52,962 bases of DNA from a virus. This document shows, in pieces, positions 1 to 52,962 of the stretch. The notes under the pieces are model-generated. The model saw nothing but the letters and a program-made list of their open reading frames with translations, was not told the DNA's origin and searched no databases. The stretch is taken from IMG/VR virus record IMGVR_UViG_3300009154_000076, positions 1 to 52,962 of that record; one strand, given 5' to 3'. The position numbers and the translations under genes are program-made. How positions within the stretch are numbered: position 1 is the stretch's first letter; the number at the start of each line of letters is the position of its first letter.

Positions 1-84
1 AATATCATGCATGGTATCATGAGAAAAGTCATGATCATTGCCACACGTACAAGTTTGTATGAGATTATTATTCAAATCAACCAT
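1..84 (-). CDS. Partial ORF, N-terminal 28 residues of an unknown protein
   Basis: An open frame begins with ATG at 84 on the minus strand and runs off the window edge without a stop. Its ATG overlaps the TAA of the preceding glycosyltransferase gene (TAATG), the spacing of translationally coupled genes. The visible peptide has a Cys-Thr-Cys-Gly motif followed by several His and Asp residues, which might bind metal, but 28 residues do not allow a family call. Its position suggests it belongs to the same minus-strand operon. Confidence 0.5.
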   Translation of the reverse strand, partial: MVDLNNNLIQTCTCGNDHDFSHDTMHDI

Positions 85-908
85 TAGAAGTATCGTCCAT
101 TTAATCTAGGAAACCATGCATCCCCAAAACCTTGGGGTGTTCGGGTTGCTTCATAGTCTAGTCTGATCTCACACCAGTATGATTTTCCCAGACCCAGTGC
201 CAACGTCAATGCCATACTTTGATTACCAATAAATTGTTCAGCGCCTTGAATGATTCTGGCCAATTCCAACATATCAGAAACCGGGCGATATTCCACATTG
301 CATTGATGTAATTCACAGAAATCTTGGTGTTCTTTGGGTGTTCCCACAAAGACAGCCATTGTTTCTAAATTATAATTGTCGATCCAATCAGTCCACTGTG
401 GATTGACCATGGAAATATTATAATGCTCTCGTTTAATGTGTCTACCAGTGCGATTAATAACCACTGGTTTTCCGGGAATCACAATGGGATTATCCACGGT
501 CAACCAAGGATCCAATAATAGAGCTTGACGATGCTCATGAATATCCAAACCACACACCAAGGCATAGCATTCGGTGGCGTTGCCCGCCCAATCTTCTACC
601 TTGCCGTTTCGTCTAGCCCAAAATTTATGGTGATTTCTGAGATCATATGAAACTGGTTGATTCTCCCATATTTGGAGATTGTTTATATATGGCTGTTTTT
701 CTAACAGTGGCCATATAAAATCCAAGTCTCGTTGGGTGTATCTACCAGCATGGCATCCTGCATCACCTCCGCCCCACATGGCTCTGGCAATATTGTCCAT
801 GCCATTGAGTTCCACATATAAGTCACCGCCTCCTAAAATTTTAATTACATTCAACGAGAGTACAGTATCCCCAAATGTACCTGCATGCAAAAAACTAAGA
901 TTAGACAT
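84..908 (-). CDS. Putative GT9-like (heptosyltransferase-fold) glycosyltransferase
   Basis: This 274-residue protein resembles GT-B enzymes of the ADP-heptose/GT9 type. An N-terminal AGTFGDTVLSLNVIK segment looks like the first Rossmann loop. A C-terminal FIGNQSMALTLALGLGK segment resembles the nucleotide-sugar loop, where a short-cut helix checks whether the donor site is occupied. It would move a sugar from a nucleotide donor to an unknown acceptor in the cytoplasm. I chose ATG 908 because a perfect GGAGG (917-921) lies 8 nt upstream; the longer GTG start at 917 would sit on that ribosome site. It follows the GT2 gene at 910 with one base between them. Exact sugar and acceptor are not readable from sequence. 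Confidence 0.6.
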   Translation of the reverse strand: MSNLSFLHAGTFGDTVLSLNVIKILGGGDLYVELNGMDNIARAMWGGGDAGCHAGRYTQRDLDFIWPLLEKQPYINNLQIWENQPVSYDLRNHHKFWARRNGKVEDWAGNATECYALVCGLDIHEHRQALLLDPWLTVDNPIVIPGKPVVINRTGRHIKREHYNISMVNPQWTDWIDNYNLETMAVFVGTPKEHQDFCELHQCNVEYRPVSDMLELARIIQGAEQFIGNQSMALTLALGLGKSYWCEIRLDYEATRTPQGFGDAWFPRLNGRYF

Positions 909-909
909 A

Positions 910-1716
910 TTATGCACCTCCCGTCAACCATAATTTGGGAGTATTATTCCATAATGCATCGATGTCCACAAATGGATCACGTCCATCTTCAACCATGATA
1001 TGAAATGCCAGACCAGGAATGGGACTAAACATCATGACGTCTGGGCTATCCCAGACTTTGCACAATGTATGGGTTTCGTCTTTGATACATATCCACTGAG
1101 CTGCAGCTTGAAAATGCTCTCGATACTTGTCATAGATGGCGCGACTGGCCAGACAAGTATAGGTACTATGACGTACAGTGCGGTAATGGCGATATGGACC
1201 CAGCAATAGAATGCTGTCATAAATTTGGCGAGTATATCGCCAGATGTCATCATGTGGGTTAATAGCAATCATGTGCCCAGTATTGCCTTCTAGCTTGTCT
1301 ACAGTATCAATCATATCCTGAATAGCTTCGGGCTGATGAAGATAATCATCTTCAATATGATACCATAGATCAGTGGCGTGCTTTTCCACTTGATCGTATA
1401 CGCGGTAACAGGTGTGACTGGGCCCAGTGCCATCCTCTACCGGAATAAATTCATTGGGAAACTTGCAATTAGACAGAATTGTCTTGAAATCTTGAATGGC
1501 TTCTGGACTACTATGATCATCCAAAACCACCAATTTGACTTGATGATTGGTCACTTGGTTGATACTGTTGACCAAACTGCTCATGCAGTGATTGACCAGT
1601 TCATGTTTAGGAACTTTAATATATCGACCGCCATCCTCTTCGCCGTGTAACATATTGATTCTGGTACAGGTTCTTAAAACAATTAATAAATTTCTGGAGT
1701 TATTTGTTGAAGTCAT
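910..1716 (-). CDS. Putative GT-A (GT2-type) glycosyltransferase
   Basis: A 268-residue protein with a GT2-like layout. An N-terminal strand (LLIVLRTCTR) is followed by KLVVLDDHSS, the usual first nucleotide-binding aspartates, and then by WYHIEDDYLH, which matches the metal-binding DxD region in sequence and place. It probably transfers a sugar from a nucleotide donor. ATG 1716 follows a good GAGGAAATT ribosome site. It is the first gene of the leftward operon and faces the metallopeptidase gene at 1818 across a 101-nt divergent promoter region. A role in decorating virion or host surface polymers is inference from the number of such genes nearby. Confidence 0.65.
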   Translation of the reverse strand: MTSTNNSRNLLIVLRTCTRINMLHGEEDGGRYIKVPKHELVNHCMSSLVNSINQVTNHQVKLVVLDDHSSPEAIQDFKTILSNCKFPNEFIPVEDGTGPSHTCYRVYDQVEKHATDLWYHIEDDYLHQPEAIQDMIDTVDKLEGNTGHMIAINPHDDIWRYTRQIYDSILLLGPYRHYRTVRHSTYTCLASRAIYDKYREHFQAAAQWICIKDETHTLCKVWDSPDVMMFSPIPGLAFHIMVEDGRDPFVDIDALWNNTPKLWLTGGA

Positions 1717-1751
1717 AATTTCCTCTAATTATATGTATATTTAATCATATT

Positions 1752-1767
1752 TTGACGGTAAAGTCAA
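1752..1767. promoter_or_regulatory. TTGAC-N6-GTCAA dyad between divergent genes
   Basis: A perfect 5-bp inverted repeat with a 6-nt spacer sits in the 101-nt divergent intergenic region. Each arm reads TTGAC on its own strand, so it could supply back-to-back -35 elements or be an operator. The matching -10 sequences are weak: TTAAAT on the minus strand at 17-nt spacing, and none clear on the plus strand. Placement supports a regulatory role; the promoter call itself is tentative. Confidence 0.3.
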
Positions 1768-1789
1768 GTTATGTTTTTGTTGCGTTGCA

Positions 1790-1797
1790 CATAAATA
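1790..1797 (+). promoter_or_regulatory. T4-type late promoter candidate (CATAAATA)
   Basis: CATAAATA differs in one base from the T4 late consensus TATAAATA and continues as ATA, as do similar sites at 3234 and 28087. It ends 20 nt before the ATG of the metallopeptidase gene, leaving room for a start around 1803 and the AAGGAG ribosome site at 1807-1812. Motif plus placement is the only evidence. Confidence 0.45.
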
Positions 1798-1817
1798 ATA
1801 GATAATAAGGAGCATAT

Positions 1818-2228
1818 ATGTTGGCCGATTTGGTGGCATCTCTTTTTAGCTATGCTGTGCTCCTGAGTGGGTTATCCGGGGACGTACCTCCTTTCCTAGA
1901 ATTCCAACCCAAAGAATTTTTCATAACCCATGCTTGTGGTGGATCTCCTAATTGTCATGCTGTGGGGTGGTATCCGGCCACCGGTGGTGATACTATATAT
2001 CTGCTAAACACATTGGATTTGGAAAATCCAATTGTTGACAGTATCATTGTACACGAATCTGTGCATTATCTACAGTTCAAACACGGAAAATATGCCAATA
2101 AAAGCTGTGCTAACAGTTTGGAACTTGAATATCAAGCCTATGGCGTTCAAAAAGAATATCTACTCCGCGAAGGTAATGTGGCCAACGGCGTTGGGTTGAC
2201 CGCGATCTCAATGCACTGCGAAGAATAA
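1818..2228 (+). CDS. Small secreted-type zinc metallopeptidase-like protein (HESVH)
   Basis: The 136-residue protein has a hydrophobic N-terminus (about residues 1-20) that could be a signal or anchor segment. HESVH at 79-83 is an HExxH zinc motif, and an ExxA motif around 104-107 could supply the third ligand as in gluzincin-like enzymes. Four cysteines (40, 46, 97 and one near the C-terminus) could form disulfides, which fits an exported protein. It may act in the envelope or during lysis or entry; that is inference. It resembles small HExxH proteins of unknown function in phage and bacterial genomes. A strong AAGGAG site precedes the ATG. Confidence 0.55.
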   Translation: MLADLVASLFSYAVLLSGLSGDVPPFLEFQPKEFFITHACGGSPNCHAVGWYPATGGDTIYLLNTLDLENPIVDSIIVHESVHYLQFKHGKYANKSCANSLELEYQAYGVQKEYLLREGNVANGVGLTAISMHCEE

Positions 2229-2268
2229 TTCCAGCCCCTCTACCAACATTAAATAACTCTATACATAA

Positions 2269-2297
2269 TTGACTACGCAAGCGTGATCGCGTATAAT
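2269..2297 (+). promoter_or_regulatory. Near-consensus sigma70 promoter for the omega-like gene
   Basis: TTGACT at 2269-2274 and a perfect TATAAT at 2292-2297 are separated by 17 nt. Transcription would begin near 2304, just before the AAGGAG ribosome site (2311-2316) of the ATG at 2322. The GTG at 2283 lies inside the promoter spacer and cannot be the start of this transcript's gene. The match to the host-type consensus marks this as a likely early promoter. Confidence 0.8.
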
Positions 2298-2321
2298 TTT
2301 TGTTTACGTCAAGGAGATGTT

Positions 2322-2522
2322 ATGTTTAGGTTTCCCATAGAAGAAAAAGAAAAAATGTTTGAAAATCGATTTATGCAGGTAATCGTTGCCGCCATGCGGG
2401 CACGTGAACTACGTCGCGGTAATCCACCAAAAATAATTAGTCGAAACGGTGCAGCAGTGACAGCACTTAAAGAAATTGAATTGGGCCATATCGGCGTTGA
2501 ATACTTAGATAAAGTTCGTTAA
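2322..2522 (+). CDS. RNA polymerase omega subunit (RpoZ)-like protein
   Basis: A 66-residue protein that lines up with bacterial omega over nearly its whole length. The NRFMQVIVAAMRAREL segment (residues about 15-30) matches the conserved NRFxLVLVAAxRARQ helix, and VTALKEIELGHI matches the VIALREIxEG signature, followed by LDKVR. In bacteria omega clamps the beta' C-terminus and helps assemble RNA polymerase. A phage copy could replace or supplement host omega and alter promoter choice; that is inference. ATG 2322 is chosen because AAGGAGAT ends 3 nt before it and the promoter overlaps any longer start. It is shorter than E. coli omega (91 aa) and lacks its C-terminal tail. Confidence 0.72.
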   Translation: MFRFPIEEKEKMFENRFMQVIVAAMRARELRRGNPPKIISRNGAAVTALKEIELGHIGVEYLDKVR

Positions 2523-2538
2523 TAGAGAGGAATATACC

Positions 2539-2778
2539 ATGTCTGAAAATAAGAAAAATCGTAGAGTAGCAGATCCATTCAAAACCAAAACTGGCAAAAC
2601 CAGAATGGGGCCATTGAATCGTGAACAACTGATGAAATTTATTGAATCAGCATCCAAGCCCAAACATCGTGCCATGGCACAACGGGTCTATGACCGGAAA
2701 TATGGGCATCTAGTTGTAGAAACTCCGGTGGTAGAGTCAGTGGATACCCAAGAAGTAACTCCCGAAACATCTAATTAA
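2539..2778 (+). CDS. Small basic protein of unknown function
   Basis: A 79-residue protein in the cluster behind the omega-like gene, with an AGAGGAA ribosome site. The first two thirds are rich in Lys and Arg and contain a short predicted helix (REQLMKFIESASK), while the tail from about residue 60 is acidic and rich in Val, Thr and Glu. I recognise no family. Small charged proteins in early phage operons often bind host polymerase or nucleic acid, but nothing here shows that directly. Confidence 0.6.
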   Translation: MSENKKNRRVADPFKTKTGKTRMGPLNREQLMKFIESASKPKHRAMAQRVYDRKYGHLVVETPVVESVDTQEVTPETSN

Positions 2779-2796
2779 TATAATAAGGAAAACAAA

Positions 2797-2985
2797 ATGG
2801 CATACGATATCAGAGCAGTAAAAATTGGCAAAGACATCAAACGTGCAACGTGCATGATCAAAGATAAACATGTGCGTGGAGAATTCTTGCGTAGCTATGT
2901 AAAAATCGCCGAAGATGAAGGCAGGATGCGCAGTAGTCGCAATCGTGGAGATCGTGACACCAAGAGCACCGATGATGGTAAATAA
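2797..2985 (+). CDS. Small basic protein of unknown function
   Basis: A 62-residue protein, third in the small-gene cluster, with a TAAGGAAA ribosome site. It has many Lys, Arg and Asp residues, two cysteine-free helical stretches and a C-terminal Arg/Asp/Lys-rich tail. No family is recognisable. Its short spacing to both neighbours suggests co-transcription with the omega-like gene. Confidence 0.55.
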   Translation: MAYDIRAVKIGKDIKRATCMIKDKHVRGEFLRSYVKIAEDEGRMRSSRNRGDRDTKSTDDGK

Positions 2986-3007
2986 TATAGAGGAGGACAT
3001 ACCTACT

Positions 3008-3196
3008 ATGACCACACCAGCACCAAAGAAAAGTAAAAATCCATTTATTAACTTGGTTAATGAAGCAAACGCAGCAAAACATGTCCCAGTCACCGATGAA
3101 ACCAAATTGGAGTTGACTGTGCCTAAAGCAGCAAAATTAAAGAATCAAGTACAAATTAACAAACCTACCAAACGCAGCGCAGGTCGGGGTCGTTAA
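3008..3196 (+). CDS. Small Lys/Pro/Ala-rich basic protein of unknown function
   Basis: The 62-residue product starts at ATG 3008, where GAGGAGG lies about 10 nt upstream; an in-frame longer version from 2915 would overlap the previous gene and lacks such a site. Both ends are basic: the N-terminus has a TPAPKKSKNP stretch and the C-terminus ends KRSAGRGR. It may be disordered and bind nucleic acid. It is the last gene of the cluster before the hairpin at 3223-3255. No family is recognised. Confidence 0.6.
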   Translation: MTTPAPKKSKNPFINLVNEANAAKHVPVTDETKLELTVPKAAKLKNQVQINKPTKRSAGRGR

Positions 3197-3222
3197 TAGA
3201 CTTAAGTACTAGGTCAATGGTG

Positions 3223-3255
3223 ATACACGTGGATATAAATAATATCCATGTGTAT
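3223..3255 (+). promoter_or_regulatory. 14-bp hairpin covering a start codon, with a TATAAATA late motif in it
   Basis: Arms 3223-3236 and 3242-3255 are complementary over 14 bp with a single G-T wobble, leaving the 5-nt loop AAATA. The ATG of the Ntn-hydrolase gene (3248-3250) and its codon for the catalytic Cys2 lie in the right arm. TATAAATA at 3234-3241, a perfect T4 late motif, spans the loop; a start 5-7 nt downstream would give an almost leaderless message. No Shine-Dalgarno sequence precedes the ATG. The element could block translation of read-through messages and allow it on late ones. Confidence 0.6.
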
Positions 3256-4111
3256 TGTACTAGGAAAATATTTTGAAGGTATAGGATGGGTCGGGGTCAA
3301 GAACCGTGATCGAAACTATGTACCTACCATTTCATTCAAAAACAAATCTCTCAAAGACGGGCTAGAGATTATGTATTACGAAGATCAAGACACCAAGTAT
3401 TGTGAAGGTATTAATTCGCAAGGTGTTGCTATTATCGGTGCCAGCCTCATGGTCAAAGACGATGAAATGGAAATAAAAAGTAGAAAAAAGATTGGCACTG
3501 AAAATTCTGGCACCAAAATCAAACATGGGTTGGAACAAAGTACTGCAAAAGATGCTGTCAAAGCGTTGATTGATAAGAAATTAACAGGCAACACCTTGGT
3601 ATTTGATCAAGAAAATATGTATATTTTGGAAGGAGCATGGCGTCCTAACGAATACAAAACCAAGGGATATTCATACAAAGTACAACACATTCCGCATGAT
3701 CAGGTTATTGCACGAACCAATCATGGTGTGATACTTAAATGGACCGGGTATCAGCACACAGGTGAAAAAAAGCAAGATTTAAAAAGAATCAGCAGTGAAG
3801 CGCGTTTACTTGTTGCCAATTTTGTTGGACAACAATCCCAAGAACCTAATGAAATGCTTGATGGACTGACCATGAAATTCAGTGATAACCCACAACTCAA
3901 TGGGCTTCGTACATCGACACAAGCATCCAAAATGCGCACAACAGCCCAGATCATGTTGATTCCCAGCGAAAAAACCTTGTATTTCAGACCAGTTCAAAGT
4001 AACATTAAATTTGATTTTTGGGAATTAAATCACCCAGAACAACAGACTTGGGTAGAAGTATTAAGCAATCGCCCAGCCTATCAACATTTGATTGACCATT
4101 CTGCCAAATAA
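3248..4111 (+). CDS. Ntn-hydrolase-fold acylase/acyltransferase-like protein (peptidase C45 or TANGO2 type)
   Basis: The 287-residue protein begins Met-Cys-Ile, so removal of Met exposes Cys2 as an N-terminal nucleophile, as in Ntn hydrolases. NRDRNYVP near residue 19 resembles the conserved NRD region. EGINSQGVAIIGAS matches the GxNxxGL turn of penicillin V acylase and bile-salt hydrolase relatives. ARTNHGV around residue 158 matches the TNH motif of C45 acyltransferases. It likely cuts or makes an amide bond; the substrate is unknown. The length fits the family. No ribosome site is visible and the start is buried in a hairpin. Related genes occur in other phages, but a role is not known to me. 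Confidence 0.6.
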   Translation: MCIVLGKYFEGIGWVGVKNRDRNYVPTISFKNKSLKDGLEIMYYEDQDTKYCEGINSQGVAIIGASLMVKDDEMEIKSRKKIGTENSGTKIKHGLEQSTAKDAVKALIDKKLTGNTLVFDQENMYILEGAWRPNEYKTKGYSYKVQHIPHDQVIARTNHGVILKWTGYQHTGEKKQDLKRISSEARLLVANFVGQQSQEPNEMLDGLTMKFSDNPQLNGLRTSTQASKMRTTAQIMLIPSEKTLYFRPVQSNIKFDFWELNHPEQQTWVEVLSNRPAYQHLIDHSAK

Positions 4112-4215
4112 AAATTATCAAAAACATTCAAAGACTTATCTCGTAACAACAAATAATCTGTAGTTCTTCCATTTCAAAAATTTTTAGACCATTATCTACA
4201 AGGATAATTAATGGT
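4112..4215 (+). other. Short intergenic region without clear elements
   Basis: About 100 nt of A/T-rich sequence before the GT4 gene. An AAGGATAA ribosome site lies near its end. I see no convincing -35/-10 pair, terminator or late motif. Confidence 0.4.
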
Positions 4216-5241
4216 ATGAAACCCACATTACATATCTTATCTAGCCCATACAGTACCGTAAATTTAAACAATAGAATGGATCCATTCTCCATCAGCACAT
4301 TGAAGTTCATCGATTGGATGACTGACTTTGGCTGGAACTGTATTCATTATAGTGTCGCTGGCAGTCAAGTTAATTGCCAGCAAATCCAATGTTTGGATGT
4401 TATCGGCCCAGACAACAATGATAACATTATGAAATACAATACTCGCGCAGCTCACGCAATTGGATTAAACAAAAAGCCCGGTGATATTGCTCTATGTTTT
4501 TATGGCGTGGCCAACAAGGGCGCGGTTGATCCCCATCCCGATATCAGGGTTGTCGAACCAGGAATTGGATATGCAACTAGTGCGGTTTTTGCTCCCTATA
4601 GGGTATTTGTCTCCTATGCCCAACAACATATGTACTACGGTGAACAAAATAAATTAATGTCCCCAAGTTGGTTTGATGCCGTAATACCTAACGGGTTTAC
4701 CCCCACTGAATTTGATTATAACCCAAACAAAGGTGATTACTTCCTGTGTTTTGGGCGTGTTATGGAAACCAAAGGCATACACTTGGCTATTCAAGCCACA
4801 GCCGCCACTGGTAAAAAATTGGTCATAGCTGGACCCGGATCTTTGAGTGATATGGGATATCCCAGTATACCAAGCCATGTTACCATGGTGGGTTTATGCG
4901 ATGCAGAACAGCGTAGAGTATTGATGCGGGATGCCAACGCTATTATCGGGGCCACCTATTATATTGAGCCGTTTGGCAACATGGTAGTAGAGGGATATAT
5001 GAGTGGCACGCCCGCTATCACCACTGATTGGGGAGCATTTGCTGAAACGGTGGTTCATGGTGTAACTGGATTTAGATGTAGGGAATTCAGGGAATTTGTA
5101 CAAGCAATAAACAATATTGATCAGATTAATCCGCAAATATGCCGTGATTGGGCCATGGCCAACTATAGTGATCAAGTTGTCCATGAAAAATTTAATCAAT
5201 ATCTTGAAAAGATTAGTCAGTTGGATTTTTATAGACCATGA
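4216..5241 (+). CDS. GT4-family glycosyltransferase
   Basis: A 341-residue GT-B enzyme. The N-terminal half (1-170) is the acceptor domain. The C-terminal half has the family's marks: FLCFGRVMETKGIHLAIQA (GRxxxxKG phosphate-binding strand), KKLVIAGPG, then IIGATYYIEPFGNMVVEGYMSG, matching the EPFGxxxxEAMxxG motif in which the first Glu contacts the donor, and the GVTGF segment. It retains a nucleotide-sugar donor site and would add a sugar with retention of configuration in the cytoplasm. Its stop overlaps the next gene by 4 nt, so the two are probably coupled. Acceptor unknown. Confidence 0.8.
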   Translation: MKPTLHILSSPYSTVNLNNRMDPFSISTLKFIDWMTDFGWNCIHYSVAGSQVNCQQIQCLDVIGPDNNDNIMKYNTRAAHAIGLNKKPGDIALCFYGVANKGAVDPHPDIRVVEPGIGYATSAVFAPYRVFVSYAQQHMYYGEQNKLMSPSWFDAVIPNGFTPTEFDYNPNKGDYFLCFGRVMETKGIHLAIQATAATGKKLVIAGPGSLSDMGYPSIPSHVTMVGLCDAEQRRVLMRDANAIIGATYYIEPFGNMVVEGYMSGTPAITTDWGAFAETVVHGVTGFRCREFREFVQAINNIDQINPQICRDWAMANYSDQVVHEKFNQYLEKISQLDFYRP

Positions 5242-6005
5242 AAACCGCATTTATAGTCACTAGTAGTATTGAAGTCAACAATCAATATCCACTGAGTTAC
5301 ATTGGCACCAGAACTGCATTTACTGCTGATGAGAGACTACGGCAAACTGTCATGACTATTAATAGTCTGAATTTTTTGAGTAATTCAGACACGGTAATCT
5401 ATTTGATAGACACCAGTGAAAATTACCAAGAGTATCTGGAATTTTTCAGGTACCAAGGGAATTTAAGATTTATCAGTGTCAAAGAAGAAATGCCAGAAAT
5501 ACACAATGAGGTTACCACACATCCCAATAAAAGTAGGTGTGAAACGTTAATTATTAGCAATTTTTTAAGGAAATATGCCAAAGAATTGGATCAATTTGAC
5601 TATTTTGTTAAATTAACTGGCAGATATTCACTAGACACCACATTTGATCAAACTGTATTCAATCAAGACAATTTAGATAAGATGTTTTTTAAGACGACAT
5701 GGAGCTGGGAATGGGTCGATGGTTGGGGAGATTCTTATCAGATGGTGGATCAACGTGCATATCAGGGTGATAATCGATTAAATCAATATTGCACGGGTGT
5801 GTTTGCATGGGGACGAGAAAAAACAGCATATATGCTAGAAATCTTTACTGTGGTGGCATCAATTTTAAATGTGCCAAGATTTATTCATTATGATATAGAA
5901 ACTCTAATATATTACTTTACTGGATCAGCCAGACATGATATAATAGAAACAACATGGCTGGTATGTGGTTGGTACGGTGCCGACGGGAAATTTTTTAGGT
6001 ATTGA
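5238..6005 (+). CDS. Putative GT-A-like glycosyltransferase of unknown specificity
   Basis: A 255-residue protein that starts inside the previous stop (ATGA). Features fit a small GT-A fold: an N-terminal strand (AFIVTSSIEV), a DTVIYLIDTS strand, and FDYFVKLTGRYSL, a segment common in viral and bacterial proteins annotated as glycosyltransferases that sits where the DxD region would be. A canonical DxD is not obvious. Trp-rich residues around 150-170 could line an acceptor pocket. The call rests on the motif and the neighbours. Confidence 0.5.
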   Translation: MKTAFIVTSSIEVNNQYPLSYIGTRTAFTADERLRQTVMTINSLNFLSNSDTVIYLIDTSENYQEYLEFFRYQGNLRFISVKEEMPEIHNEVTTHPNKSRCETLIISNFLRKYAKELDQFDYFVKLTGRYSLDTTFDQTVFNQDNLDKMFFKTTWSWEWVDGWGDSYQMVDQRAYQGDNRLNQYCTGVFAWGREKTAYMLEIFTVVASILNVPRFIHYDIETLIYYFTGSARHDIIETTWLVCGWYGADGKFFRY

Positions 6006-6012
6006 TAATATT

Positions 6013-6561
6013 ATGAGTGTGACATTAATTATAGTTGATGATTTTTATTCTAATCCAGATGCTGTGCGAAATTTTGCACTATCTCAGGAATTTGGAGTGC
6101 GTGGTAACTACCCCGGATCAAGGACTCTGCCATTTTTGACTGATGATGTCAAGGAAGCAATACAAGATAAACTACAGTTTGCTGGTCCAGTCACTGACTG
6201 GTTAGAGCATAGTGGTTACACTGGCTGTTTTCAAATGACCACGGCCATTGATAGAACATGGATCCACAGTGACAGCTATAATACATGGGCTGGTGTATGT
6301 TATCTCACTCCAGATGCGCCCTATACTGGCGGCACTGGGTTGTTTCGCCACAAAGCCACCGGTGAACACCGACGTGTCACAGATGATCACGAAGGATATG
6401 ATTATACCAAATGGGATTTATTTGATCGCATTGGTAACAAATACAACCGATTAATCTTGTACCGTGGTGATTTATTTCACGCTAGCTTGGACTATTTTGG
6501 GGATAATCCACAAAATGGTAGATTGTTCCAGACATTTTTCTTTAACACGGCCAGAATCTAG
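6013..6561 (+). CDS. 2OG-Fe(II) oxygenase-like protein (DUF6445-type)
   Basis: The 182-residue product begins MSVTLIIVDDFYSNPDAVR, an opening typical of the phage DUF6445-type family. His85 and Asp87 (IHSD) and His156 (FHAS) form the expected HxD...H iron triad, and Arg170 (NGRLFQTFFF) is placed to bind 2-oxoglutarate. It probably hydroxylates a small molecule, sugar or protein side chain. I start at ATG 6013; the in-frame upstream extension to 5965 would overlap the previous gene. Sitting between glycosyltransferases, it may act in the same modification pathway, or on virion protein. Confidence 0.7.
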   Translation: MSVTLIIVDDFYSNPDAVRNFALSQEFGVRGNYPGSRTLPFLTDDVKEAIQDKLQFAGPVTDWLEHSGYTGCFQMTTAIDRTWIHSDSYNTWAGVCYLTPDAPYTGGTGLFRHKATGEHRRVTDDHEGYDYTKWDLFDRIGNKYNRLILYRGDLFHASLDYFGDNPQNGRLFQTFFFNTARI

Positions 6562-6563
6562 CG

Positions 6564-7355
6564 ATGACGTACAAGGTTTGTCAAGTCATATTTTCTGCAA
6601 ATAGAGTAGAATATTTGACCAGAACATTAGAATCCCAAAAGTTTTTGGATTTCTCTGGATGTTCTGTTGATAAAATCTTTATTGATGATTTGCCTCTTAA
6701 CCGCAATGATCGGTTGATCACTGATTTGGTACGCGCCTATGATTACCAAGAACTGTATTTGCATCCTGTAAACCTTGGACTTAGTGTAACTTGGACTGAA
6801 TTCTGGAATTTGATCAGGGGTCGTGATTATGATTATATCTGGCACCAAGAAGACGATGTGGAGATATTGGAGCCTGTAAAAATTGTTGATCTGATCGATC
6901 TACTGAAATCTAACCCATCTCTTGCGCAGATAGTACTCAAACGCCAAGCTTGGTATAGTAATGAGTTGCCAACACAGGCATTGGCCGATGATATCATTGT
7001 TGACATCGGTAGAATTGAAATTATGAATCAGCTGGTTTTTTCTCCCATGGCCAGTCTATATAGTATAGACCGAGTGCGGTTTGATTATAGTTCTTGGTAT
7101 CGTGAGAATTATCCAGATACCAATTTACATTCTATTAATTTTAACGAAGGTATGATTGGTGTAGCACTTCATGGTGCTCAACAATTGATTCCAGCTCGTT
7201 TAAAAAATCCGGCTGGTCATAATCTTATAAATCACATTGGTGAATATTTTTCTGGTCGCCGTGTGCTGCCAGATGAACCGGGCTATCAGGCATTTGCTGG
7301 ATATGATCCAGATAAAAAATATAATAGCCGTGATGGCAGCGAGTATCAATCATGA
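6564..7355 (+). CDS. Putative GT2-type glycosyltransferase
   Basis: A 263-residue protein with GT-A features: an N-terminal strand and helix (VCQVIFSANRVEYLTRTLES), the conserved turn HPVNLGLSVTWTEFW, and YIWHQEDDVEI, the metal-binding region. The C-terminal half (from about 140) holds the likely acceptor site. It follows the oxygenase by 2 nt and its stop overlaps the next gene by 4 nt. Substrate unknown. The family assignment is firmer than for the 5238 gene because the HQEDD motif and the N-terminal layout are both present. Confidence 0.65.
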   Translation: MTYKVCQVIFSANRVEYLTRTLESQKFLDFSGCSVDKIFIDDLPLNRNDRLITDLVRAYDYQELYLHPVNLGLSVTWTEFWNLIRGRDYDYIWHQEDDVEILEPVKIVDLIDLLKSNPSLAQIVLKRQAWYSNELPTQALADDIIVDIGRIEIMNQLVFSPMASLYSIDRVRFDYSSWYRENYPDTNLHSINFNEGMIGVALHGAQQLIPARLKNPAGHNLINHIGEYFSGRRVLPDEPGYQAFAGYDPDKKYNSRDGSEYQS

Positions 7356-8068
7356 TTGAATTTGATTGGTCTAAATTGACCCATGCAGAATTATATTCAA
7401 TTATGTATGCCATTACGCCAAAAGTAGAAAATAGGCAGTTGCTTCCTGAACAATTCCACCGCATCGCCGCCGCCAATCTGAGAAAATACTTGCCCATAAA
7501 GGTGGTAATGCAATATAACAAAATAGTTCGACCAAGGCTGGTCTACATGGGCGGAGCATACTATCCCTCGTCTGATCAAGATGGTAAGAAATGTATAGAA
7601 ATAAATTTCAATTACGATCTATCAAGGGCTCCGCTGAATCTTACTCGATTGAGAATGCACAGAATTTCTGTGTTATTTGCCGATACCATGTTACATGAAA
7701 TCATACACATGAAGCAATATCGCTCAAGAGATCACGAAGCAAACTCAAGTTACCCCAGCCAAGTTCCCAATCAGAAAAAACGAAATGAACAATCTTATTT
7801 GGGAAATCCAGATGAAATTGAAGCATACTCATTTAACATTGCATGTGAATTGCTTAGAAAATATAAATTAGATCAGCAAAAAGCATTGGAACATCTTGAC
7901 TTGGAATATCGTCCAGCCAAAGATAACTTTAGCAAATATTTGAGAATTTTTGATAAAGATTACTCCCATCCTGTGATAATCAAATTAAAAAAATTAGTAA
8001 GATATTATATACCTCGTGCTGCATCAGTTGGCAAGCCATATACCAGATCAAAATGGCTGAATAATTAA
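7352..8068 (+). CDS. Zinc metallopeptidase-like protein (HEIIH)
   Basis: A 238-residue protein with MLHEIIHMKQY at about 113-123, an HExxH zinc motif, followed by GNPDEIEAYSFN near 151-161 where Glu155 or Glu157 could be the third ligand. It is mostly charged with no signal peptide or membrane segment, so a cytoplasmic or virion location is likely. The basic C-terminus is rich in Lys and Arg. It overlaps the previous gene by 4 nt (ATGA). The layout resembles SprT-like or phage-associated metallopeptidases, but I cannot place it in a named family. Confidence 0.5.
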   Translation: MIEFDWSKLTHAELYSIMYAITPKVENRQLLPEQFHRIAAANLRKYLPIKVVMQYNKIVRPRLVYMGGAYYPSSDQDGKKCIEINFNYDLSRAPLNLTRLRMHRISVLFADTMLHEIIHMKQYRSRDHEANSSYPSQVPNQKKRNEQSYLGNPDEIEAYSFNIACELLRKYKLDQQKALEHLDLEYRPAKDNFSKYLRIFDKDYSHPVIIKLKKLVRYYIPRAASVGKPYTRSKWLNN

Positions 8069-8075
8069 AAAATAG

Positions 8076-8104
8076 TTGCAATTTTTTAACAAATGCTGTA
8101 AAAT
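8076..8104 (+). promoter_or_regulatory. Sigma70-type promoter upstream of the 8128 gene
   Basis: TTGCAA (8076-8081) and TAAAAT (8099-8104) are separated by 17 nt, each one mismatch from consensus. A start near 8111 leaves a short leader with an AAGGAAAA ribosome site before ATG 8128. It lies in the only substantial gap in this stretch and probably drives the long operon from 8128 onwards. Confidence 0.7.
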
Positions 8105-8127
8105 ATATCCATTCATCAAGGAAAATT

Positions 8128-8895
8128 ATGAAAAACAACAAACTTAATATCCCAACCAAAAAACCATTGGCAGCTCAGGTAGAAGTAGCTACTGGATCTC
8201 CATTATCCCCACGGTTAAACGTTAACAAACCTGCCAGTTCACCACCTCCCACTGTAAATACTACTGGCAAACGTCCCAGTGTTATGATTGCTGTGCCTGC
8301 TATGGAAATGGTCAACGCTGAGTTTGCTCAACATTTGACCATGGCCGCTGCCAACATGGTAGCCAATGGCATCCGAATCAACTGTGCATTTAATATTGGC
8401 TCTGTGGTTACCATCGCCCGACGCAATCTAGTTGATATTTTCTTAAAAAGCGATTTTGATTATATCTGGTGGGTTGATTCGGATATGAAATTCCCAATTG
8501 ATGCCCCCATGCGATTGTTGGCACGCAATAAAGATGTGGTAGGCGCAAACTATCGTCGTCGTCGGTTTCCTAATCCCAACTTTACTGGAATGATGGGCAC
8601 TAGTGGATCATTTAGTGAGTTTCAAACCACTGACAATAGTCCAGACATGGAATTGATTGATGTCCTTCCCCATGGCATGGTATTAGTCAAACGTGAAGTT
8701 TATCTAAAAGTACCTCAGCCACATTATCTACAAGAATATATTCCAGAATATAATCTTGAGATTGGAGAAGATATTTACTTTTGCCAGCAAGCACAAAAAG
8801 CCGGATATCAACTCTGGGTTGATCAACAGCTTAGTCGTGAAGTAGCACATATTGGTATCTTCCATTTCACGTATAACTTATCAGTACCACAGTAA
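8128..8895 (+). CDS. GT-A-type glycosyltransferase with a Pro/Ser-rich N-terminal tail
   Basis: A 255-residue protein. Residues 1-50 are rich in Pro, Ser, Thr and Lys and probably disordered. From about residue 51 the domain opens with VMIAVPAMEMV. YIWWVDSDMKFP is a clear DxD region, followed by DVVGANYRRR, typical of the phage and Anp1-like GT-A enzymes annotated as glycosyltransferases. It would use a nucleotide sugar and a divalent metal. It begins a new transcription unit behind a sigma70-type promoter. Acceptor not predictable. Confidence 0.65.
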   Translation: MKNNKLNIPTKKPLAAQVEVATGSPLSPRLNVNKPASSPPPTVNTTGKRPSVMIAVPAMEMVNAEFAQHLTMAAANMVANGIRINCAFNIGSVVTIARRNLVDIFLKSDFDYIWWVDSDMKFPIDAPMRLLARNKDVVGANYRRRRFPNPNFTGMMGTSGSFSEFQTTDNSPDMELIDVLPHGMVLVKREVYLKVPQPHYLQEYIPEYNLEIGEDIYFCQQAQKAGYQLWVDQQLSREVAHIGIFHFTYNLSVPQ

Positions 8896-8912
8896 TAATC
8901 AAGGATATAATA

Positions 8913-9092
8913 ATGATTCCTACAAAAATTGATTTTGAATCCATTGAATTACGCCAAGTAAAAAATGGCGTAATTGTGGTATTACGTTCTGAAACTGATG
9001 AAGATTTAGAATACGTTTTTGACAATGCCCGTAAAGCCATGAAATTCATTCGTGAATTATTGGAAGGCAAACCACCGACTATTAAATCTTGA
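8913..9092 (+). CDS. Small conserved-type phage protein, 59 aa
   Basis: A 59-residue ORF behind an AAGGATAT ribosome site. The peptide has a beta-rich first half (ESIELRQVKNGVIVVLR) and a helical, charged second half (KAMKFIRELLEG). Its TGA overlaps the TTG start of the next gene. Tight packing, the ribosome site and a coherent amphipathic composition support it as real. Function unknown. Confidence 0.6.
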   Translation: MIPTKIDFESIELRQVKNGVIVVLRSETDEDLEYVFDNARKAMKFIRELLEGKPPTIKS

Positions 9093-9472
9093 TTAAACGA
9101 AAATATACAACTGGAGAAAATGCTTGGATCCACGGTATTTCCACGAACAACAATAAGTTGTACAAGGGAACCGTGGTAAAAGTACTGGACCTCAGTGATT
9201 GTGGATACACACATCCACATTATATCATTTCAATACCCAACCAAGTAGAAGCATTGCTTGAGATCCGCACTTGGGAAACCATGAGTCAGGATGAGCGTGG
9301 TCCCGTGGGCGGTCTACGTGAAGTATTGAACTCAGAAAACACTTGGCCAACCCATAAAAAAATGTGTCAGACGGGATACGCTTATGATCCAGAATACACC
9401 GAAGTTGCGCCTGTCGAAACTCCCAAACGCAAACCACGTGCCAAAAAGAAAAGAAACACACAGCCAACATAA
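9089..9472 (+). CDS. Hypothetical phage protein with basic C-terminus (TTG start)
   Basis: A 127-residue protein that appears to start with TTG at 9089, overlapping the previous stop as TTGA; no good ATG exists before the conserved-looking GENAWIHG segment. Residues 1-60 look beta-rich (a possible SH3- or KOW-like barrel: KGTVVKVLDL, HYIISIP), which is only a guess. The last 20 residues are strongly basic (KRKPRAKKKR). It may bind nucleic acid. Coupled translation would explain the missing ribosome site. Confidence 0.5.
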   Translation: MIKRKYTTGENAWIHGISTNNNKLYKGTVVKVLDLSDCGYTHPHYIISIPNQVEALLEIRTWETMSQDERGPVGGLREVLNSENTWPTHKKMCQTGYAYDPEYTEVAPVETPKRKPRAKKKRNTQPT

Positions 9473-9488
9473 TTATGGTGTATTGAAG

Positions 9489-9776
9489 ATGTTGGGGTTA
9501 TATCCAAAAATTGTCCCAATTATTACCAGCACTGAATTAGGCGCTTTTCAACTTCATTTGTCTGAAGAATGGCCAGACATTGACAAGACTTGGGATGACG
9601 TTCGAGATGATGGATATGGTTCCGAAGATACTCTGTGGATCAAAGCAGATTGGTGCAATGAGAAATTAAAAAATTGTCCAGGTTGCACCAAAGTGGCATT
9701 TGATCGGTGGGATTTCCAAGATTTGTACCAATTAGAAAAATTCATAACCCTATACCAACTAACATGGCAGACCTAA
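9489..9776 (+). CDS. Hypothetical acidic phage protein
   Basis: A 95-residue protein starting at ATG 9489; an in-frame extension to 9384 would run back over the previous gene. It is acidic and Trp-rich, with a Cys pair (NCPGC) about residue 60. Its last 13 nt overlap the next gene. No family recognised. Position in a run of small co-directional genes suggests an early or middle accessory function. Confidence 0.5.
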   Translation: MLGLYPKIVPIITSTELGAFQLHLSEEWPDIDKTWDDVRDDGYGSEDTLWIKADWCNEKLKNCPGCTKVAFDRWDFQDLYQLEKFITLYQLTWQT

Positions 9777-10045
9777 AAAAAGTAATTGTACATACATTTA
9801 CCATGGGGGATGTGGATGACCCCGATATCCATGCTGCTGAACCAATTTGGAAATGGCAGCAAACCGAAGTAGGAAAATTCGTGATGAAGCGTGCTGCAGA
9901 GACTCCGATTTGGCATCGTGACCTGGATAGATATAGTATGGGGTGGAGGTTTTCTATCGTGGCAAAATTTGACGAAAGAGCATTAGTGGAGTATTATTTG
10001 AGGGGAGGGGAAGATTATTCCTCAAAATATGACATAGGAGAATAG
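9764..10045 (+). CDS. Hypothetical phage protein
   Basis: A 93-residue protein starting at ATG 9764 inside the end of the previous gene. It has a VIVHTFTMGDVDDPDIHA segment followed by a Trp-rich middle and the motif WRFSIVAKFDERALVEYYLR, an organisation I associate with conserved phage proteins of unknown function. No catalytic motif can be seen. An AGGAG site at its end serves the following gene. Confidence 0.55.
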   Translation: MADLKKVIVHTFTMGDVDDPDIHAAEPIWKWQQTEVGKFVMKRAAETPIWHRDLDRYSMGWRFSIVAKFDERALVEYYLRGGEDYSSKYDIGE

Positions 10046-10046
10046 C

Positions 10047-10487
10047 ATGATTACAGCACAAGAACCAGCAGAAGGAATAATGAAAACAGATGACTGGGGT
10101 GATTCAAAAGTTTACCGAGTTGCCTGTAATTGTGGCAGTGCAGAGCACATTCATGAGGTATGGGTAGAAGCTGATGATTGTGGCGTTAATGTGAAAATAT
10201 ATACCAAAGTTACAACAAAATTATGGAATACTTTTATCAAACCACGGTATAATATTGATAACCAATGGTTACAAGAATTAGACTGGTTTTGGAAAGGACT
10301 GGTCAATGGGCTTGTAAACAAAATGAAATTGACGTGGTCACTGTGGATCAAAGGGCATATCGAAGAAGAATCCGTTATTTGGTTGACTGAGCAGCAAGCA
10401 TATAACTATTCTAATGTATTGATATGCGCTGTGGGCGATGTTCAAGAATTCAAAAAATCTTACAATCTAGAAAAAACCAAGGAGTAA
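10047..10487 (+). CDS. Hypothetical phage protein with possible zinc site
   Basis: A 146-residue protein behind an AGGAGAATAG ribosome site. The N-terminal part has VACNCGSAEHIHEVWVEADDCG: three Cys and two His in a short span could bind zinc. The C-terminal part is Trp-rich and ends in a charged helix. Similar small proteins are frequent in phages, but no function is known to me. It sits directly before the MazG-like gene (3 nt gap). Confidence 0.55.
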   Translation: MITAQEPAEGIMKTDDWGDSKVYRVACNCGSAEHIHEVWVEADDCGVNVKIYTKVTTKLWNTFIKPRYNIDNQWLQELDWFWKGLVNGLVNKMKLTWSLWIKGHIEEESVIWLTEQQAYNYSNVLICAVGDVQEFKKSYNLEKTKE

Positions 10488-10490
10488 ATT

Positions 10491-10868
10491 ATGTGCAATA
10501 TTTTTAATGATCAGAAAAAGTTTATGCGTGCCTGTGACCAAACTGTGGGTGAAAATAACCCAGATCAGTTTAAGTTACATTTGAAATTAATCGAAGAAGA
10601 GTATAATGAGTTGCTGCTGGCAGTCAACCAACAAGATCATGTTGAGATCTTGGATGCTCTTGTGGATATCTTGGCAGTAACCGTGGGTGCGATTAATAGC
10701 ATGGGCGCCGATGGTGAAGGTGCTTGGAAAGAAGTAGTACGTAGTAATTTCAGTAAAATTGACCATGAAACTGGAAAAGTACGCAAACGTGAAGATGGTA
10801 AAATTATGAAAACTATTTCTTATAGCCCACCTGAATTACAGCCATTTTTACATGGGAGTATGAAATGA
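10491..10868 (+). CDS. MazG-like nucleotide pyrophosphohydrolase
   Basis: A 125-residue protein of the all-alpha NTP-pyrophosphatase type. LIEEEYNELL (about residues 35-44) carries the EExxE metal-binding helix, and EILDALVDILAV carries the second ExxD helix. The C-terminal tail KVRKREDGKI with SYSPPEL is shared with phage pyrophosphatases. It would hydrolyse NTPs or dNTPs, or related nucleotides, to monophosphates; phage MazG proteins have been linked to nucleotide pool control and possibly ppGpp, though the substrate here is not known. Its stop overlaps the next start (ATGA). Confidence 0.78.
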   Translation: MCNIFNDQKKFMRACDQTVGENNPDQFKLHLKLIEEEYNELLLAVNQQDHVEILDALVDILAVTVGAINSMGADGEGAWKEVVRSNFSKIDHETGKVRKREDGKIMKTISYSPPELQPFLHGSMK

Positions 10869-11239
10869 GTGATGATTTGGAAAAAATAGCAGATCTGGTG
10901 TTCAAATCGTCTATTTGGAAACCTGCCGATGTTAGCCAAGAGCCAGAGACCAAACTGATTCAATGGCAAGTATATAAAGTTATGCTACCGGGTTTAGATG
11001 AGTTTACACTGCATTTCAATGGATACACTGCTGGTTATTATGGGGAAGGTCGTGTGTGTTCTCCAGTGATGGAATTTGATAAGAATACCATGCGTGGCGT
11101 CACTAGATCTGGTAGAGTATACGAATTAGTAGGTAGTCCGGGGCACAATAGTGATGCAGCATATGTTTGGAATAAATGGCTATCATTGAATGATGTTGAA
11201 AAGTATGAATGCGTTACTGATCAATTTTGGAGTGAGTAA
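10865..11239 (+). CDS. Hypothetical phage protein
   Basis: A 124-residue protein overlapping the MazG-like gene by 4 nt. It has a helical N-terminus (LEKIADLVFKSSIW) and a beta-rich, Tyr/Gly-rich middle (FNGYTAGYYGEGR). Lack of membrane segments suggests a soluble protein. It is not recognised; a role next to nucleotide metabolism is only positional. Confidence 0.5.
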   Translation: MSDDLEKIADLVFKSSIWKPADVSQEPETKLIQWQVYKVMLPGLDEFTLHFNGYTAGYYGEGRVCSPVMEFDKNTMRGVTRSGRVYELVGSPGHNSDAAYVWNKWLSLNDVEKYECVTDQFWSE

Positions 11240-11241
11240 AG

Positions 11242-11574
11242 ATGGGTATGTTTGACGAGCTAACATATAAAGGTCATCAATACCAAACTAAAGATACGCC
11301 AGCTCAATTATTGGATCAATATGAGATTCGTGATGATGGCACTCTTTGGCACCAAGAATATGATGCTAGATGGGAAGAAAATTCTGAATCTCTATTCGGT
11401 GGATATATTAGGCACGATAATGAAAGATGGGTATTTTGTTATGACTTTGATGGTTTGATTGTGTTCTATCGAGAAGATAAAGAGAATGGTGGATACAAAG
11501 AAGATAACTGGATAGAACATAAAGCATTATTTAATAGTGGTAAAATGATCAAATTAGATGGGGAAAATCTGTGA
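11242..11574 (+). CDS. Conserved-type phage protein (MGMFDEL start)
   Basis: A 110-residue acidic protein that begins MGMFDELTYKGHQYQTKDTP, an opening common in small phage proteins of unknown function (often beta-rich). It contains alternating aromatic and charged residues such as GGYIRHDNERWVFCYDFDGLIVFY, consistent with a beta-sandwich. A GTGA overlap couples it to the exonuclease gene. Function unknown. Confidence 0.55.
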   Translation: MGMFDELTYKGHQYQTKDTPAQLLDQYEIRDDGTLWHQEYDARWEENSESLFGGYIRHDNERWVFCYDFDGLIVFYREDKENGGYKEDNWIEHKALFNSGKMIKLDGENL

Positions 11575-12173
11575 ATGCAGTACAAAGCTATATTGCATTA
11601 GATTTAGAATTAAATAATGCGCCCGATGGCAGCACTCCCAATCCTAAAATTATTCAGGTGGGGGTGGCTATTGGGTCATGGGATCATTTTGCTGATAATG
11701 CTATTATTACTAAAAAGTGGTACTTGAATCCAGAAGAACCTATCTATCCGTTTATCACACAGCTAACAGGAATTACTGATCAAGATGTACAAATTAAATC
11801 AGTCAGTCATGCTCAATTAGCGGAAGAATTGTATGCTTTGTGTCAAGAACATCGTGTTTATAAAAACTTTATAACGTGGGGACAAGGTGATTACGCTGAA
11901 TTAAAGGCTGAATTTGATGCGAGAAATATTCCATTTAAATTTGGTGGGCATCGAATTATTGATGTTAAAACATTTTACACTTTGCACATGTTAGCCAAAA
12001 GTAAAATGCCAAATGGCGGATTATCATCTGGACTTGCCGAATTTAAAATGAAGTTTCAAGGTACGCCACATCGCGCAGATGATGATGCATTGAATACATT
12101 AAGATTATTCTTTACAATTGTAGATAAACAGACTAAACTATATTACTTGATTAACACTGCCAAGGAAATCTAA
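11571..12173 (+). CDS. DEDDh-type 3'-5' exonuclease
   Basis: A 200-residue DnaQ-like domain with GTG start overlapping the previous TGA. Catalytic residues are in order: Asp11 and Glu13 (IALDLELN), Asp107 (WGQGDYAEL), and His167 with Asp172 (HRADDDALN), the H-x4-D arrangement of the DEDDh class. It would remove nucleotides from 3' ends of DNA or RNA with two metal ions. As a stand-alone domain it resembles epsilon/RNase T/oligoribonuclease relatives and could act in repair, RNA turnover or host DNA recycling. The LNPEEPIYPFITQLTGITDQDV segment is typical of the superfamily. Confidence 0.78.
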   Translation: MNAVQSYIALDLELNNAPDGSTPNPKIIQVGVAIGSWDHFADNAIITKKWYLNPEEPIYPFITQLTGITDQDVQIKSVSHAQLAEELYALCQEHRVYKNFITWGQGDYAELKAEFDARNIPFKFGGHRIIDVKTFYTLHMLAKSKMPNGGLSSGLAEFKMKFQGTPHRADDDALNTLRLFFTIVDKQTKLYYLINTAKEI

Positions 12174-12413
12174 GTGAATCACTTAATTCAAGAACTTGTA
12201 GATCAATCAACAAATAATGTTAGATTGACCTTGCCGCAAAAAAATCAAGTGTTTCGACCAGGGATTTACGCTAATCATAAATTTGATCTAGAAAAATATA
12301 CCGGGTTGGTGGTCAAAGAATGTTTCCAGATTATGCAAGCACTGGACATTGACCCAGAATTTAAGTTGCAAATGGGTAGAGCACTAATAGAACATTTTGG
12401 AATCAAGGAATAA
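12174..12413 (+). CDS. Small conserved-type phage protein
   Basis: A 79-residue protein starting with GTG directly after the exonuclease stop. The helical part FDLEKYTGLVVKECFQIMQ with a C-terminal HFGIKE is a pattern seen in many small phage proteins of unknown function. There are no catalytic motifs. An AAGGAAT site at its end serves the next gene. Confidence 0.55.
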   Translation: MNHLIQELVDQSTNNVRLTLPQKNQVFRPGIYANHKFDLEKYTGLVVKECFQIMQALDIDPEFKLQMGRALIEHFGIKE

Positions 12414-12420
12414 GAGAATT

Positions 12421-13260
12421 ATGCCATCTAGAGTACATTACTGGAGCTGCTCCACATTAGCAGATTGGATTCGTGGTAAACCCAAATTAGTTGTTGGAAC
12501 AAGTGATGAATGGAATGACTGGAAAAATGCTGCACGAAAAGAACGTCCTATTCGATTTTGGATTGCAGAAGAAATGTTGGACAAAATTCAGAATTTTGTT
12601 TATTGGCCCATGGATCGATTAAATGATATCAGATACTATATTAACAATCGTTGGGTATCCCGTAGCCATGCTTGTACTGCCCATGCTAGGGATATTAAGC
12701 CTGGAACTTGGTGTGACGTGGGAAATCGCTTTCTTCCCTGTCTTTTTAACGAACTTGTGGATTTTGTCGAAGTAGAAACTGCTTGGCATCATGTTTGGTG
12801 TGACGATGAAGCACGTAAAAAATATCAGACCCCTTGGTGGCGGTCAGGCTGGTTGCGCTGGAGAACTTGGCGTTGCGCAGAGGCTGGATTGGCACACCTT
12901 GATTGGGCGTCTACGCTGACCAACGAAGAATGGTTAGATGACGATCAAAAGCATTTGGCAGAGCCAACCAGACAAGCATTGGCTGCTATTGAAATAAAAG
13001 AATTATATTTTTGGTGGACTAATGTTTATCGCAACCGCACAGATCCACATGAAGCAAGTGGCTGGAGTGAGTATTGTGAAGCTATGCGTGTAAAATATAA
13101 CGTTAACTTCTTTGGTAGTCTTAATAGCAAAGACGAAGATGATCGTGCTTGGAGTGATCGTACTCATAAAAAGTTAAGAGAAATTGAAGAGGCATATGCG
13201 GCAGAAGAAGAAGCCATGATGATACGTTTGATTAAGATCAGAGATTCACTTTGGACCTAA
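12421..13260 (+). CDS. Trp-rich conserved-type phage protein
   Basis: A 279-residue protein beginning MPSRVHYWSCSTLADWIRG at ATG 12421, behind AAGGAATAAGAGAA. It is very rich in Trp (about 20), with clusters such as WWRSGWLRWRTWR, and ends in a long charged helix (REIEEAYAAEEEAMMIRLIK). The opening motif recurs in phage proteins of unknown function. It might be a scaffold or inhibitor, but no reaction can be assigned. Confidence 0.55.
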   Translation: MPSRVHYWSCSTLADWIRGKPKLVVGTSDEWNDWKNAARKERPIRFWIAEEMLDKIQNFVYWPMDRLNDIRYYINNRWVSRSHACTAHARDIKPGTWCDVGNRFLPCLFNELVDFVEVETAWHHVWCDDEARKKYQTPWWRSGWLRWRTWRCAEAGLAHLDWASTLTNEEWLDDDQKHLAEPTRQALAAIEIKELYFWWTNVYRNRTDPHEASGWSEYCEAMRVKYNVNFFGSLNSKDEDDRAWSDRTHKKLREIEEAYAAEEEAMMIRLIKIRDSLWT

Positions 13261-13262
13261 GC

Positions 13263-13721
13263 ATGGCTGATCTTTCCTCTAGCACAGCAAGTAATAGATT
13301 TGTTAATCCATTTGATGAAGAAAAGGAACCTGTTGAAAAAGTATGGTCCGATTATGACTTGGAGTATGATCTAAGAACCACTGATTGGATTTTAGAAAAG
13401 GTACGTGGGTCTGAAAGTTATGCACAAAATTTATATGCGGCAATGTGTAATAATCAATTTCAAAAGATTGAGGTTTTACCTATACTAAAAAATCAAGTCT
13501 GGCATTGCAGTTGGCGGCGTTCTGGTGGAATTATTGCTGACATGCGGCAACAGGGTGACTATCTTGATTGGTATTGCAGTGGAATGGGCGGACTGATCGA
13601 AGAACATGAAGAAATGCAGCACGATGGATTTGTACCTGAAGGAAAAATCACTCAAGAAGTTCTTGACGATTTAAAACAATTAAAATGGGCCGTAGTTACA
13701 AAAGAAAACGATGATGACTAA
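13263..13721 (+). CDS. Conserved-type phage protein
   Basis: A 152-residue protein starting at ATG 13263, 2 nt after the previous stop. The central stretch YAQNLYAAMCNNQF, WHCSWRRSGGIIADMR and DYLDWYCSGMGG is a recurrent signature among phage proteins without known function. Conserved Cys and Trp residues suggest a compact fold. Its stop lies inside the start of the next gene (overlap 11 nt), indicating coupled expression. Confidence 0.58.
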   Translation: MADLSSSTASNRFVNPFDEEKEPVEKVWSDYDLEYDLRTTDWILEKVRGSESYAQNLYAAMCNNQFQKIEVLPILKNQVWHCSWRRSGGIIADMRQQGDYLDWYCSGMGGLIEEHEEMQHDGFVPEGKITQEVLDDLKQLKWAVVTKENDDD

Positions 13722-14883
13722 AACTCTTACCAGCTCTCAACAAATTCGTGAAAACGCCAAACGTGATCATAGCCCAAAATGGGACAATGCCACAACTTGG
13801 TCTGCAGATAAATTTACTGAGCATTTTCATAATGCCATGAATTATTACAATGTAGAGTCTAATCCACGTGATCTAAAAGTCAAAGTCATGGAATGGATGA
13901 AGCTTAATGGATTTGGCGACAATCAAATCTTAGATTTCAAAAATTCAAAAGATTGGCGCTGTAATGTAACTATGGGCGCTATGGCGTGCTGTATGTTAAA
14001 GGGCATGCCAGCAGTACACCCTGGATTTAACAATGGCAGAGATTCTGCAGAATGGTTGACTCTAAAAATTAATCAGGTAATATCACAGAGTAAACAGGAT
14101 CTGCCAATCAAACCGACAAAAAAAGCGCAGCCAATTGAGATCACCGTACAGGATCGTATTCTTGAGCAGGCTGTGGATATGAGTCAAGAACTAGATTATG
14201 CTATTGATAAATTCATCGCTAATCCGGATAACTTTAATTCAAAATCATTTAAGCCACAAGATATGTTACGTGCTGCCAGTGTCAAAGCCGCGCAAGCCAG
14301 ATATATTAAAACATTTTTTGAATCAGATCATGCGGAATTGTCGGAAGTTGTTAATGGAACGCAAGATGAGCAACTTACGGAATCGTATAATCATCTTTCG
14401 CAACGCCATATTCGAGAACTAATCAACTTTTATGAAAGCATCAACTCAGCTTGTGACCAAATCATTGCTGAAAATAGAGTAATAAAACAGCTGCGCATTA
14501 AAAAATTCAAACCAGCAGATGACTTGGTTAAAAAGTTGAAATTTAAAATCAGTGATGATAGTTTGGGTATTGCGTCTATTCCGCCAAATCAAATAATTGG
14601 TGCACAAGGGTTAATTGTATATAACACCGCTACCAGAAAGATTGGTTATTATATTTCCACAGACAGCAATGGACTCGGCGTCAAAGGGTCATCGTTGACA
14701 AATTACACTGAAAAAAGTATGCAACGTGCTTTAAGAAAACCTGTTGAACAATTGAAAGAATTCAAAGAGCAGAACACACCAAAGAAATTTGTATCATGGC
14801 TTGATAAAAATGTAAAAACCATGGAAACAGTATTGTCTGGTAGAATTAATGAAGACATTATTATATTACGGGCTTTTAAGTAA
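13711..14883 (+). CDS. Hypothetical phage protein, 390 aa
   Basis: A soluble protein with two visible parts. Residues 1-125 are Trp-containing and probably globular (THWSADKFTEHFHNAMNYY-like region, then TMGAMACCMLKGMPAVHPGF). From about 140 to 280 the sequence is helical and charged, like a coiled coil. The C-terminal 110 residues hold a beta-type segment (GLIVYNTATRKIGYYIS). Two adjacent ATGs (13711, 13714) could start it. It resembles large conserved phage proteins of unknown role; nothing catalytic is visible. Confidence 0.5.
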   Translation: MMTKTLTSSQQIRENAKRDHSPKWDNATTWSADKFTEHFHNAMNYYNVESNPRDLKVKVMEWMKLNGFGDNQILDFKNSKDWRCNVTMGAMACCMLKGMPAVHPGFNNGRDSAEWLTLKINQVISQSKQDLPIKPTKKAQPIEITVQDRILEQAVDMSQELDYAIDKFIANPDNFNSKSFKPQDMLRAASVKAAQARYIKTFFESDHAELSEVVNGTQDEQLTESYNHLSQRHIRELINFYESINSACDQIIAENRVIKQLRIKKFKPADDLVKKLKFKISDDSLGIASIPPNQIIGAQGLIVYNTATRKIGYYISTDSNGLGVKGSSLTNYTEKSMQRALRKPVEQLKEFKEQNTPKKFVSWLDKNVKTMETVLSGRINEDIIILRAFK

Positions 14884-14888
14884 TATCT

Positions 14889-15293
14889 ATGATTGATGAT
14901 CTTCCTCTAGGCTGCCATTTGGTTTTTAACAACGGTGACAGAAAAACGTTTTACTATCGAATTACCCCAGAATTTGCACCACTAATTGCTGCTGGTCTTT
15001 ATGCTGAAGATACATTGTCTAATGCTATTATGGAAGCCACTGATTTAAGGCCAAACAAAACCCCACTAACTCCGGGTCAAATAGCTGCATGGGAGAATCT
15101 ATCCAAGGAATTCGGGGATCAAATACATGCATTGGCGTGGCCTAGCGCCAGAGAAGCCAGTGACCAAGCTATTAAAGTATTGATTGCAGAAGCAGAAAAG
15201 CTCATGTATAATCCCACTATACGCAAAGCTTATGATAATTTTATGTTGACCGTGAAACTATCTTATCAAGAGGACAAAAATGATCACAATTAA
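14889..15293 (+). CDS. Hypothetical phage protein
   Basis: A 134-residue, mostly helical soluble protein following the 390-aa gene by 5 nt. It opens with a beta-hairpin-like segment (CHLVFNNGDRKTFYYRI) and then predicted helices with many Ala, Glu and Lys residues. Its end overlaps the next gene by 14 nt. No family recognised. Confidence 0.5.
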   Translation: MIDDLPLGCHLVFNNGDRKTFYYRITPEFAPLIAAGLYAEDTLSNAIMEATDLRPNKTPLTPGQIAAWENLSKEFGDQIHALAWPSAREASDQAIKVLIAEAEKLMYNPTIRKAYDNFMLTVKLSYQEDKNDHN

Positions 15294-15849
15294 AGATTTT
15301 ATGGAAGTAGTTAATTACCGTATCACTGAAGGTAGTGAATTTATGTGGCAGTGTTTTGGTATCTATGCTTATCAATTAGACAGTTGGAATGGTGACAATG
15401 ATACCGGGCACAGCGTCAGTATTGTGTTTGATACTCAAGACCAAACCGTATATCAAATGGAAACGTATGATTATAAGAATCAACGTGCTTATCGCTGGAC
15501 TCATCCAGAATATGTTGAAAAACACTCAATCGAAGCCAAAAACCGCGGCGTAGACATCAATGAAGCACTAGAAGACATTAAATTCACGGATCTTGATGTA
15601 GAAGAGGATATGTTAGAAAAAACACGTGCCATTGTTGCTGGAGAAGATTATGACACTGATGTTATGATCAACATTGATATACCCGATGATGAATTATTGG
15701 CATTGATGAAGCGTGCTCACCAACTTGACATTACATTTAATCAATTAGTTAGTAATGCGTTGAATGAGTTTGTAAGAGATCGGATGGACACGGACTTGGA
15801 ACAAGAAACACATTTACCAAGTTGGAACATAGAAGACCAAGAGGATTAA
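15280..15849 (+). CDS. Phage protein with C-terminal ribbon-helix-helix-like segment
   Basis: A 189-residue protein. The N-terminal 80 residues are beta-rich (FGIYAYQLDSW, SVSIVFDTQDQTVYQMETYDY), resembling small conserved phage proteins. After an acidic linker, residues about 128-165 (NIDIPDDELLALMKRAHQ then FNQLVSNALNEFVRD) resemble a ribbon-helix-helix DNA-binding unit: a short strand followed by two helices with hydrophobic spacing. That would allow dimeric DNA binding and autoregulation, but the strand is acidic, which is unusual for DNA contact. It is the last gene before the hairpin at 15922. Confidence 0.5.
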   Translation: MITIKDFMEVVNYRITEGSEFMWQCFGIYAYQLDSWNGDNDTGHSVSIVFDTQDQTVYQMETYDYKNQRAYRWTHPEYVEKHSIEAKNRGVDINEALEDIKFTDLDVEEDMLEKTRAIVAGEDYDTDVMINIDIPDDELLALMKRAHQLDITFNQLVSNALNEFVRDRMDTDLEQETHLPSWNIEDQED

Positions 15850-15921
15850 TTTCTGATTATTTTCTAGGTTATCTAATGTTATAACAGGAAAAATACAGTT
15901 AAGCCATCTTAAAACCACATA

Positions 15922-15962
15922 CCCCCCGCTGTTAAATATTTTGACAACCGGGGGAATTTTTT
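15922..15962 (+). terminator. Hairpin with U-tract ending at the next start codon
   Basis: CCCCCG (15923-15928) pairs with CGGGGG (15949-15954); weaker inner pairing follows. TTTTTT runs from 15957 to 15962, so it looks like a rho-independent terminator for the 8128-15849 operon. ATG of the next gene begins at 15963, the base after the T-run, and the only purine-rich stretch that could bind ribosomes (GGGGGAA) lies in the 3' arm of the stem. It may therefore also regulate translation. Confidence 0.65.
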
Positions 15963-16289
15963 ATGCAAAAATTTCTAGAATTATATCAACAGAGAATCAA
16001 CACCATACAAGTACAAAAGCGATCATGGGTTATCGTGAGTTTAGTATTTTTAATATCTGTAATATCAATTATGGTGGAATGGGGTGATATATCAAAGATC
16101 AACAACCTATATCTATGGATTTTTGTATTCTCCTCATTGATTTCAACTTCTGTTATATGGTGGTTTTGGACTATGCATATCATGAATACATTTCTCAAAC
16201 ATAGAAAGCAAGAAATTGCGATATTGGAAGAAATAGTGGTTGATATTCGTGAGATGAAACGTGACATTGAACGATTGAAAAAACCTTGA
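15963..16289 (+). CDS. Small two-span membrane protein with C-terminal coiled coil
   Basis: A 108-residue protein. Residues about 20-40 ([19 protein letters not shown]) and 49-70 ([20 protein letters not shown]) are clear membrane segments, followed by a charged helix ([18 protein letters not shown]) fit for a coiled coil. Both ends are probably on the cytoplasmic side. The layout is shared by many small phage membrane proteins, including some holins and superinfection-exclusion proteins; nothing here decides between them. The start abuts a terminator-like hairpin, so expression may depend on read-through or a structured leader. Confidence 0.6.
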
Positions 16290-16314
16290 TTTTCGGTATT
16301 GTTGATGATATACT
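16286..16314 (+). promoter_or_regulatory. Sigma70-type promoter for the epimerase gene
   Basis: TTGATT (16286-16291) and TATACT (16309-16314) with a 17-nt spacer. The -35 overlaps the stop codon of the membrane protein gene. A start near 16321 places CTGGAG (16325-16330) just ahead of the TTG start at 16340. Confidence 0.7.
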
Positions 16315-16339
16315 GTTAACAATACTGGAGATTACAAAC

Positions 16340-17284
16340 TTGAAGAAAATATTAGTAACTGGCGCAGCTGGGTTCCTTGGATCACATCTCTGTGATAGAC
16401 TGGTTGAGCAAGGACATCATGTATTGGGAGTTGACAACTACTTTACTGGGTCCAAAAAAAATATTGAACATCTTCTAGATTATAAAAATTTTGAAATTAT
16501 TCGCCAAGACGTATGTTTTCCATTATACGTTGAGGTCGATGAAATTTACAATTTAGCATGTCCGGCAAGTCCATACTTTTACCAGTTGGATCCCATTCAA
16601 ACAATGAAAACATCAGTGCTGGGTGCCTATAATATGCTTGGGTTGGCCAAACGCACTGGTGCTAAAATATTGCAAGCCAGCACCAGTGAAGTTTATGGTG
16701 ATCCATCAGTACATCCCCAACCAGAAGAATATTGGGGCAATGTAAATCCAATTGGTATCCGTAGTTGCTATGATGAAGGCAAACGTGCAGCAGAAACATT
16801 GTTTATGGATTACCATCGTGAACACGGCGTCAATTCCAAGATTATACGTATTTTTAATACATATGGTCCCAGAATGGCCAAGGATGATGGAAGGGTGGTC
16901 AGCAATTTTATTGTGCAGGCTCTACAGGGCACCGACATTACCATTTACGGCACTGGACAACAAACTCGCAGTTTTTGTTATGTTGATGATTTAATTGAAG
17001 GCATGATCAAATATATGAACAATGACAGTGCGGGCACGGGGCCAATCAATCTTGGCAACCCTGGTGAATTTACCATGTTAGAGTTGGCACAACTGGTATT
17101 ATCCATGACCGGCAGTTCCAGTAAAATAATTCAAACAGAATTGCCATTAGATGATCCAAAACAACGCCGCCCTGATATTAGTAAAGCCAAAGAGTTACTT
17201 GGATGGGAACCAACTATTTCATTAGAACGTGGTTTATCTAAAACCATTGGTTATTTTGGTGAGTTGCTTGACTCAGAACGCTGA
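16340..17284 (+). CDS. UDP-xylose synthase-like NAD-dependent decarboxylase/epimerase
   Basis: A 314-residue extended SDR enzyme. GAAGFLG at about 8-14 is the NAD-binding loop. [33 protein letters not shown] and Tyr144-xxx-Lys148 (YDEGK) match UDP-glucuronate decarboxylase, which makes UDP-xylose from UDP-glucuronate, more closely than other epimerases. [10 protein letters not shown] and [11 protein letters not shown] fit too. It could supply a pentose donor for the phage glycosyltransferases. I start at TTG 16340 (CTGGAG 9 nt upstream) since homologues begin at KKILVTG; a longer TTG at 16286 would overlap the promoter. Confidence 0.85.
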
Positions 17285-17296
17285 CAATGTTACAAT
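17268..17296 (+). promoter_or_regulatory. Sigma70-type promoter for two small ORFs
   Basis: TTGACT (17268-17273), 17 nt, TACAAT (17291-17296). The -35 lies in the last codons of the epimerase gene. A start near 17303 coincides with the first ATG downstream, so the 55-aa ORF would be nearly leaderless. Confidence 0.65.
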
Positions 17297-17302
17297 AAGC
17301 TC

Positions 17303-17470
17303 ATGGAATCAAAATTCATAAAAACTAATTGGTCTCAACCATATTCTTCAATGTGGCCATTAAACAATGAAGATCGGTTAATCAATGAAATCGAACAAAG
17401 GATTGATCAAGGCGATCTGACTTTGGCCATTAATATATTAGAGAAAATCAAAGATGACGCAAGAAAATAA
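17303..17470 (+). CDS. Small ORF of 55 residues
   Basis: The frame begins at ATG 17303, seven bases after a good -10 element, with no ribosome site. The peptide has an aromatic N-terminus and a helical, charged C-terminal half (INEIEQRIDQGDLTLAINILEKIKDD). It overlaps the AbrB-like ORF by 17 nt. The promoter placement and the helical composition support it; function unknown. A shorter start at an internal Met (17351) cannot be ruled out. Confidence 0.5.
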   Translation: MESKFIKTNWSQPYSSMWPLNNEDRLINEIEQRIDQGDLTLAINILEKIKDDARK

Positions 17471-17627
17471 AAGAACTTGGGAAATTACGGTAGAGCAAGA
17501 TCCAGAAACAGGAGAATTGATTTTACCGTTGCCACCTGAACTAATTGAATTACAAGGATGGAAGGAAGGTGATGAATTAGACTGGATTGATTCTGGTGAT
17601 GGCACATACACTCTTCAAAAAGTGTAA
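17454..17627 (+). CDS. Small AbrB/MazE-like swapped-hairpin protein
   Basis: A 57-residue ORF. The segment GELILPLPPELIELQGWKEGDELDW, here about residues 20-44, has the AbrB pattern: a beta strand, a Pro-rich turn with LPPEL, GWxxGDxL and a terminal beta hairpin (GDGTYTLQK). AbrB-type proteins dimerise and bind DNA; MazE versions act as antitoxins. No toxin gene is adjacent, so a regulator role is more likely. Start ATG 17454 lies within the previous ORF. Confidence 0.6.
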   Translation: MTQENKRTWEITVEQDPETGELILPLPPELIELQGWKEGDELDWIDSGDGTYTLQKV

Positions 17628-17753
17628 AGCTCATATATATTTTCTATATGATCAGTACTGAAGTATTACTACTACCTTGGCAGGGCATAAATGAGTATAT
17701 ATGCATACTAAGTAATAGTATAATAGTAAAATATATATAGAGGATAATATATT
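17628..17753 (+). promoter_or_regulatory. A/T-rich leader of the LuxR-type regulator gene
   Basis: A 126-nt region with a TATAAT at 17714-17719 or nearby but no good -35 at the right distance, an imperfect dyad around CAGTACTGAAGTATTAC, and an AGAGGATAA ribosome site before ATG 17754. A repressed or activator-dependent promoter is possible. I see nothing stronger. Confidence 0.3.
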
Positions 17754-18473
17754 ATGGATATTACACAAATTCTAGCGGGCCTGACTATGGACAATAGGGA
17801 AAAGCCAGTGATACTTTATTTTCGCGGAGATGTTATAACTAGCCCACCCGCCAGTATTATATCTTACATAGAGCAGCATGCCAATTGTTCTATTATTTTC
17901 TGTGATTCTTGGGATGAACTATCCAAAGGAATATCATTTGTTCCAGACCTAATTTCATTTCACTCCGATGTCATCAAACGAGAAAACGTAACTACTTACG
18001 AATTTGTTTCCATGGTCACTACCATGGCAAAATATATTTTACCAGAAGATAATAAGCCAAAGTTTGCTGCAGTTATTGAACCAAATTGCCGATATGAATT
18101 TATCAAAGAATTACAGAGCACAGGTATATCCGGAGTGATACCTTCTTCATCTGGCTTTGGTGTCAATCATACCATCGACGCTATTTCAGCTATTTTGAAT
18201 TCGAACAAATATTGGCCAAAAGAAATTGTTAATAAACTACATGTCAAGAAAGCTCAAAAGAATGATGACAATTCACAAATAAAATTAACTGATCGTCAAG
18301 CACAAATTTTAGATTTAGTGTGTCATCGTGGTTTGAGTAACAAACATATTGCCAGAGCATTACAAATTTCAGAGAGCACAGTCAAAGTTCACATGAGCGC
18401 AATATTAAAAGAATATGGTGTAAAAAATCGCACTCAATTGGCATTGGCAGCAATGTCGTCCTTATCTGCATAG
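17754..18473 (+). CDS. NarL/LuxR-type transcriptional regulator with degenerate receiver domain
   Basis: A 239-residue protein. Residues about 177-235 are a clear LuxR-type helix-turn-helix: LTDRQAQILDLVCHRGLSNKHIARALQISESTVKVHMSAILKEYGV, with the family's Glu/Gln-to-Leu start, SNKxIA turn and SxxTVKxH recognition helix. Residues 15-150 follow the alternating pattern of a CheY-like receiver but the acidic pocket and the conserved Lys near the end (GVIPSSSG replaces GYLxK) are missing, so phosphorylation is unlikely. It probably binds DNA constitutively or senses another signal. A strong terminator follows. It could control phage or host promoters. Confidence 0.8.
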   Translation: MDITQILAGLTMDNREKPVILYFRGDVITSPPASIISYIEQHANCSIIFCDSWDELSKGISFVPDLISFHSDVIKRENVTTYEFVSMVTTMAKYILPEDNKPKFAAVIEPNCRYEFIKELQSTGISGVIPSSSGFGVNHTIDAISAILNSNKYWPKEIVNKLHVKKAQKNDDNSQIKLTDRQAQILDLVCHRGLSNKHIARALQISESTVKVHMSAILKEYGVKNRTQLALAAMSSLSA

Positions 18474-18505
18474 CAGTTTACCTAGATCAATCCCCGCGTA
18501 GTTTA

Positions 18506-18538
18506 ATAAACCCCCTTAACAGGGGGTTTATCATTTCT
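18506..18538 (+). terminator. Rho-independent terminator after the regulator gene
   Basis: A perfect 10-bp stem (18506-18515 with 18522-18531) with five G:C pairs at the loop end and a 6-nt loop TTAACA. It is followed by a short U-containing stretch (CATTTC). It begins 33 nt after the regulator stop. Confidence 0.85.
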
Positions 18539-18539
18539 A

Positions 18540-18783
18540 ATACCGAAGTTTCTATAGCACGTTGGTATAACAAAACCATCCATTTTTCCCGGTAAGTACT
18601 TATACATATACTCAAATTAACATATTTGAGTTTTGAATTTCAATGTACTTTAATTAAAAACCAAGGTCATTGATACAGGTAACAATGCTGGTGCATTGTT
18701 AGGCCATGAATAGAAAATCTTTTTATGGTCACAGACTGAATTCAATATATTTGGATTCAGAATTTTAATCTAAGGAAAATAAA
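18540..18783 (+). ncRNA. Non-coding leader with three further hairpins
   Basis: No ORF of note. Three stem-loops follow the terminator: 18610-18631 (8 bp, followed by TTT), 18680-18701 (9 bp with TGGT loop), and 18736-18760 (10 bp with one wobble, loop TATAT, followed by AATTTT). TACCG at 18541 could also pair with CGGTA at 18590. ATG 18784 follows after TAAGGAAA. A possible -35/-10 pair is TTGAGT (18626) and TTTAAT (18649). It could be a structured 5' leader that stabilises the transcript of the next genes, or a small RNA. Confidence 0.45.
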
Positions 18784-19344
18784 ATGGCTGATTTTATGAA
18801 TTTAACAACCGACCCTTTCTTTTCATTGAGTGGTCAAATCAATGACGTGAAAACTAAAGTTGCAGATAGTATTTTTGAAAACTATAAGTTACAAGTTGCA
18901 CAAACCAATGATGTCAACAACCGTGCTATGCAAGTTGCTTTGCATGATTCTTCAGCATTGGCTGATCTAAAACAAGCTGTTGCCGATGGCACATTGCAGA
19001 CCATGTTGGCTGCTTCTCGTACCGATTCCGCAATTGGTGCTACAGCAATGCAAACACAACGCGAGATCATGAATCAGGGCGAAATGACCCGTGGATTGAT
19101 CAATGCATTGAACACACAAAACTTGAATACTGCGTTGATCAACACCAACACAGCATTGACAGGTCTTGGTGGTCAGTATGCTGGTCTTGGTTTGGCTTAT
19201 GGCGGTGCAGTTGCAGCATATCAAAGTGCTAATACAGTAAGTGCAGTTAACGCACTAAACAGTGCTATTGCTAGCCAAGGTGTTATTAACACCGGAACAA
19301 TGTCTGGAACAACTCAGACTGCAAATCCAACAACTATTCGCTAA
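18784..19344 (+). CDS. Small virion-type protein, paralogue A
   Basis: A 186-residue protein, mostly helical, with Ala/Gln/Asn-rich repeats and without Cys. It begins with a TTDPFFSLSGQINDVKTKVAD segment and shares roughly 70% of residues with the next gene. It ends in a Gly/Ala region (YAGLGLAYGGAVAAYQ) and a tail NTGTMSGTTQTANPTTIR, a motif repeated in two neighbours. Composition and place at the head of a fibre locus, with a strong leader, suggest an abundant structural or tail-associated protein; this is inference. Confidence 0.6.
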   Translation: MADFMNLTTDPFFSLSGQINDVKTKVADSIFENYKLQVAQTNDVNNRAMQVALHDSSALADLKQAVADGTLQTMLAASRTDSAIGATAMQTQREIMNQGEMTRGLINALNTQNLNTALINTNTALTGLGGQYAGLGLAYGGAVAAYQSANTVSAVNALNSAIASQGVINTGTMSGTTQTANPTTIR

Positions 19345-19361
19345 TAGTTGATGGTGTAGTG

Positions 19362-19394
19362 ATACTGGGTCATGGAGACCCCCTGACCCAGTAT
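19362..19394 (+). terminator. Intercistronic hairpin between the two paralogues
   Basis: A perfect 11-bp stem (19362-19372 with 19384-19394) followed by TTTAATTT. It lies between the paralogues' stop and start and likely attenuates or stabilises the mRNA. The ribosome site TAGGAG follows at once. Confidence 0.7.
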
Positions 19395-19414
19395 TTTAAT
19401 TTAGGAGAATAAAA

Positions 19415-19984
19415 ATGGATGGTTCAACATCAACATATACTATCACAACCGACCCTTTCTTTTCATTGAGTAATGAGATCAATAATGTGAAAACTAAGGT
19501 TGCAGATAGTGTTTTTGAAAATTATAAGCTACAGGTTGCACAAGCCGCCGATATTAATAACCGCGCCATGCAAGTTGCTCTGCATGATGCTAGTGAATTG
19601 GCTGCACTAAAACAAGCTGCTAGTAATAGCACTTTGCAAACAATGCTGGCTTCTGCTCGTACTGATTCTGCAATTGGTGCAACTGCTATGCAAACACAGC
19701 GTGAAGTCATGCATCAGGGTGAAAAAGATCGTGGTTTGGCCAATTTCTTGAACACACAAAACTTGAATACTGCGTTGATCAATATCAACACAGCAATCAC
19801 TGGCTTTGGTGGACAATACGCTGGTCTTGGTTTGGCTTATGGTGGTGCGGTTGCTGCAGTACAGAGTGCAGACTCAGTAAATGCATTAAATGCAGTAAAC
19901 AGTGCTATATCTGGCCAAGGAATTGTAAACACTGGAGTAATGACTACAAGTACTCAGACATCTACACCAGTCAGCATTGGTTAA
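19415..19984 (+). CDS. Small virion-type protein, paralogue B
   Basis: A 189-residue duplicate of the 18784 gene: the FENYKLQVAQ, MQVALHDAS, TLQTMLASARTDSAIGATAMQTQRE and LNTQNLNTALIN segments are nearly the same, while the N-terminal 12 residues and the spacer before the tail differ. The C-terminal tail is NTGVMTTSTQTSTPVSIG, a relaxed version of its paralogue's. A gene duplication followed by moderate divergence, in tandem and on the same strand, is evident. Probably a homologous or mixed-oligomer structural component. Confidence 0.6.
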   Translation: MDGSTSTYTITTDPFFSLSNEINNVKTKVADSVFENYKLQVAQAADINNRAMQVALHDASELAALKQAASNSTLQTMLASARTDSAIGATAMQTQREVMHQGEKDRGLANFLNTQNLNTALININTAITGFGGQYAGLGLAYGGAVAAVQSADSVNALNAVNSAISGQGIVNTGVMTTSTQTSTPVSIG

Positions 19985-20001
19985 CTTTTAAGGAAAACAT
20001 T

Positions 20002-20172
20002 ATGTTTAGATCCGGTATAGGTTTTGGAGGTGGGTTTTATCCTAGGGGATATCTTGGAGCAGGCATAGGCTACCCCTATTACGGTCTCTTGGCTTATCCA
20101 TACTTCGGCGCAATCGGTTACCCATATTATGGTGGGTGTGGATATTGTGGCGGCGGTGGTTATTATTATTAA
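20002..20172 (+). CDS. Gly/Tyr-rich small protein, 56 aa
   Basis: A 56-residue ORF behind an AAGGAAAAC ribosome site. Gly and Tyr make up more than half of it, in runs like GYPYYGLL, AYPYFGAIGYPYYGG and CGYCGGGG, ending YYY. Such composition is found in adhesive, disordered or phase-separating proteins and in some structural surface proteins. It lies between the paralogue pair and a related Gly/Tyr gene. A strong ribosome site and the in-frame match of composition to the 20234 gene support coding. Confidence 0.6.
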   Translation: MFRSGIGFGGGFYPRGYLGAGIGYPYYGLLAYPYFGAIGYPYYGGCGYCGGGGYYY

Positions 20173-20184
20173 TATCTAGAAACA

Positions 20185-20220
20185 ATGAGCCAACTCAAAA
20201 GGTTGGCTCATCTGCATTTT
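20185..20220 (+). terminator. Intercistronic hairpin, 10-bp stem
   Basis: ATGAGCCAAC (20185-20194) pairs perfectly with GTTGGCTCAT (20202-20211) around a 7-nt loop, followed by CTGCATTTT. It separates two Gly/Tyr-rich ORFs. Its form is terminator-like; as with the hairpin at 19362 it may leave partial read-through. Confidence 0.7.
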
Positions 20221-20233
20221 ACAGGAGAATATT

Positions 20234-20434
20234 ATGTACTCAGGTTATTATTACCCATATTATAGAAGTTTTGGTTACGGTTATCCAGTGTTTGGTCAGC
20301 CATATGGTTATTTCCCATCCAATTATGGATACAGTAGCAACATAATCGGCAGTGCCATTGCCAATCAAGGCATTGTTAACACTGGAACCATGACGGGAAC
20401 AACTCAAGTTGCCACCCCAACGGTAATTTGGTGA
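20234..20434 (+). CDS. Gly/Tyr-rich protein with the shared C-terminal tail, 66 aa
   Basis: A 66-residue protein. Residues 1-34 are Gly/Tyr/Pro-rich (YYYPYYRSFGYGYPVFG) like the 20002 ORF. Residues 36-66 (IIGSAIANQGIVNTGTMTGTTQ and so on) match the C-terminal tails of both paralogues at 18784 and 19415. It looks like a fusion of a Gly/Tyr segment to the tail module. ACAGGAG precedes the ATG. Likely a virion component that uses the tail for assembly or for binding a common partner. Confidence 0.65.
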   Translation: MYSGYYYPYYRSFGYGYPVFGQPYGYFPSNYGYSSNIIGSAIANQGIVNTGTMTGTTQVATPTVIW

Positions 20435-20439
20435 TCAAA

Positions 20440-21141
20440 ATGTACAAAAAAATAACACACAACATCGTAGAAGAACATCATGGAATCCATCCAATGCTGG
20501 CCAACAATTCTGTTGCGGGGGCATTTGTGCCCGGTCAGTTAGAACCACTGCCCAATGTTGTAATTAATGAACAAACTTTGACATTTCGTATGGATTCTAG
20601 AACATTATGGACCAGATATAGTTTGGGCATGATCAACTATTCCGTGAGTAGTTTCGGAAACCTAAGTAGCACCGATTCGGTAGAAAGAAATCTATATAAA
20701 TCAGCAAGTAATATAGGAGATTACTTTATTCCATATTATGGAATAGCTGCCGGATCTAAAATTGGCGGATTACTCATCGCCATAGCCACCAATGGAACCA
20801 AAGTCGTAGAGGCTATTGGAGCTAACAGAGATATCGCAGTATTCCAAGACATTTGGATTAAACAAATTCATGAGTTATCGGTATATCTTAATGAACTTAA
20901 TCCAGGGCAATATCCTGTTCCTCTATTGGAAGAAATGTTAATTAATCTTACCAAGTTTTGGACTGATGATTTTACTGCTAGATTTAACAAAGATTTTGCA
21001 GCAGATGCCATTGCGTTGGACAATATATTAAAAGTGGCAGTGAGTGGAATACCAGATCATGCCAACAAAGGATATCAAAGTTTAGCTGACATTCTCAGTA
21101 GAGGAATTATCGCGCAGTACCCATTATCTTTTGTGGAGTAA
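20440..21141 (+). CDS. Fibre-locus protein, 233 aa, paralogue of the 25125 gene
   Basis: A 233-residue protein beginning MYKKITHNIVEEHHGIHPM; its relative at 25125 begins MYKKVTHHIIEEHFDHPM and has exactly the same length. The middle is helical, and the last stretch (RGIIAQYPLSFVE) parallels that of the relative. I set the start at ATG 20440 because it aligns with that relative; an earlier TTG at 20428 overlaps the preceding gene. No enzyme motif. It may be a fibre-associated or chaperone-like protein, since both copies sit beside collagen-like genes. Confidence 0.6.
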   Translation: MYKKITHNIVEEHHGIHPMLANNSVAGAFVPGQLEPLPNVVINEQTLTFRMDSRTLWTRYSLGMINYSVSSFGNLSSTDSVERNLYKSASNIGDYFIPYYGIAAGSKIGGLLIAIATNGTKVVEAIGANRDIAVFQDIWIKQIHELSVYLNELNPGQYPVPLLEEMLINLTKFWTDDFTARFNKDFAADAIALDNILKVAVSGIPDHANKGYQSLADILSRGIIAQYPLSFVE

Positions 21142-21145
21142 TTCA

Positions 21146-21400
21146 ATGAGTATAATCCGTGTTCAAGACAACAGTGATGATAACAAAGATTTAGAATATA
21201 AGAATCTAGAAGCACATGTAATTCTTTGTAAACAGCGGTATTCTGCGCTAGAGAGTAGGATAGAACGGATTGAAAAAAAGGTGGATGATATCATTGAACA
21301 AGCCAGAGTAAATCGTAGGTTATTGATCAAAGTATCAATTACTATTATGTCAGTGATTATCACCACCGCCGTATCTTTATTATTGAAATATAACGGGTGA
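21146..21400 (+). CDS. Small coiled-coil/tail-anchored membrane protein (XhlA-like layout)
   Basis: An 84-residue protein starting at ATG 21146 behind TGGAGTA. A charged coiled-coil segment (ALESRIERIEKKVDDIIEQARVNRRLL) is followed by one C-terminal membrane span (VSITIMSVIITTAVSLLL). That order, helix then single tail anchor, is the layout of XhlA-type haemolysin/holin helpers of phages. A lysis role is plausible but no endolysin is seen nearby. Confidence 0.5.
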   Translation: MSIIRVQDNSDDNKDLEYKNLEAHVILCKQRYSALESRIERIEKKVDDIIEQARVNRRLLIKVSITIMSVIITTAVSLLLKYNG

Positions 21401-21404
21401 TATC

Positions 21405-21935
21405 ATGAATGAATTTGAAAAAAATAAACAAAAAATAGAATTAATAAAAAAAGCCCGCCAACTGTTAAATCAAGAATATATTGAGCAACGTGCCAAGGAC
21501 TATACGAACTGGGAAACGGCATGCAATATAGCATGGAAAACCAGTGGTACTAAATTACCGTTTCCATCAATACCACCAATGCCAACCGAAGAGGATGTGG
21601 TTGCTAGAGCTTTGGTTCTTTACAATGAAATGTACCCACCTGTTGTTTCGCCACCCGTTGAGGAACCCATGACTCAACCAACAGAACAGCCTGAGAAAAC
21701 GTCGATGGCCGTTGATGCAAGTAGCACTGATGTTATATCCGACACTGCATCGGAAGAACCTAAAGAATCAATAATTCCAGAAGATTCACAACCAAAAGTA
21801 TTAAATTCTGGACAACAAAATGTATTAATTTCTGAGATGCCGGTTGCAACCCATCAAGCGATATCGCCATGGTATACGTATCTGACGTCAGGCAATAAAA
21901 CGAATAAAAAAGATAGTTCTTTAATCAAGGAATAA
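21405..21935 (+). CDS. Acidic, Pro-rich hypothetical protein
   Basis: A 176-residue protein. Residues 1-60 are charged and helical with a Trp-containing core (NWETACNIAWKTSG). From about 75 it is Pro/Glu/Ser/Thr-rich and likely disordered. It ends four nt before the collagen-like gene, so it may be an assembly or linker protein for fibres; no family recognised. Confidence 0.45.
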   Translation: MNEFEKNKQKIELIKKARQLLNQEYIEQRAKDYTNWETACNIAWKTSGTKLPFPSIPPMPTEEDVVARALVLYNEMYPPVVSPPVEEPMTQPTEQPEKTSMAVDASSTDVISDTASEEPKESIIPEDSQPKVLNSGQQNVLISEMPVATHQAISPWYTYLTSGNKTNKKDSSLIKE

Positions 21936-21939
21936 TAAA

Positions 21940-23058
21940 ATGTTTAATAATTTGGGATTTTTTTCTCCGCCACGTGCTGTTAGGTATAGATTGCGAGTTT
22001 CCCCTGTAACAACAATTGGGGGCATTGAAAATGAAGTATTTATGGTTGGATCCGGAGCCTCTGGATTCACCGGTAGCGCGGGACCGCAAGGCCCACAGGG
22101 ATTTACTGGTAGTGCTGGTTCAGCCGGTGGATTTACCGGAAGCGTTGGTGCACAAGGCCCACATGGTTATTCAGGGTCGGCTGGGTTCACTGGATCTGCT
22201 GGATTTACGGGATCCATTGGTGCAACTGGTGCACAAGGACCACAAGGATATACTGGTTCGAATGGGTTCACTGGTAGTACTGGATCTACCGGTAGTGTAG
22301 GTGCGCAGGGACCACAGGGACCACAAGGTTATACTGGAAGTATTGGTTTTACCGGTAGTATTGGATTTACTGGATCTATTGGCGCAACTGGTGCACAGGG
22401 ACCACAGGGACCACAGGGACCACAAGGTTATACTGGAAGTATTGGTTTTACCGGATCGGTTGGTGCTCAAGGTCCTCAGGGATCATTGGGATTTACTGGA
22501 TCTGTTGGTGCACAGGGTCCACAAGGTGCCACTGGATTTACTGGTAGTACTGGATTTACCGGAAGTGTAGGTGTACAGGGACCACAAGGTTTTGCTGGAT
22601 CAGTAGGCACACAAGGACCACAAGGTTATACTGGAAGTGTTGGATTTACTGGATCAGTAGGCGCAACTGGTGCACAGGGACCACAAGGTTATACTGGAAG
22701 TGTTGGCGATATTGGATTTACAGGATCAGTTGGATTTACCGGAAGTGCTGGTGGACTAATCGTGCCAGTGACCACTGTCACACAGATTGCACCATATGTT
22801 GCGACTACCAGCGATTATTTTATTGCAATGAACGTCCCCGCTGCTAGTGTAGTCAACCTTCCAGCTGTCCCCGTCGGTAAAGTCTATATAATAAAAGATG
22901 CTGCCGGAAAAGCCGGACCAGTTATTTCCGGTGGATTAAACAATACCATCACGGTTTCCGATGTTACCACTATTGATGGCGCAGCCAGCGCGCTAATCAA
23001 TGTCAACTATGGAAGTTTGACATTGATATTCAATGGCACTGAATGGAATATTGTGTAA
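21940..23058 (+). CDS. Collagen-like tail fibre protein with beta-rich C-terminal domain
   Basis: A 372-residue protein. After a 40-residue N-terminal cap, residues about 43-270 are Gly-X-Y triplets grouped as GFTGSxG and AQGPQG. The last 100 residues (VPVTTVTQIAPYVATTSDYF... to NGTEWNIV) have no triplets and resemble a trimerisation or receptor-binding domain. Fibres of this type trimerise as triple helices. Its TAA overlaps the ATG of the next gene (TAATG). The same end motif (xGTxWNIV) closes the 23628 gene. Confidence 0.75.
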   Translation: MFNNLGFFSPPRAVRYRLRVSPVTTIGGIENEVFMVGSGASGFTGSAGPQGPQGFTGSAGSAGGFTGSVGAQGPHGYSGSAGFTGSAGFTGSIGATGAQGPQGYTGSNGFTGSTGSTGSVGAQGPQGPQGYTGSIGFTGSIGFTGSIGATGAQGPQGPQGPQGYTGSIGFTGSVGAQGPQGSLGFTGSVGAQGPQGATGFTGSTGFTGSVGVQGPQGFAGSVGTQGPQGYTGSVGFTGSVGATGAQGPQGYTGSVGDIGFTGSVGFTGSAGGLIVPVTTVTQIAPYVATTSDYFIAMNVPAASVVNLPAVPVGKVYIIKDAAGKAGPVISGGLNNTITVSDVTTIDGAASALINVNYGSLTLIFNGTEWNIV

Positions 23059-23612
23059 TGTCTTATAAACTTCCAGTGACCAGCACAACAAGTAGCGGCG
23101 GCATGATTGTTGGCGGGGGATTAAACGTGTCTGACGGGGTTGTTAGTGTGCAGACAGGCGGATTGTTGGATCTGGGCTACTTTTACAGTACCGTAACACA
23201 AACTAATCCAGTGGCAAATGCTATCAATACGGTAACTTTCAGTAATACTGGAATTAGTCAAGGTATTACGCTGGTATCTGGGACACGACTCACCGTTAGC
23301 AAAACTGCAAATTACACCATAACCAGTATTATACAATACGATAAAACTGCTGGCGGCAGTGCCAGCATTGATATTTGGTTAAGAAAAAATGGTGTTGATG
23401 TGGCTAATAGTAACATCAATACTGCAATCACAGCCAATGGATCCGCCAATACTGCTGCATCTAATTATTCACCGGCCATGAATGCTGGGGATTATTTGGA
23501 ATTAGTGTGGCAGGGAAGTAGTACTGGTGCGGAATTATTAGCGGTCCCCGCTCAAATAGGCCCGGTAAGACCGGCAAGTCCCAGCGTCAGATCTACAATA
23601 GTACAACTATAA
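23058..23612 (+). CDS. Fibre-tip-like protein with jelly-roll (C1q-like) domain
   Basis: A 184-residue protein starting at ATG 23058. The N-terminal 50 residues carry GGGLNVSDGVVSVQTGG, a motif found in phage fibre proteins. The rest (GITLVSGTRLTVSKTANYTITSIIQYD, IDIWLRKNGVDVANSN, MNAGDYLELVWQGSST) has the alternating strands typical of C1q/TNF-like jelly rolls that cap collagen-like stalks. It is probably a separate tip or adhesin subunit encoded right after the collagen-like fibre. Receptor unknown. Confidence 0.6.
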   Translation: MSYKLPVTSTTSSGGMIVGGGLNVSDGVVSVQTGGLLDLGYFYSTVTQTNPVANAINTVTFSNTGISQGITLVSGTRLTVSKTANYTITSIIQYDKTAGGSASIDIWLRKNGVDVANSNINTAITANGSANTAASNYSPAMNAGDYLELVWQGSSTGAELLAVPAQIGPVRPASPSVRSTIVQL

Positions 23613-23627
23613 AAAGGAGAAATAAAA

Positions 23628-24341
23628 ATGGCATACTTAAGTTCACCAGCATCGACAAGTAGTTACGGATTAGTAACAATCGGATCAAATATTGTAGTTG
23701 ATAATCTTGGGGTAATATCATTACCCCAAAGTGTTGCAACCACATCTAGTGTAAGTTTTAGTTCAGTTGGAATAACCAGTGGAGCTCCTTCCACATCATC
23801 TACTACTGGAGCACTGACAGTATCTGGTGGAGTTGGAATTAGTGGAAATATCTATGCTGCCAATGTATATGACAATGGCAATCGTGTAATCACCAGTGTG
23901 ACAGCAGTTGCTGGCACTGGATTAAGTGGTGGAGGAACCATCACTGGATCAACTGGAACAGTTACATTTACTAATACTGGGGTATTGAGTATAACAGCCG
24001 GCACTGGAATAACATTAAACACCAGTACAGGGGTAATTACCATATCTGCAAATGGAACCAACACTGTTAACACCGTTTATGTCACCACCGGTTCTTACAC
24101 TACGCTAACAACTGATGATTATATCGGGGTTAATTATGCCGGAAATTGCACAATTACGTTGACCACCGGCAGCAACGGAATATCCTATCAAATCAAAAAA
24201 GAACGCAGCGATAACGGAAATAAAATTGTTATTCAAGGATCTAGTGGACAAACCATAGATGGCAATCCGTCTTATTCAATGCAGCTAGGATACTCAAGTG
24301 TTAGTTTGGTATTCAGGGGAACCAACTGGAACATTGTCTGA
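23628..24341 (+). CDS. Beta-rich tail fibre protein
   Basis: A 237-residue protein behind AAAGGAG. It has GALTVSGGVGISGNIYAANVYDNGNRV, a repeat common in phage fibre stalks of beta-helix type, followed by GTGLSGGGTITGSTGTVTFTNTGV and GTGITLNTSTGVITIS. The C-terminal 90 residues (VYVTTGSYTTLTTDDYIGVNYAG... GTNWNIV) resemble that of the collagen-like fibre at 21940. Likely another fibre subunit. Confidence 0.6.
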   Translation: MAYLSSPASTSSYGLVTIGSNIVVDNLGVISLPQSVATTSSVSFSSVGITSGAPSTSSTTGALTVSGGVGISGNIYAANVYDNGNRVITSVTAVAGTGLSGGGTITGSTGTVTFTNTGVLSITAGTGITLNTSTGVITISANGTNTVNTVYVTTGSYTTLTTDDYIGVNYAGNCTITLTTGSNGISYQIKKERSDNGNKIVIQGSSGQTIDGNPSYSMQLGYSSVSLVFRGTNWNIV

Positions 24342-24371
24342 AAGCAACAAAATTTATAATAGGAATCAACA

Positions 24372-25103
24372 ATGGCATACATTAGACCACCAAACACCAT
24401 AATAGCTGGATCGGGATTAATCCAAGATCCAGATCCCGCAACGAATATTCCATCTGGTGTTTTGCCAGTGGTATTCAATGTTACTACAGCGACTACATCT
24501 ACATTAGGAGGAGTTATCGTTGGTGAAAATATTGATGTGACACCAGATGGGGTTATATCCGTGGCCGATCCAATTCCGGGGTATACTGGATCAGTTGGTG
24601 CACAGGGTCCACGAGGACCACAGGGGTTTACAGGTAGTATTGGACCACAAGGCCCACGTGGATATACTGGTTCAGCTGGCGGTTGTGGGGATGATTATAC
24701 ATTTGGATCATGGCAGCCAGCATTGGTTGCCAATGTAGCTGGCACTATTTCATTGAGTACTAGAAATGCCAATTATACCAAGATTGGTCAAATGGTGTTT
24801 TGTACATTTGATATAAAAATAAACTCAATCACCGGCGGTGCCAGTACTGCCACAATTATACTATCTGGTCTACCAGTGTCGGCAATATCAAGTACCGGCA
24901 CAGTGGGAAGCGTTTTTATATCATTTAATTCTGGCCTAAACACCAATATCGTACAACTGTCTGGCACTGTAATTAATTCTTCTAAACAAGCCATTATATG
25001 GTACAGCAAGGCAGTCGGACAAAATTTAACTAGTTTGACACAAGATCAACTAGCAAATAACGCGATATTAACTGGAACTGTTAGTTATATCAGCGCAACA
25101 TAA
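24372..25103 (+). CDS. Short collagen-like fibre protein with jelly-roll-like end
   Basis: A 243-residue protein. Residues about 70-105 hold a short collagen-like run ([26 protein letters not shown]). The N-terminus resembles the fibre-type cap (GSGLIQDPDPAT, LGGVIVGENIDVTPDG). The C-terminal 135 residues are beta-rich (ANYTKIGQMVFCTFDIKINS, TATIILSGLPVSA), similar to phage tail-fibre tips. It follows the previous fibre by 30 nt with TAGGAAT. Probable tip-bearing fibre. Confidence 0.6.
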   Translation: MAYIRPPNTIIAGSGLIQDPDPATNIPSGVLPVVFNVTTATTSTLGGVIVGENIDVTPDGVISVADPIPGYTGSVGAQGPRGPQGFTGSIGPQGPRGYTGSAGGCGDDYTFGSWQPALVANVAGTISLSTRNANYTKIGQMVFCTFDIKINSITGGASTATIILSGLPVSAISSTGTVGSVFISFNSGLNTNIVQLSGTVINSSKQAIIWYSKAVGQNLTSLTQDQLANNAILTGTVSYISAT

Positions 25104-25124
25104 TAATTATAAAGGAGAAACACC

Positions 25125-25826
25125 ATGTATAAAAAAGTAACACATCATATAATCGAAGAACATTTTGATCATCCCATGGCAGCGCACGTCAAGGAAGTCG
25201 TAGATCATGGCCACCATACCACACCAATTCCATATGACCACAAATCAATGTTGATTCCAACATCCCCATCGTCTATTAAACTAACCAGCGATGCTATGCA
25301 TTTGTTTGGTAATTATTATTGGAGATTGCGTAGCTATTTGATCAGTGCATTGGATTCTGGAGAAGATCGCGCTGCGATTGAAAACCATCTTATGACAGAT
25401 ATTACCAATCTGGGCAATGTTGTAAAAACATACTATGGAGATGCTGCAGCTACTTCTTTTGAAAAATATTTAAAAGCCTATACCATGGCAATCATAGACG
25501 TAATCAATGCCATCAAATCTGGTCAATCTGTGACTGATATAACACCAAAAGTATCCACTAGTGTCAATGATTTGGCTAACTTCTTAAATCAAGCTAACCC
25601 TGCTTACTGGCCAGCCAGCACTGTTTCTCATATTTTAAATCAAGAAGTTGATGCTTGGGTTGCACAAGCCAATGACAGAAAGAGAAAAGATTGGATTGCT
25701 GATTTTGCTGCACTAGAAAGAGGCAAAGGCATTTTGATAACGGGGCAACCTGATAAAACGCCAAGTTTTGCTACCACGTTTGCCAATGGCGTAATTCAAC
25801 AGTTCCCAAGTAAATTCATCTCTTGA
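25125..25826 (+). CDS. Fibre-locus protein, 233 aa, paralogue of the 20440 gene
   Basis: A 233-residue protein beginning MYKKVTHHIIEEHFDHPM, homologous to the 20440 product in start, length and C-terminal pattern (FANGVIQQFPSKFIS). It has a His-rich N-terminal stretch (about residues 5-40) and helical middle (YWRLRSYLISALDSGEDRAAIENHLM). The two copies bracket the first collagen-like fibre group. Function unknown; the shared N-terminus may be a docking signal. Confidence 0.6.
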   Translation: MYKKVTHHIIEEHFDHPMAAHVKEVVDHGHHTTPIPYDHKSMLIPTSPSSIKLTSDAMHLFGNYYWRLRSYLISALDSGEDRAAIENHLMTDITNLGNVVKTYYGDAAATSFEKYLKAYTMAIIDVINAIKSGQSVTDITPKVSTSVNDLANFLNQANPAYWPASTVSHILNQEVDAWVAQANDRKRKDWIADFAALERGKGILITGQPDKTPSFATTFANGVIQQFPSKFIS

Positions 25827-25832
25827 CATGTT

Positions 25833-26597
25833 ATGTTGGTTTCTGGTAAAAAAGAAATATATAAGGTTCGCGCCGATCATGATGATTGGCGCGATCTTGT
25901 CTATCGCCCAGCTAGAATACCACTTAGAGAAAAAGTAGATTTACGCAATTGGGCAAGTCCTGTTGAAAATCAATCACACCTTGGTAGTTGTACAGGCAAC
26001 GCAATAGCTGGTGCATATGAGTTATTGCTCAACAAAGAAATTCCACAAAAATATGTGGAACTTAGTAGATTATTTGTTTATTATAATTCTAGATTGATTG
26101 AAGGCACCGTTGACACAGATACGGGAGCATATATCAGAGATGGCATAAAAGCTGTAAAGAAATATGGTATTTGCAGTGAAAAAGTATGGCCGTATAATAT
26201 CAGTAATTTTGCCACAGTGCCACCCACTGCCAGTTATGATGATGCCAAAACCAGAAATATCAAAAATTATTATAGATTATTTGGGTTAGAAGATATTTTA
26301 GATGCATTGACCCAAGATATTCCAGTGGTGTTTAGCATGAAAGTCTATGAAGAATTTGATGATTTAACTGATAGTGATAACTATACCATACATTTACCAG
26401 ATGAATTAGAATCTCCTATAGGTGGCCATGCAATGTGTTTGGTGGGCTATGACTTGGAATCGCAGAGACTTTTATCAAGAAATAGCTTTGGACCCAATTG
26501 GTGTCTGGGCGGTTATTGTTGGATTGATTTTAGTTACGCTGACAGCGAATTCATGGACATTTGGATTTTTGATGTTGATTTGATTGACACAGTTTGA
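25833..26597 (+). CDS. Papain-like (C1A family) cysteine protease
   Basis: A 254-residue protein with the full papain set: Gln47 (ENQSHLGSCTGNA) for the oxyanion hole, Cys53 as nucleophile, His199 (IGGHAMCLVGYD) and Asn217 (RNSFGPNWCLGGYCWID). No propeptide or signal peptide is visible, so it may be active as made, or be kept in check by a partner. The start is ATG 25833, 7 nt after the preceding gene. It lies in the fibre block, so it may mature virion proteins or act on host proteins on infection. Confidence 0.8.
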   Translation: MLVSGKKEIYKVRADHDDWRDLVYRPARIPLREKVDLRNWASPVENQSHLGSCTGNAIAGAYELLLNKEIPQKYVELSRLFVYYNSRLIEGTVDTDTGAYIRDGIKAVKKYGICSEKVWPYNISNFATVPPTASYDDAKTRNIKNYYRLFGLEDILDALTQDIPVVFSMKVYEEFDDLTDSDNYTIHLPDELESPIGGHAMCLVGYDLESQRLLSRNSFGPNWCLGGYCWIDFSYADSEFMDIWIFDVDLIDTV

Positions 26598-26642
26598 AAA
26601 TGTGGGTACTATGGTGTTTTACTTTGAGTATCATCACTAATC

Positions 26643-27671
26643 ATGATCAAACGTATTGGTTTTGCCTGCAAGTTGATTGACAATTTGGATCAAGTCGACG
26701 GGATCAAACCCACCGATGATTGCAAACGGTACAACACCAGCACTACAACGGCTGCTTGGCTAAATAGACAGACCAAGGATGTGGCCGTTAACAAGCTGTG
26801 GGAATTAATGCAGCATAACATCGAATCTGCCAGACTTCTTGTAGAAAAGGTGGGTACGTTTGATGAAAATCTTAGGATGGTACGATTATCTAGCGATTTG
26901 CTGGCTATGTACACTGAGCCAAGCTGGCGTTGGTTTTATCAACAATCAGACGTCAGGGATTACTGTCAACGAGAATTTCTCCGAGTGGGAAATTCAGCTC
27001 GCCAGAATAATGTTAGGATCAGCTTCCATCCTGGGCAGTGGTGCGTTCTTGCTAGTTCTAATCCAGAAATAGTAACCCGCAGTCTTGAGGAGTTTGAGTA
27101 TCATGTCGCAATGGCCAGTTGGATGGACTTTGGAAGACGCTTCCAAGACATCAAAATCAACATCCACTTATCGGGCAAGCAAGGAACTCAGGGATTCAGA
27201 GATTCCTACCAAAGACTCTCCCCAGAAGCTAGGAATTGTATTACAATCGAAAACGACGAAATAAGTTACGGACTTGAAGATTGCTTGTCGATCAGTGATA
27301 TTGTGCCTATCGTACTAGACCTACATCATAACTGGGTCAAGGAAGGAACATATATCGACCCCAACAGTGACAGTATTAAAAGAGTAGTTGATAGTTGGCG
27401 CGGAGTACGTCCGACCATGCATTACAGTGTATCCAGAGAAGATTATCTGATTGATCACGATCCAACTATTATGCTAGACCATTCTAAATTGCTATCTCAG
27501 GGATTTAAAAAATCTAAACTAAGAGCCCACAGTGATGGTTATTGGAATATGGCCATCAATCAGTGGGCTCTTAATCATTTAGATTGGGCAGACATTATGT
27601 GCGAGTCAAAATCAAAGAATCTCGCCAGTGCTGCCCTATATCAGCAAGCCAAAGAATTAAACTTTCTTTGA
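26643..27671 (+). CDS. uvsE: UV damage endonuclease (UvdE/UvsE family)
   Basis: A 342-residue TIM-barrel nuclease. Family segments in order are RIGFACKL, SSDLLAMYTEPSWRWFY, RISFHPGQWCVL, INIHLSGK, IENDEISYGLED, VLDLHHNW, RAHSDGYWN and IMCESKSKN. The His, Glu and Asp residues in these segments bind the three metals. UvdE nicks DNA 5' of UV photoproducts and some other lesions, starting alternative excision repair. It ends in a 15-nt tail-to-tail overlap with the minus-strand gene. A UV repair enzyme fits a phage of sunlit surface habitats. Lacks an obvious ribosome site. Confidence 0.85.
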   Translation: MIKRIGFACKLIDNLDQVDGIKPTDDCKRYNTSTTTAAWLNRQTKDVAVNKLWELMQHNIESARLLVEKVGTFDENLRMVRLSSDLLAMYTEPSWRWFYQQSDVRDYCQREFLRVGNSARQNNVRISFHPGQWCVLASSNPEIVTRSLEEFEYHVAMASWMDFGRRFQDIKINIHLSGKQGTQGFRDSYQRLSPEARNCITIENDEISYGLEDCLSISDIVPIVLDLHHNWVKEGTYIDPNSDSIKRVVDSWRGVRPTMHYSVSREDYLIDHDPTIMLDHSKLLSQGFKKSKLRAHSDGYWNMAINQWALNHLDWADIMCESKSKNLASAALYQQAKELNFL

Positions 27672-27992
27672 ACGTGGTTTTGTAACTTTTGCAGGCTGAA
27701 CTTCAGCTGCTTTGGGCTTACGACCACGAGTAGTTGCTGGCTTTTTAACTTCAGTTGCTGCAGCTTTGGGTTTGCGTCCACGGGTCGTTGCTGGCTTTTT
27801 AACTTCAGCCGCCTTGACTGCGGTTGCTTCTCCCTTGATTGTACGTGGTTTGCGTGGTTTTTTAGCTGGTTTTTCAACAACGGTTTCGAATTTTGCTGCT
27901 TTTTTGTAAGAAAAAAGCGTGTTGATACAAACTACCAATCCAGCCAACACTACTGCGACACCACCGATATAATATTCCATGTATTGTTCCAT
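27657..27992 (-). CDS. Membrane-anchored histone H1-like basic protein
   Basis: A 111-residue protein. Residues about 8-28 (YIGGVAVVLAGLVVCINTLF) form one membrane span. From about 30 to the end it is Lys/Ala/Pro-rich, with KKPATTRGRKPKAA repeated twice (around 66-79 and 83-96) and similar basic units (KKPRKPRTIKG). RGRKPK resembles an AT-hook core. Tethering DNA to the membrane is a possible role. A TATAAATA late promoter lies upstream on its strand, with AAAGGAATT before ATG 27992. It faces the UvdE gene tail-to-tail. Confidence 0.55.
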   Translation of the reverse strand: MEQYMEYYIGGVAVVLAGLVVCINTLFSYKKAAKFETVVEKPAKKPRKPRTIKGEATAVKAAEVKKPATTRGRKPKAAATEVKKPATTRGRKPKAAEVQPAKVTKPRSKKV

Positions 27993-28022
27993 AATTTCAA
28001 TTCCTTTAAAAAAGTGTAATTA

Positions 28023-28030
28023 TATTTATA
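28023..28030 (-). promoter_or_regulatory. T4-type late promoter, perfect TATAAATA (minus strand)
   Basis: TATAAATA on the minus strand ends 30 nt before the ATG of the H1-like gene at 27992. It continues as TAATTAC. This is the best late-promoter match on the minus strand of the window. Confidence 0.6.
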
Positions 28031-28086
28031 CTTTATTCAAGACCATGGCAAAATTCCGTACAAACATTTACTTCTAACTTAGGTGA

Positions 28087-28094
28087 AATAAATA
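28087..28094 (+). promoter_or_regulatory. T4-type late promoter candidate (AATAAATA)
   Basis: AATAAATA plus ATA on the plus strand, 55 nt before ATG 28150, back-to-back with the minus-strand site at 28023. One mismatch to the late consensus. Together they make the 27993-28149 gap a bidirectional late control region, with no other clear element. Confidence 0.45.
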
Positions 28095-28149
28095 ATAATG
28101 TGCAAATCAGAACTACAGGTTTCCACATTATACAAGTTAGGGGTAATCA

Positions 28150-28368
28150 ATGTCTGACCTAGAGAATTTTGTAGAAGAACTGGAAGAATCAGAAGATGAT
28201 ATTATTGGTCAAGACGATTTTATAATTGTAGTGGGACCTGATGGGGAACTAAAAAACATTATGTTTCCTGATACGTTGGACGGACCGCCACCAGAAGAAA
28301 TACAGTTAATTCTGCATATGTACGGAATTGACGACATTGATGAGCTGGGCGGCCAGACCATCCACTAA
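28150..28368 (+). CDS. Small acidic hypothetical protein
   Basis: A 72-residue, very acidic protein (about one third Asp/Glu). It has a helical acidic start (LENFVEELEESEDD), a short beta segment (DFIIVVGPDGELKNIMFP) and an acidic helical tail. Preceded by a weak GGGGTAA-type site. It could mimic DNA or serve as a chaperone, but no family is recognised. It opens the plus-strand late block leading to the large fibre genes. Confidence 0.5.
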   Translation: MSDLENFVEELEESEDDIIGQDDFIIVVGPDGELKNIMFPDTLDGPPPEEIQLILHMYGIDDIDELGGQTIH

Positions 28369-28398
28369 TTGGCAGAATTAGGTAAATACTAGTAGAAA

Positions 28399-28457
28399 TT
28401 CCGGCACATACTGAATGGTCAGTTACCCGGAAAACATGCTAGTTAACAACTATTTTT
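28399..28457 (+). promoter_or_regulatory. Two hairpins and U-tract ending at the next start codon
   Basis: First hairpin: TTCCGG (28399-28404) with CCGGAA (28427-28432), containing an inner ACTGA/TCAGT stem (28410-28423). Second: TAGTT (28440-28444) with AACTA (28448-28452), followed by TTTTT (28453-28457). ATG 28458 follows with no spacer and no Shine-Dalgarno site is visible. It resembles an attenuator fused to a start codon. Confidence 0.55.
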
Positions 28458-31400
28458 ATGCCATTAGACCAATTACAAATCCCAACCACATTTTCCACAT
28501 CAACTACTGTACCATTTAATTCAATCAGTAACGATGTGGTTTTGAATGTCGCTGGGATATACACTAGCGTAGACGTAGTCACCTCGCCGATCAATGGATT
28601 GGCGGCGGCTAATGGCATTAATATCTCCTATAGACCAAATATTGACTACGCTGGTCCAGACAGTTTTACCTATAGCGCCACTGGTCCAGATGGTACTTCA
28701 AATATTTCCACGGTCACTGTTACCGTGCTGCAGGCACCGCCAATAGCCAGAAGCTTTATTAAATCAGTTGGATATGATTCTTCGAATAATATAATAGCGC
28801 CAATTATCACCAATCCTTATTCTAGCGTATCCCTTATAAGTACAGCAAAAGTGGGAACGGTTGCCATGACTGGCACCAATTTCATATATAGTCCACTTGT
28901 GGGCTACTACGGTACTGATACTTTTAGTTACTCTGCCGTTAATGCTGGTGGCGTGTCAAACACTGGCACTATTACCGTCAGAGTCAGTGACCCATTAATA
29001 ATAATATCCCCATCAAATCAAGAATTGGGGTCAGCAAGTCTCAATGATCCATACGTTCCTGTAAATTTCTCTGCAACTGGTGGAGCTGGACCCTATAATT
29101 TTTCATTAACCGGCGGATCTCTGCCACACGGAATGACATTTACGTCCGGTGTATTGAGTGGAACACCAACTGTTGGCGGGACATATAATTTCGTCATCAC
29201 TGCTCGTGACCATAGTACTCTAATTCCAGCAACGACTTCGACTGAATATTCTTTAGAAGTCAAGGGAGTTAGATGGATTACCAGTCCAGGATTTTTATCT
29301 ACGCTAACAGAGTTGACAACTTCTTCTGTACATCTATCAGCAACAGGCACCAATATAACTTACAGTGTAATCAGCGGTCATCTGCCATCCGGATTAAGTT
29401 TAGATCCTGTTCACGGAATAATTTCTGGGAATCCAGATCCAGTAATCAATAAAACTAACAGCGAATTTGTCGTTAGAATTCAAGATTATCACAATCGACT
29501 CAGAGACAGAACTTTTTCAATTGATGTAGTTGGTGCGACACAACCTACGTGGGTTACTCCACCGGGATATCTTAATGTGGGCGTAAACGATGAATTTTAT
29601 GCCATCAACAATCAGTATATCAATTTTCAGCTGGCGGCTCACCCCACTGCCGCTCCATCTGACGCAACAATAAAATATTATATAGCAGATGGTGATGGAA
29701 AATTGCCTCCGGGAATCACATTAAACCAACAAGGTTTATTATCAGGTTACTTACACGATAAATTAGTTCCTGATTCCGCAATTTCATCTGGTGGCGGTTA
29801 TGACACCGAGTCATATGATGGCTACATATATGACCACGTTGTTGTTGCTGCAAATACTTCAACCTCTGTCATGGTTGGATACCCTAAGATTTATAATTTT
29901 AATGTAACCGCCACCGATGGCGTCGCTCAATCAATACAACCATTAACCATTGTAGTAACTAGCATGGATATCTTGCAGTATGCACCAAATCTCATGCCCG
30001 CTGACATCACATTGGCCACATATTCTACATATATTCAACCGCCACAGTGGGTATCTAGCACTGATTTGGGTATTATTCGTGCAGGACATGAACATGATAT
30101 TTCAGTGCAAGCATATGATCCAATTCCAGAATTTGGTGTGTTGCGGTATCAATTAGCATCCAAAACCACGGGTGCTATTGGTGATTATGGACAGCTACCT
30201 AGGGGACTGTCTCTGGACTCTGTCACAGGGCATATACATGGATTCATTCCATATCAGCCATTTTATTCAGAATACTATTCATTCGATATAAGTGCCTCTA
30301 AATTTGACCCCACCACTGGCCAAGCAGTATTGGTGATGAATACTTTCAATTTAACAGTCAAAGGGCAGACTGAAAATGACATGGTTTGGATCACAGACAG
30401 TAATCTGGGAAATATCAATGCAGGATATATCAGTGAATTATCAGTTGTTGCCAAACATGTTACCGCTGACGCCAGAATAACTTACAAATTAGAGTCTGGC
30501 GCATTACCCCATGGGCTAACATTACAACAAGACGGCAGCATCAGTGGGCGTGCTGATTATACTTCTTCAACTGGAACTTACTCGTTTACTGTTTTGGCAT
30601 CCGATATCTATGAACTAAACAGAATTTCAAAAACATTTAATATGTCTGTGTCATTTGTGGATAACTTACAATATGCTCAGATTTACGCAAGACCATTTTT
30701 ATCACAAAATTCCAGAGATTATTATAATAATTTTATCAATAATGGCTCTGTTTTCGATCCAAATTTAATTTATAGATACTTTGATACAAATTTTGGAATT
30801 CAACAAAATATAAAATTAACTCTAGAGTTTGGTATAGAGTTTACTAATATCGACCAGTATGCCCCTGCCTTGCGAGAAAACTTTTATCGTAGAAGATTAT
30901 ATTTTGGGGACATCAAAACAGCTATAGCACAAGACAGCACCGGAACCACTCTATATGAAGTAATTTATGTAGATATCGTAGATGATATGACCAATTCTTC
31001 AGGAAAATCTGTGAGTTCAGTGATATATACCAACGATGGGGCTAACATCTATTATCCAAGCAGTATTGACAACATGAGAAATCGGTTGGCAAGTGTTGTT
31101 TTGTCAGACAATACACTGATCAAAGTGGATAAATATCAAAATCCGCTATTCATGCGAACTCCACAACCCGGTGATTACCATGCTCCTGAATTTATGACTG
31201 TTATGATTTTATGTTACGCACTACCCGGGCAGGGAGCAAAAATTGTCAATAAAATAAAGCAATCTGGGTTTGATTTTAAACTACTTGACTTTACCATAGA
31301 TAGATTAATCGTACAGAATGGACAAGATGACTCCACTGCTAAATATCTAATAATAGAGAGATCTAGTTTGGGAGATTCAATACCAGAAGATAGTATTATC

Positions 31401-31463
31401 TACAGTGATAACGGTGGAATTTCGTTTGAACTATCGAATGGTGTCTCGTTGAGCCTTAAGTAA
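28458..31463 (+). CDS. Large structural protein with Ig-like/He_PIG repeats, 1001 aa
   Basis: Repeated beta domains run through residues 1-735. The first two (about 1-90 and 95-175) are cadherin-like, with YAGPDSFTYSATGPDG and YYGTDTFSYSAVNAGG. Then come putative-Ig repeats marked by GGSLPHGMTFTSGVLSGTP, GHLPSGLSLDPVHGIISGNP and GALPHGLTLQQDGSISG. The last 265 residues (from DNLQYAQIYARPF) form a different domain likely to attach to the tail or baseplate. Such proteins are virion surface adhesins in phages. The start abuts a U-tract with no ribosome site. Close to the fibre genes that follow (14 nt). Confidence 0.7.
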   Translation: MPLDQLQIPTTFSTSTTVPFNSISNDVVLNVAGIYTSVDVVTSPINGLAAANGINISYRPNIDYAGPDSFTYSATGPDGTSNISTVTVTVLQAPPIARSFIKSVGYDSSNNIIAPIITNPYSSVSLISTAKVGTVAMTGTNFIYSPLVGYYGTDTFSYSAVNAGGVSNTGTITVRVSDPLIIISPSNQELGSASLNDPYVPVNFSATGGAGPYNFSLTGGSLPHGMTFTSGVLSGTPTVGGTYNFVITARDHSTLIPATTSTEYSLEVKGVRWITSPGFLSTLTELTTSSVHLSATGTNITYSVISGHLPSGLSLDPVHGIISGNPDPVINKTNSEFVVRIQDYHNRLRDRTFSIDVVGATQPTWVTPPGYLNVGVNDEFYAINNQYINFQLAAHPTAAPSDATIKYYIADGDGKLPPGITLNQQGLLSGYLHDKLVPDSAISSGGGYDTESYDGYIYDHVVVAANTSTSVMVGYPKIYNFNVTATDGVAQSIQPLTIVVTSMDILQYAPNLMPADITLATYSTYIQPPQWVSSTDLGIIRAGHEHDISVQAYDPIPEFGVLRYQLASKTTGAIGDYGQLPRGLSLDSVTGHIHGFIPYQPFYSEYYSFDISASKFDPTTGQAVLVMNTFNLTVKGQTENDMVWITDSNLGNINAGYISELSVVAKHVTADARITYKLESGALPHGLTLQQDGSISGRADYTSSTGTYSFTVLASDIYELNRISKTFNMSVSFVDNLQYAQIYARPFLSQNSRDYYNNFINNGSVFDPNLIYRYFDTNFGIQQNIKLTLEFGIEFTNIDQYAPALRENFYRRRLYFGDIKTAIAQDSTGTTLYEVIYVDIVDDMTNSSGKSVSSVIYTNDGANIYYPSSIDNMRNRLASVVLSDNTLIKVDKYQNPLFMRTPQPGDYHAPEFMTVMILCYALPGQGAKIVNKIKQSGFDFKLLDFTIDRLIVQNGQDDSTAKYLIIERSSLGDSIPEDSIIYSDNGGISFELSNGVSLSLK

Positions 31464-31477
31464 CCAGGATTTGATTA

Positions 31478-34400
31478 ATGACCACAATCAGTAACTTACC
31501 TTCTTTAAACAATCTGACTAGCGACACCGCTAGCAGTATTCTTATTCCTGCTGAGGATACGACCTCTAATCCGTCAGTTGCAAGAAAAATCACGGTTGCT
31601 CAAATAGCTAGTCTATCATCGGGATTTACTGGATCTGCCGGCGACCGTGGCGGTCTGGGTTTCTCTGGTTCCCGTGGCCCTGCCGGTTTCAATGGATCAA
31701 TAGGCGGACTTGGTTACACTGGTAGTGCAGGTAAAGATGGTGCATCGATTACAGTAAAAGGGCAAGTAGCGTCTTTTGTCAATTTGCCAGCAAGTGGCAA
31801 TAATTTTGGTGATGCCTATATCGCAGCAGATACTCTGTTTTTGTGGGTTTATACCAATTCTAGCGTTTCTGGAACATTTAACGGATTTATCAATGCGGGA
31901 CCCATCGCACAAGGAAGTCCAGGACGTCCCGGTATAGACGGACCTCAAGGTTATACCGGATCAGTAGGCCCCAAAGGCGATACTGGGTCATCAGGAGAAC
32001 AAGGATATACTGGATCAATTGGCGCACAGGGGCCACAAGGAGCATTGGGCTTTACAGGATCATCTGGTGCGGGATCATTGGGATTTACGGGTTCAATTGG
32101 TAAAATTGGATTTACTGGATCATTAGGTGGCACTGGATTTACTGGATCATTTGGATTTCAAGGATCACTAGGTTACACAGGATCAGTGGGTGATATTGGC
32201 TATACTGGATCCATCGGCGGCACTGGATTTACTGGATCAGGCGGTCTTGGATACACGGGTTCAGTTGGATTTGGATTCACTGGATCAATTGGCGGACTTG
32301 GTTACACAGGTTCAATTGGTCCATCTGGCCCAGCCGGCACCAGCGTGCGTGTTGTCGGAAGCGTGGCTGATAATGCTTCGTTATTGTCTTTTGCTGCAGG
32401 CGGACTAAATCTAGGCGACGGCGTTATACAAGAAGATACCGGACATCTACAAGTTTGGGATGGTAGTCAATTTGTTGATGTTGGCCAAATTAAAGGTGAT
32501 ATTGGATTTACCGGATCAATAGGTGGTACTGGTTATACTGGTTCCACCGGAGCAGCTGGAACTAGTATAAGCATTGTTGGTTCTGTTGCTGATTCACAGG
32601 GGTTGGCAGCATTTAACACAGCCATTTTGGTAGCTGGAAACGGAATTTTTCAGCAAGATACCGGGGATTTACATTTATGGAATGGAAGCTCGTTTGATAA
32701 TGTAGGACGAGTACGAGGCGATTTAGGATATTCCGGATCAATCGGAGGTCTCGGATATTCTGGATCGGTTGGATCGCTGGGCTATACCGGATCTATTGGT
32801 GCCAGTTTAACTATCGTTGGCAGTGTTGCAGATAGTGCATCGTTATTATTTCTTAATACCAACATATTTTCTGCTGGCAATGCAGTCATACAACAAGACA
32901 ATGGACATTTACAGGTTTGGAACGGCCGTAGTTTTACTGATGTTGGCCAAATTAAAGGAAATTTAGGTTATACCGGTTCACAAGGAGACCAAGGTATTAC
33001 CGGATTTACCGGATCGTTTGGTGATCAAGGATTTACGGGTTCAGCCGGATCAAATGGTACAAGTGTACACATTATAGGCACAGTAATAGACAACGTTGAT
33101 CTATTACTCATCAATACTAGTATACTATCAATTGGTGATAGTTTCATTCAGCAGGATACCGGACATTTACAAATATGGAACGGTAGTTCATTTAATAACG
33201 TTGGACAAATCAGAGGCGACATTGGTTATACTGGATCGTTTGGGGATCAAGGATATACTGGTTCACGCGGTGATACTGGATTTACCGGATCTTACGGCGA
33301 CTTAGGTTATACTGGCTCATTTGGACTTCGTGGTTTTGCCGGATCTCAAGGAGATCAGGGATTCGCTGGATCCCGTGGTGATTTGGGCTATACAGGTTCA
33401 TATGGGGATCAAGGATATACTGGATCAATTGGAAATCAGGGATACTTTGGATCTCGCGGTGATCAAGGTTACACTGGCTCTCAGGGAGATCAGGGATTTA
33501 CGGGATCAGTTGGCGCTCAAGGTTTTACTGGATCTCAAGGAGATCAAGGTTATACCGGATCGTTTGGTGACCAAGGTTATGCCGGATCATTCGGAGAACA
33601 AGGATATACCGGATCTTTGGGGGGTCAAGGATTTACCGGATCTCATGGAGATTTAGGTTATACCGGTTCATTTGGTAGTCAAGGTTTTACTGGATCGTTT
33701 GGTAATCAAGGTTACACTGGATCAGCTGGAACCAGTTTAAGTATTGTTGGTACTGTTCCAAACACTGTAAGTTTATCACTATTTGACACATCTGGCTTGT
33801 CAATAGGCAATGGACTTATTCAGCAAGATACTGGTCATCTACAAGTATGGAACGGCGTTTCATTTGATGATTTTGGTCAAATTAAAGGTGATAACGGATA
33901 TACCGGATCTGCTGGCCTTCAGGGATTTACTGGTTCAACCGGACCACGTGGACTAGCTGGTGTATTTGGTGAACAGGGATATACTGGTTCTTACGGTGAC
34001 CAAGGATATACCGGATCTTTGGGAGGTCAAGGATTTACTGGTTCTCAAGGAGACCAAGGTTATACTGGATCATTTGGTGATCGGGGATATACTGGATCTA
34101 TTGGTATCACTGGTTACGTTGGTTCTATAGGTCCTCAAGGTCCAGCTGGAGTTAACGGAACCAGTATACAGATAATTGGCAGGGTTCTCAACAGTGCAGG
34201 TTTGGCGTCTTACAATACGGTTGGGTTGCCAATCGGTGATGGATTGATTCAAGAAGATACTGGACACCTACATATATGGAATGGCACTTCATTTAATGAT
34301 GTTGGTCAAATAAGAGGCGACCGTGGCTACGATGGGTCAATTGGTATCCAAGGTTATACTGGATCGTTTGGAGATCAAGGTTATACAGGTTCATTTGGTA

Positions 34401-37400
34401 TTCAAGGATACACAGGATCCCAGGGGGTTCAAGGTTATACTGGATCCCAAGGAGATCAAGGTTATACCGGATCCCATGGAGACTTGGGTTATACCGGTTC
34501 ATATGGAGACCAAGGTTATACCGGTTCATTTGGTAGTCAGGGTTATACTGGATCCCATGGAGACTTGGGTTATACCGGTTCATATGGAGACCAAGGTTAT
34601 ACCGGTTCATTTGGTGATCAAGGATATACTGGATCGTATGGAGACCAAGGTTATACCGGTTCCCATGGGGACTTGGGATATACAGGTTCTTTTGGTAATC
34701 AAGGATTTACCGGTTCATTTGGTGATCAAGGATATACCGGCTCACAGGGAGACCAAGGTTATACCGGATCCTTTGGAGATCAAGGTTATACTGGTTCACA
34801 GGGAGACCAAGGTTATACTGGTTCCCACGGAAATGTAGGATATACTGGATCATTTGGTATTCAAGGATTTACTGGTTCATTGGGTGCTCAAGGATTTACT
34901 GGTTCATTGGGTGCTCAAGGTTATACGGGATCCTTTGGAGATCAAGGATACACTGGATCTCTGGGAGACCAAGGTTATGCTGGATCAGTTGGACCCCAAG
35001 GCCCAACTGGCAGAGATGGAACCAGTGTACGTATAATTGGCACTATTCCGGATAATGCTGGATTATTATCTTATAACACTGCTGGATTACTAATTGGCGA
35101 TGGTCTAATACAAGAAGATACTGGACACTTCCAAGTATGGAACGGAGGTTCATTTAATGACATTGGTCAAATAAAAGGGAATTTAGGATATACCGGATCT
35201 ATAGGAATTCAAGGATATTCAGGATCAATTGGTGCTCAAGGTTATACTGGATCATTTGGTGAACAAGGATATACCGGATCTATAGGAATCCAAGGATATT
35301 CAGGATCGATTGGTGAACAAGGTTATACTGGATCAGTTGGTGAACAAGGTTATACTGGATCAGTTGGTATCCAAGGATTTACTGGTTCATTGGGTGATCA
35401 GGGTTACACCGGATCTCACGGAGATTTGGGTTATACTGGTTCCCATGGAGATTTTGGTTACACTGGTTCATATGGAGATCAAGGATACACTGGTTCATAT
35501 GGAGATCAAGGATATACAGGATCGTTTGGTGAACAAGGATTTACTGGATCATTTGGAGATCAAGGATACACTGGATCATTTGGACTACAAGGATATACTG
35601 GTTCCCACGGCGATTTTGGTTATACTGGTTCATATGGAGATCAAGGTTATACTGGTTCATATGGAGATCAAGGTTATACTGGTTCCCATGGAGACTTGGG
35701 CTATACAGGATCATACGGTGACCAAGGTTATACCGGATCCCAAGGAGATCACGGTTATACCGGATCACATGGAGATTTTGGTTATACTGGTTCTCAAGGA
35801 GATCAAGGTTATACTGGTTCTCAAGGAATTCAAGGTTATACTGGATCAGTGGGATCTCAAGGCCCAGCTGGCGCAGATGGAACTAGTATACGTATAATTG
35901 GAACCGTCCAAGATGCAGTAGAATTATCATCATATATCACAACGAACTTATTAATTGGTGATAGTCTTATTCAAGAAGACACCGGTCATATGCAAGTATG
36001 GAATGGTGGATCTTTTAATAATATCGGTCAATTAAAAGGTGATCGCGGATATACCGGATCCATTGGAATTCAGGGATATGACGGTTCACTGGGAGACCAA
36101 GGTTATACTGGATCGTTTGGTGAACAAGGTTACACAGGATCTTTGGGGAACCAAGGTTATGCTGGTTCATTGGGTGCTCAAGGTTATACTGGTTCAGTTG
36201 GTGATCAAGGTTATACTGGTTCAGTTGGTGATCAAGGTTATACTGGTTCAGTTGGTGATCAAGGCTACACTGGGTCTCGTGGGGATTTTGGTTATACTGG
36301 CTCATATGGTGATCAAGGTTATACTGGTTCATTCGGTATCACAGGATATGATGGTTCACGGGGAGATCAAGGATTTACAGGTTCATATGGAGATCAAGGT
36401 TATACTGGATCCCATGGAGATTTTGGTTATACAGGATCATATGGAGATCAGGGTTATACAGGATCTCATGGTGATTTAGGATATACTGGATCATACGGGG
36501 ATCAAGGTTATACAGGATCATATGGAGATCAAGGGTACACAGGATCTCATGGTGATTTAGGATATACTGGATCATTTGGTATTCAAGGCTTTACCGGATC
36601 ACATGGAGATTTTGGTTATACTGGTTCCCATGGTGACTTGGGTTATACTGGTTCATATGGAGACCAAGGTTATACCGGTTCATTTGGTGATCAAGGTTAT
36701 ACTGGATCGGTGGGATCTCAAGGACCAGCGGGCGCAGATGGAACTAGCATACGCATAATTAGAACAGTCCAAGATGCAGTAGAATTATCATCTTATAATA
36801 CAGCAGGATTATTGATCGGGGATAGCCTGATTCAAGAAGACACCGGCCATCTACTAGTATGGAATGGTGGATCTTTTAACAATATCGGTCAATTAAAAGG
36901 TGATCGCGGATATACCGGATCTATTGGAATCCAAGGATATTCTGGATCGATTGGGGATCAGGGATACACTGGTTCATTTGGTGTTCAGGGATTTACCGGA
37001 TCTCAGGGTGACCATGGTTATACTGGATCATTGGGTATCCAAGGTTATACCGGATCATTTGGTGATCAGGGATATACTGGTTCAGTTGGTATTCAAGGAT
37101 ATGACGGATCTCTGGGAGATCAAGGTTATACCGGTTCGCATGGGGATTTTGGTTATACTGGTTCGTATGGAGATCAGGGTTATACCGGTTCATTTGGTAT
37201 TACTGGATATGACGGTTCACAAGGAGATCAAGGTTATACTGGATCATTTGGTGCTCAAGGTTATACTGGTTCCCACGGTGATTTTGGTTATACCGGATCA
37301 TTTGGTATTCAAGGTTATACCGGATCCCACGGTGATTTAGGATACACAGGTTCTCAGGGCGATCAAGGATATGATGGTTCTCAAGGAATCCAAGGATTTA

Positions 37401-39958
37401 CTGGTTCTCATGGTGACTTGGGTTATACAGGATCATATGGGGACCAAGGTTATACAGGTTCTCAAGGAGCTCAAGGTTATACTGGTTCCCATGGAGACTT
37501 GGGTTATACCGGTTCATATGGAGATCAAGGTTATACAGGTTCTCAAGGAATCCAAGGTTATACTGGATCAGCAGGGTCTCAGGGACCAGCTGGTGCGGAT
37601 GGAACCAGTATACGTATAATTGGCACTGTAGAGAATGCCGCAGAATTATCATCGTACAATACAACCACGCTATTAATTGGTGATAGTCTAATTCAAGAAG
37701 ATACTGGCCATATGCAAGTATGGAACGGTGGCTCTTTTAATAATATTGGTCAATTAAAAGGTGATCGTGGATACACCGGATCTATTGGAATTCAGGGATA
37801 CTCAGGATCCCATGGAGATTTAGGTTATACCGGTTCATTTGGATTAATTGGTTATTCTGGATCTGCTGGACTTCAAGGATTCACCGGTTCATTTGGTATC
37901 ACCGGATATGCCGGCTCAGTTGGTGACCAAGGCTATACAGGATCATATGGAGACCAAGGTTATGCCGGATCTCGTGGAGATTTTGGTTTTACTGGTTCCT
38001 TGGGTGGTCAAGGATTTACCGGATCTCATGGTGACTTGGGTTATACCGGGTCATATGGAGATCAAGGATTTACTGGTTCCTTGGGTGGTCAAGGATTTAC
38101 CGGATCTCATGGTGACTTGGGTTATGCCGGGTCATATGGAGATCAAGGATTTACTGGATCATTTGGTGGAACTGGATATACTGGATCTTTTGGCCTACAA
38201 GGATATACCGGATCACTGGGATTACAAGGATTTTCCGGTTCTGTTGGAAATCAAGGTTATAATGGATCAGTTGGTTATACCGGGTCAGCTGGAGCTGATG
38301 GCTATAATGTAAAAGTTATCGGAACCGTTCCAAATAATACTGGTTTGATCAGTTACAATACCACTAATTTATCAATTGGCGACGGTCTAATACAAGAAGA
38401 CAATGGACATTTCCAAGTATGGAATGGCACATCTTTCAATGATGTGGGTCAAATAAAAGGTGACATTGGATATACTGGATCGATAGGGGTCTTGGGTTAT
38501 TCTGGATCGATTGGTGGACTTGGATTTACTGGTTCGGTTGGTCCTATAGGATATACCGGATCTATTGGAGATCAAGGTTATACTGGATCACTTGGTGGTC
38601 TTGGATATACTGGATCGGCCGGAACTAGCGTAAACATTGTTGGCAGCGTGCCAAACGCCGCAAGTCTGTTAGCTTATGACACATCAGATTTCTTGAAAGG
38701 TAACAGTCTCATACAAGAAGACACCGGACATCTTCAATGGTGGAACGGACTTTCATTTACTGATGTTGGTCAGATAAAAGGTGATATTGGCTATACTGGA
38801 TCTCTTGGTGGAACTGGATATACTGGATCATTTGGGTCTATTGGATATACCGGTTCACAAGGTTATACAGGGTCACTAGGGGATCAGGGATATACTGGTT
38901 CGTTTGGTAACCAAGGTTATTCTGGATCGTATGGAGATCAAGGCTACACTGGATCCGTTGGCGTTCAAGGTTATACTGGATCACTTGGTGGAACCGGGTA
39001 TACTGGATCTCATGGTGACTTAGGTTATACCGGTTCATCTGGAGATAGAGGACCAGCTGGTGGATCCGGAACAAGTTTAAGCATTGTTGGGTCAGTAGCA
39101 GATGCTGCAGGATTGGCAGCTTACGATTCAACCACATTGGGGGTTGGTGATTGCCTGATTCAAGAAGATACCGGACATTTACAGTTTTGGAATGGCAGTG
39201 CATTTAATGACGTTGGCAAAATAAGAGGCGATTTAGGATATACCGGTTCATATGGGGATCAAGGTTATACTGGATCACTTGGTGGAACTGGATATACTGG
39301 ATCATTCTCAGGAACAACATCATTACCGTTAATCACCACCAACACCACCACATCCACCTCGACTACAACTGGTGCACTCGTTGTGGCCGGAGGTGCTGCG
39401 ATTGGTGGAGATATTTACATTGACGGAAGCGCATATGTCAACGGCATCATTGTAATTAACGGATCTTACTCATCCACTACTTCGACTCATTATACATTTG
39501 ATCAGAGTCTAAACACCACTGATTTAGTTACATTTGCTGGACTTTCGGTGCATGGTAATATTACCGCAACTGGCGATATTACTGCACATTTCTCTGATCA
39601 ACGTTTGAAAAATATACTGGGAACCATCGCCAATCCATTAGAAAAAATAATGGCAATAGACGGTATATATTACGAATCAAATCAGGTAGCTCGGTCCCTG
39701 GGCATTAATGATACTGAAAAAGTACGTGTTGGTGTAATAGCCCAACAAATTCAAAAAGTATTACCAGAGGTCGTTAAATCAGCACCAATTGATCGTGCCA
39801 CGGATGAAAATGGTCAAGAATATTCAAAATCTGGAGAAAATTACCTCACAGTTCAATATGATTTATTGGTGCCTTTGTTAATCGAAGCTATCAAAGAACA
39901 GCAGGGAATGATTACCCAATTATCCGATGCTATAAATAGATTGACAAATAAAGAATAA
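31478..39958 (+). CDS. Giant collagen-like tail fibre with S74 chaperone, 2826 aa
   Basis: After an N-terminal segment (about 1-45), Gly-X-Y triplets fill most of the protein in 9-residue units of type GYTGSxGxQ. Thirteen similar modules of about 60 residues (TSxxIIGTV...GHLQVWNGxSFNDVGQIKGD), plus one divergent one near residue 88, interrupt them. From about residue 2610 a beta-rich stalk follows, then a peptidase S74/endosialidase-type intramolecular chaperone (FSDQRLKNILGTIANPLEKI ... [15 protein letters not shown]), which trimerises and usually cleaves itself off. It is probably a long, host-contacting fibre. Pro is scarce in the triplets, unlike animal collagen. Confidence 0.8.
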   Translation: MTTISNLPSLNNLTSDTASSILIPAEDTTSNPSVARKITVAQIASLSSGFTGSAGDRGGLGFSGSRGPAGFNGSIGGLGYTGSAGKDGASITVKGQVASFVNLPASGNNFGDAYIAADTLFLWVYTNSSVSGTFNGFINAGPIAQGSPGRPGIDGPQGYTGSVGPKGDTGSSGEQGYTGSIGAQGPQGALGFTGSSGAGSLGFTGSIGKIGFTGSLGGTGFTGSFGFQGSLGYTGSVGDIGYTGSIGGTGFTGSGGLGYTGSVGFGFTGSIGGLGYTGSIGPSGPAGTSVRVVGSVADNASLLSFAAGGLNLGDGVIQEDTGHLQVWDGSQFVDVGQIKGDIGFTGSIGGTGYTGSTGAAGTSISIVGSVADSQGLAAFNTAILVAGNGIFQQDTGDLHLWNGSSFDNVGRVRGDLGYSGSIGGLGYSGSVGSLGYTGSIGASLTIVGSVADSASLLFLNTNIFSAGNAVIQQDNGHLQVWNGRSFTDVGQIKGNLGYTGSQGDQGITGFTGSFGDQGFTGSAGSNGTSVHIIGTVIDNVDLLLINTSILSIGDSFIQQDTGHLQIWNGSSFNNVGQIRGDIGYTGSFGDQGYTGSRGDTGFTGSYGDLGYTGSFGLRGFAGSQGDQGFAGSRGDLGYTGSYGDQGYTGSIGNQGYFGSRGDQGYTGSQGDQGFTGSVGAQGFTGSQGDQGYTGSFGDQGYAGSFGEQGYTGSLGGQGFTGSHGDLGYTGSFGSQGFTGSFGNQGYTGSAGTSLSIVGTVPNTVSLSLFDTSGLSIGNGLIQQDTGHLQVWNGVSFDDFGQIKGDNGYTGSAGLQGFTGSTGPRGLAGVFGEQGYTGSYGDQGYTGSLGGQGFTGSQGDQGYTGSFGDRGYTGSIGITGYVGSIGPQGPAGVNGTSIQIIGRVLNSAGLASYNTVGLPIGDGLIQEDTGHLHIWNGTSFNDVGQIRGDRGYDGSIGIQGYTGSFGDQGYTGSFGIQGYTGSQGVQGYTGSQGDQGYTGSHGDLGYTGSYGDQGYTGSFGSQGYTGSHGDLGYTGSYGDQGYTGSFGDQGYTGSYGDQGYTGSHGDLGYTGSFGNQGFTGSFGDQGYTGSQGDQGYTGSFGDQGYTGSQGDQGYTGSHGNVGYTGSFGIQGFTGSLGAQGFTGSLGAQGYTGSFGDQGYTGSLGDQGYAGSVGPQGPTGRDGTSVRIIGTIPDNAGLLSYNTAGLLIGDGLIQEDTGHFQVWNGGSFNDIGQIKGNLGYTGSIGIQGYSGSIGAQGYTGSFGEQGYTGSIGIQGYSGSIGEQGYTGSVGEQGYTGSVGIQGFTGSLGDQGYTGSHGDLGYTGSHGDFGYTGSYGDQGYTGSYGDQGYTGSFGEQGFTGSFGDQGYTGSFGLQGYTGSHGDFGYTGSYGDQGYTGSYGDQGYTGSHGDLGYTGSYGDQGYTGSQGDHGYTGSHGDFGYTGSQGDQGYTGSQGIQGYTGSVGSQGPAGADGTSIRIIGTVQDAVELSSYITTNLLIGDSLIQEDTGHMQVWNGGSFNNIGQLKGDRGYTGSIGIQGYDGSLGDQGYTGSFGEQGYTGSLGNQGYAGSLGAQGYTGSVGDQGYTGSVGDQGYTGSVGDQGYTGSRGDFGYTGSYGDQGYTGSFGITGYDGSRGDQGFTGSYGDQGYTGSHGDFGYTGSYGDQGYTGSHGDLGYTGSYGDQGYTGSYGDQGYTGSHGDLGYTGSFGIQGFTGSHGDFGYTGSHGDLGYTGSYGDQGYTGSFGDQGYTGSVGSQGPAGADGTSIRIIRTVQDAVELSSYNTAGLLIGDSLIQEDTGHLLVWNGGSFNNIGQLKGDRGYTGSIGIQGYSGSIGDQGYTGSFGVQGFTGSQGDHGYTGSLGIQGYTGSFGDQGYTGSVGIQGYDGSLGDQGYTGSHGDFGYTGSYGDQGYTGSFGITGYDGSQGDQGYTGSFGAQGYTGSHGDFGYTGSFGIQGYTGSHGDLGYTGSQGDQGYDGSQGIQGFTGSHGDLGYTGSYGDQGYTGSQGAQGYTGSHGDLGYTGSYGDQGYTGSQGIQGYTGSAGSQGPAGADGTSIRIIGTVENAAELSSYNTTTLLIGDSLIQEDTGHMQVWNGGSFNNIGQLKGDRGYTGSIGIQGYSGSHGDLGYTGSFGLIGYSGSAGLQGFTGSFGITGYAGSVGDQGYTGSYGDQGYAGSRGDFGFTGSLGGQGFTGSHGDLGYTGSYGDQGFTGSLGGQGFTGSHGDLGYAGSYGDQGFTGSFGGTGYTGSFGLQGYTGSLGLQGFSGSVGNQGYNGSVGYTGSAGADGYNVKVIGTVPNNTGLISYNTTNLSIGDGLIQEDNGHFQVWNGTSFNDVGQIKGDIGYTGSIGVLGYSGSIGGLGFTGSVGPIGYTGSIGDQGYTGSLGGLGYTGSAGTSVNIVGSVPNAASLLAYDTSDFLKGNSLIQEDTGHLQWWNGLSFTDVGQIKGDIGYTGSLGGTGYTGSFGSIGYTGSQGYTGSLGDQGYTGSFGNQGYSGSYGDQGYTGSVGVQGYTGSLGGTGYTGSHGDLGYTGSSGDRGPAGGSGTSLSIVGSVADAAGLAAYDSTTLGVGDCLIQEDTGHLQFWNGSAFNDVGKIRGDLGYTGSYGDQGYTGSLGGTGYTGSFSGTTSLPLITTNTTTSTSTTTGALVVAGGAAIGGDIYIDGSAYVNGIIVINGSYSSTTSTHYTFDQSLNTTDLVTFAGLSVHGNITATGDITAHFSDQRLKNILGTIANPLEKIMAIDGIYYESNQVARSLGINDTEKVRVGVIAQQIQKVLPEVVKSAPIDRATDENGQEYSKSGENYLTVQYDLLVPLLIEAIKEQQGMITQLSDAINRLTNKE
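31742..39250 (+). repeat. Fourteen 60-residue modules interrupting the collagen array
   Basis: Modules start at 31742 (divergent), 32339, 32561, 32801, 33059, 33731, 34160, 35021, 35882, 36743, 37604, 38303, 38624 and 39071. Each reads about TSxxIxGTV, a variable 20-residue part, then GDxLIQEDTGHLQVWNG and SFNDVGQIKGD. A similar one is in the next gene at 40870. The repeated Trp and Gly-Asp pattern suggests a compact beta domain, maybe sugar-binding. Confidence 0.75.
31920..39315 (+). repeat. 27-bp tandem repeat array encoding 9-residue collagen units
   Basis: The DNA repeats with a 27-bp period, typified by GGTTATACTGGATC followed by 13 variable bases. Unit types include GYTGSFGDQ, GYTGSHGDL and GYTGSYGDQ. 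Neighbouring units differ by synonymous codon changes. Array lengths between modules often differ by multiples of 9 residues. This is a likely site of slippage or recombination. Confidence 0.9.
34160..37603 (+). repeat. Four exact 861-bp (287-residue) super-repeats
   Basis: Module starts at 34160, 35021, 35882, 36743 and 37604 are each separated by 861 bp. The modules at 35882, 36743 and 37604 are nearly identical, but the collagen triplets between them differ in order. Other module spacings in the gene vary (74, 80, 86, 224, 143, 233, 107 and 149 residues). Confidence 0.85.
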
Positions 39959-39963
39959 TAACC

Positions 39964-41616
39964 ATGACTGTAACTTTTAATAATTTACCCACATTACTGA
40001 ATCCAACTTCAGCAGAGACTTTATTCTTGGTTGCGGACAAGGGAACTCAACAAACATTAACAGTATCACAGGTTGCCCAACTCACTTCTGTAAAAGGAGA
40101 TACTGGAGCACAGGGTCCACAAGGTTATTCCGGTTCATTTGGATTTACTGGTAGTGTTGGATATACTGGATCCATAGGCGCACAAGGACCACAAGGAGTT
40201 ACTGGACCAATTGGGTTTACTGGAAGCCGCGGGTTCACTGGATCCATAGGCGCACAAGGGCCACAGGGTTATACTGGATCACTTGGCTTTACTGGAAGCC
40301 GCGGATTTACCGGATCAGCCGGTCTATCTGGATTTACTGGTTCGATTGGCACCACCGGAAACGTTGGGCCAACAGGACCAATTGGATTTGCAGGATCTTC
40401 TGGTGCCGCTGCTGCTCGTGGGTTTAATGGTTCCGCTGGTTACGCTGGAAGCTTGGGATTTACCGGAAGCGCGGGATTTTCTGGAAGCGCGGGATTTGCC
40501 GGTAGTGTAGGTGCGCAAGGACCTGTTGGAAATATTGGTTTTACTGGAAGTATTGGCGCGGCTAGTGCTATTGGATTTACCGGATCCATTGGATTTACCG
40601 GATCTAGAGGAGTTGGATTCGTTGGATCTATTGGGCAGAAAGGTGACATTGGGCCGCAAGGGCCACAGGGATTCAGTGGAAGTTTCGGATTCACTGGATC
40701 AATTGGTGCCCAAGGTCCACAGGGATTCTCCGGTTCAAAGGGATTTACTGGATCAATAGGTGCACAGGGACCACAGGGTATTAATGGGTTTAATGGAAGT
40801 ATTGGGCCACAGGGACCGCAAGGACCTCAAGGGCCGCAAGGGTTTACTGGAAGTACTGGACCTGCCGGAACCTCAGTTAGAATTATTGGATCCACGAGTA
40901 CCGCTTCAGTGCTAGCATTTTCTAACTTTGACCCATCTCCGGCATTGGGAGATGGCATACTTACTGCTGACACCGGGCATCTATGGGTTTTTTCAAATGC
41001 ATCAGTGGGAGGAGTCAATGGATTTGTTGATGTAGGTAATATCGCTGGACCACAGGGAGCAAGAGGACCTCAGGGATTAATTGGACCACAAGGGCCACAA
41101 GGTATATTTGGATTTACTGGATCATTTGGACCGCAAGGACCACAGGGCGTGGTCGGTGCCACCGGAAGCGTTGGTCCACAGGGCCCAACTGGTCCATCAG
41201 CTGGTTCTGCTAATCAAGTTTTATATAAAAATTCATCTAATGTTATTAGTGGCACTAATAATTTCACCTTTGATGGCACGAATTTATCCGTGGCCGGAGA
41301 TATCACTGCTTTTGCATCAGATGATAGACTAAAAAATAAATTAGGAATTATAGAAAATTCATTAGAAAAAGTTAACAAATTAACCGGATTTTATTACGAA
41401 TTTAATGAAATTGCTCAAGGATTTGGACTTTCTTCTAAAAGAGAGGTTGGGGTCTCTGCGCAACAAGTACAGTCAGTATTGCCAGAAGTGGTGTCACCGG
41501 CCCCAGTTGATCCCCAATATTTAACGGTCAACTATGAAAAAATTATTCCATTATTAATAGAAGCAATCAAAGAATTGTCGGTTGAGTTAAGTTATATCAA
41601 GGATAAGATACAATAA
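39964..41616 (+). CDS. Collagen-like tail fibre with S74 chaperone, 550 aa
   Basis: A shorter relative of the giant fibre: N-terminal cap (about 1-45), Gly-X-Y triplets from 46 to about 410 with GFTGS and AQGPQG units, and one module ([14 protein letters not shown]... GHLWVF) at nt 40870. The final 110 residues ([21 protein letters not shown] ... [15 protein letters not shown]) are an S74-type intramolecular chaperone. It follows the giant fibre by 5 nt and precedes the next fibre by 1 nt. It likely forms a second fibre or a distal half-fibre. Confidence 0.78.
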
Positions 41617-41617
41617 T

Positions 41618-42631
41618 ATGTCATATACCATTTTAAACACTGATGGAAGTACACTGTTATTACTGGCAGATGGAACTGTGGACAGTGAAGCCACCAGCCT
41701 TGATTTAGTTGGACGCAACGTAACTCCATATGGGCAATATCTCAATAATAACCTAGTAAAGATGTTGGCCAATAGTGCCAGTACTGCTGGAAGTCCACCT
41801 AGGAGCCCATTGACTGGGCAAATTTGGTATGACACCACGTCTAAAAGATTAAAAGTTTACGACGGAACCTTTACCACAGTTAGTGGCGCAATCGTATCAG
41901 CAACTCAGCCAGATACGTTAATTGAAGGGGATTTGTGGTTTGATACCACCAATAAGCAAATAAATGTCTATGATGGAACCAACACACTTGTGATCGGTCC
42001 AGCAACTCCAAGCACACTTGGAGAAATTGGATGGGTATTGCCTACAAATCCCATTCATGATATCAATAATAATACTCAAAATGTTATTTTATTAAAAAGC
42101 TATGGTAAATTCATAGGAATTGCATCCTCGCAGGCATTTAATATGTCCAGTTCGGATAGTACTAATTATTTTAATACTTCTACTATGAAAGTGGTATCAG
42201 GGTTGACAGTCTTGGGAGATATTTCAAATACTGGACAAAATTCAAACAAGTACTTTTCGGTGTCCATTGACATGGATCGTATCAATCTCAATAGTGACCC
42301 AACATATAACAATGATGTAACTTCAAAAGATGGTTATGTGCAACAAAACTCTTACATCAGTACAATCCTTGGAGTTATGTTCCCATTAACCGCCAGCACA
42401 TCAACATATGATGTTGGAGTTCCAATCGGATCTGAAGCCAGAGTTTTATGCACGTATACTCGTGCCATGGGCAGATCAAATTTAGGTACACAATTCCGCA
42501 GATTCAAAGCCACACAAATTACACCAACAATAGCAAATTGGACACCGTATGAAGTTTATTCATACCGCGCTGCTCCATATGGAACGTTTACTAATATGGT
42601 AAACGTAATTCCGTTGTCTAATTTAGCATAA
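41618..42631 (+). CDS. Tail fibre protein, family with N-terminal WYDxxxxRLKVYDG repeats (A)
   Basis: A 337-residue protein. Its first 130 residues (YTILNTDGSTLLLLADG, GQIWYDTTSKRLKVYDG, GDLWFDTTNKQINVYDG) are shared with the two genes that follow and with other myovirus fibre proteins. The rest is a separate domain, beta-rich near the end (SEARVLCTYTRAMG). The shared head would attach to a common site while the ends diversify. TAATATG couples it to the previous gene. Confidence 0.65.
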   Translation: MSYTILNTDGSTLLLLADGTVDSEATSLDLVGRNVTPYGQYLNNNLVKMLANSASTAGSPPRSPLTGQIWYDTTSKRLKVYDGTFTTVSGAIVSATQPDTLIEGDLWFDTTNKQINVYDGTNTLVIGPATPSTLGEIGWVLPTNPIHDINNNTQNVILLKSYGKFIGIASSQAFNMSSSDSTNYFNTSTMKVVSGLTVLGDISNTGQNSNKYFSVSIDMDRINLNSDPTYNNDVTSKDGYVQQNSYISTILGVMFPLTASTSTYDVGVPIGSEARVLCTYTRAMGRSNLGTQFRRFKATQITPTIANWTPYEVYSYRAAPYGTFTNMVNVIPLSNLA

Positions 42632-42649
42632 TGACGAGAGAAATAACCC

Positions 42650-43873
42650 ATGACATACGAATTAAATAAAAGCGATGGAACATTACTCTTAGAGCTGGCA
42701 GATGGTGCCACTGACAAGTCATTTTCTAATATAACATTTATTGGAAAAAATGTAGTTAATTATGGTGCATCTCAAAACGAGAATTTTCTATACCTTCTAG
42801 AGAATTTTGCCAACACACAAGCCCCATCAAATCCATTGATTGGACAACTCTGGTTTGACGAAGGCACTAAACGCCTAAAAGTCAATGATGGTTCTCTATG
42901 GAACCAGATGCCCTCTATCGTTTATAGTAATACTGCAACCAATCAAATGCCAGGTGACCTTTGGTTTAATACGGACACTAGACAGCTTTCAATAAAAACA
43001 GTGTCTTCGTATACTTTGATCGGCCCAAACTCAGCTGCAACCACGGCACAACGACTACTCAAGCCAGCCCATATTAATGGAGTTTCTTTTGATGGCTCGG
43101 CTGATATTACATTATCAGCATCGGCGCCACATTTTCTAATCGCCGGAAATTCATTATCTGGACAGCCATTTAATGGATCTACCAATGTCACTTGGTCCGT
43201 ATACTCTGAGTCAGAAAATGTACCAAACACCATTATATCCAGAGATGCAAATGGTGATTTTAGTGCTAGGAATATTAATGTAACTACCGTTAATGCGACT
43301 ACTGTTAATGCAAACGCTTCTTCTGCTTCAAAATGGAATGCCCCTATAAATGTCTCCTTGGCCGGTGCAATATCTGGTACTGTTACAGTAGACGGAACAA
43401 CCGATGTAACAATTCAAACTAGAAACACGGGCATCGTTATACCAAATAGTATTCCGCCGGGCGGAATAATTATGTGGTCTGGATCTGCTGATGTAGTACC
43501 ATCTGGATGGGTATTATGCGATGGAACCAATGGGACCCCAGACTTACGTGATAGGTTTGTGATCGGTGCCGGAAATCGTTATCCAGTTCATACTATTGGC
43601 GGTAACAAAGACGCCATCGTACCAGCACATAGCCACAGTGCTAATAGTGTTGTCAACGACCCAGGTCATACTCATACATATCAAACTGCCACGGCAACAG
43701 CTCCCCAGTCTGGGCGTGATACGCAATGTTATTTTAGTTCACTTAACTCATTGGTTACGGGAAGATCAACGACGGGAATTACTGTCAATACCACGGTCAA
43801 TAGTGCTGGGGTCAGTGTAAATGATGCCAATTTGCCACCATTTTTAGCATTGTGCTATATTATGAAACTATAA
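42650..43873 (+). CDS. Tail fibre protein with phage tail collar domain (B)
   Basis: A 407-residue protein with the shared N-terminal head (YELNKSDGTLLLELADG, NENFLYLLENFANTQAPSNP, GQLWFDEGTKRLKVNDG). Residues about 265-320 (IPPGGIIMWSGSADVVPSGWVLCDGTNGTPDLRDRFVIGAG) are the phage tail collar domain, which binds sugars or receptors in T4-type short fibres. HTIGGNKDAIVPAHSHS and the closing LPPFLALCYIMKL are typical of the domain too. It is probably a receptor-contact fibre. Confidence 0.8.
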   Translation: MTYELNKSDGTLLLELADGATDKSFSNITFIGKNVVNYGASQNENFLYLLENFANTQAPSNPLIGQLWFDEGTKRLKVNDGSLWNQMPSIVYSNTATNQMPGDLWFNTDTRQLSIKTVSSYTLIGPNSAATTAQRLLKPAHINGVSFDGSADITLSASAPHFLIAGNSLSGQPFNGSTNVTWSVYSESENVPNTIISRDANGDFSARNINVTTVNATTVNANASSASKWNAPINVSLAGAISGTVTVDGTTDVTIQTRNTGIVIPNSIPPGGIIMWSGSADVVPSGWVLCDGTNGTPDLRDRFVIGAGNRYPVHTIGGNKDAIVPAHSHSANSVVNDPGHTHTYQTATATAPQSGRDTQCYFSSLNSLVTGRSTTGITVNTTVNSAGVSVNDANLPPFLALCYIMKL

Positions 43874-43883
43874 AAAGAAAATT

Positions 43884-45077
43884 ATGCCATACATTTTAAA
43901 AAAAACCGATGGAAATACCTTAGTCACAGTAGATGATGCATCTATAGATTCCAGTACCAGCTTGTCATTTGTTGGCAAGAATTACTCTGGTTATGGGTTT
44001 GCAGTCAATGAAAACTTTTTAAAATTATTAGAAAATTCTTCATACACCAGTGCACCATCAAATCCAATTCAGGGACAACTGTGGTTCAACAATAACAAAG
44101 ATACTCGCAGATTGCAAGTTTGTTACGATGGTTCATCCTTCAAGGGTATTGCTAACATACAAATAGGATCCACTCACCCATCATCCAATTCCGTCACCGA
44201 AGGCGACCTATGGTGGGACAGCGGCAATGGAATATTAAATGTTTTTAATTCTTCTCTGGCAGCAGTGCCTATTGGTCCACAAAATTCAGGAAGATCAAGC
44301 TGGGTATCTGTAGAAGAGCCTCTTCCTTTTTCTGACTTTACCAATCCTGTACTTGAAGCAAATATAGGCAATGATCCAATAGTTGCTATTTCTCTACAAT
44401 CATTTACTCCACAAAATAAACCAAATTTTCCGTTTATACAGCAGGGAATAACCTTGGCTGGCTGTGATATTAATGGATCATCGGCCGATTCCGGATATTA
44501 CTTTTGGGGTACAGCATCAGATGCTCTAACATCAGATACAGCATCCACAGTGTCGGTGGCCAGTACCACAACCGGAGTATATTCAGTAATTTTATCTGGT
44601 TCTGGATCAGGAAACAAAAAATTAAATTCTGATGGGTCCGGAAGCCCTCTGTCATACAATGTAGACACTGGTGTACTCAAAGCCATAGCGTCAGCAGCAT
44701 TATATGCGGATCTGGCAGAAAGATATGCTGCTGACGCAGTGTATCCAGTTGGCACCGTGGTTGTTATCGGAGGGGAGCATGAGATAACCACAACAACTAT
44801 TCATGCGGATACTGCCATAGCGGGTGTTATATCTAAAGATCCAGCATATCGAATGAACTCCGATGCGGGAACCGATGAAACTCATCCATATGTTGCACTA
44901 CGCGGAAGAGTACCATGCCAAGTGGTTGGACCAATCAAAAAGGGAGATATGCTAGTTGCCAGTAATTCACCCGGATTTGCAACCTCATACCGAACTGGTG
45001 ATGATCCCAACGCAGTATTTGCACGTGCACTTGAAAACTTTGATGGATTTTTGGGTATTATCGAAATTTTAGTTTAA
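43884..45077 (+). CDS. Tail fibre protein with DLAERY-type C-terminal domain (C)
   Basis: A 397-residue protein with the shared head (YILKKTDGNTLVTVDDAS, NENFLKLLENSSYTSAPSNP, GQLWFNNNKDTRRLQV). The C-terminal 125 residues (YADLAERYAADAVYPVGTVVVIGG ... YVALRGRVPCQVVGPIKKGD) are a domain found at the ends of many T4-like fibres, in some cases related to self-cleaving chaperones. Its TAA overlaps the convergent thymidylate synthase stop by 3 nt of a 4-nt overlap. It closes the fibre block. Confidence 0.72.
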   Translation: MPYILKKTDGNTLVTVDDASIDSSTSLSFVGKNYSGYGFAVNENFLKLLENSSYTSAPSNPIQGQLWFNNNKDTRRLQVCYDGSSFKGIANIQIGSTHPSSNSVTEGDLWWDSGNGILNVFNSSLAAVPIGPQNSGRSSWVSVEEPLPFSDFTNPVLEANIGNDPIVAISLQSFTPQNKPNFPFIQQGITLAGCDINGSSADSGYYFWGTASDALTSDTASTVSVASTTTGVYSVILSGSGSGNKKLNSDGSGSPLSYNVDTGVLKAIASAALYADLAERYAADAVYPVGTVVVIGGEHEITTTTIHADTAIAGVISKDPAYRMNSDAGTDETHPYVALRGRVPCQVVGPIKKGDMLVASNSPGFATSYRTGDDPNAVFARALENFDGFLGIIEILV

Positions 45078-45973
45078 ACCGCCATTTTCATAATAATAGC
45101 GGGATGATGTTGATAATCAATTAACTTGGCACTGTCCATGGTAAAATCTGTGATGCTTTTAATTTCCGGATCTAACCATAATGTTGGTGCTGGATATGGC
45201 TTTTTAGTCAGCTGAATTTTCAAATGTTCGATTTGATCTTGGTAGATATGTGCATCACCAAAACTCATGATCAGATCACCCACCGTTAATTCACAAACCT
45301 GAGCGATCATGTGCGTCAATAATGCATATGATGCAATATTATATGGAACACCCAATCCTAAATCAGCGGATCGTTGATACATATGGCAACTTAATTTATT
45401 GTCAGTACTAACATAAAATTGACACATCATATGACATGGTGGCAATGCCATCAAATCAATCTCACCCGGGTTGTAGCTCATCAAAATGTGACGACGACTA
45501 TATGGATCGGTTTTTATACCATCAATCAATTCTAATAACTGATCATGGTTTTGCAACACAACTTTATTGACACGAATAAGTGGTTTACGCCACCGACGCC
45601 ATTGCACGCCGTAAATCCTGCCTAGATCACCTGGATGACGCTGTTGCCTGCGTTTGGTCCAATACTCTGCTTGAGAATTTTCTGTCCAAATAGTGGTCTT
45701 TTCACTATATCGATCACCGTGTAAAATTTCCCTCAACCGATATTCATCTCCACTGCCTTCTATCATCCAAAGAAGTTCACTTAGCATAGAACGCCATGCC
45801 AATTTTTTAGTGGTAACTGCTGGGAATCCCTGTGATAAATCAAACTTGAGTTGTGGGCCAAAAATACTCTTGGTTCCAACTCCAGTGCGATCTGGTCTAT
45901 CTTGACCATTTTTCAAGACTTCACTTAGTAAGTCTAAGTACGCCTGTTCTGGATGATTATGATTATTTTTCAA
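45074..45973 (-). CDS. thyA: Thymidylate synthase (ThyA family)
   Basis: A 299-residue enzyme that methylates dUMP to dTMP with methylene-tetrahydrofolate. DRTGVGTKSIFG holds the phosphate Arg; Cys180 in LPPCHMMCQFYV is the nucleophile; RSADLGLGVPYNIASY includes Asn212, which selects uracil over cytosine, so dCMP hydroxymethylase is not favoured; DAHIYQDQIEHL ends the core. It is coupled to folA by a 4-nt overlap (ATGA), the usual pairing since TS makes dihydrofolate. Its stop overlaps the fibre stop. Confidence 0.92.
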   Translation of the reverse strand: MKNNHNHPEQAYLDLLSEVLKNGQDRPDRTGVGTKSIFGPQLKFDLSQGFPAVTTKKLAWRSMLSELLWMIEGSGDEYRLREILHGDRYSEKTTIWTENSQAEYWTKRRQQRHPGDLGRIYGVQWRRWRKPLIRVNKVVLQNHDQLLELIDGIKTDPYSRRHILMSYNPGEIDLMALPPCHMMCQFYVSTDNKLSCHMYQRSADLGLGVPYNIASYALLTHMIAQVCELTVGDLIMSFGDAHIYQDQIEHLKIQLTKKPYPAPTLWLDPEIKSITDFTMDSAKLIDYQHHPAIIMKMAV

Positions 45974-46452
45974 TTCGAATACTCTGTTATTGTATATGGC
46001 ACCGGATCGGTATATCTATGATGTTCCTGCACTCTTTGGTAATTCTGCTGGACATAATCTAAATTAAAAAATCGATCACATTGATAATCTTGATCAATTT
46101 CCGTAATATAACATTTATCAGCCAACATTATGGTGCTATCATATAGCTGTTGTCCGCCAATAATATATATTTCAGATTCTGGGTACAACTTTTTGCATTC
46201 TTGAATTGCTTGAATAGGTGAAGTAAATGAATGGTCTGCATCGGACCAAGATTTTTTACTAACAACCACGTTGACTCTATCTGGAAGTTTACAGCAGGAA
46301 ATACTCTCCCATGTAACTGAACCCATGATAATAACATTGTTTTTGGTCAAATTCCTAAACCATTTCATGTCATTGTCAAGATGAGGCCATGGTATAGACC
46401 CATTCCGGCCTATACCATGTCTCTTATCTACTGCAACTACTATACTGATCAT
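45970..46452 (-). CDS. folA: Dihydrofolate reductase
   Basis: A 160-residue enzyme that regenerates tetrahydrofolate with NADPH. MISIVVAVDKRHGIGRNGSIPWPHLDNDMKWFR carries the N-terminal strand, the loop with GIGRNG, and Asp28 as the likely proton donor. NNVIIMGSVTWESI matches the MGRxTWES motif with Gly-Ser in place of Gly-Arg. IYIIGGQQLYDSTI is the IGGxxxY nucleotide-binding motif. Upstream of thyA, overlapping it by 4 nt. Confidence 0.9.
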   Translation of the reverse strand: MISIVVAVDKRHGIGRNGSIPWPHLDNDMKWFRNLTKNNVIIMGSVTWESISCCKLPDRVNVVVSKKSWSDADHSFTSPIQAIQECKKLYPESEIYIIGGQQLYDSTIMLADKCYITEIDQDYQCDRFFNLDYVQQNYQRVQEHHRYTDPVPYTITEYSN

Positions 46453-46453
46453 T

Positions 46454-47011
46454 TTATACTGTTACTTTTTTAGCCTTACTTTTAGCAACAGGTGGATCAA
46501 TTGCATCAGCTTGAGCCAACAATTCCTGAGCTTGCTTACGTAGTTCCTGTGCCTTTTCTTTTGGATCTTCGGCAATTTCTACATACTCAGCCACAGAAGA
46601 CGCTTTGGGTTTGGTTTCTGATTTTGCAAGTTCATCATTAACCGCTAAATCTTCAACACTCACGCCTTTTTGTTCAGCAATAAGCTTGTTTAACTCATCC
46701 AACTGAATAGAAGTTTGAGTTGTAGGGGTCATGATAACCATGCTGGTCGAAACTTTCCTAAGGTGCCCATTGCTATGTAACCAAGACAGCATGTTACTGC
46801 CATCTGGAAACTTTCGCACAGCCAAGATGTCTGCCAATTCATTTGCCTGTTGTGCACTGGTATCTTGTACCAAATTCATTAAGCTGTCATGGTATGAATC
46901 CATAAGTACATTAGTTCCTACAACCAGTGCACTTTTGGCATCGCCAGGCAGAGTACGGTAAGCTACAACTACTTTAGCCCCGTTATTTTTCATCTTTCCT
47001 ACGTGTTTCAT
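46454..47011 (-). CDS. Conserved-type phage protein, 185 aa
   Basis: A protein with a globular N-terminal part (VVVAYRTLPGDAKSALVVGT, SYHDSLMNLVQDTSAQQANELADILAVRKFPDGSNMLSWLHS) that recurs in marine T4-like phages to my knowledge, and a C-terminal Ala/Glu/Lys-rich helical tail from about residue 130. The tail has a coiled-coil look. A perfect GGAGG precedes ATG 47011. Possibly virion-associated, but the role is unknown. Confidence 0.62.
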   Translation of the reverse strand: MKHVGKMKNNGAKVVVAYRTLPGDAKSALVVGTNVLMDSYHDSLMNLVQDTSAQQANELADILAVRKFPDGSNMLSWLHSNGHLRKVSTSMVIMTPTTQTSIQLDELNKLIAEQKGVSVEDLAVNDELAKSETKPKASSVAEYVEIAEDPKEKAQELRKQAQELLAQADAIDPPVAKSKAKKVTV

Positions 47012-47023
47012 TTGAACCTCCTA

Positions 47024-47314
47024 TTATGCTGCTGGTGCATCCTGTGATGCATCACCGGCTTGTTCAGCAGGCGCAGCAGCTGGCGTTTCATCAGTTGACA
47101 AACTATTCAAAAATGCACTAACGCGATCAAACGTTGCGCCAACTGCACTCATTTCATTGGCTGGAAATGCGCCACGGCGTGTAGCCATGTCAACAATTGC
47201 CAATAGATTTTTAAGATCATTAATACCCAACTGTGGGGTTTGAGCTGCTGGAATTTCTCCACCAACATCAGGGGTCATTGTAGCTTGGGTAGTGTCTTGG
47301 GTTTGATTTTCCAT
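47024..47314 (-). CDS. Conserved-type phage protein, 96 aa
   Basis: A 96-residue protein. The core QLGINDLKNLLAIVDMATRRGAFPANEMSAVGATFDRVSAFL (about residues 32-74) is a helical segment typical of small proteins in marine T4-like phages. Both ends are low complexity (Thr/Gln-rich, then Ala/Pro/Glu-rich). It lies 12 nt upstream of the previous gene, behind AGAGGAAAA. Role unknown, possibly structural. Confidence 0.6.
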   Translation of the reverse strand: MENQTQDTTQATMTPDVGGEIPAAQTPQLGINDLKNLLAIVDMATRRGAFPANEMSAVGATFDRVSAFLNSLSTDETPAAAPAEQAGDASQDAPAA

Positions 47315-47330
47315 TTGTATTTTCCTCTTT

Positions 47331-47609
47331 TTAAATTAAATGGGGACAGCCTAATGCTAGCATAGATAGCTCACTGGGATCTTCTATGCCAACTTCAATC
47401 ACTTCAATCATTTTATTATCTTGATTGATAGTGAAATTCTTTTTTATTGCGTACCTACTATTTAGGTGGTAGTTAATCCAGTTATCCAAAAATTTAATAT
47501 CTTTTACAAATATTTTAATTTTTATAACAGTAAAGTGTTGAGGTATAAAATTTAATTTTCGTAACTGTAACACTGACAACGGATTAACTTCACCACGATT
47601 CATACTCAT
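47331..47609 (-). CDS. Hypothetical basic protein, about 92 aa
   Basis: A basic protein with beta strands (FTVIKIKIFVKDIKFL, MIEVIEVGIEDP) and aromatic residues. The start is uncertain: GTG 47618, ATG 47609 and ATG 47603 are all in frame and none has a good ribosome site; GTG 47618 would start 4 nt after the VWA gene ends. No family recognised. Confidence 0.4.
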   Translation of the reverse strand: MSMNRGEVNPLSVLQLRKLNFIPQHFTVIKIKIFVKDIKFLDNWINYHLNSRYAIKKNFTINQDNKMIEVIEVGIEDPSELSMLALGCPHLI

Positions 47610-47621
47610 ATTATACACTAA

Positions 47622-48875
47622 TTAATTATAATATGCAACTTGTCCAAATGGAGGAACTATAGAATCACTGCCATGTATAATAAACAATGTGTCACAGTAA
47701 TCAGGGTTTCCAAAAGAATCCCCGGGCATTCCGTCCGTGAACATGACAAACTTTTTGGGTTGAATATCATTCTCTTCCATGAATTCCCAATTACACATGA
47801 ATAATGTTCCACCACCGCCCTTGACCTCATAAGCTACTAGATCTGCGGAGTTGTCTTTGGTAAATTTCTCATATCCATAAACTTGAGTATCAAATGTCCA
47901 CAAATCAATATTGAAATCAGTATATTCATCCATGATACCACTGACTTCACTCAAAAAATCTTTGGCCTGACGATCACTAATACTTCCACTCATATCAATG
48001 GCAATACTAATATCAATGGTTTCCTCATTGACCATTCCGGGTAATATTGCCCCACATTGTTGACTTTTACGATTGGGACGAGTGAAACTATAATTACTTT
48101 TAATAATACTCTGAATATTCATGCGCAACAATTGACGCCAATCCATTTTTGGATTAGTAAAAGCATTGATCATTCTGGCGATACCTGCTGGAACTTTGCC
48201 CGCTCCAGCACTCTGTGCAGCAGCAACGGTGGCTTCTTTTATTTCATCACGAATTTTCTTTCGTTCTTCAGCAGATATTTTTGGTCGACCAGTGCTATTG
48301 CCATCTGGGCCATCCTCACCGCCATCACCGTCACCATCCCCTTCACCATCCAAGTGCTCATCAAGAAGTTCACCCAGAGAGCTGATGTCAATTTTAATTG
48401 CTTGTTTTTCTAAATCTTCATAGATTTTTTCATAACTCCAACCGCGATATTTGTCATCTTGAAAAATATTAATCCATTTTGGCGCATTGCCGATTTTCTC
48501 ATCCTTGAGAATTTGATTGACTGCAAAATCAGCAGCAATGTTGCTTAGTTGCGGATCACGCTTGTCTCTGCGACCCATGTGATCAAACACGTTGTGTAAA
48601 ACTTCATGAGCAAACCCAAATATGACTTCACTAGGAGTCAATCTATCGACAAAATCATTATTATAATAGAAAGTACGACCATCAGTGGCCAAAGTGGGTA
48701 ACCAATCAGTGGCATCAACCAGCTTCATACGGGTGGCCAAGTTTCCAAAAAATGGATGACGGATCAATAACGCAACCCGAGCTGTTATCAACTTTTCAAT
48801 AATTGCATTTTTTTGTTCCGGCGTAAATGTTTTTGTTTGCAGTTTTTTGGTTTTTTCAGACTTCATCACCGCCAT
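47622..48875 (-). CDS. VWA-domain metallopeptidase-like protein (DUF2201 type)
   Basis: A 417-residue protein. HEVLHNVFDH (about 90-99) is an HExxH zinc motif in a metallopeptidase-like N-terminal domain. A Gly/Asp-rich spacer (178-195) follows. The C-terminal VWA-like domain has the metal site motif DMSGS (294-298) and TDGMPGD near 380. Such proteins pair with MoxR ATPases, as here, where the ATPase gene lies just upstream. The pair may remodel a protein complex or insert metal. It has its own perfect sigma70 promoter at 48906-48934 and a GAGGA site before ATG 48875. Confidence 0.78.
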   Translation of the reverse strand: MAVMKSEKTKKLQTKTFTPEQKNAIIEKLITARVALLIRHPFFGNLATRMKLVDATDWLPTLATDGRTFYYNNDFVDRLTPSEVIFGFAHEVLHNVFDHMGRRDKRDPQLSNIAADFAVNQILKDEKIGNAPKWINIFQDDKYRGWSYEKIYEDLEKQAIKIDISSLGELLDEHLDGEGDGDGDGGEDGPDGNSTGRPKISAEERKKIRDEIKEATVAAAQSAGAGKVPAGIARMINAFTNPKMDWRQLLRMNIQSIIKSNYSFTRPNRKSQQCGAILPGMVNEETIDISIAIDMSGSISDRQAKDFLSEVSGIMDEYTDFNIDLWTFDTQVYGYEKFTKDNSADLVAYEVKGGGGTLFMCNWEFMEENDIQPKKFVMFTDGMPGDSFGNPDYCDTLFIIHGSDSIVPPFGQVAYYN

Positions 48876-48892
48876 GGTCGATTCCTCACTAA

Positions 48893-48902
48893 GGGTATAC
48901 CC
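48893..48902. promoter_or_regulatory. GGGTATACCC palindrome at the VWA gene start site
   Basis: A perfect 10-bp palindrome lies just downstream of the -10 box, covering the predicted start (about 48899). This is the usual place for a repressor operator. Confidence 0.4.
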
Positions 48903-48905
48903 ATA

Positions 48906-48934
48906 ATTATAGATACAAATCTATTGCTTGTCAA
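48906..48934 (-). promoter_or_regulatory. Perfect sigma70 promoter for the VWA gene
   Basis: On the minus strand TTGACA (48929-48934) and TATAAT (48906-48911) are separated by exactly 17 nt, matching the consensus at every base. A start near 48899 leads to the VWA gene. Confidence 0.9.
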
Positions 48935-48945
48935 TAAAATTAAAC

Positions 48946-48983
48946 AAAACGAGAATACCCATAAAAATGAATATTCTCGTTTA
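48946..48983 (-). terminator. Rho-independent terminator after the MoxR gene
   Basis: Eleven perfect base pairs (48947-48957 with 48972-48982), loop 14 nt, followed on the minus strand by TTTTGTTTAATTTT. It ends the MoxR transcript just before the VWA promoter, so the pair can be expressed separately. Confidence 0.85.
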
Positions 48984-49002
48984 TCGTTACCATTCGATAT
49001 TA

Positions 49003-50085
49003 TCAAGCAGCAATACTAGACAACACATATCGACCATAATTCTTATGGAATCGATCAAAGTTCTTGAGTTTACTAGTGTCAAATGGCAATCCAAATGTAG
49101 TAAGCGCAACCCGTGAACCCATTACTACCAGCTCAACTGGAAAGTTGTCCATCATGAATCCAAAGAAATTGTCGCTCATTTCATCCCAATTCTTGGCATT
49201 CTTTTGATTTGCTGTCTGCAATTCATAACACATACTGGTAGTCAAAGAATACATAGCAGAAATCTCTTTGATATCAGATTTCTTGATCTTTCCCTGCAAG
49301 ATATCATTGGGATTGGGCATCTGACTAGCAATTTTACGATGCGCCATGAATTTAATAGCCAATCCTTCCCCAATTGCACCAGCAACTAAGTCAGTCAGTG
49401 TGTTTTCTGATAGTTCATCATCTTCTAGCAATTGGCTTACAAAACTCCAGCTACGCGGTGTTGCAAAGCTACGGCTGATGGATTTGGGATCAAAATCGTA
49501 GAGATCTTGTTTGGCAAAGTTCAAATAACCTACCACCTGAGGATGTTGACGATTCCGTGTAGCCCACTCATTCCAATCTTCAAAATCGGTACGCAATTCC
49601 AGATGTAGGAAACGATTGGCCAATGGTGCTGGCATGCGGAATGTAACACCCTTGTCAGAGTCACGATTTCCAGCAGCAACAATACTAACACCATCTGGCA
49701 AGATATATGTTCCCACACGACGATTAAGAATCAATTGGTATGCGGCAGCTTGTGTGGCCGGTGCGGCACTATTCAACTCATCCAAAAATAGAATAGCGGT
49801 GGATTTTTTATCGGAAGGCAATTCTGCAGGAGGAGCCCATTCCATGGTATTCTGTTTTGAGTTATAATAAGGAATGCCTTTGATATCAGTTGGCTCCCAT
49901 AGGCTTAGACGAACATCAATTACTTCACGATCTTGTTCAGCACCAATTTGCTTGACAATATCTGACTTTCCAATACCAGGTGGCCCCCACATAAACACTG
50001 GACGCTGGATCTTAATGCATTTGCGAATAGCACGTTTGGCTTCATTGGGGCTTACAGTGCGGTTACCGGAACTTTGTTCTGCCAT
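49003..50085 (-). CDS. MoxR-family AAA+ ATPase
   Basis: A 360-residue AAA+ protein. Walker A is GPPGIGKS (34-41), Walker B is ILFLDELN (98-105), and VAAGNRDSDKG holds sensor 1. The family's next part, MPAPLANRFLHLELR, contains the arginine-finger region. It would use ATP to remodel a protein target presented by its VWA partner, encoded next. ATG 50085 has a GAGGAAATC site. Upstream is a sigma70-like promoter; a terminator follows. Confidence 0.85.
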   Translation of the reverse strand: MAEQSSGNRTVSPNEAKRAIRKCIKIQRPVFMWGPPGIGKSDIVKQIGAEQDREVIDVRLSLWEPTDIKGIPYYNSKQNTMEWAPPAELPSDKKSTAILFLDELNSAAPATQAAAYQLILNRRVGTYILPDGVSIVAAGNRDSDKGVTFRMPAPLANRFLHLELRTDFEDWNEWATRNRQHPQVVGYLNFAKQDLYDFDPKSISRSFATPRSWSFVSQLLEDDELSENTLTDLVAGAIGEGLAIKFMAHRKIASQMPNPNDILQGKIKKSDIKEISAMYSLTTSMCYELQTANQKNAKNWDEMSDNFFGFMMDNFPVELVVMGSRVALTTFGLPFDTSKLKNFDRFHKNYGRYVLSSIAA

Positions 50086-50141
50086 GATTTCCTCATATAT
50101 TCATTAAAAATGGTGATTGGTTTGAATACCAACATGAATAT

Positions 50142-50171
50142 ATTCTACCGCATAAATTTTATATACGTCAA
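50142..50171 (-). promoter_or_regulatory. Sigma70-type promoter for the MoxR gene
   Basis: On the minus strand TTGACG (50166-50171), 18 nt, TAGAAT (50142-50147). The -35 overlaps the stop of the upstream gene. GAATATATTC (50136-50145), a 10-bp palindrome, overlaps the -10. A small hairpin (TTGGT/ACCAA, 50117-50132) lies in the leader. Confidence 0.6.
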
Positions 50172-50551
50172 GCGTTTTTTTCTTTTCTTTTCTTGGCGCG
50201 ACCATATTTCAAGATATTTCCAGAAAATAATACCAATTGGATTGCCATGTGCTCACCAAACACTCGCAATTCTTTTTCTGAAAAGTAAAAGGGACAATCA
50301 ATGAGCTGATCCATCCAGATAGTCATCTGACTTGGAGTTATTTTCATGCGGTCTTCGAATTTTATTTGATATTCTTTGATACCAGCTTGAACCAGTGCCT
50401 GATAACCGGCTTCTGTCAACCTAAGTCCGCCGTTGGTTTTTATACGGCGGCTGAACCACCATTCGGCCATGGCCTGCTCAAACTCTTTATGGGTATATTC
50501 TGGGTTTAATATTTCAAGAGTTTTTATGGTGATTCTAATCTTGGGAAGCAT
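50168..50551 (-). CDS. Hypothetical phage protein
   Basis: A 127-residue, basic protein with many predicted helices. AEWWFSRRIKTNGGLRLTEAGYQAL resembles a small helix-turn-helix-like segment, with GGLRLTEAG a common turn in winged helices. It ends in a Lys/Arg-rich tail (GRAKKRKEKNA). DNA binding is possible. It overlaps the next gene by 17 nt. Not recognised. Confidence 0.5.
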   Translation of the reverse strand: MLPKIRITIKTLEILNPEYTHKEFEQAMAEWWFSRRIKTNGGLRLTEAGYQALVQAGIKEYQIKFEDRMKITPSQMTIWMDQLIDCPFYFSEKELRVFGEHMAIQLVLFSGNILKYGRAKKRKEKNA

Positions 50552-50834
50552 CCTCTACTTTGGTCCCTGTGGTCAGTTTATATACAGAAAAATCAGAAGT
50601 ATTATAGGTTTTATTCAACTTTTCGGCCAAGTTAAACGCATGCCCGCTGTTACTAAATGAGCATTTGCGATACTTGGTGGCCATTCTGTTGGCCATTAAT
50701 CCATTGGTTTTTAGATTAATGGGTTTGCCTTTATAAAAAACAGCCCAGATAGCGTCGGATTCCAATACTTGTTCAACATGATAATTTTTTTTGTTTGTTA
50801 TTTCCAACAATACTGTGGGTTTAGGGCGTGACAT
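50535..50834 (-). CDS. Hypothetical phage protein, 99 aa
   Basis: A 99-residue protein starting at ATG 50834, nine nt after GGAG; a longer in-frame TTG at 50849 would swallow the ribosome site. It is basic, with VYKLTTGTKVEDASQD at its end and AVFYKGKPINLKTNGL in the middle. A GATAAATA late-type motif lies just upstream (50862-50869). Function unknown. Confidence 0.5.
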   Translation of the reverse strand: MSRPKPTVLLEITNKKNYHVEQVLESDAIWAVFYKGKPINLKTNGLMANRMATKYRKCSFSNSGHAFNLAEKLNKTYNTSDFSVYKLTTGTKVEDASQD

Positions 50835-50861
50835 TCTGTATATCTCCAAAAAGTATACAGA

Positions 50862-50869
50862 TATTTATC
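50862..50869 (-). promoter_or_regulatory. T4-type late promoter candidate (GATAAATA, minus strand)
   Basis: GATAAATA on the minus strand, 27 nt before ATG 50834 and 8 nt after the stop of the upstream gene. It has one mismatch to the late consensus. The same position in the next small gap strengthens it slightly. Confidence 0.35.
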
Positions 50870-50876
50870 ACTTTAA

Positions 50877-51101
50877 CTAAAATTTACCACCATCGACTTC
50901 CACTTCAACTGATCCAGATTGCGATGCATTGGCCAAAATCTGGTCCAATTCTCCGGTTATTCTGGTCATGACCACACTCAGACTATTTTGAAGGTCAGTG
51001 GCCTCTTTGATGGTCAATACCAGCTCCTTTTTGTTTGATTTGATGGCAACTCGTGCTTTATCTAGGAATTCTTCTATTGGTAAGGTGTTTAATGGTTTCA
51101 T
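50877..51101 (-). CDS. Conserved-type small helical phage protein
   Basis: A 74-residue protein. LPIEEFLDKARVAIKSNKKELVLTIKEATDLQNSLSVVMTRITGELDQIL is two long helices, a form seen in marine T4-like phages. It overlaps the next gene by 4 nt (ATGA). Role unknown; a small binding or structural partner is likely. Confidence 0.6.
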   Translation of the reverse strand: MKPLNTLPIEEFLDKARVAIKSNKKELVLTIKEATDLQNSLSVVMTRITGELDQILANASQSGSVEVEVDGGKF

Positions 51102-51586
51102 TCCGTGGTCTCCGTGACTGCGTTAAATGCAGAATTTGCCTCATCTTGAGTTTTAAATGGTCCTTGATAGGAATATCTGCGTAATGTAATCAATTTTGGG
51201 CAAAAACTCTTGATCCAATTATTTTTAAAATTAATAATATAATAACCAGCACAATAGCAGCTTTTACTTTTTGGGCTTTTTATATATACTGGAATTCGGT
51301 CTTTTATGCTGTACATGGGTTCATAAGGGCGAGAACTGCATGGATACCCATAGATTGAATCAATAGTAACCGCATTATGATATTTTTTATACTGCGTTGA
51401 ATCAAATACCGTGATATTCAATTTGGTCTTGATTTCCGACAAACTGTGAAAATTGACAATTTTCCCACCACGATAGACTGCATATCCTCGTTTGGTTTTG
51501 GATATACTGCCGATTTTGGCATCGTTGGATTTGATCAGCCATTCTTTATTGGGTATCAAAACCTTGGTTGTATTAGTATCAGTCAT
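51098..51586 (-). CDS. Hypothetical phage protein
   Basis: A 162-residue, basic protein. It has beta strands in the first half (SISKTKRGYAVYRGGKIVNF), Cys residues (YGYPCSS, SCYCAGYYI) that may bind metal, and a YQGPFKTQDEANSAFNAV end typical of small phage proteins. GGGGAT precedes ATG 51586. Tight packing between the nuclease and the 74-aa gene suggests one operon. No function known. Confidence 0.5.
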   Translation of the reverse strand: MTDTNTTKVLIPNKEWLIKSNDAKIGSISKTKRGYAVYRGGKIVNFHSLSEIKTKLNITVFDSTQYKKYHNAVTIDSIYGYPCSSRPYEPMYSIKDRIPVYIKSPKSKSCYCAGYYIINFKNNWIKSFCPKLITLRRYSYQGPFKTQDEANSAFNAVTETTE

Positions 51587-51589
51587 AGA

Positions 51590-52588
51590 TTATCCCCCTG
51601 TATTATATTTTGCATTCAATGGTTCCGCATAATTTTGCACCTGCTCACTGATTTTGACCAGATCATAGGTAGAACAAAACTTCAGAAGCCTTACTCCAAC
51701 CTGAGAAACACTTTTATTTTTGTCGATCTCTGCAATAATAGTATCTCGCATTGCTTGTTTGATATTGTCTGGCTGCGCAGTCAAATCACATAATATTTGG
51801 TTACGTTTGTAGTCATCGTATACCAAATGTTCTACATTTTCATGGTCTACCCACTTCTGTAGCATGACATTATTCCAATTATACCCTCGGCTAATTCGAT
51901 CAGCAAATGCTTCCCTGAGTCCAACTTTATTTTTAGTACCCTTTTCTCGAACGCCTGGATATGCACTAAAAATGTTATCAGAAACATCACCACGCATGCA
52001 TTTTTCAAACAATAACCATTCTGGATCTGGGGCAGGCTTTTCTAAATTGGTCTTTTTATCAATAACTGGTTTACCTTCTTGGTCAAAATATCCAAGATGA
52101 GTGGTCATGATCTGAGTTACACCATTATATTGCTTGACGTTTTTAGAAATTAACTGAGCAAAATCACCATCCGTTGAGATAATGATATGTTGATCATGTG
52201 GATGATATTGAACCCAACCCGCAATCAAGTCATCTGCCTCTAATTGAGGATGCTGTAATACTGTGCAGTTGGTTTTTTCTGAAATAAACTTTGAAAAATC
52301 ATCAAAAGTCTCATAAAAAACGGCCTCTTCTTGCTGTTCTCGTACACTTAATGCTGCTTTTGCTTCTTTTCTTTTTCGTTTATATGGAGGGTATATATCT
52401 TTGCGCCAACTACGCCCCTCAAGCGCAAAAACAACATGGGTACCACCGAACTCTCTCCATGATTTACGGATACCACTTAACACTGTGTGTAGACTCAGTC
52501 CAACTTTATCATTCAAATCACCCTGAGTAACCCAACGGGAACGCCAGAATAAATTGGATAAATCTACAATAATAAAAGTATGTGCCAT
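51590..52588 (-). CDS. T4 RNase H-like 5'-3' nuclease (FEN family)
   Basis: A 332-residue nuclease of the FEN/T4 RNase H type. FIIVDLSNLFWRSRW is the N-terminal metal site. YKRKRKEAKA is the basic arch. PQLEADDLIAGW and IISTDGDFAQLI hold further acidic ligands, and MRGDVSDNI the last ones. It removes RNA primers and 5' flaps during lagging-strand synthesis. The C-terminal helices are as in T4 RNase H. It lies last but one upstream in a leftward operon. T4 rnh is the closest match, though I leave out a symbol. Confidence 0.85.
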   Translation of the reverse strand: MAHTFIIVDLSNLFWRSRWVTQGDLNDKVGLSLHTVLSGIRKSWREFGGTHVVFALEGRSWRKDIYPPYKRKRKEAKAALSVREQQEEAVFYETFDDFSKFISEKTNCTVLQHPQLEADDLIAGWVQYHPHDQHIIISTDGDFAQLISKNVKQYNGVTQIMTTHLGYFDQEGKPVIDKKTNLEKPAPDPEWLLFEKCMRGDVSDNIFSAYPGVREKGTKNKVGLREAFADRISRGYNWNNVMLQKWVDHENVEHLVYDDYKRNQILCDLTAQPDNIKQAMRDTIIAEIDKNKSVSQVGVRLLKFCSTYDLVKISEQVQNYAEPLNAKYNTGG

Positions 52589-52589
52589 A

Positions 52590-52949
52590 TTAGCTTACTT
52601 CTGACCGGCCATCGCCCAGACTATTGACGTTGACATATCCGCTACCGCGACGATCCATGTTGACGCTTTCTTCTTCTCCAATATTTTTACATAATTGAAT
52701 GAACCAAGCGTTGACAACTTCTTCATCGGTAGACCCGGTATATCCATTGGCCACCAACTGCATGATAAAATATTCGTTCCAATCAAGTTCAAAAAACCCA
52801 TTACGAATATTTTCTTGATTAATGTGTGTGGTCAACACTGATACCCATGGCTCTTTGTTTTCTGTGGCAATTTCTTTTTCAGTCTTGGGTATGGCGGTGA
52901 TCTCTTGTGATTTAGTCTTGCCAAACCAATTTTTTAATGTTTCAAACAT
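52590..52949 (-). CDS. Conserved-type phage protein, 119 aa
   Basis: A 119-residue protein. PWVSVLTTHINQENIRNGFFELDWNEYFIMQLVANGYTG and STDEEVVNAWFIQLCKNI form a core that recurs in marine T4-like phages to my knowledge. It ends in Gly/Asn/Ser-rich sequence. AAGGA precedes ATG 52949 near the window edge. Directly upstream of the RNase H-like gene. Function unknown. Confidence 0.62.
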   Translation of the reverse strand: MFETLKNWFGKTKSQEITAIPKTEKEIATENKEPWVSVLTTHINQENIRNGFFELDWNEYFIMQLVANGYTGSTDEEVVNAWFIQLCKNIGEEESVNMDRRGSGYVNVNSLGDGRSEVS

Positions 52950-52962
52950 GATTAATCCTTGT

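Follow-up and report, generated by a model that had tools for sequence, protein, structure and literature searches.

The window, that is, the whole stretch of 52,962 nucleotides that was analyzed (positions 1 to 52,962 of the IMG/VR virus record IMGVR_UViG_3300009154_000076), is a fragment of a phage genome. Judged from its sequence and a predicted fold, positions 2322-2522 of the plus strand encode a true homologue of the omega/Rpb6 subunit of RNA polymerase. Phylogenetic analysis places the protein in a large, separate phage family and indicates that it is not a single captured gene; the family is widespread in giant uncultured phages and is apparently undescribed. The preferred reading, with a probability of roughly 0.7, is that this phage-lineage omega is expressed early and, as a replacement subunit, docks on host beta'.

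The open reading frame starts with an ATG at 2322 and ends with a stop codon at 2520-2522, and its product is 66 aa long (MFRFPIEEKEKMFENRFMQVIVAAMRARELRRGNPPKIISRNGAAVTALKEIELGHIGVEYLDKVR). The product matches PF01192 (RNA_pol_Rpb6) with 33.4 bits (E 4.7e-8; curated cut-off 26) and TIGR00690 (NCBIfam rpoZ) with 27.5 bits (cut-off 23.6); the score against the stricter NF001579 is 15.3, below the cut-off of 58. A profile made from Pseudomonadota omegas only gives 47 bits, compared with 14 bits for the best of 2000 shuffles, and a sequence search of the PDB with the protein returned omega chains (E 3e-5). The AlphaFold2 model, built with 70 relatives, has a mean pLDDT of 80 and a pTM of 0.65 and contains the omega helices. 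The PDB matches listed for this model come from RNA polymerase complexes and are their omega chains, with TM-scores of up to 0.76; the Foldseek probability is about 1.0, whereas the E-values, owing to the short length of the protein, reach no better than 0.005-0.2. The original prediction had named the product omega from its letters, which the profile matches and the modeled helices both bear out. All three sequence motifs quoted in its favor are present; the closing LDxVR did not hold up as a family signature, since these columns read L-x-[KR] in the phage family and are variable in bacterial omegas. Residues R26, R28, A48, L49, E51, I52 and G55, which are common to bacteria and phages, are kept in the window protein, and such conservation of core residues is the pattern expected if selection preserves beta' binding. 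Met-Gln stands in place of the near-invariant Asp18-Leu19. A terminal branch of 0.88 marks the window copy as divergent; as it also lacks Asp18-Leu19 and has an odd N-terminus, it could be specialized. Its lineage is otherwise known only from one contig of 99.98% identity.

The gene content identifies the contig as a phage related to the PA5oct-like jumbo phages. The window encodes long tail-fibre-like proteins, proteins with virion structural matches, an exonuclease (phrog_107), a phrog_1314 protein, thymidylate synthase and DHFR. An AAA ATPase matches phrog_1297, a jumbo-phage ATPase family, with an E-value of 1e-103 and is 51% identical to the ATPases of PA5oct-group jumbo phages of Pseudomonas, the next-closest being those of Sinorhizobium phage Phosso and Agrobacterium phage Atu_ph07. 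No gmk-rpoZ-spoT context is found around the omega gene, in agreement with the earlier claim that it is phage-encoded. An Rfam scan of the window gave no match, and no tRNA genes are present in this fragment. A 2826-aa protein (31478-39958, plus strand) consists mostly of GYTGSxGDQ/GFTGS repeats and is probably a giant tail fibre; its C-terminal end resembles a tail-fibre intramolecular chaperone. A 342-aa protein (26643-27671, plus strand) looks, by eye only, like the UV damage endonuclease UvsE, and a cluster of glycosyltransferase-like genes (4216-8895, plus strand) adjoins the omega cassette and is in part similar at the DNA level to another omega locus (L058).

IMG/VR was scanned with the window protein, which gave 58 loci, and by a broader search, from which the best 80 of 431 candidate relatives were kept. 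About 130 distinct contigs that were read encode the same type of omega, several of them 260-525 kb in length, and all 26 records tested passed the PF01192 cut-off. Loci were chosen by the VTALKEIE motif, by which its apparent conservation is inflated. A tree was calculated from 55 phage representatives (<80% identity), the window protein and 74 bacterial omegas (73 from Pseudomonadota and one from B. subtilis); the B. subtilis sequence of the tree, like the E. coli omega of alignment A2, was entered by hand. Based on only 75 columns and a bacterial sample that is nearly all Pseudomonadota, the tree joins 54 of the 55 representatives and the window protein in one clade apart from the 74 bacterial omegas (SH-aLRT 100, branch length 1.04), and it reveals no donor of this clade within the bacteria. 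The sole representative outside the clade, L054, has a long branch and an unsure placement. Position 29 is Glu in 55/55 phage omegas and Gln in 69/74 bacterial ones; Lys43, present in all 74 bacterial sequences, is absent from the phage group, which usually has Arg59 and Tyr61. The window protein shares Glu29 and Tyr61 with the phage family, has Gly at position 43, and has Val59 at the position where Arg59 is usual. The median net charge is +6 in phage omegas and -4 in bacterial omegas. Among 263 close pairs dN/dS has a median of 0.11 and does not exceed 0.28, values of purifying selection that apply to the family, the window copy's own lineage comprising only the near-identical contig; the low median implies that the family is functional and under constraint.

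A sigma-70-type promoter, TTGACT-N17-TATAAT, is located upstream of the gene at 2269-2297 (plus strand), with TTGACT at 2269-2274, a spacer of 17 nt and TATAAT at 2292-2297. It is followed by the ribosome-binding site AAGGAG at 2311-2316 (plus strand), 5 nt ahead of the ATG. Both elements lie exactly where they had been placed before, and the description of the promoter as near-consensus is accurate (11 of 12 consensus matches). Two exact copies of the pattern TTGAC-N18-TATAAT are present in the window, where 0.08 would be expected, and each lies just upstream of a gene; the second copy is a perfect TTGACA-N17-TATAAT at 48934-48906 (minus strand), ahead of the phrog_1314 gene (47622-48875). 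Promoters with at most 1 mismatch of 12 were found not more than 150 bases upstream of omega in 12 of 55 relatives (6 of them perfect, all with 17-nt spacers), compared with 0.1 in shuffles and 5% in random windows of the same loci. Omega is therefore often under strong host-type promoters. Its expression would probably be early, and it may serve to control the host polymerase.

Host omega (rpoZ) is dispensable in E. coli, and the gain to the phage is for that reason not obvious. In the proposed mechanism the host sigma-70-type promoter would drive omega, probably early, and the 66-aa protein, predicted to fold like omega, would dock on host beta', either adding to host omega or replacing it. 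Host beta' is proposed as the binding partner because the phages appear to be without a beta' of their own. Once bound, the protein would help to assemble or stabilize the polymerase in the infected cell and would give it properties chosen by the phage. In E. coli, omega serves beta' as a chaperone, and without omega the polymerase is distributed differently in prophages (PMC5811629). It is conceivable, but rather unlikely, that the phage protein is instead an inhibitory decoy, which would bind host beta' or assembly intermediates and block host transcription without forming a working polymerase. The early-type promoter, the small size, the altered surface seen in the shift of net charge and the unusual N-terminus of the window copy would all suit a decoy, and small phage inhibitors of host transcription are known. 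However, the conserved core is omega-like, with no added inhibitory domain, and the omega phages seem to rely on the polymerase of the host, as no beta' was found in the omega-carrying contigs searched and host RNAP is needed by most jumbo phages (PMC13282480).

The gene that follows omega (2539-2778, plus strand) encodes a 79-aa basic protein, and phmmer located relatives of it no more than a few kb from omega in L018, L158, L162 and L173; the protein has no family match over the curated cut-off in Pfam, PHROGs or NCBIfam. It is followed by the gene for a 62-aa basic protein (2797-2985, plus strand), which carries the motif RAVK...KR...HxRGxFxRS in alignment A4 (KAVK..K..KR.A...D.H.RG.FIRS in the relatives) and is a recurrent neighbor of phage omegas. 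Of 12 strong pairs of this partner with omega, found by searching whole records chosen partly because the partner lay nearby, 11 are within 5.6 kb and on the same strand, the exception being 37 kb away. About 12 of the 55 representative loci hold the partner, which is frequent but not universal. It has no Pfam, PHROG or NCBIfam match, and its predicted fold comprises two helices (pLDDT 70) with no PDB match of value. Because of its linkage to omega, this partner probably acts in the same process. The last of the short genes (3008-3196, plus strand), an ORF for another small basic protein of 62 aa, has a phmmer relative only in the near-identical contig L002. An earlier remark on small basic proteins encoded with omega was apt, as the protein at 2797-2985 recurs beside it.

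A contig of 524,565 bases (L169, L283) carries omega twice; both copies have a 62-aa partner of their own and lie in tRNA arrays of similar order. The contig encodes a single phrog_1297 ATPase, which disfavors a simple join of two complete genomes; the two omegas could reflect either a block duplication or an assembly chimera. In L183, L186, L022, L149 and other loci omega is located inside arrays of up to 35 tRNAs in 9-12 kb. A 475-aa DUF2828/DUF7788 protein resembling RNA-binding proteins of the Ro60/TROVE type recurs near omega, on the same strand, in L191 (offset +1409) and 12 other loci.

Of the 35 loci longer than 9 kb, 33 have at least 3 tRNA genes near omega (median 14), and tmRNA is present in 9 of the 55 representative loci. 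From this setting omega could be seen as part of a general host-mimic expression kit of tRNA arrays, tmRNA and omega, which would offset the degradation or shutdown of host genes and give omega no special regulatory role. The window fragment is without tRNA genes, however, and the omega sequence has diverged in phage-specific ways, so that this explanation is considered unlikely.

Searches with the beta' profiles PF04997 and PF00623, which are positive in 14/14 control genomes, gave no match in sets of 26 and 27 records, several of them 340-525 kb in length and the larger set including two cultured phages; very divergent phiKZ-type subunits could escape such searches, and records may be incomplete. 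Omega-carrying phages appear from these searches to be without their own beta'. That omega is a subunit of an unrecognized phage-encoded multisubunit RNA polymerase is very improbable: such enzymes are carried by jumbo phages of other groups, but those described have no omega homologues and bind no omega stably (PMC13282480), and neither beta' profile found a match in contigs of up to 525 kb.

No genuine phage omega was found with four omega queries among 50,697 deposited phage records. The matches obtained were rejected as relatives and read as bacterial, as unannotated E. coli-like sequences or as weak; 'Acinetobacter phage MD-2021a' was rejected as a carrier because the gene lies in a gmk-rpoZ-spoT context, which indicates bacterial contamination. 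Two deposited 'phage' records, L060 (CAKLQH020000003.1) and L061 (MG065686.1), hold bacterial DNA, namely the gmk-rpoZ-spoT locus and, in a Campylobacter phage record, an E. coli-like rpoZ. PF01192 had no match in PA5oct, Phosso, Atu_ph07 or phage G, which are relatives in culture; no omega family above noise was found in PHROGs, and no relative with VTALKEIE in the bacterial genome collection. The BFVD contains one clear relative, A0A6J5T227 from an uncultured Caudovirales phage (TM 0.83, 39% identity), so a phage omega is already deposited under the automatic name 'DNA-directed RNA polymerase'; no functional description of it was seen. No study of a phage-encoded omega was found in the open-access literature, and phage omega goes unmentioned in a jumbo-phage review from 2026 (PMC13282480). 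Contaminating bacterial DNA, or a host gene that was captured recently and has no function, is what the deposited 'phage' matches examined would suggest, but for the present family it is refuted by the phage nature of the window and its relatives, the separate clade with its branch of 1.04, the dN/dS of 0.11 and the lack of a VTALKEIE-bearing relative in the bacterial genome collection.

If omega acts as a replacement subunit on host beta', the most testable property conferred on the polymerase would be the loss of ppGpp control at Site 1. Residues 2-5 of E. coli omega are required at ppGpp Site 1, where they coordinate ppGpp (PMC7676912). In the window protein these residues are FRFP versus the canonical ARVT, and the N-terminal A-R-V/I-T of Site 1 is thus absent from it. 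The canonical N-terminus is present in 22/55 phage omegas compared with 73/73 omegas of Pseudomonadota, 3 of the latter only after correction of the start codon. Loss of Site 1 control is proposed because residues 2-5 are not conserved while the core is kept; since many relatives keep ARIT, the family as a whole cannot have this loss as its function. At least some of the phages may have a relaxed or changed ppGpp response. As a bolder and clearly tentative extension, a large group of jumbo phages might swap a host core subunit for its own omega, accompanied by a dedicated small basic partner, which would yield a hybrid polymerase blind to ppGpp at Site 1 and favoring phage transcription.

Giant phages in public metagenomes commonly carry this omega family, which is absent from PHROGs and, to the extent tested, from genuine phage genomes among the deposited records; annotation pipelines based on these sources therefore overlook it. 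Phage omega would offer a direct means of testing whether phages escape ppGpp and what omega adds to the polymerase; the latter question is of long standing, since E. coli can do without rpoZ.

With bacterial RpoZ (PF01192, TIGR00690) the phage protein shares the fold, the four helices and the core NRFxxVxxAAxRAR plus AL[KR]EI. Unlike bacterial RpoZ, it is encoded by a phage gene under its own promoter, outside gmk-rpoZ-spoT and outside the bacterial rpoZ clade; phage omegas have Glu29 for Gln, lack Lys43 and are basic overall, and the window copy is without the ppGpp-contacting residues 2-5. The Rpb6-like proteins of giant eukaryotic viruses, e.g. Marseillevirus, are also virus-encoded representatives of the omega/Rpb6 fold, with weak scores. 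These viruses encode complete polymerases, whereas the omega phages appear to be without one. T4 AsiA and gp33, T7 Gp2, Xp10 P7 and phiEco32 gp79 act on the host polymerase, and the host core polymerase is the proposed common target; none of these proteins is known to be a homologue of a core subunit, whereas phage omega is one. Known phage strategies act on the entire host polymerase, which they inhibit, redirect or replace, and a phage lineage that supplies one core subunit and borrows the rest would represent a different form of takeover.

Follow-up and report, generated by a model that had tools for sequence, protein, structure and literature searches.

The C-terminal tail shared by two otherwise non-homologous proteins, A and Y, of a viral gene cassette is of matched type in the two proteins of each genome, and in natural mosaics the A tail and the Y tail are seen to switch together while flanking an unswitched gene, G. 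The matched switches, together with DNA comparisons that argue against simple copying of A into Y, indicate that the tail peptide is jointly constrained in A and Y. The DNA analyzed, whose full length is called the window, was a virus record from IMG/VR comprising 52,962 bases. In it, A1 and A2 are paralogues, Y is the small tail-bearing peptide, and G is the tail-less protein between them (Table 1).

Table 1. Features of the A-G-Y cassette and its immediate neighbours in the window
Feature	Position	Strand	Basis and remarks
LuxR/GerE-type HTH regulator	17754..18473	+	PF00196, E 3e-15; upstream of cassette; orthologue in 13/14 contigs compared
A1, 186 aa: predicted single long helix (residues 11-164) and C-terminal tail	18784..19344	+	ORF, AlphaFold2, 52-member family
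A1 tail, SAIASQGVINTGTMSGTTQTANPTTIR	19261..19341	+	tail profile / tail alignment
A1-A2 hairpin (bounds approximate)	19361..19396	+	gap 19345-19414, predicted fold -21.3 kcal/mol
A2, 189 aa, A1 paralogue with tail	19415..19984	+	ORF; paralogue comparison
A2 tail	19901..19981	+	tail alignment
G, 56 aa, Gly/Tyr-rich, without tail; conserved core PRGYLGAGIGYPY	20002..20172	+	19 homologues aligned
Terminator-like hairpin, G-Y gap	20185..20211	+	predicted fold; same gap has hairpin in 20/20 loci folded
Y, 66 aa: Tyr/Gly/Pro-rich N-terminal half and shared tail	20234..20434	+	ORF; profile comparison with A
Y tail, SAIANQGIVNTGTMTGTTQVATPTVIW	20351..20431	+	Y query search, tail profile
MYKKITH-family protein, next gene after Y, without tail	20440..21141	+	kept in 14/14 contigs compared

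The initial annotation had described three products with related C-terminal tails, the first two being paralogues and the third a Gly/Tyr-rich peptide that is otherwise unrelated. All three statements were borne out. The open reading frames at 18784, 19415 and 20234 and their ends were confirmed, with the C-termini NALNSAIASQGVINTGTMSGTTQTANPTTIR (A1), NAVNSAISGQGIVNTGVMTTSTQTSTPVSIG (A2) and NIIGSAIANQGIVNTGTMTGTTQVATPTVIW (Y); A1 and A2 are 73% identical; and residues 1-35 of Y, 71% of which are Tyr, Gly, Phe, Pro or Trp, have no match in A. A search of the window with Y as the query returned Y itself and the ends of two larger products (E 3.7e-10 and 3.7e-6). When the A and Y family profiles were compared, 34 columns could be aligned, in the tail region only, with an E value of 6.4e-12, which excludes chance resemblance. 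The SAI-containing tails are present as the annotation gave them, but the shared part is longer, comprising about 25-31 residues and beginning a few residues upstream of SAI. The motif SAIxxQGxxNTGxM holds in the window but is not fixed, and relatives have variants, including NVIGAGAVGG, SQ for SA, N for Q, and a two-residue insertion, with A and Y always matching. In every intact locus the tail is the extreme C-terminus of both A and Y.

A search of 2.9 million viral contigs for A identified 41 loci. Of the 40 loci examined, about 36 have the order A (one or two copies)-G-Y, usually followed by a gene of the MYKKITH family; three of the remaining four loci run into a contig end, and the fourth is L033. 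Neighbouring genes, from the LuxR-type regulator through a collagen-like protein, are common to most of the 14 contigs compared. An early tail alignment was too diverse to serve as a profile for scanning the collection. Scans of the 2.9 million contigs with the tail only and with G only found no contigs beyond those already having the cassette, and the tail, G and Y thus constitute one module, uncharacterized and conserved across otherwise divergent contigs of uncultured bacterial viruses.

A search for the tail in other phages had been proposed, and in related uncultured-virus contigs the tail is present on A and on the non-homologous Y alike and was found on no other proteins, so that it is not confined to paralogues; Y has it everywhere. 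A tail-profile scan of 17 contigs matched the A copies and Y, with nothing further of weight (one extra match at E 0.017). The annotation had viewed the tail as an assembly or sorting signal taking different proteins to one site. Its C-terminal position in every intact locus and its matched changes support a functional element common to A and Y, but a general sorting signal has become less likely because only A and Y have the tail in the 17 contigs and because each genome has a tail type of its own instead of one universal type. None of A, G, Y and the tail could be assigned to a known family: GenBank phages contained no match to A2 or Y, nor the tail; a search of 84,980 bacterial and archaeal genomes of GTDB detected no A family member at the sensitivity used; Pfam and PHROGs gave no convincing family for A, G or Y; no Pfam model matched more than one of 36 tails up to E 10; and PDB sequences gave no match to the profile of the tail at E values up to 10 and nothing useful for A.

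Sequence identity between A and Y tails was 0.62 within loci versus 0.50 between loci (permutation p 5e-5), and the excess persisted when each 80% A-core cluster was reduced to one representative (eight divergent representatives, p about 0.001). No within-locus excess would be expected if the tails had evolved independently since one ancient duplication. Three binary tail traits were scored, namely the VIGAGA/TVGAGA type, which has one extra residue; SQ for SA, in some cases with a two-residue insertion; and N for Q. A and Y agree in these traits in all 46 A rows that have a Y partner, and the sub-types match too, A tails with NVIG being paired with Y tails with NVIG and A tails with VTVG with Y tails with NTIG. 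On a tree of A cores built without the tails, the traits change 5, 2 and 3 times (10 inferred changes), and every change is mirrored in Y; a loose pattern wrongly assigned the insertion to L027, which leaves the combined SQ/insertion trait as it is. All seven independent contrasts on well-supported branches point in the same direction; by contrasts alone no single trait reaches p<0.05, and some switch-bearing branches are weakly supported. In partial Mantel tests on 31 loci, the A tail was correlated with the Y tail given the A core, G and the Y N-terminus (r 0.37-0.52, p 5e-4). With all other segments controlled for, the A tail was less strongly correlated with its own core (partial correlation 0.22).

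Natural mosaics show these switches. Between L031 and L041, DNA identity is.85 in the A core,.62 in the A tail,.75 in G,.69 in the N-terminal half of Y and.60 in the Y tail, and the corresponding values between L031 and L038 are.70,.82,.53,.54 and.85; L031 resembles L041 outside the tails and L038 in both tails. The same pattern is present between L038 and L025 and between L038 and L030. For L031 and L038, the unswitched G between the tails rules out inheritance of the stretch from A tail to Y tail as a single block. Nature has in effect performed a swap experiment several times, with the same change appearing in both proteins although they are non-homologous and the gene between them is unchanged.

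Recombination could in principle generate such matching by itself, if the Y tail were a fused copy of the A tail with no co-assembly role and if repeated gene conversion, or the joint exchange of short conserved segments between phages, kept the two alike. Y does resemble a chimera of a Gly/Tyr-rich N-terminus and an A tail, the A-like stretch of Y is longer in L043-L045, and there is a slight within-locus excess of shared codons: at residues identical in A and Y tails of the same genome, 47% of codons agree versus 39% expected from codon use of the locus (z 4.9, for pairs that are non-independent). However, the tail DNA of A and Y from the same genome (identity.66) is no closer than that of A and Y from different genomes of the same type (.66), and Y tails are closer to one another (.76); Y tails retain ends of their own in both tail types (IIGSAI..., with Gly before SAI, and PTVIW); conservation within Y is highest in the tail; and both tails switch around the unswitched G. 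Recombination as the sole explanation is considered quite improbable. The codon match of just 47% and the lack of closer A-Y DNA identity within genomes indicate selection on the peptides rather than recent copying, which does not account for the matching, and simple copying of the A gene into Y is likewise disfavoured by the DNA comparison. Some old A-Y gene conversion perhaps occurred besides joint selection.

The favoured reading, in our judgment about as likely as not, is that the tail serves as a short docking element, matched between A and Y, which places both in one assembly. In that case the subunit formed by A would be helical, long and thin, and Y would be a small protein, rich in Gly and aromatic residues, with a tail borrowed from A. 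The two tails would pack directly against each other where the A helix ends on its C-terminal side, giving a mixed oligomer, and it is because of this packing that A and Y would need the same tail type. Y would thereby be built into the A structure, and its Tyr/Gly-rich half may link to the similar low-complexity protein G. Such an assembly might be a fibre or decoration of the virion or another structure made by the phage; if the former, A and Y would presumably be incorporated into the virion at one site. Matched natural tails allow a direct and cheap test of a peptide interaction, and the tails of A and Y, as a candidate pair of matched tags, may be of use in work on protein assembly.

AlphaFold2 modelling of A1 from 52 sequences predicted one 154-residue helix with high pLDDT over most of its length (pTM 0.29), followed by a tail without structure (pLDDT 50-65). 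The hydrophobic periodicity of A is 3.6-3.67, versus 3.5 for a heptad coil, so that the helix is not a canonical heptad coiled coil. The single-chain model of Y has a pLDDT of 50 throughout and is uninformative, and single-chain modelling thus gives no structural support for packing between tails. The first 35 residues of Y and G each consist of about 70% Tyr, Gly, Phe, Pro and Trp; profile comparison gives no support for their common ancestry, and the likeness is one of composition only. A broader version of the docking proposal, which we consider unlikely, is a compatibility code in which an undescribed filament or coat would be formed by A rods, the Tyr/Gly-rich matrix protein G and the adaptor Y, with the tail type deciding which subunits join and the types switching only as a set.

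Twelve shared gene families were tested for association with tail type, and only A and Y follow it, with low power since the contigs are fragments that share few genes. This result bears on the alternative that A and Y make no mutual contact but that both tails bind, and co-vary with, one third protein, such as a virion or envelope component, which is a strict form of the "one site" of the initial annotation. A shared socket of this kind accounts equally well for matching in two unrelated proteins, and genes for collagen-like and fibre-like proteins adjoin the cassette. None of the other testable families behaves like such a partner, although most of each genome is absent from the contigs, and the neighbouring MYKKITH, 21146 and 21405 families follow tail type weakly or not at all. 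A third-protein partner is regarded as somewhat unlikely, and direct docking between A and Y is retained as the working proposal.

Short terminal assembly tags are already known in phages. The internal proteins of T4 are diverse and have in common only a targeting sequence, the CTS (PMC3012670). The A/Y tail is similar in being a short terminal peptide on otherwise unrelated phage proteins, and the CTS brings its proteins to one place, as the tail might do for A and Y. Whereas the tail stands at the C-terminus of every A and Y, the CTS is N-terminal and is processed by the S77 prohead protease; the tail, moreover, is restricted to two families and switches type in a matched way. By the same analogy, the tail could be a processing or targeting tag recognized by a phage protease, an export factor or a scaffold factor, and two relatives do encode a T4-type gp23, portal and S77 prohead protease. 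The C-terminal position, the restriction to two families, the variation of type between genomes and the lack of a constant cleavage-like motif across tail types nevertheless make a tag of this kind very unlikely.

In fibritin of T4-like phages, C-terminal foldon modules have undergone modular replacement in evolution (PMC3797505). As in fibritin, a small C-terminal element follows a long helical protein (in A, a predicted helix) and is replaced in a modular way, but the foldon, whose fold is known and trimeric, occurs on fibritin alone, whereas the A/Y tail occurs on A and Y together and has no relative among PDB sequences. The PDB and Pfam searches of the tails described above do not place them with foldon or fibritin. 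By analogy, the tail appears to act like a terminal assembly tag of the CTS kind and recalls the C-terminal modules of fibritin, while belonging to neither.

The A proteins also resemble the R-body Reb proteins (PF11747) in being paralogous, low-charge and predicted helical, in being encoded near a transcription regulator, and in that they could polymerise; they differ in having a conserved tail. Diagnostic Reb motifs are QITD, KxxxD/E, NAV and QQ(Q) (PMC13430693). PF11747 matched none of the 52 A family members, and the motifs were found in 0 (QITD), 0 (KxxxD/E), 4 (NAV) and 14 (QQ(Q); QQQ in 1) of the 52, so that membership of A in the Reb family was rejected.

The gp23 capsid protein, gp21 S77 protease and gp20 portal of the T4 type were found in just two relatives, G001 and G008. 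The window and the other contigs are fragments that do not include them. Their presence in two relatives suggests that the virus group is at least partly T4-like. The T4 late promoter TATAAATA was not enriched.

Several features of the cassette vary among loci. The longer A-like stretch of Y (AVQSANN...SAVSGQRLINTGDM; AVQSANN...QRLINTGDM), found in L043 (5760-6020), L044 (5781-6041) and L045 (5772-6035), occurs where the genome has only one A copy, and Y there looks as though it had acquired the end of a second A gene since lost. The VIGAGA/TVGAGA tail type was observed only where the contig stretch has a single A gene (L011, L017, L022, L023, L028, L030, L031 and L038). In the G-Y gap (20173-20233), the hairpin has the loop CTCA[AC]AAGG in many of the 20 loci and is followed by T runs in many, while the stem sequences vary, which is consistent with a conserved terminator-like element. 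With this hairpin upstream of its gene, Y may be produced at a lower level than A and G.

Other genes in the window were also of interest. A near-constant N-terminus, MYKK[IV]TH.I.EEH, is present on two distant paralogues that are 26% identical (20440-20490 and 25125-25175); we take it to look like a capsid targeting sequence of T4, I-x-E cleavage site included. Relatives have up to two or more copies of this family, one of which is just 62 aa long with the rest His-rich (L009, 3333-3521). An 84-aa protein (21146-21400), kept in 12 of 14 contigs, has a coiled-coil-like part and a hydrophobic, membrane-like C-terminal segment and could tie the A-G-Y module to a membrane. Collagen-like and fibre-like proteins (21940-23058 and 23628-24341), here and in relatives, have a similar C-terminal domain (...YGSLTLIFNGTEWNIV), another shared C-terminal module. 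A papain-family cysteine protease gene (PF00112, 25833-26597) adjoins that of a UV-endonuclease, UvdE (PF03851, 26643-27671).
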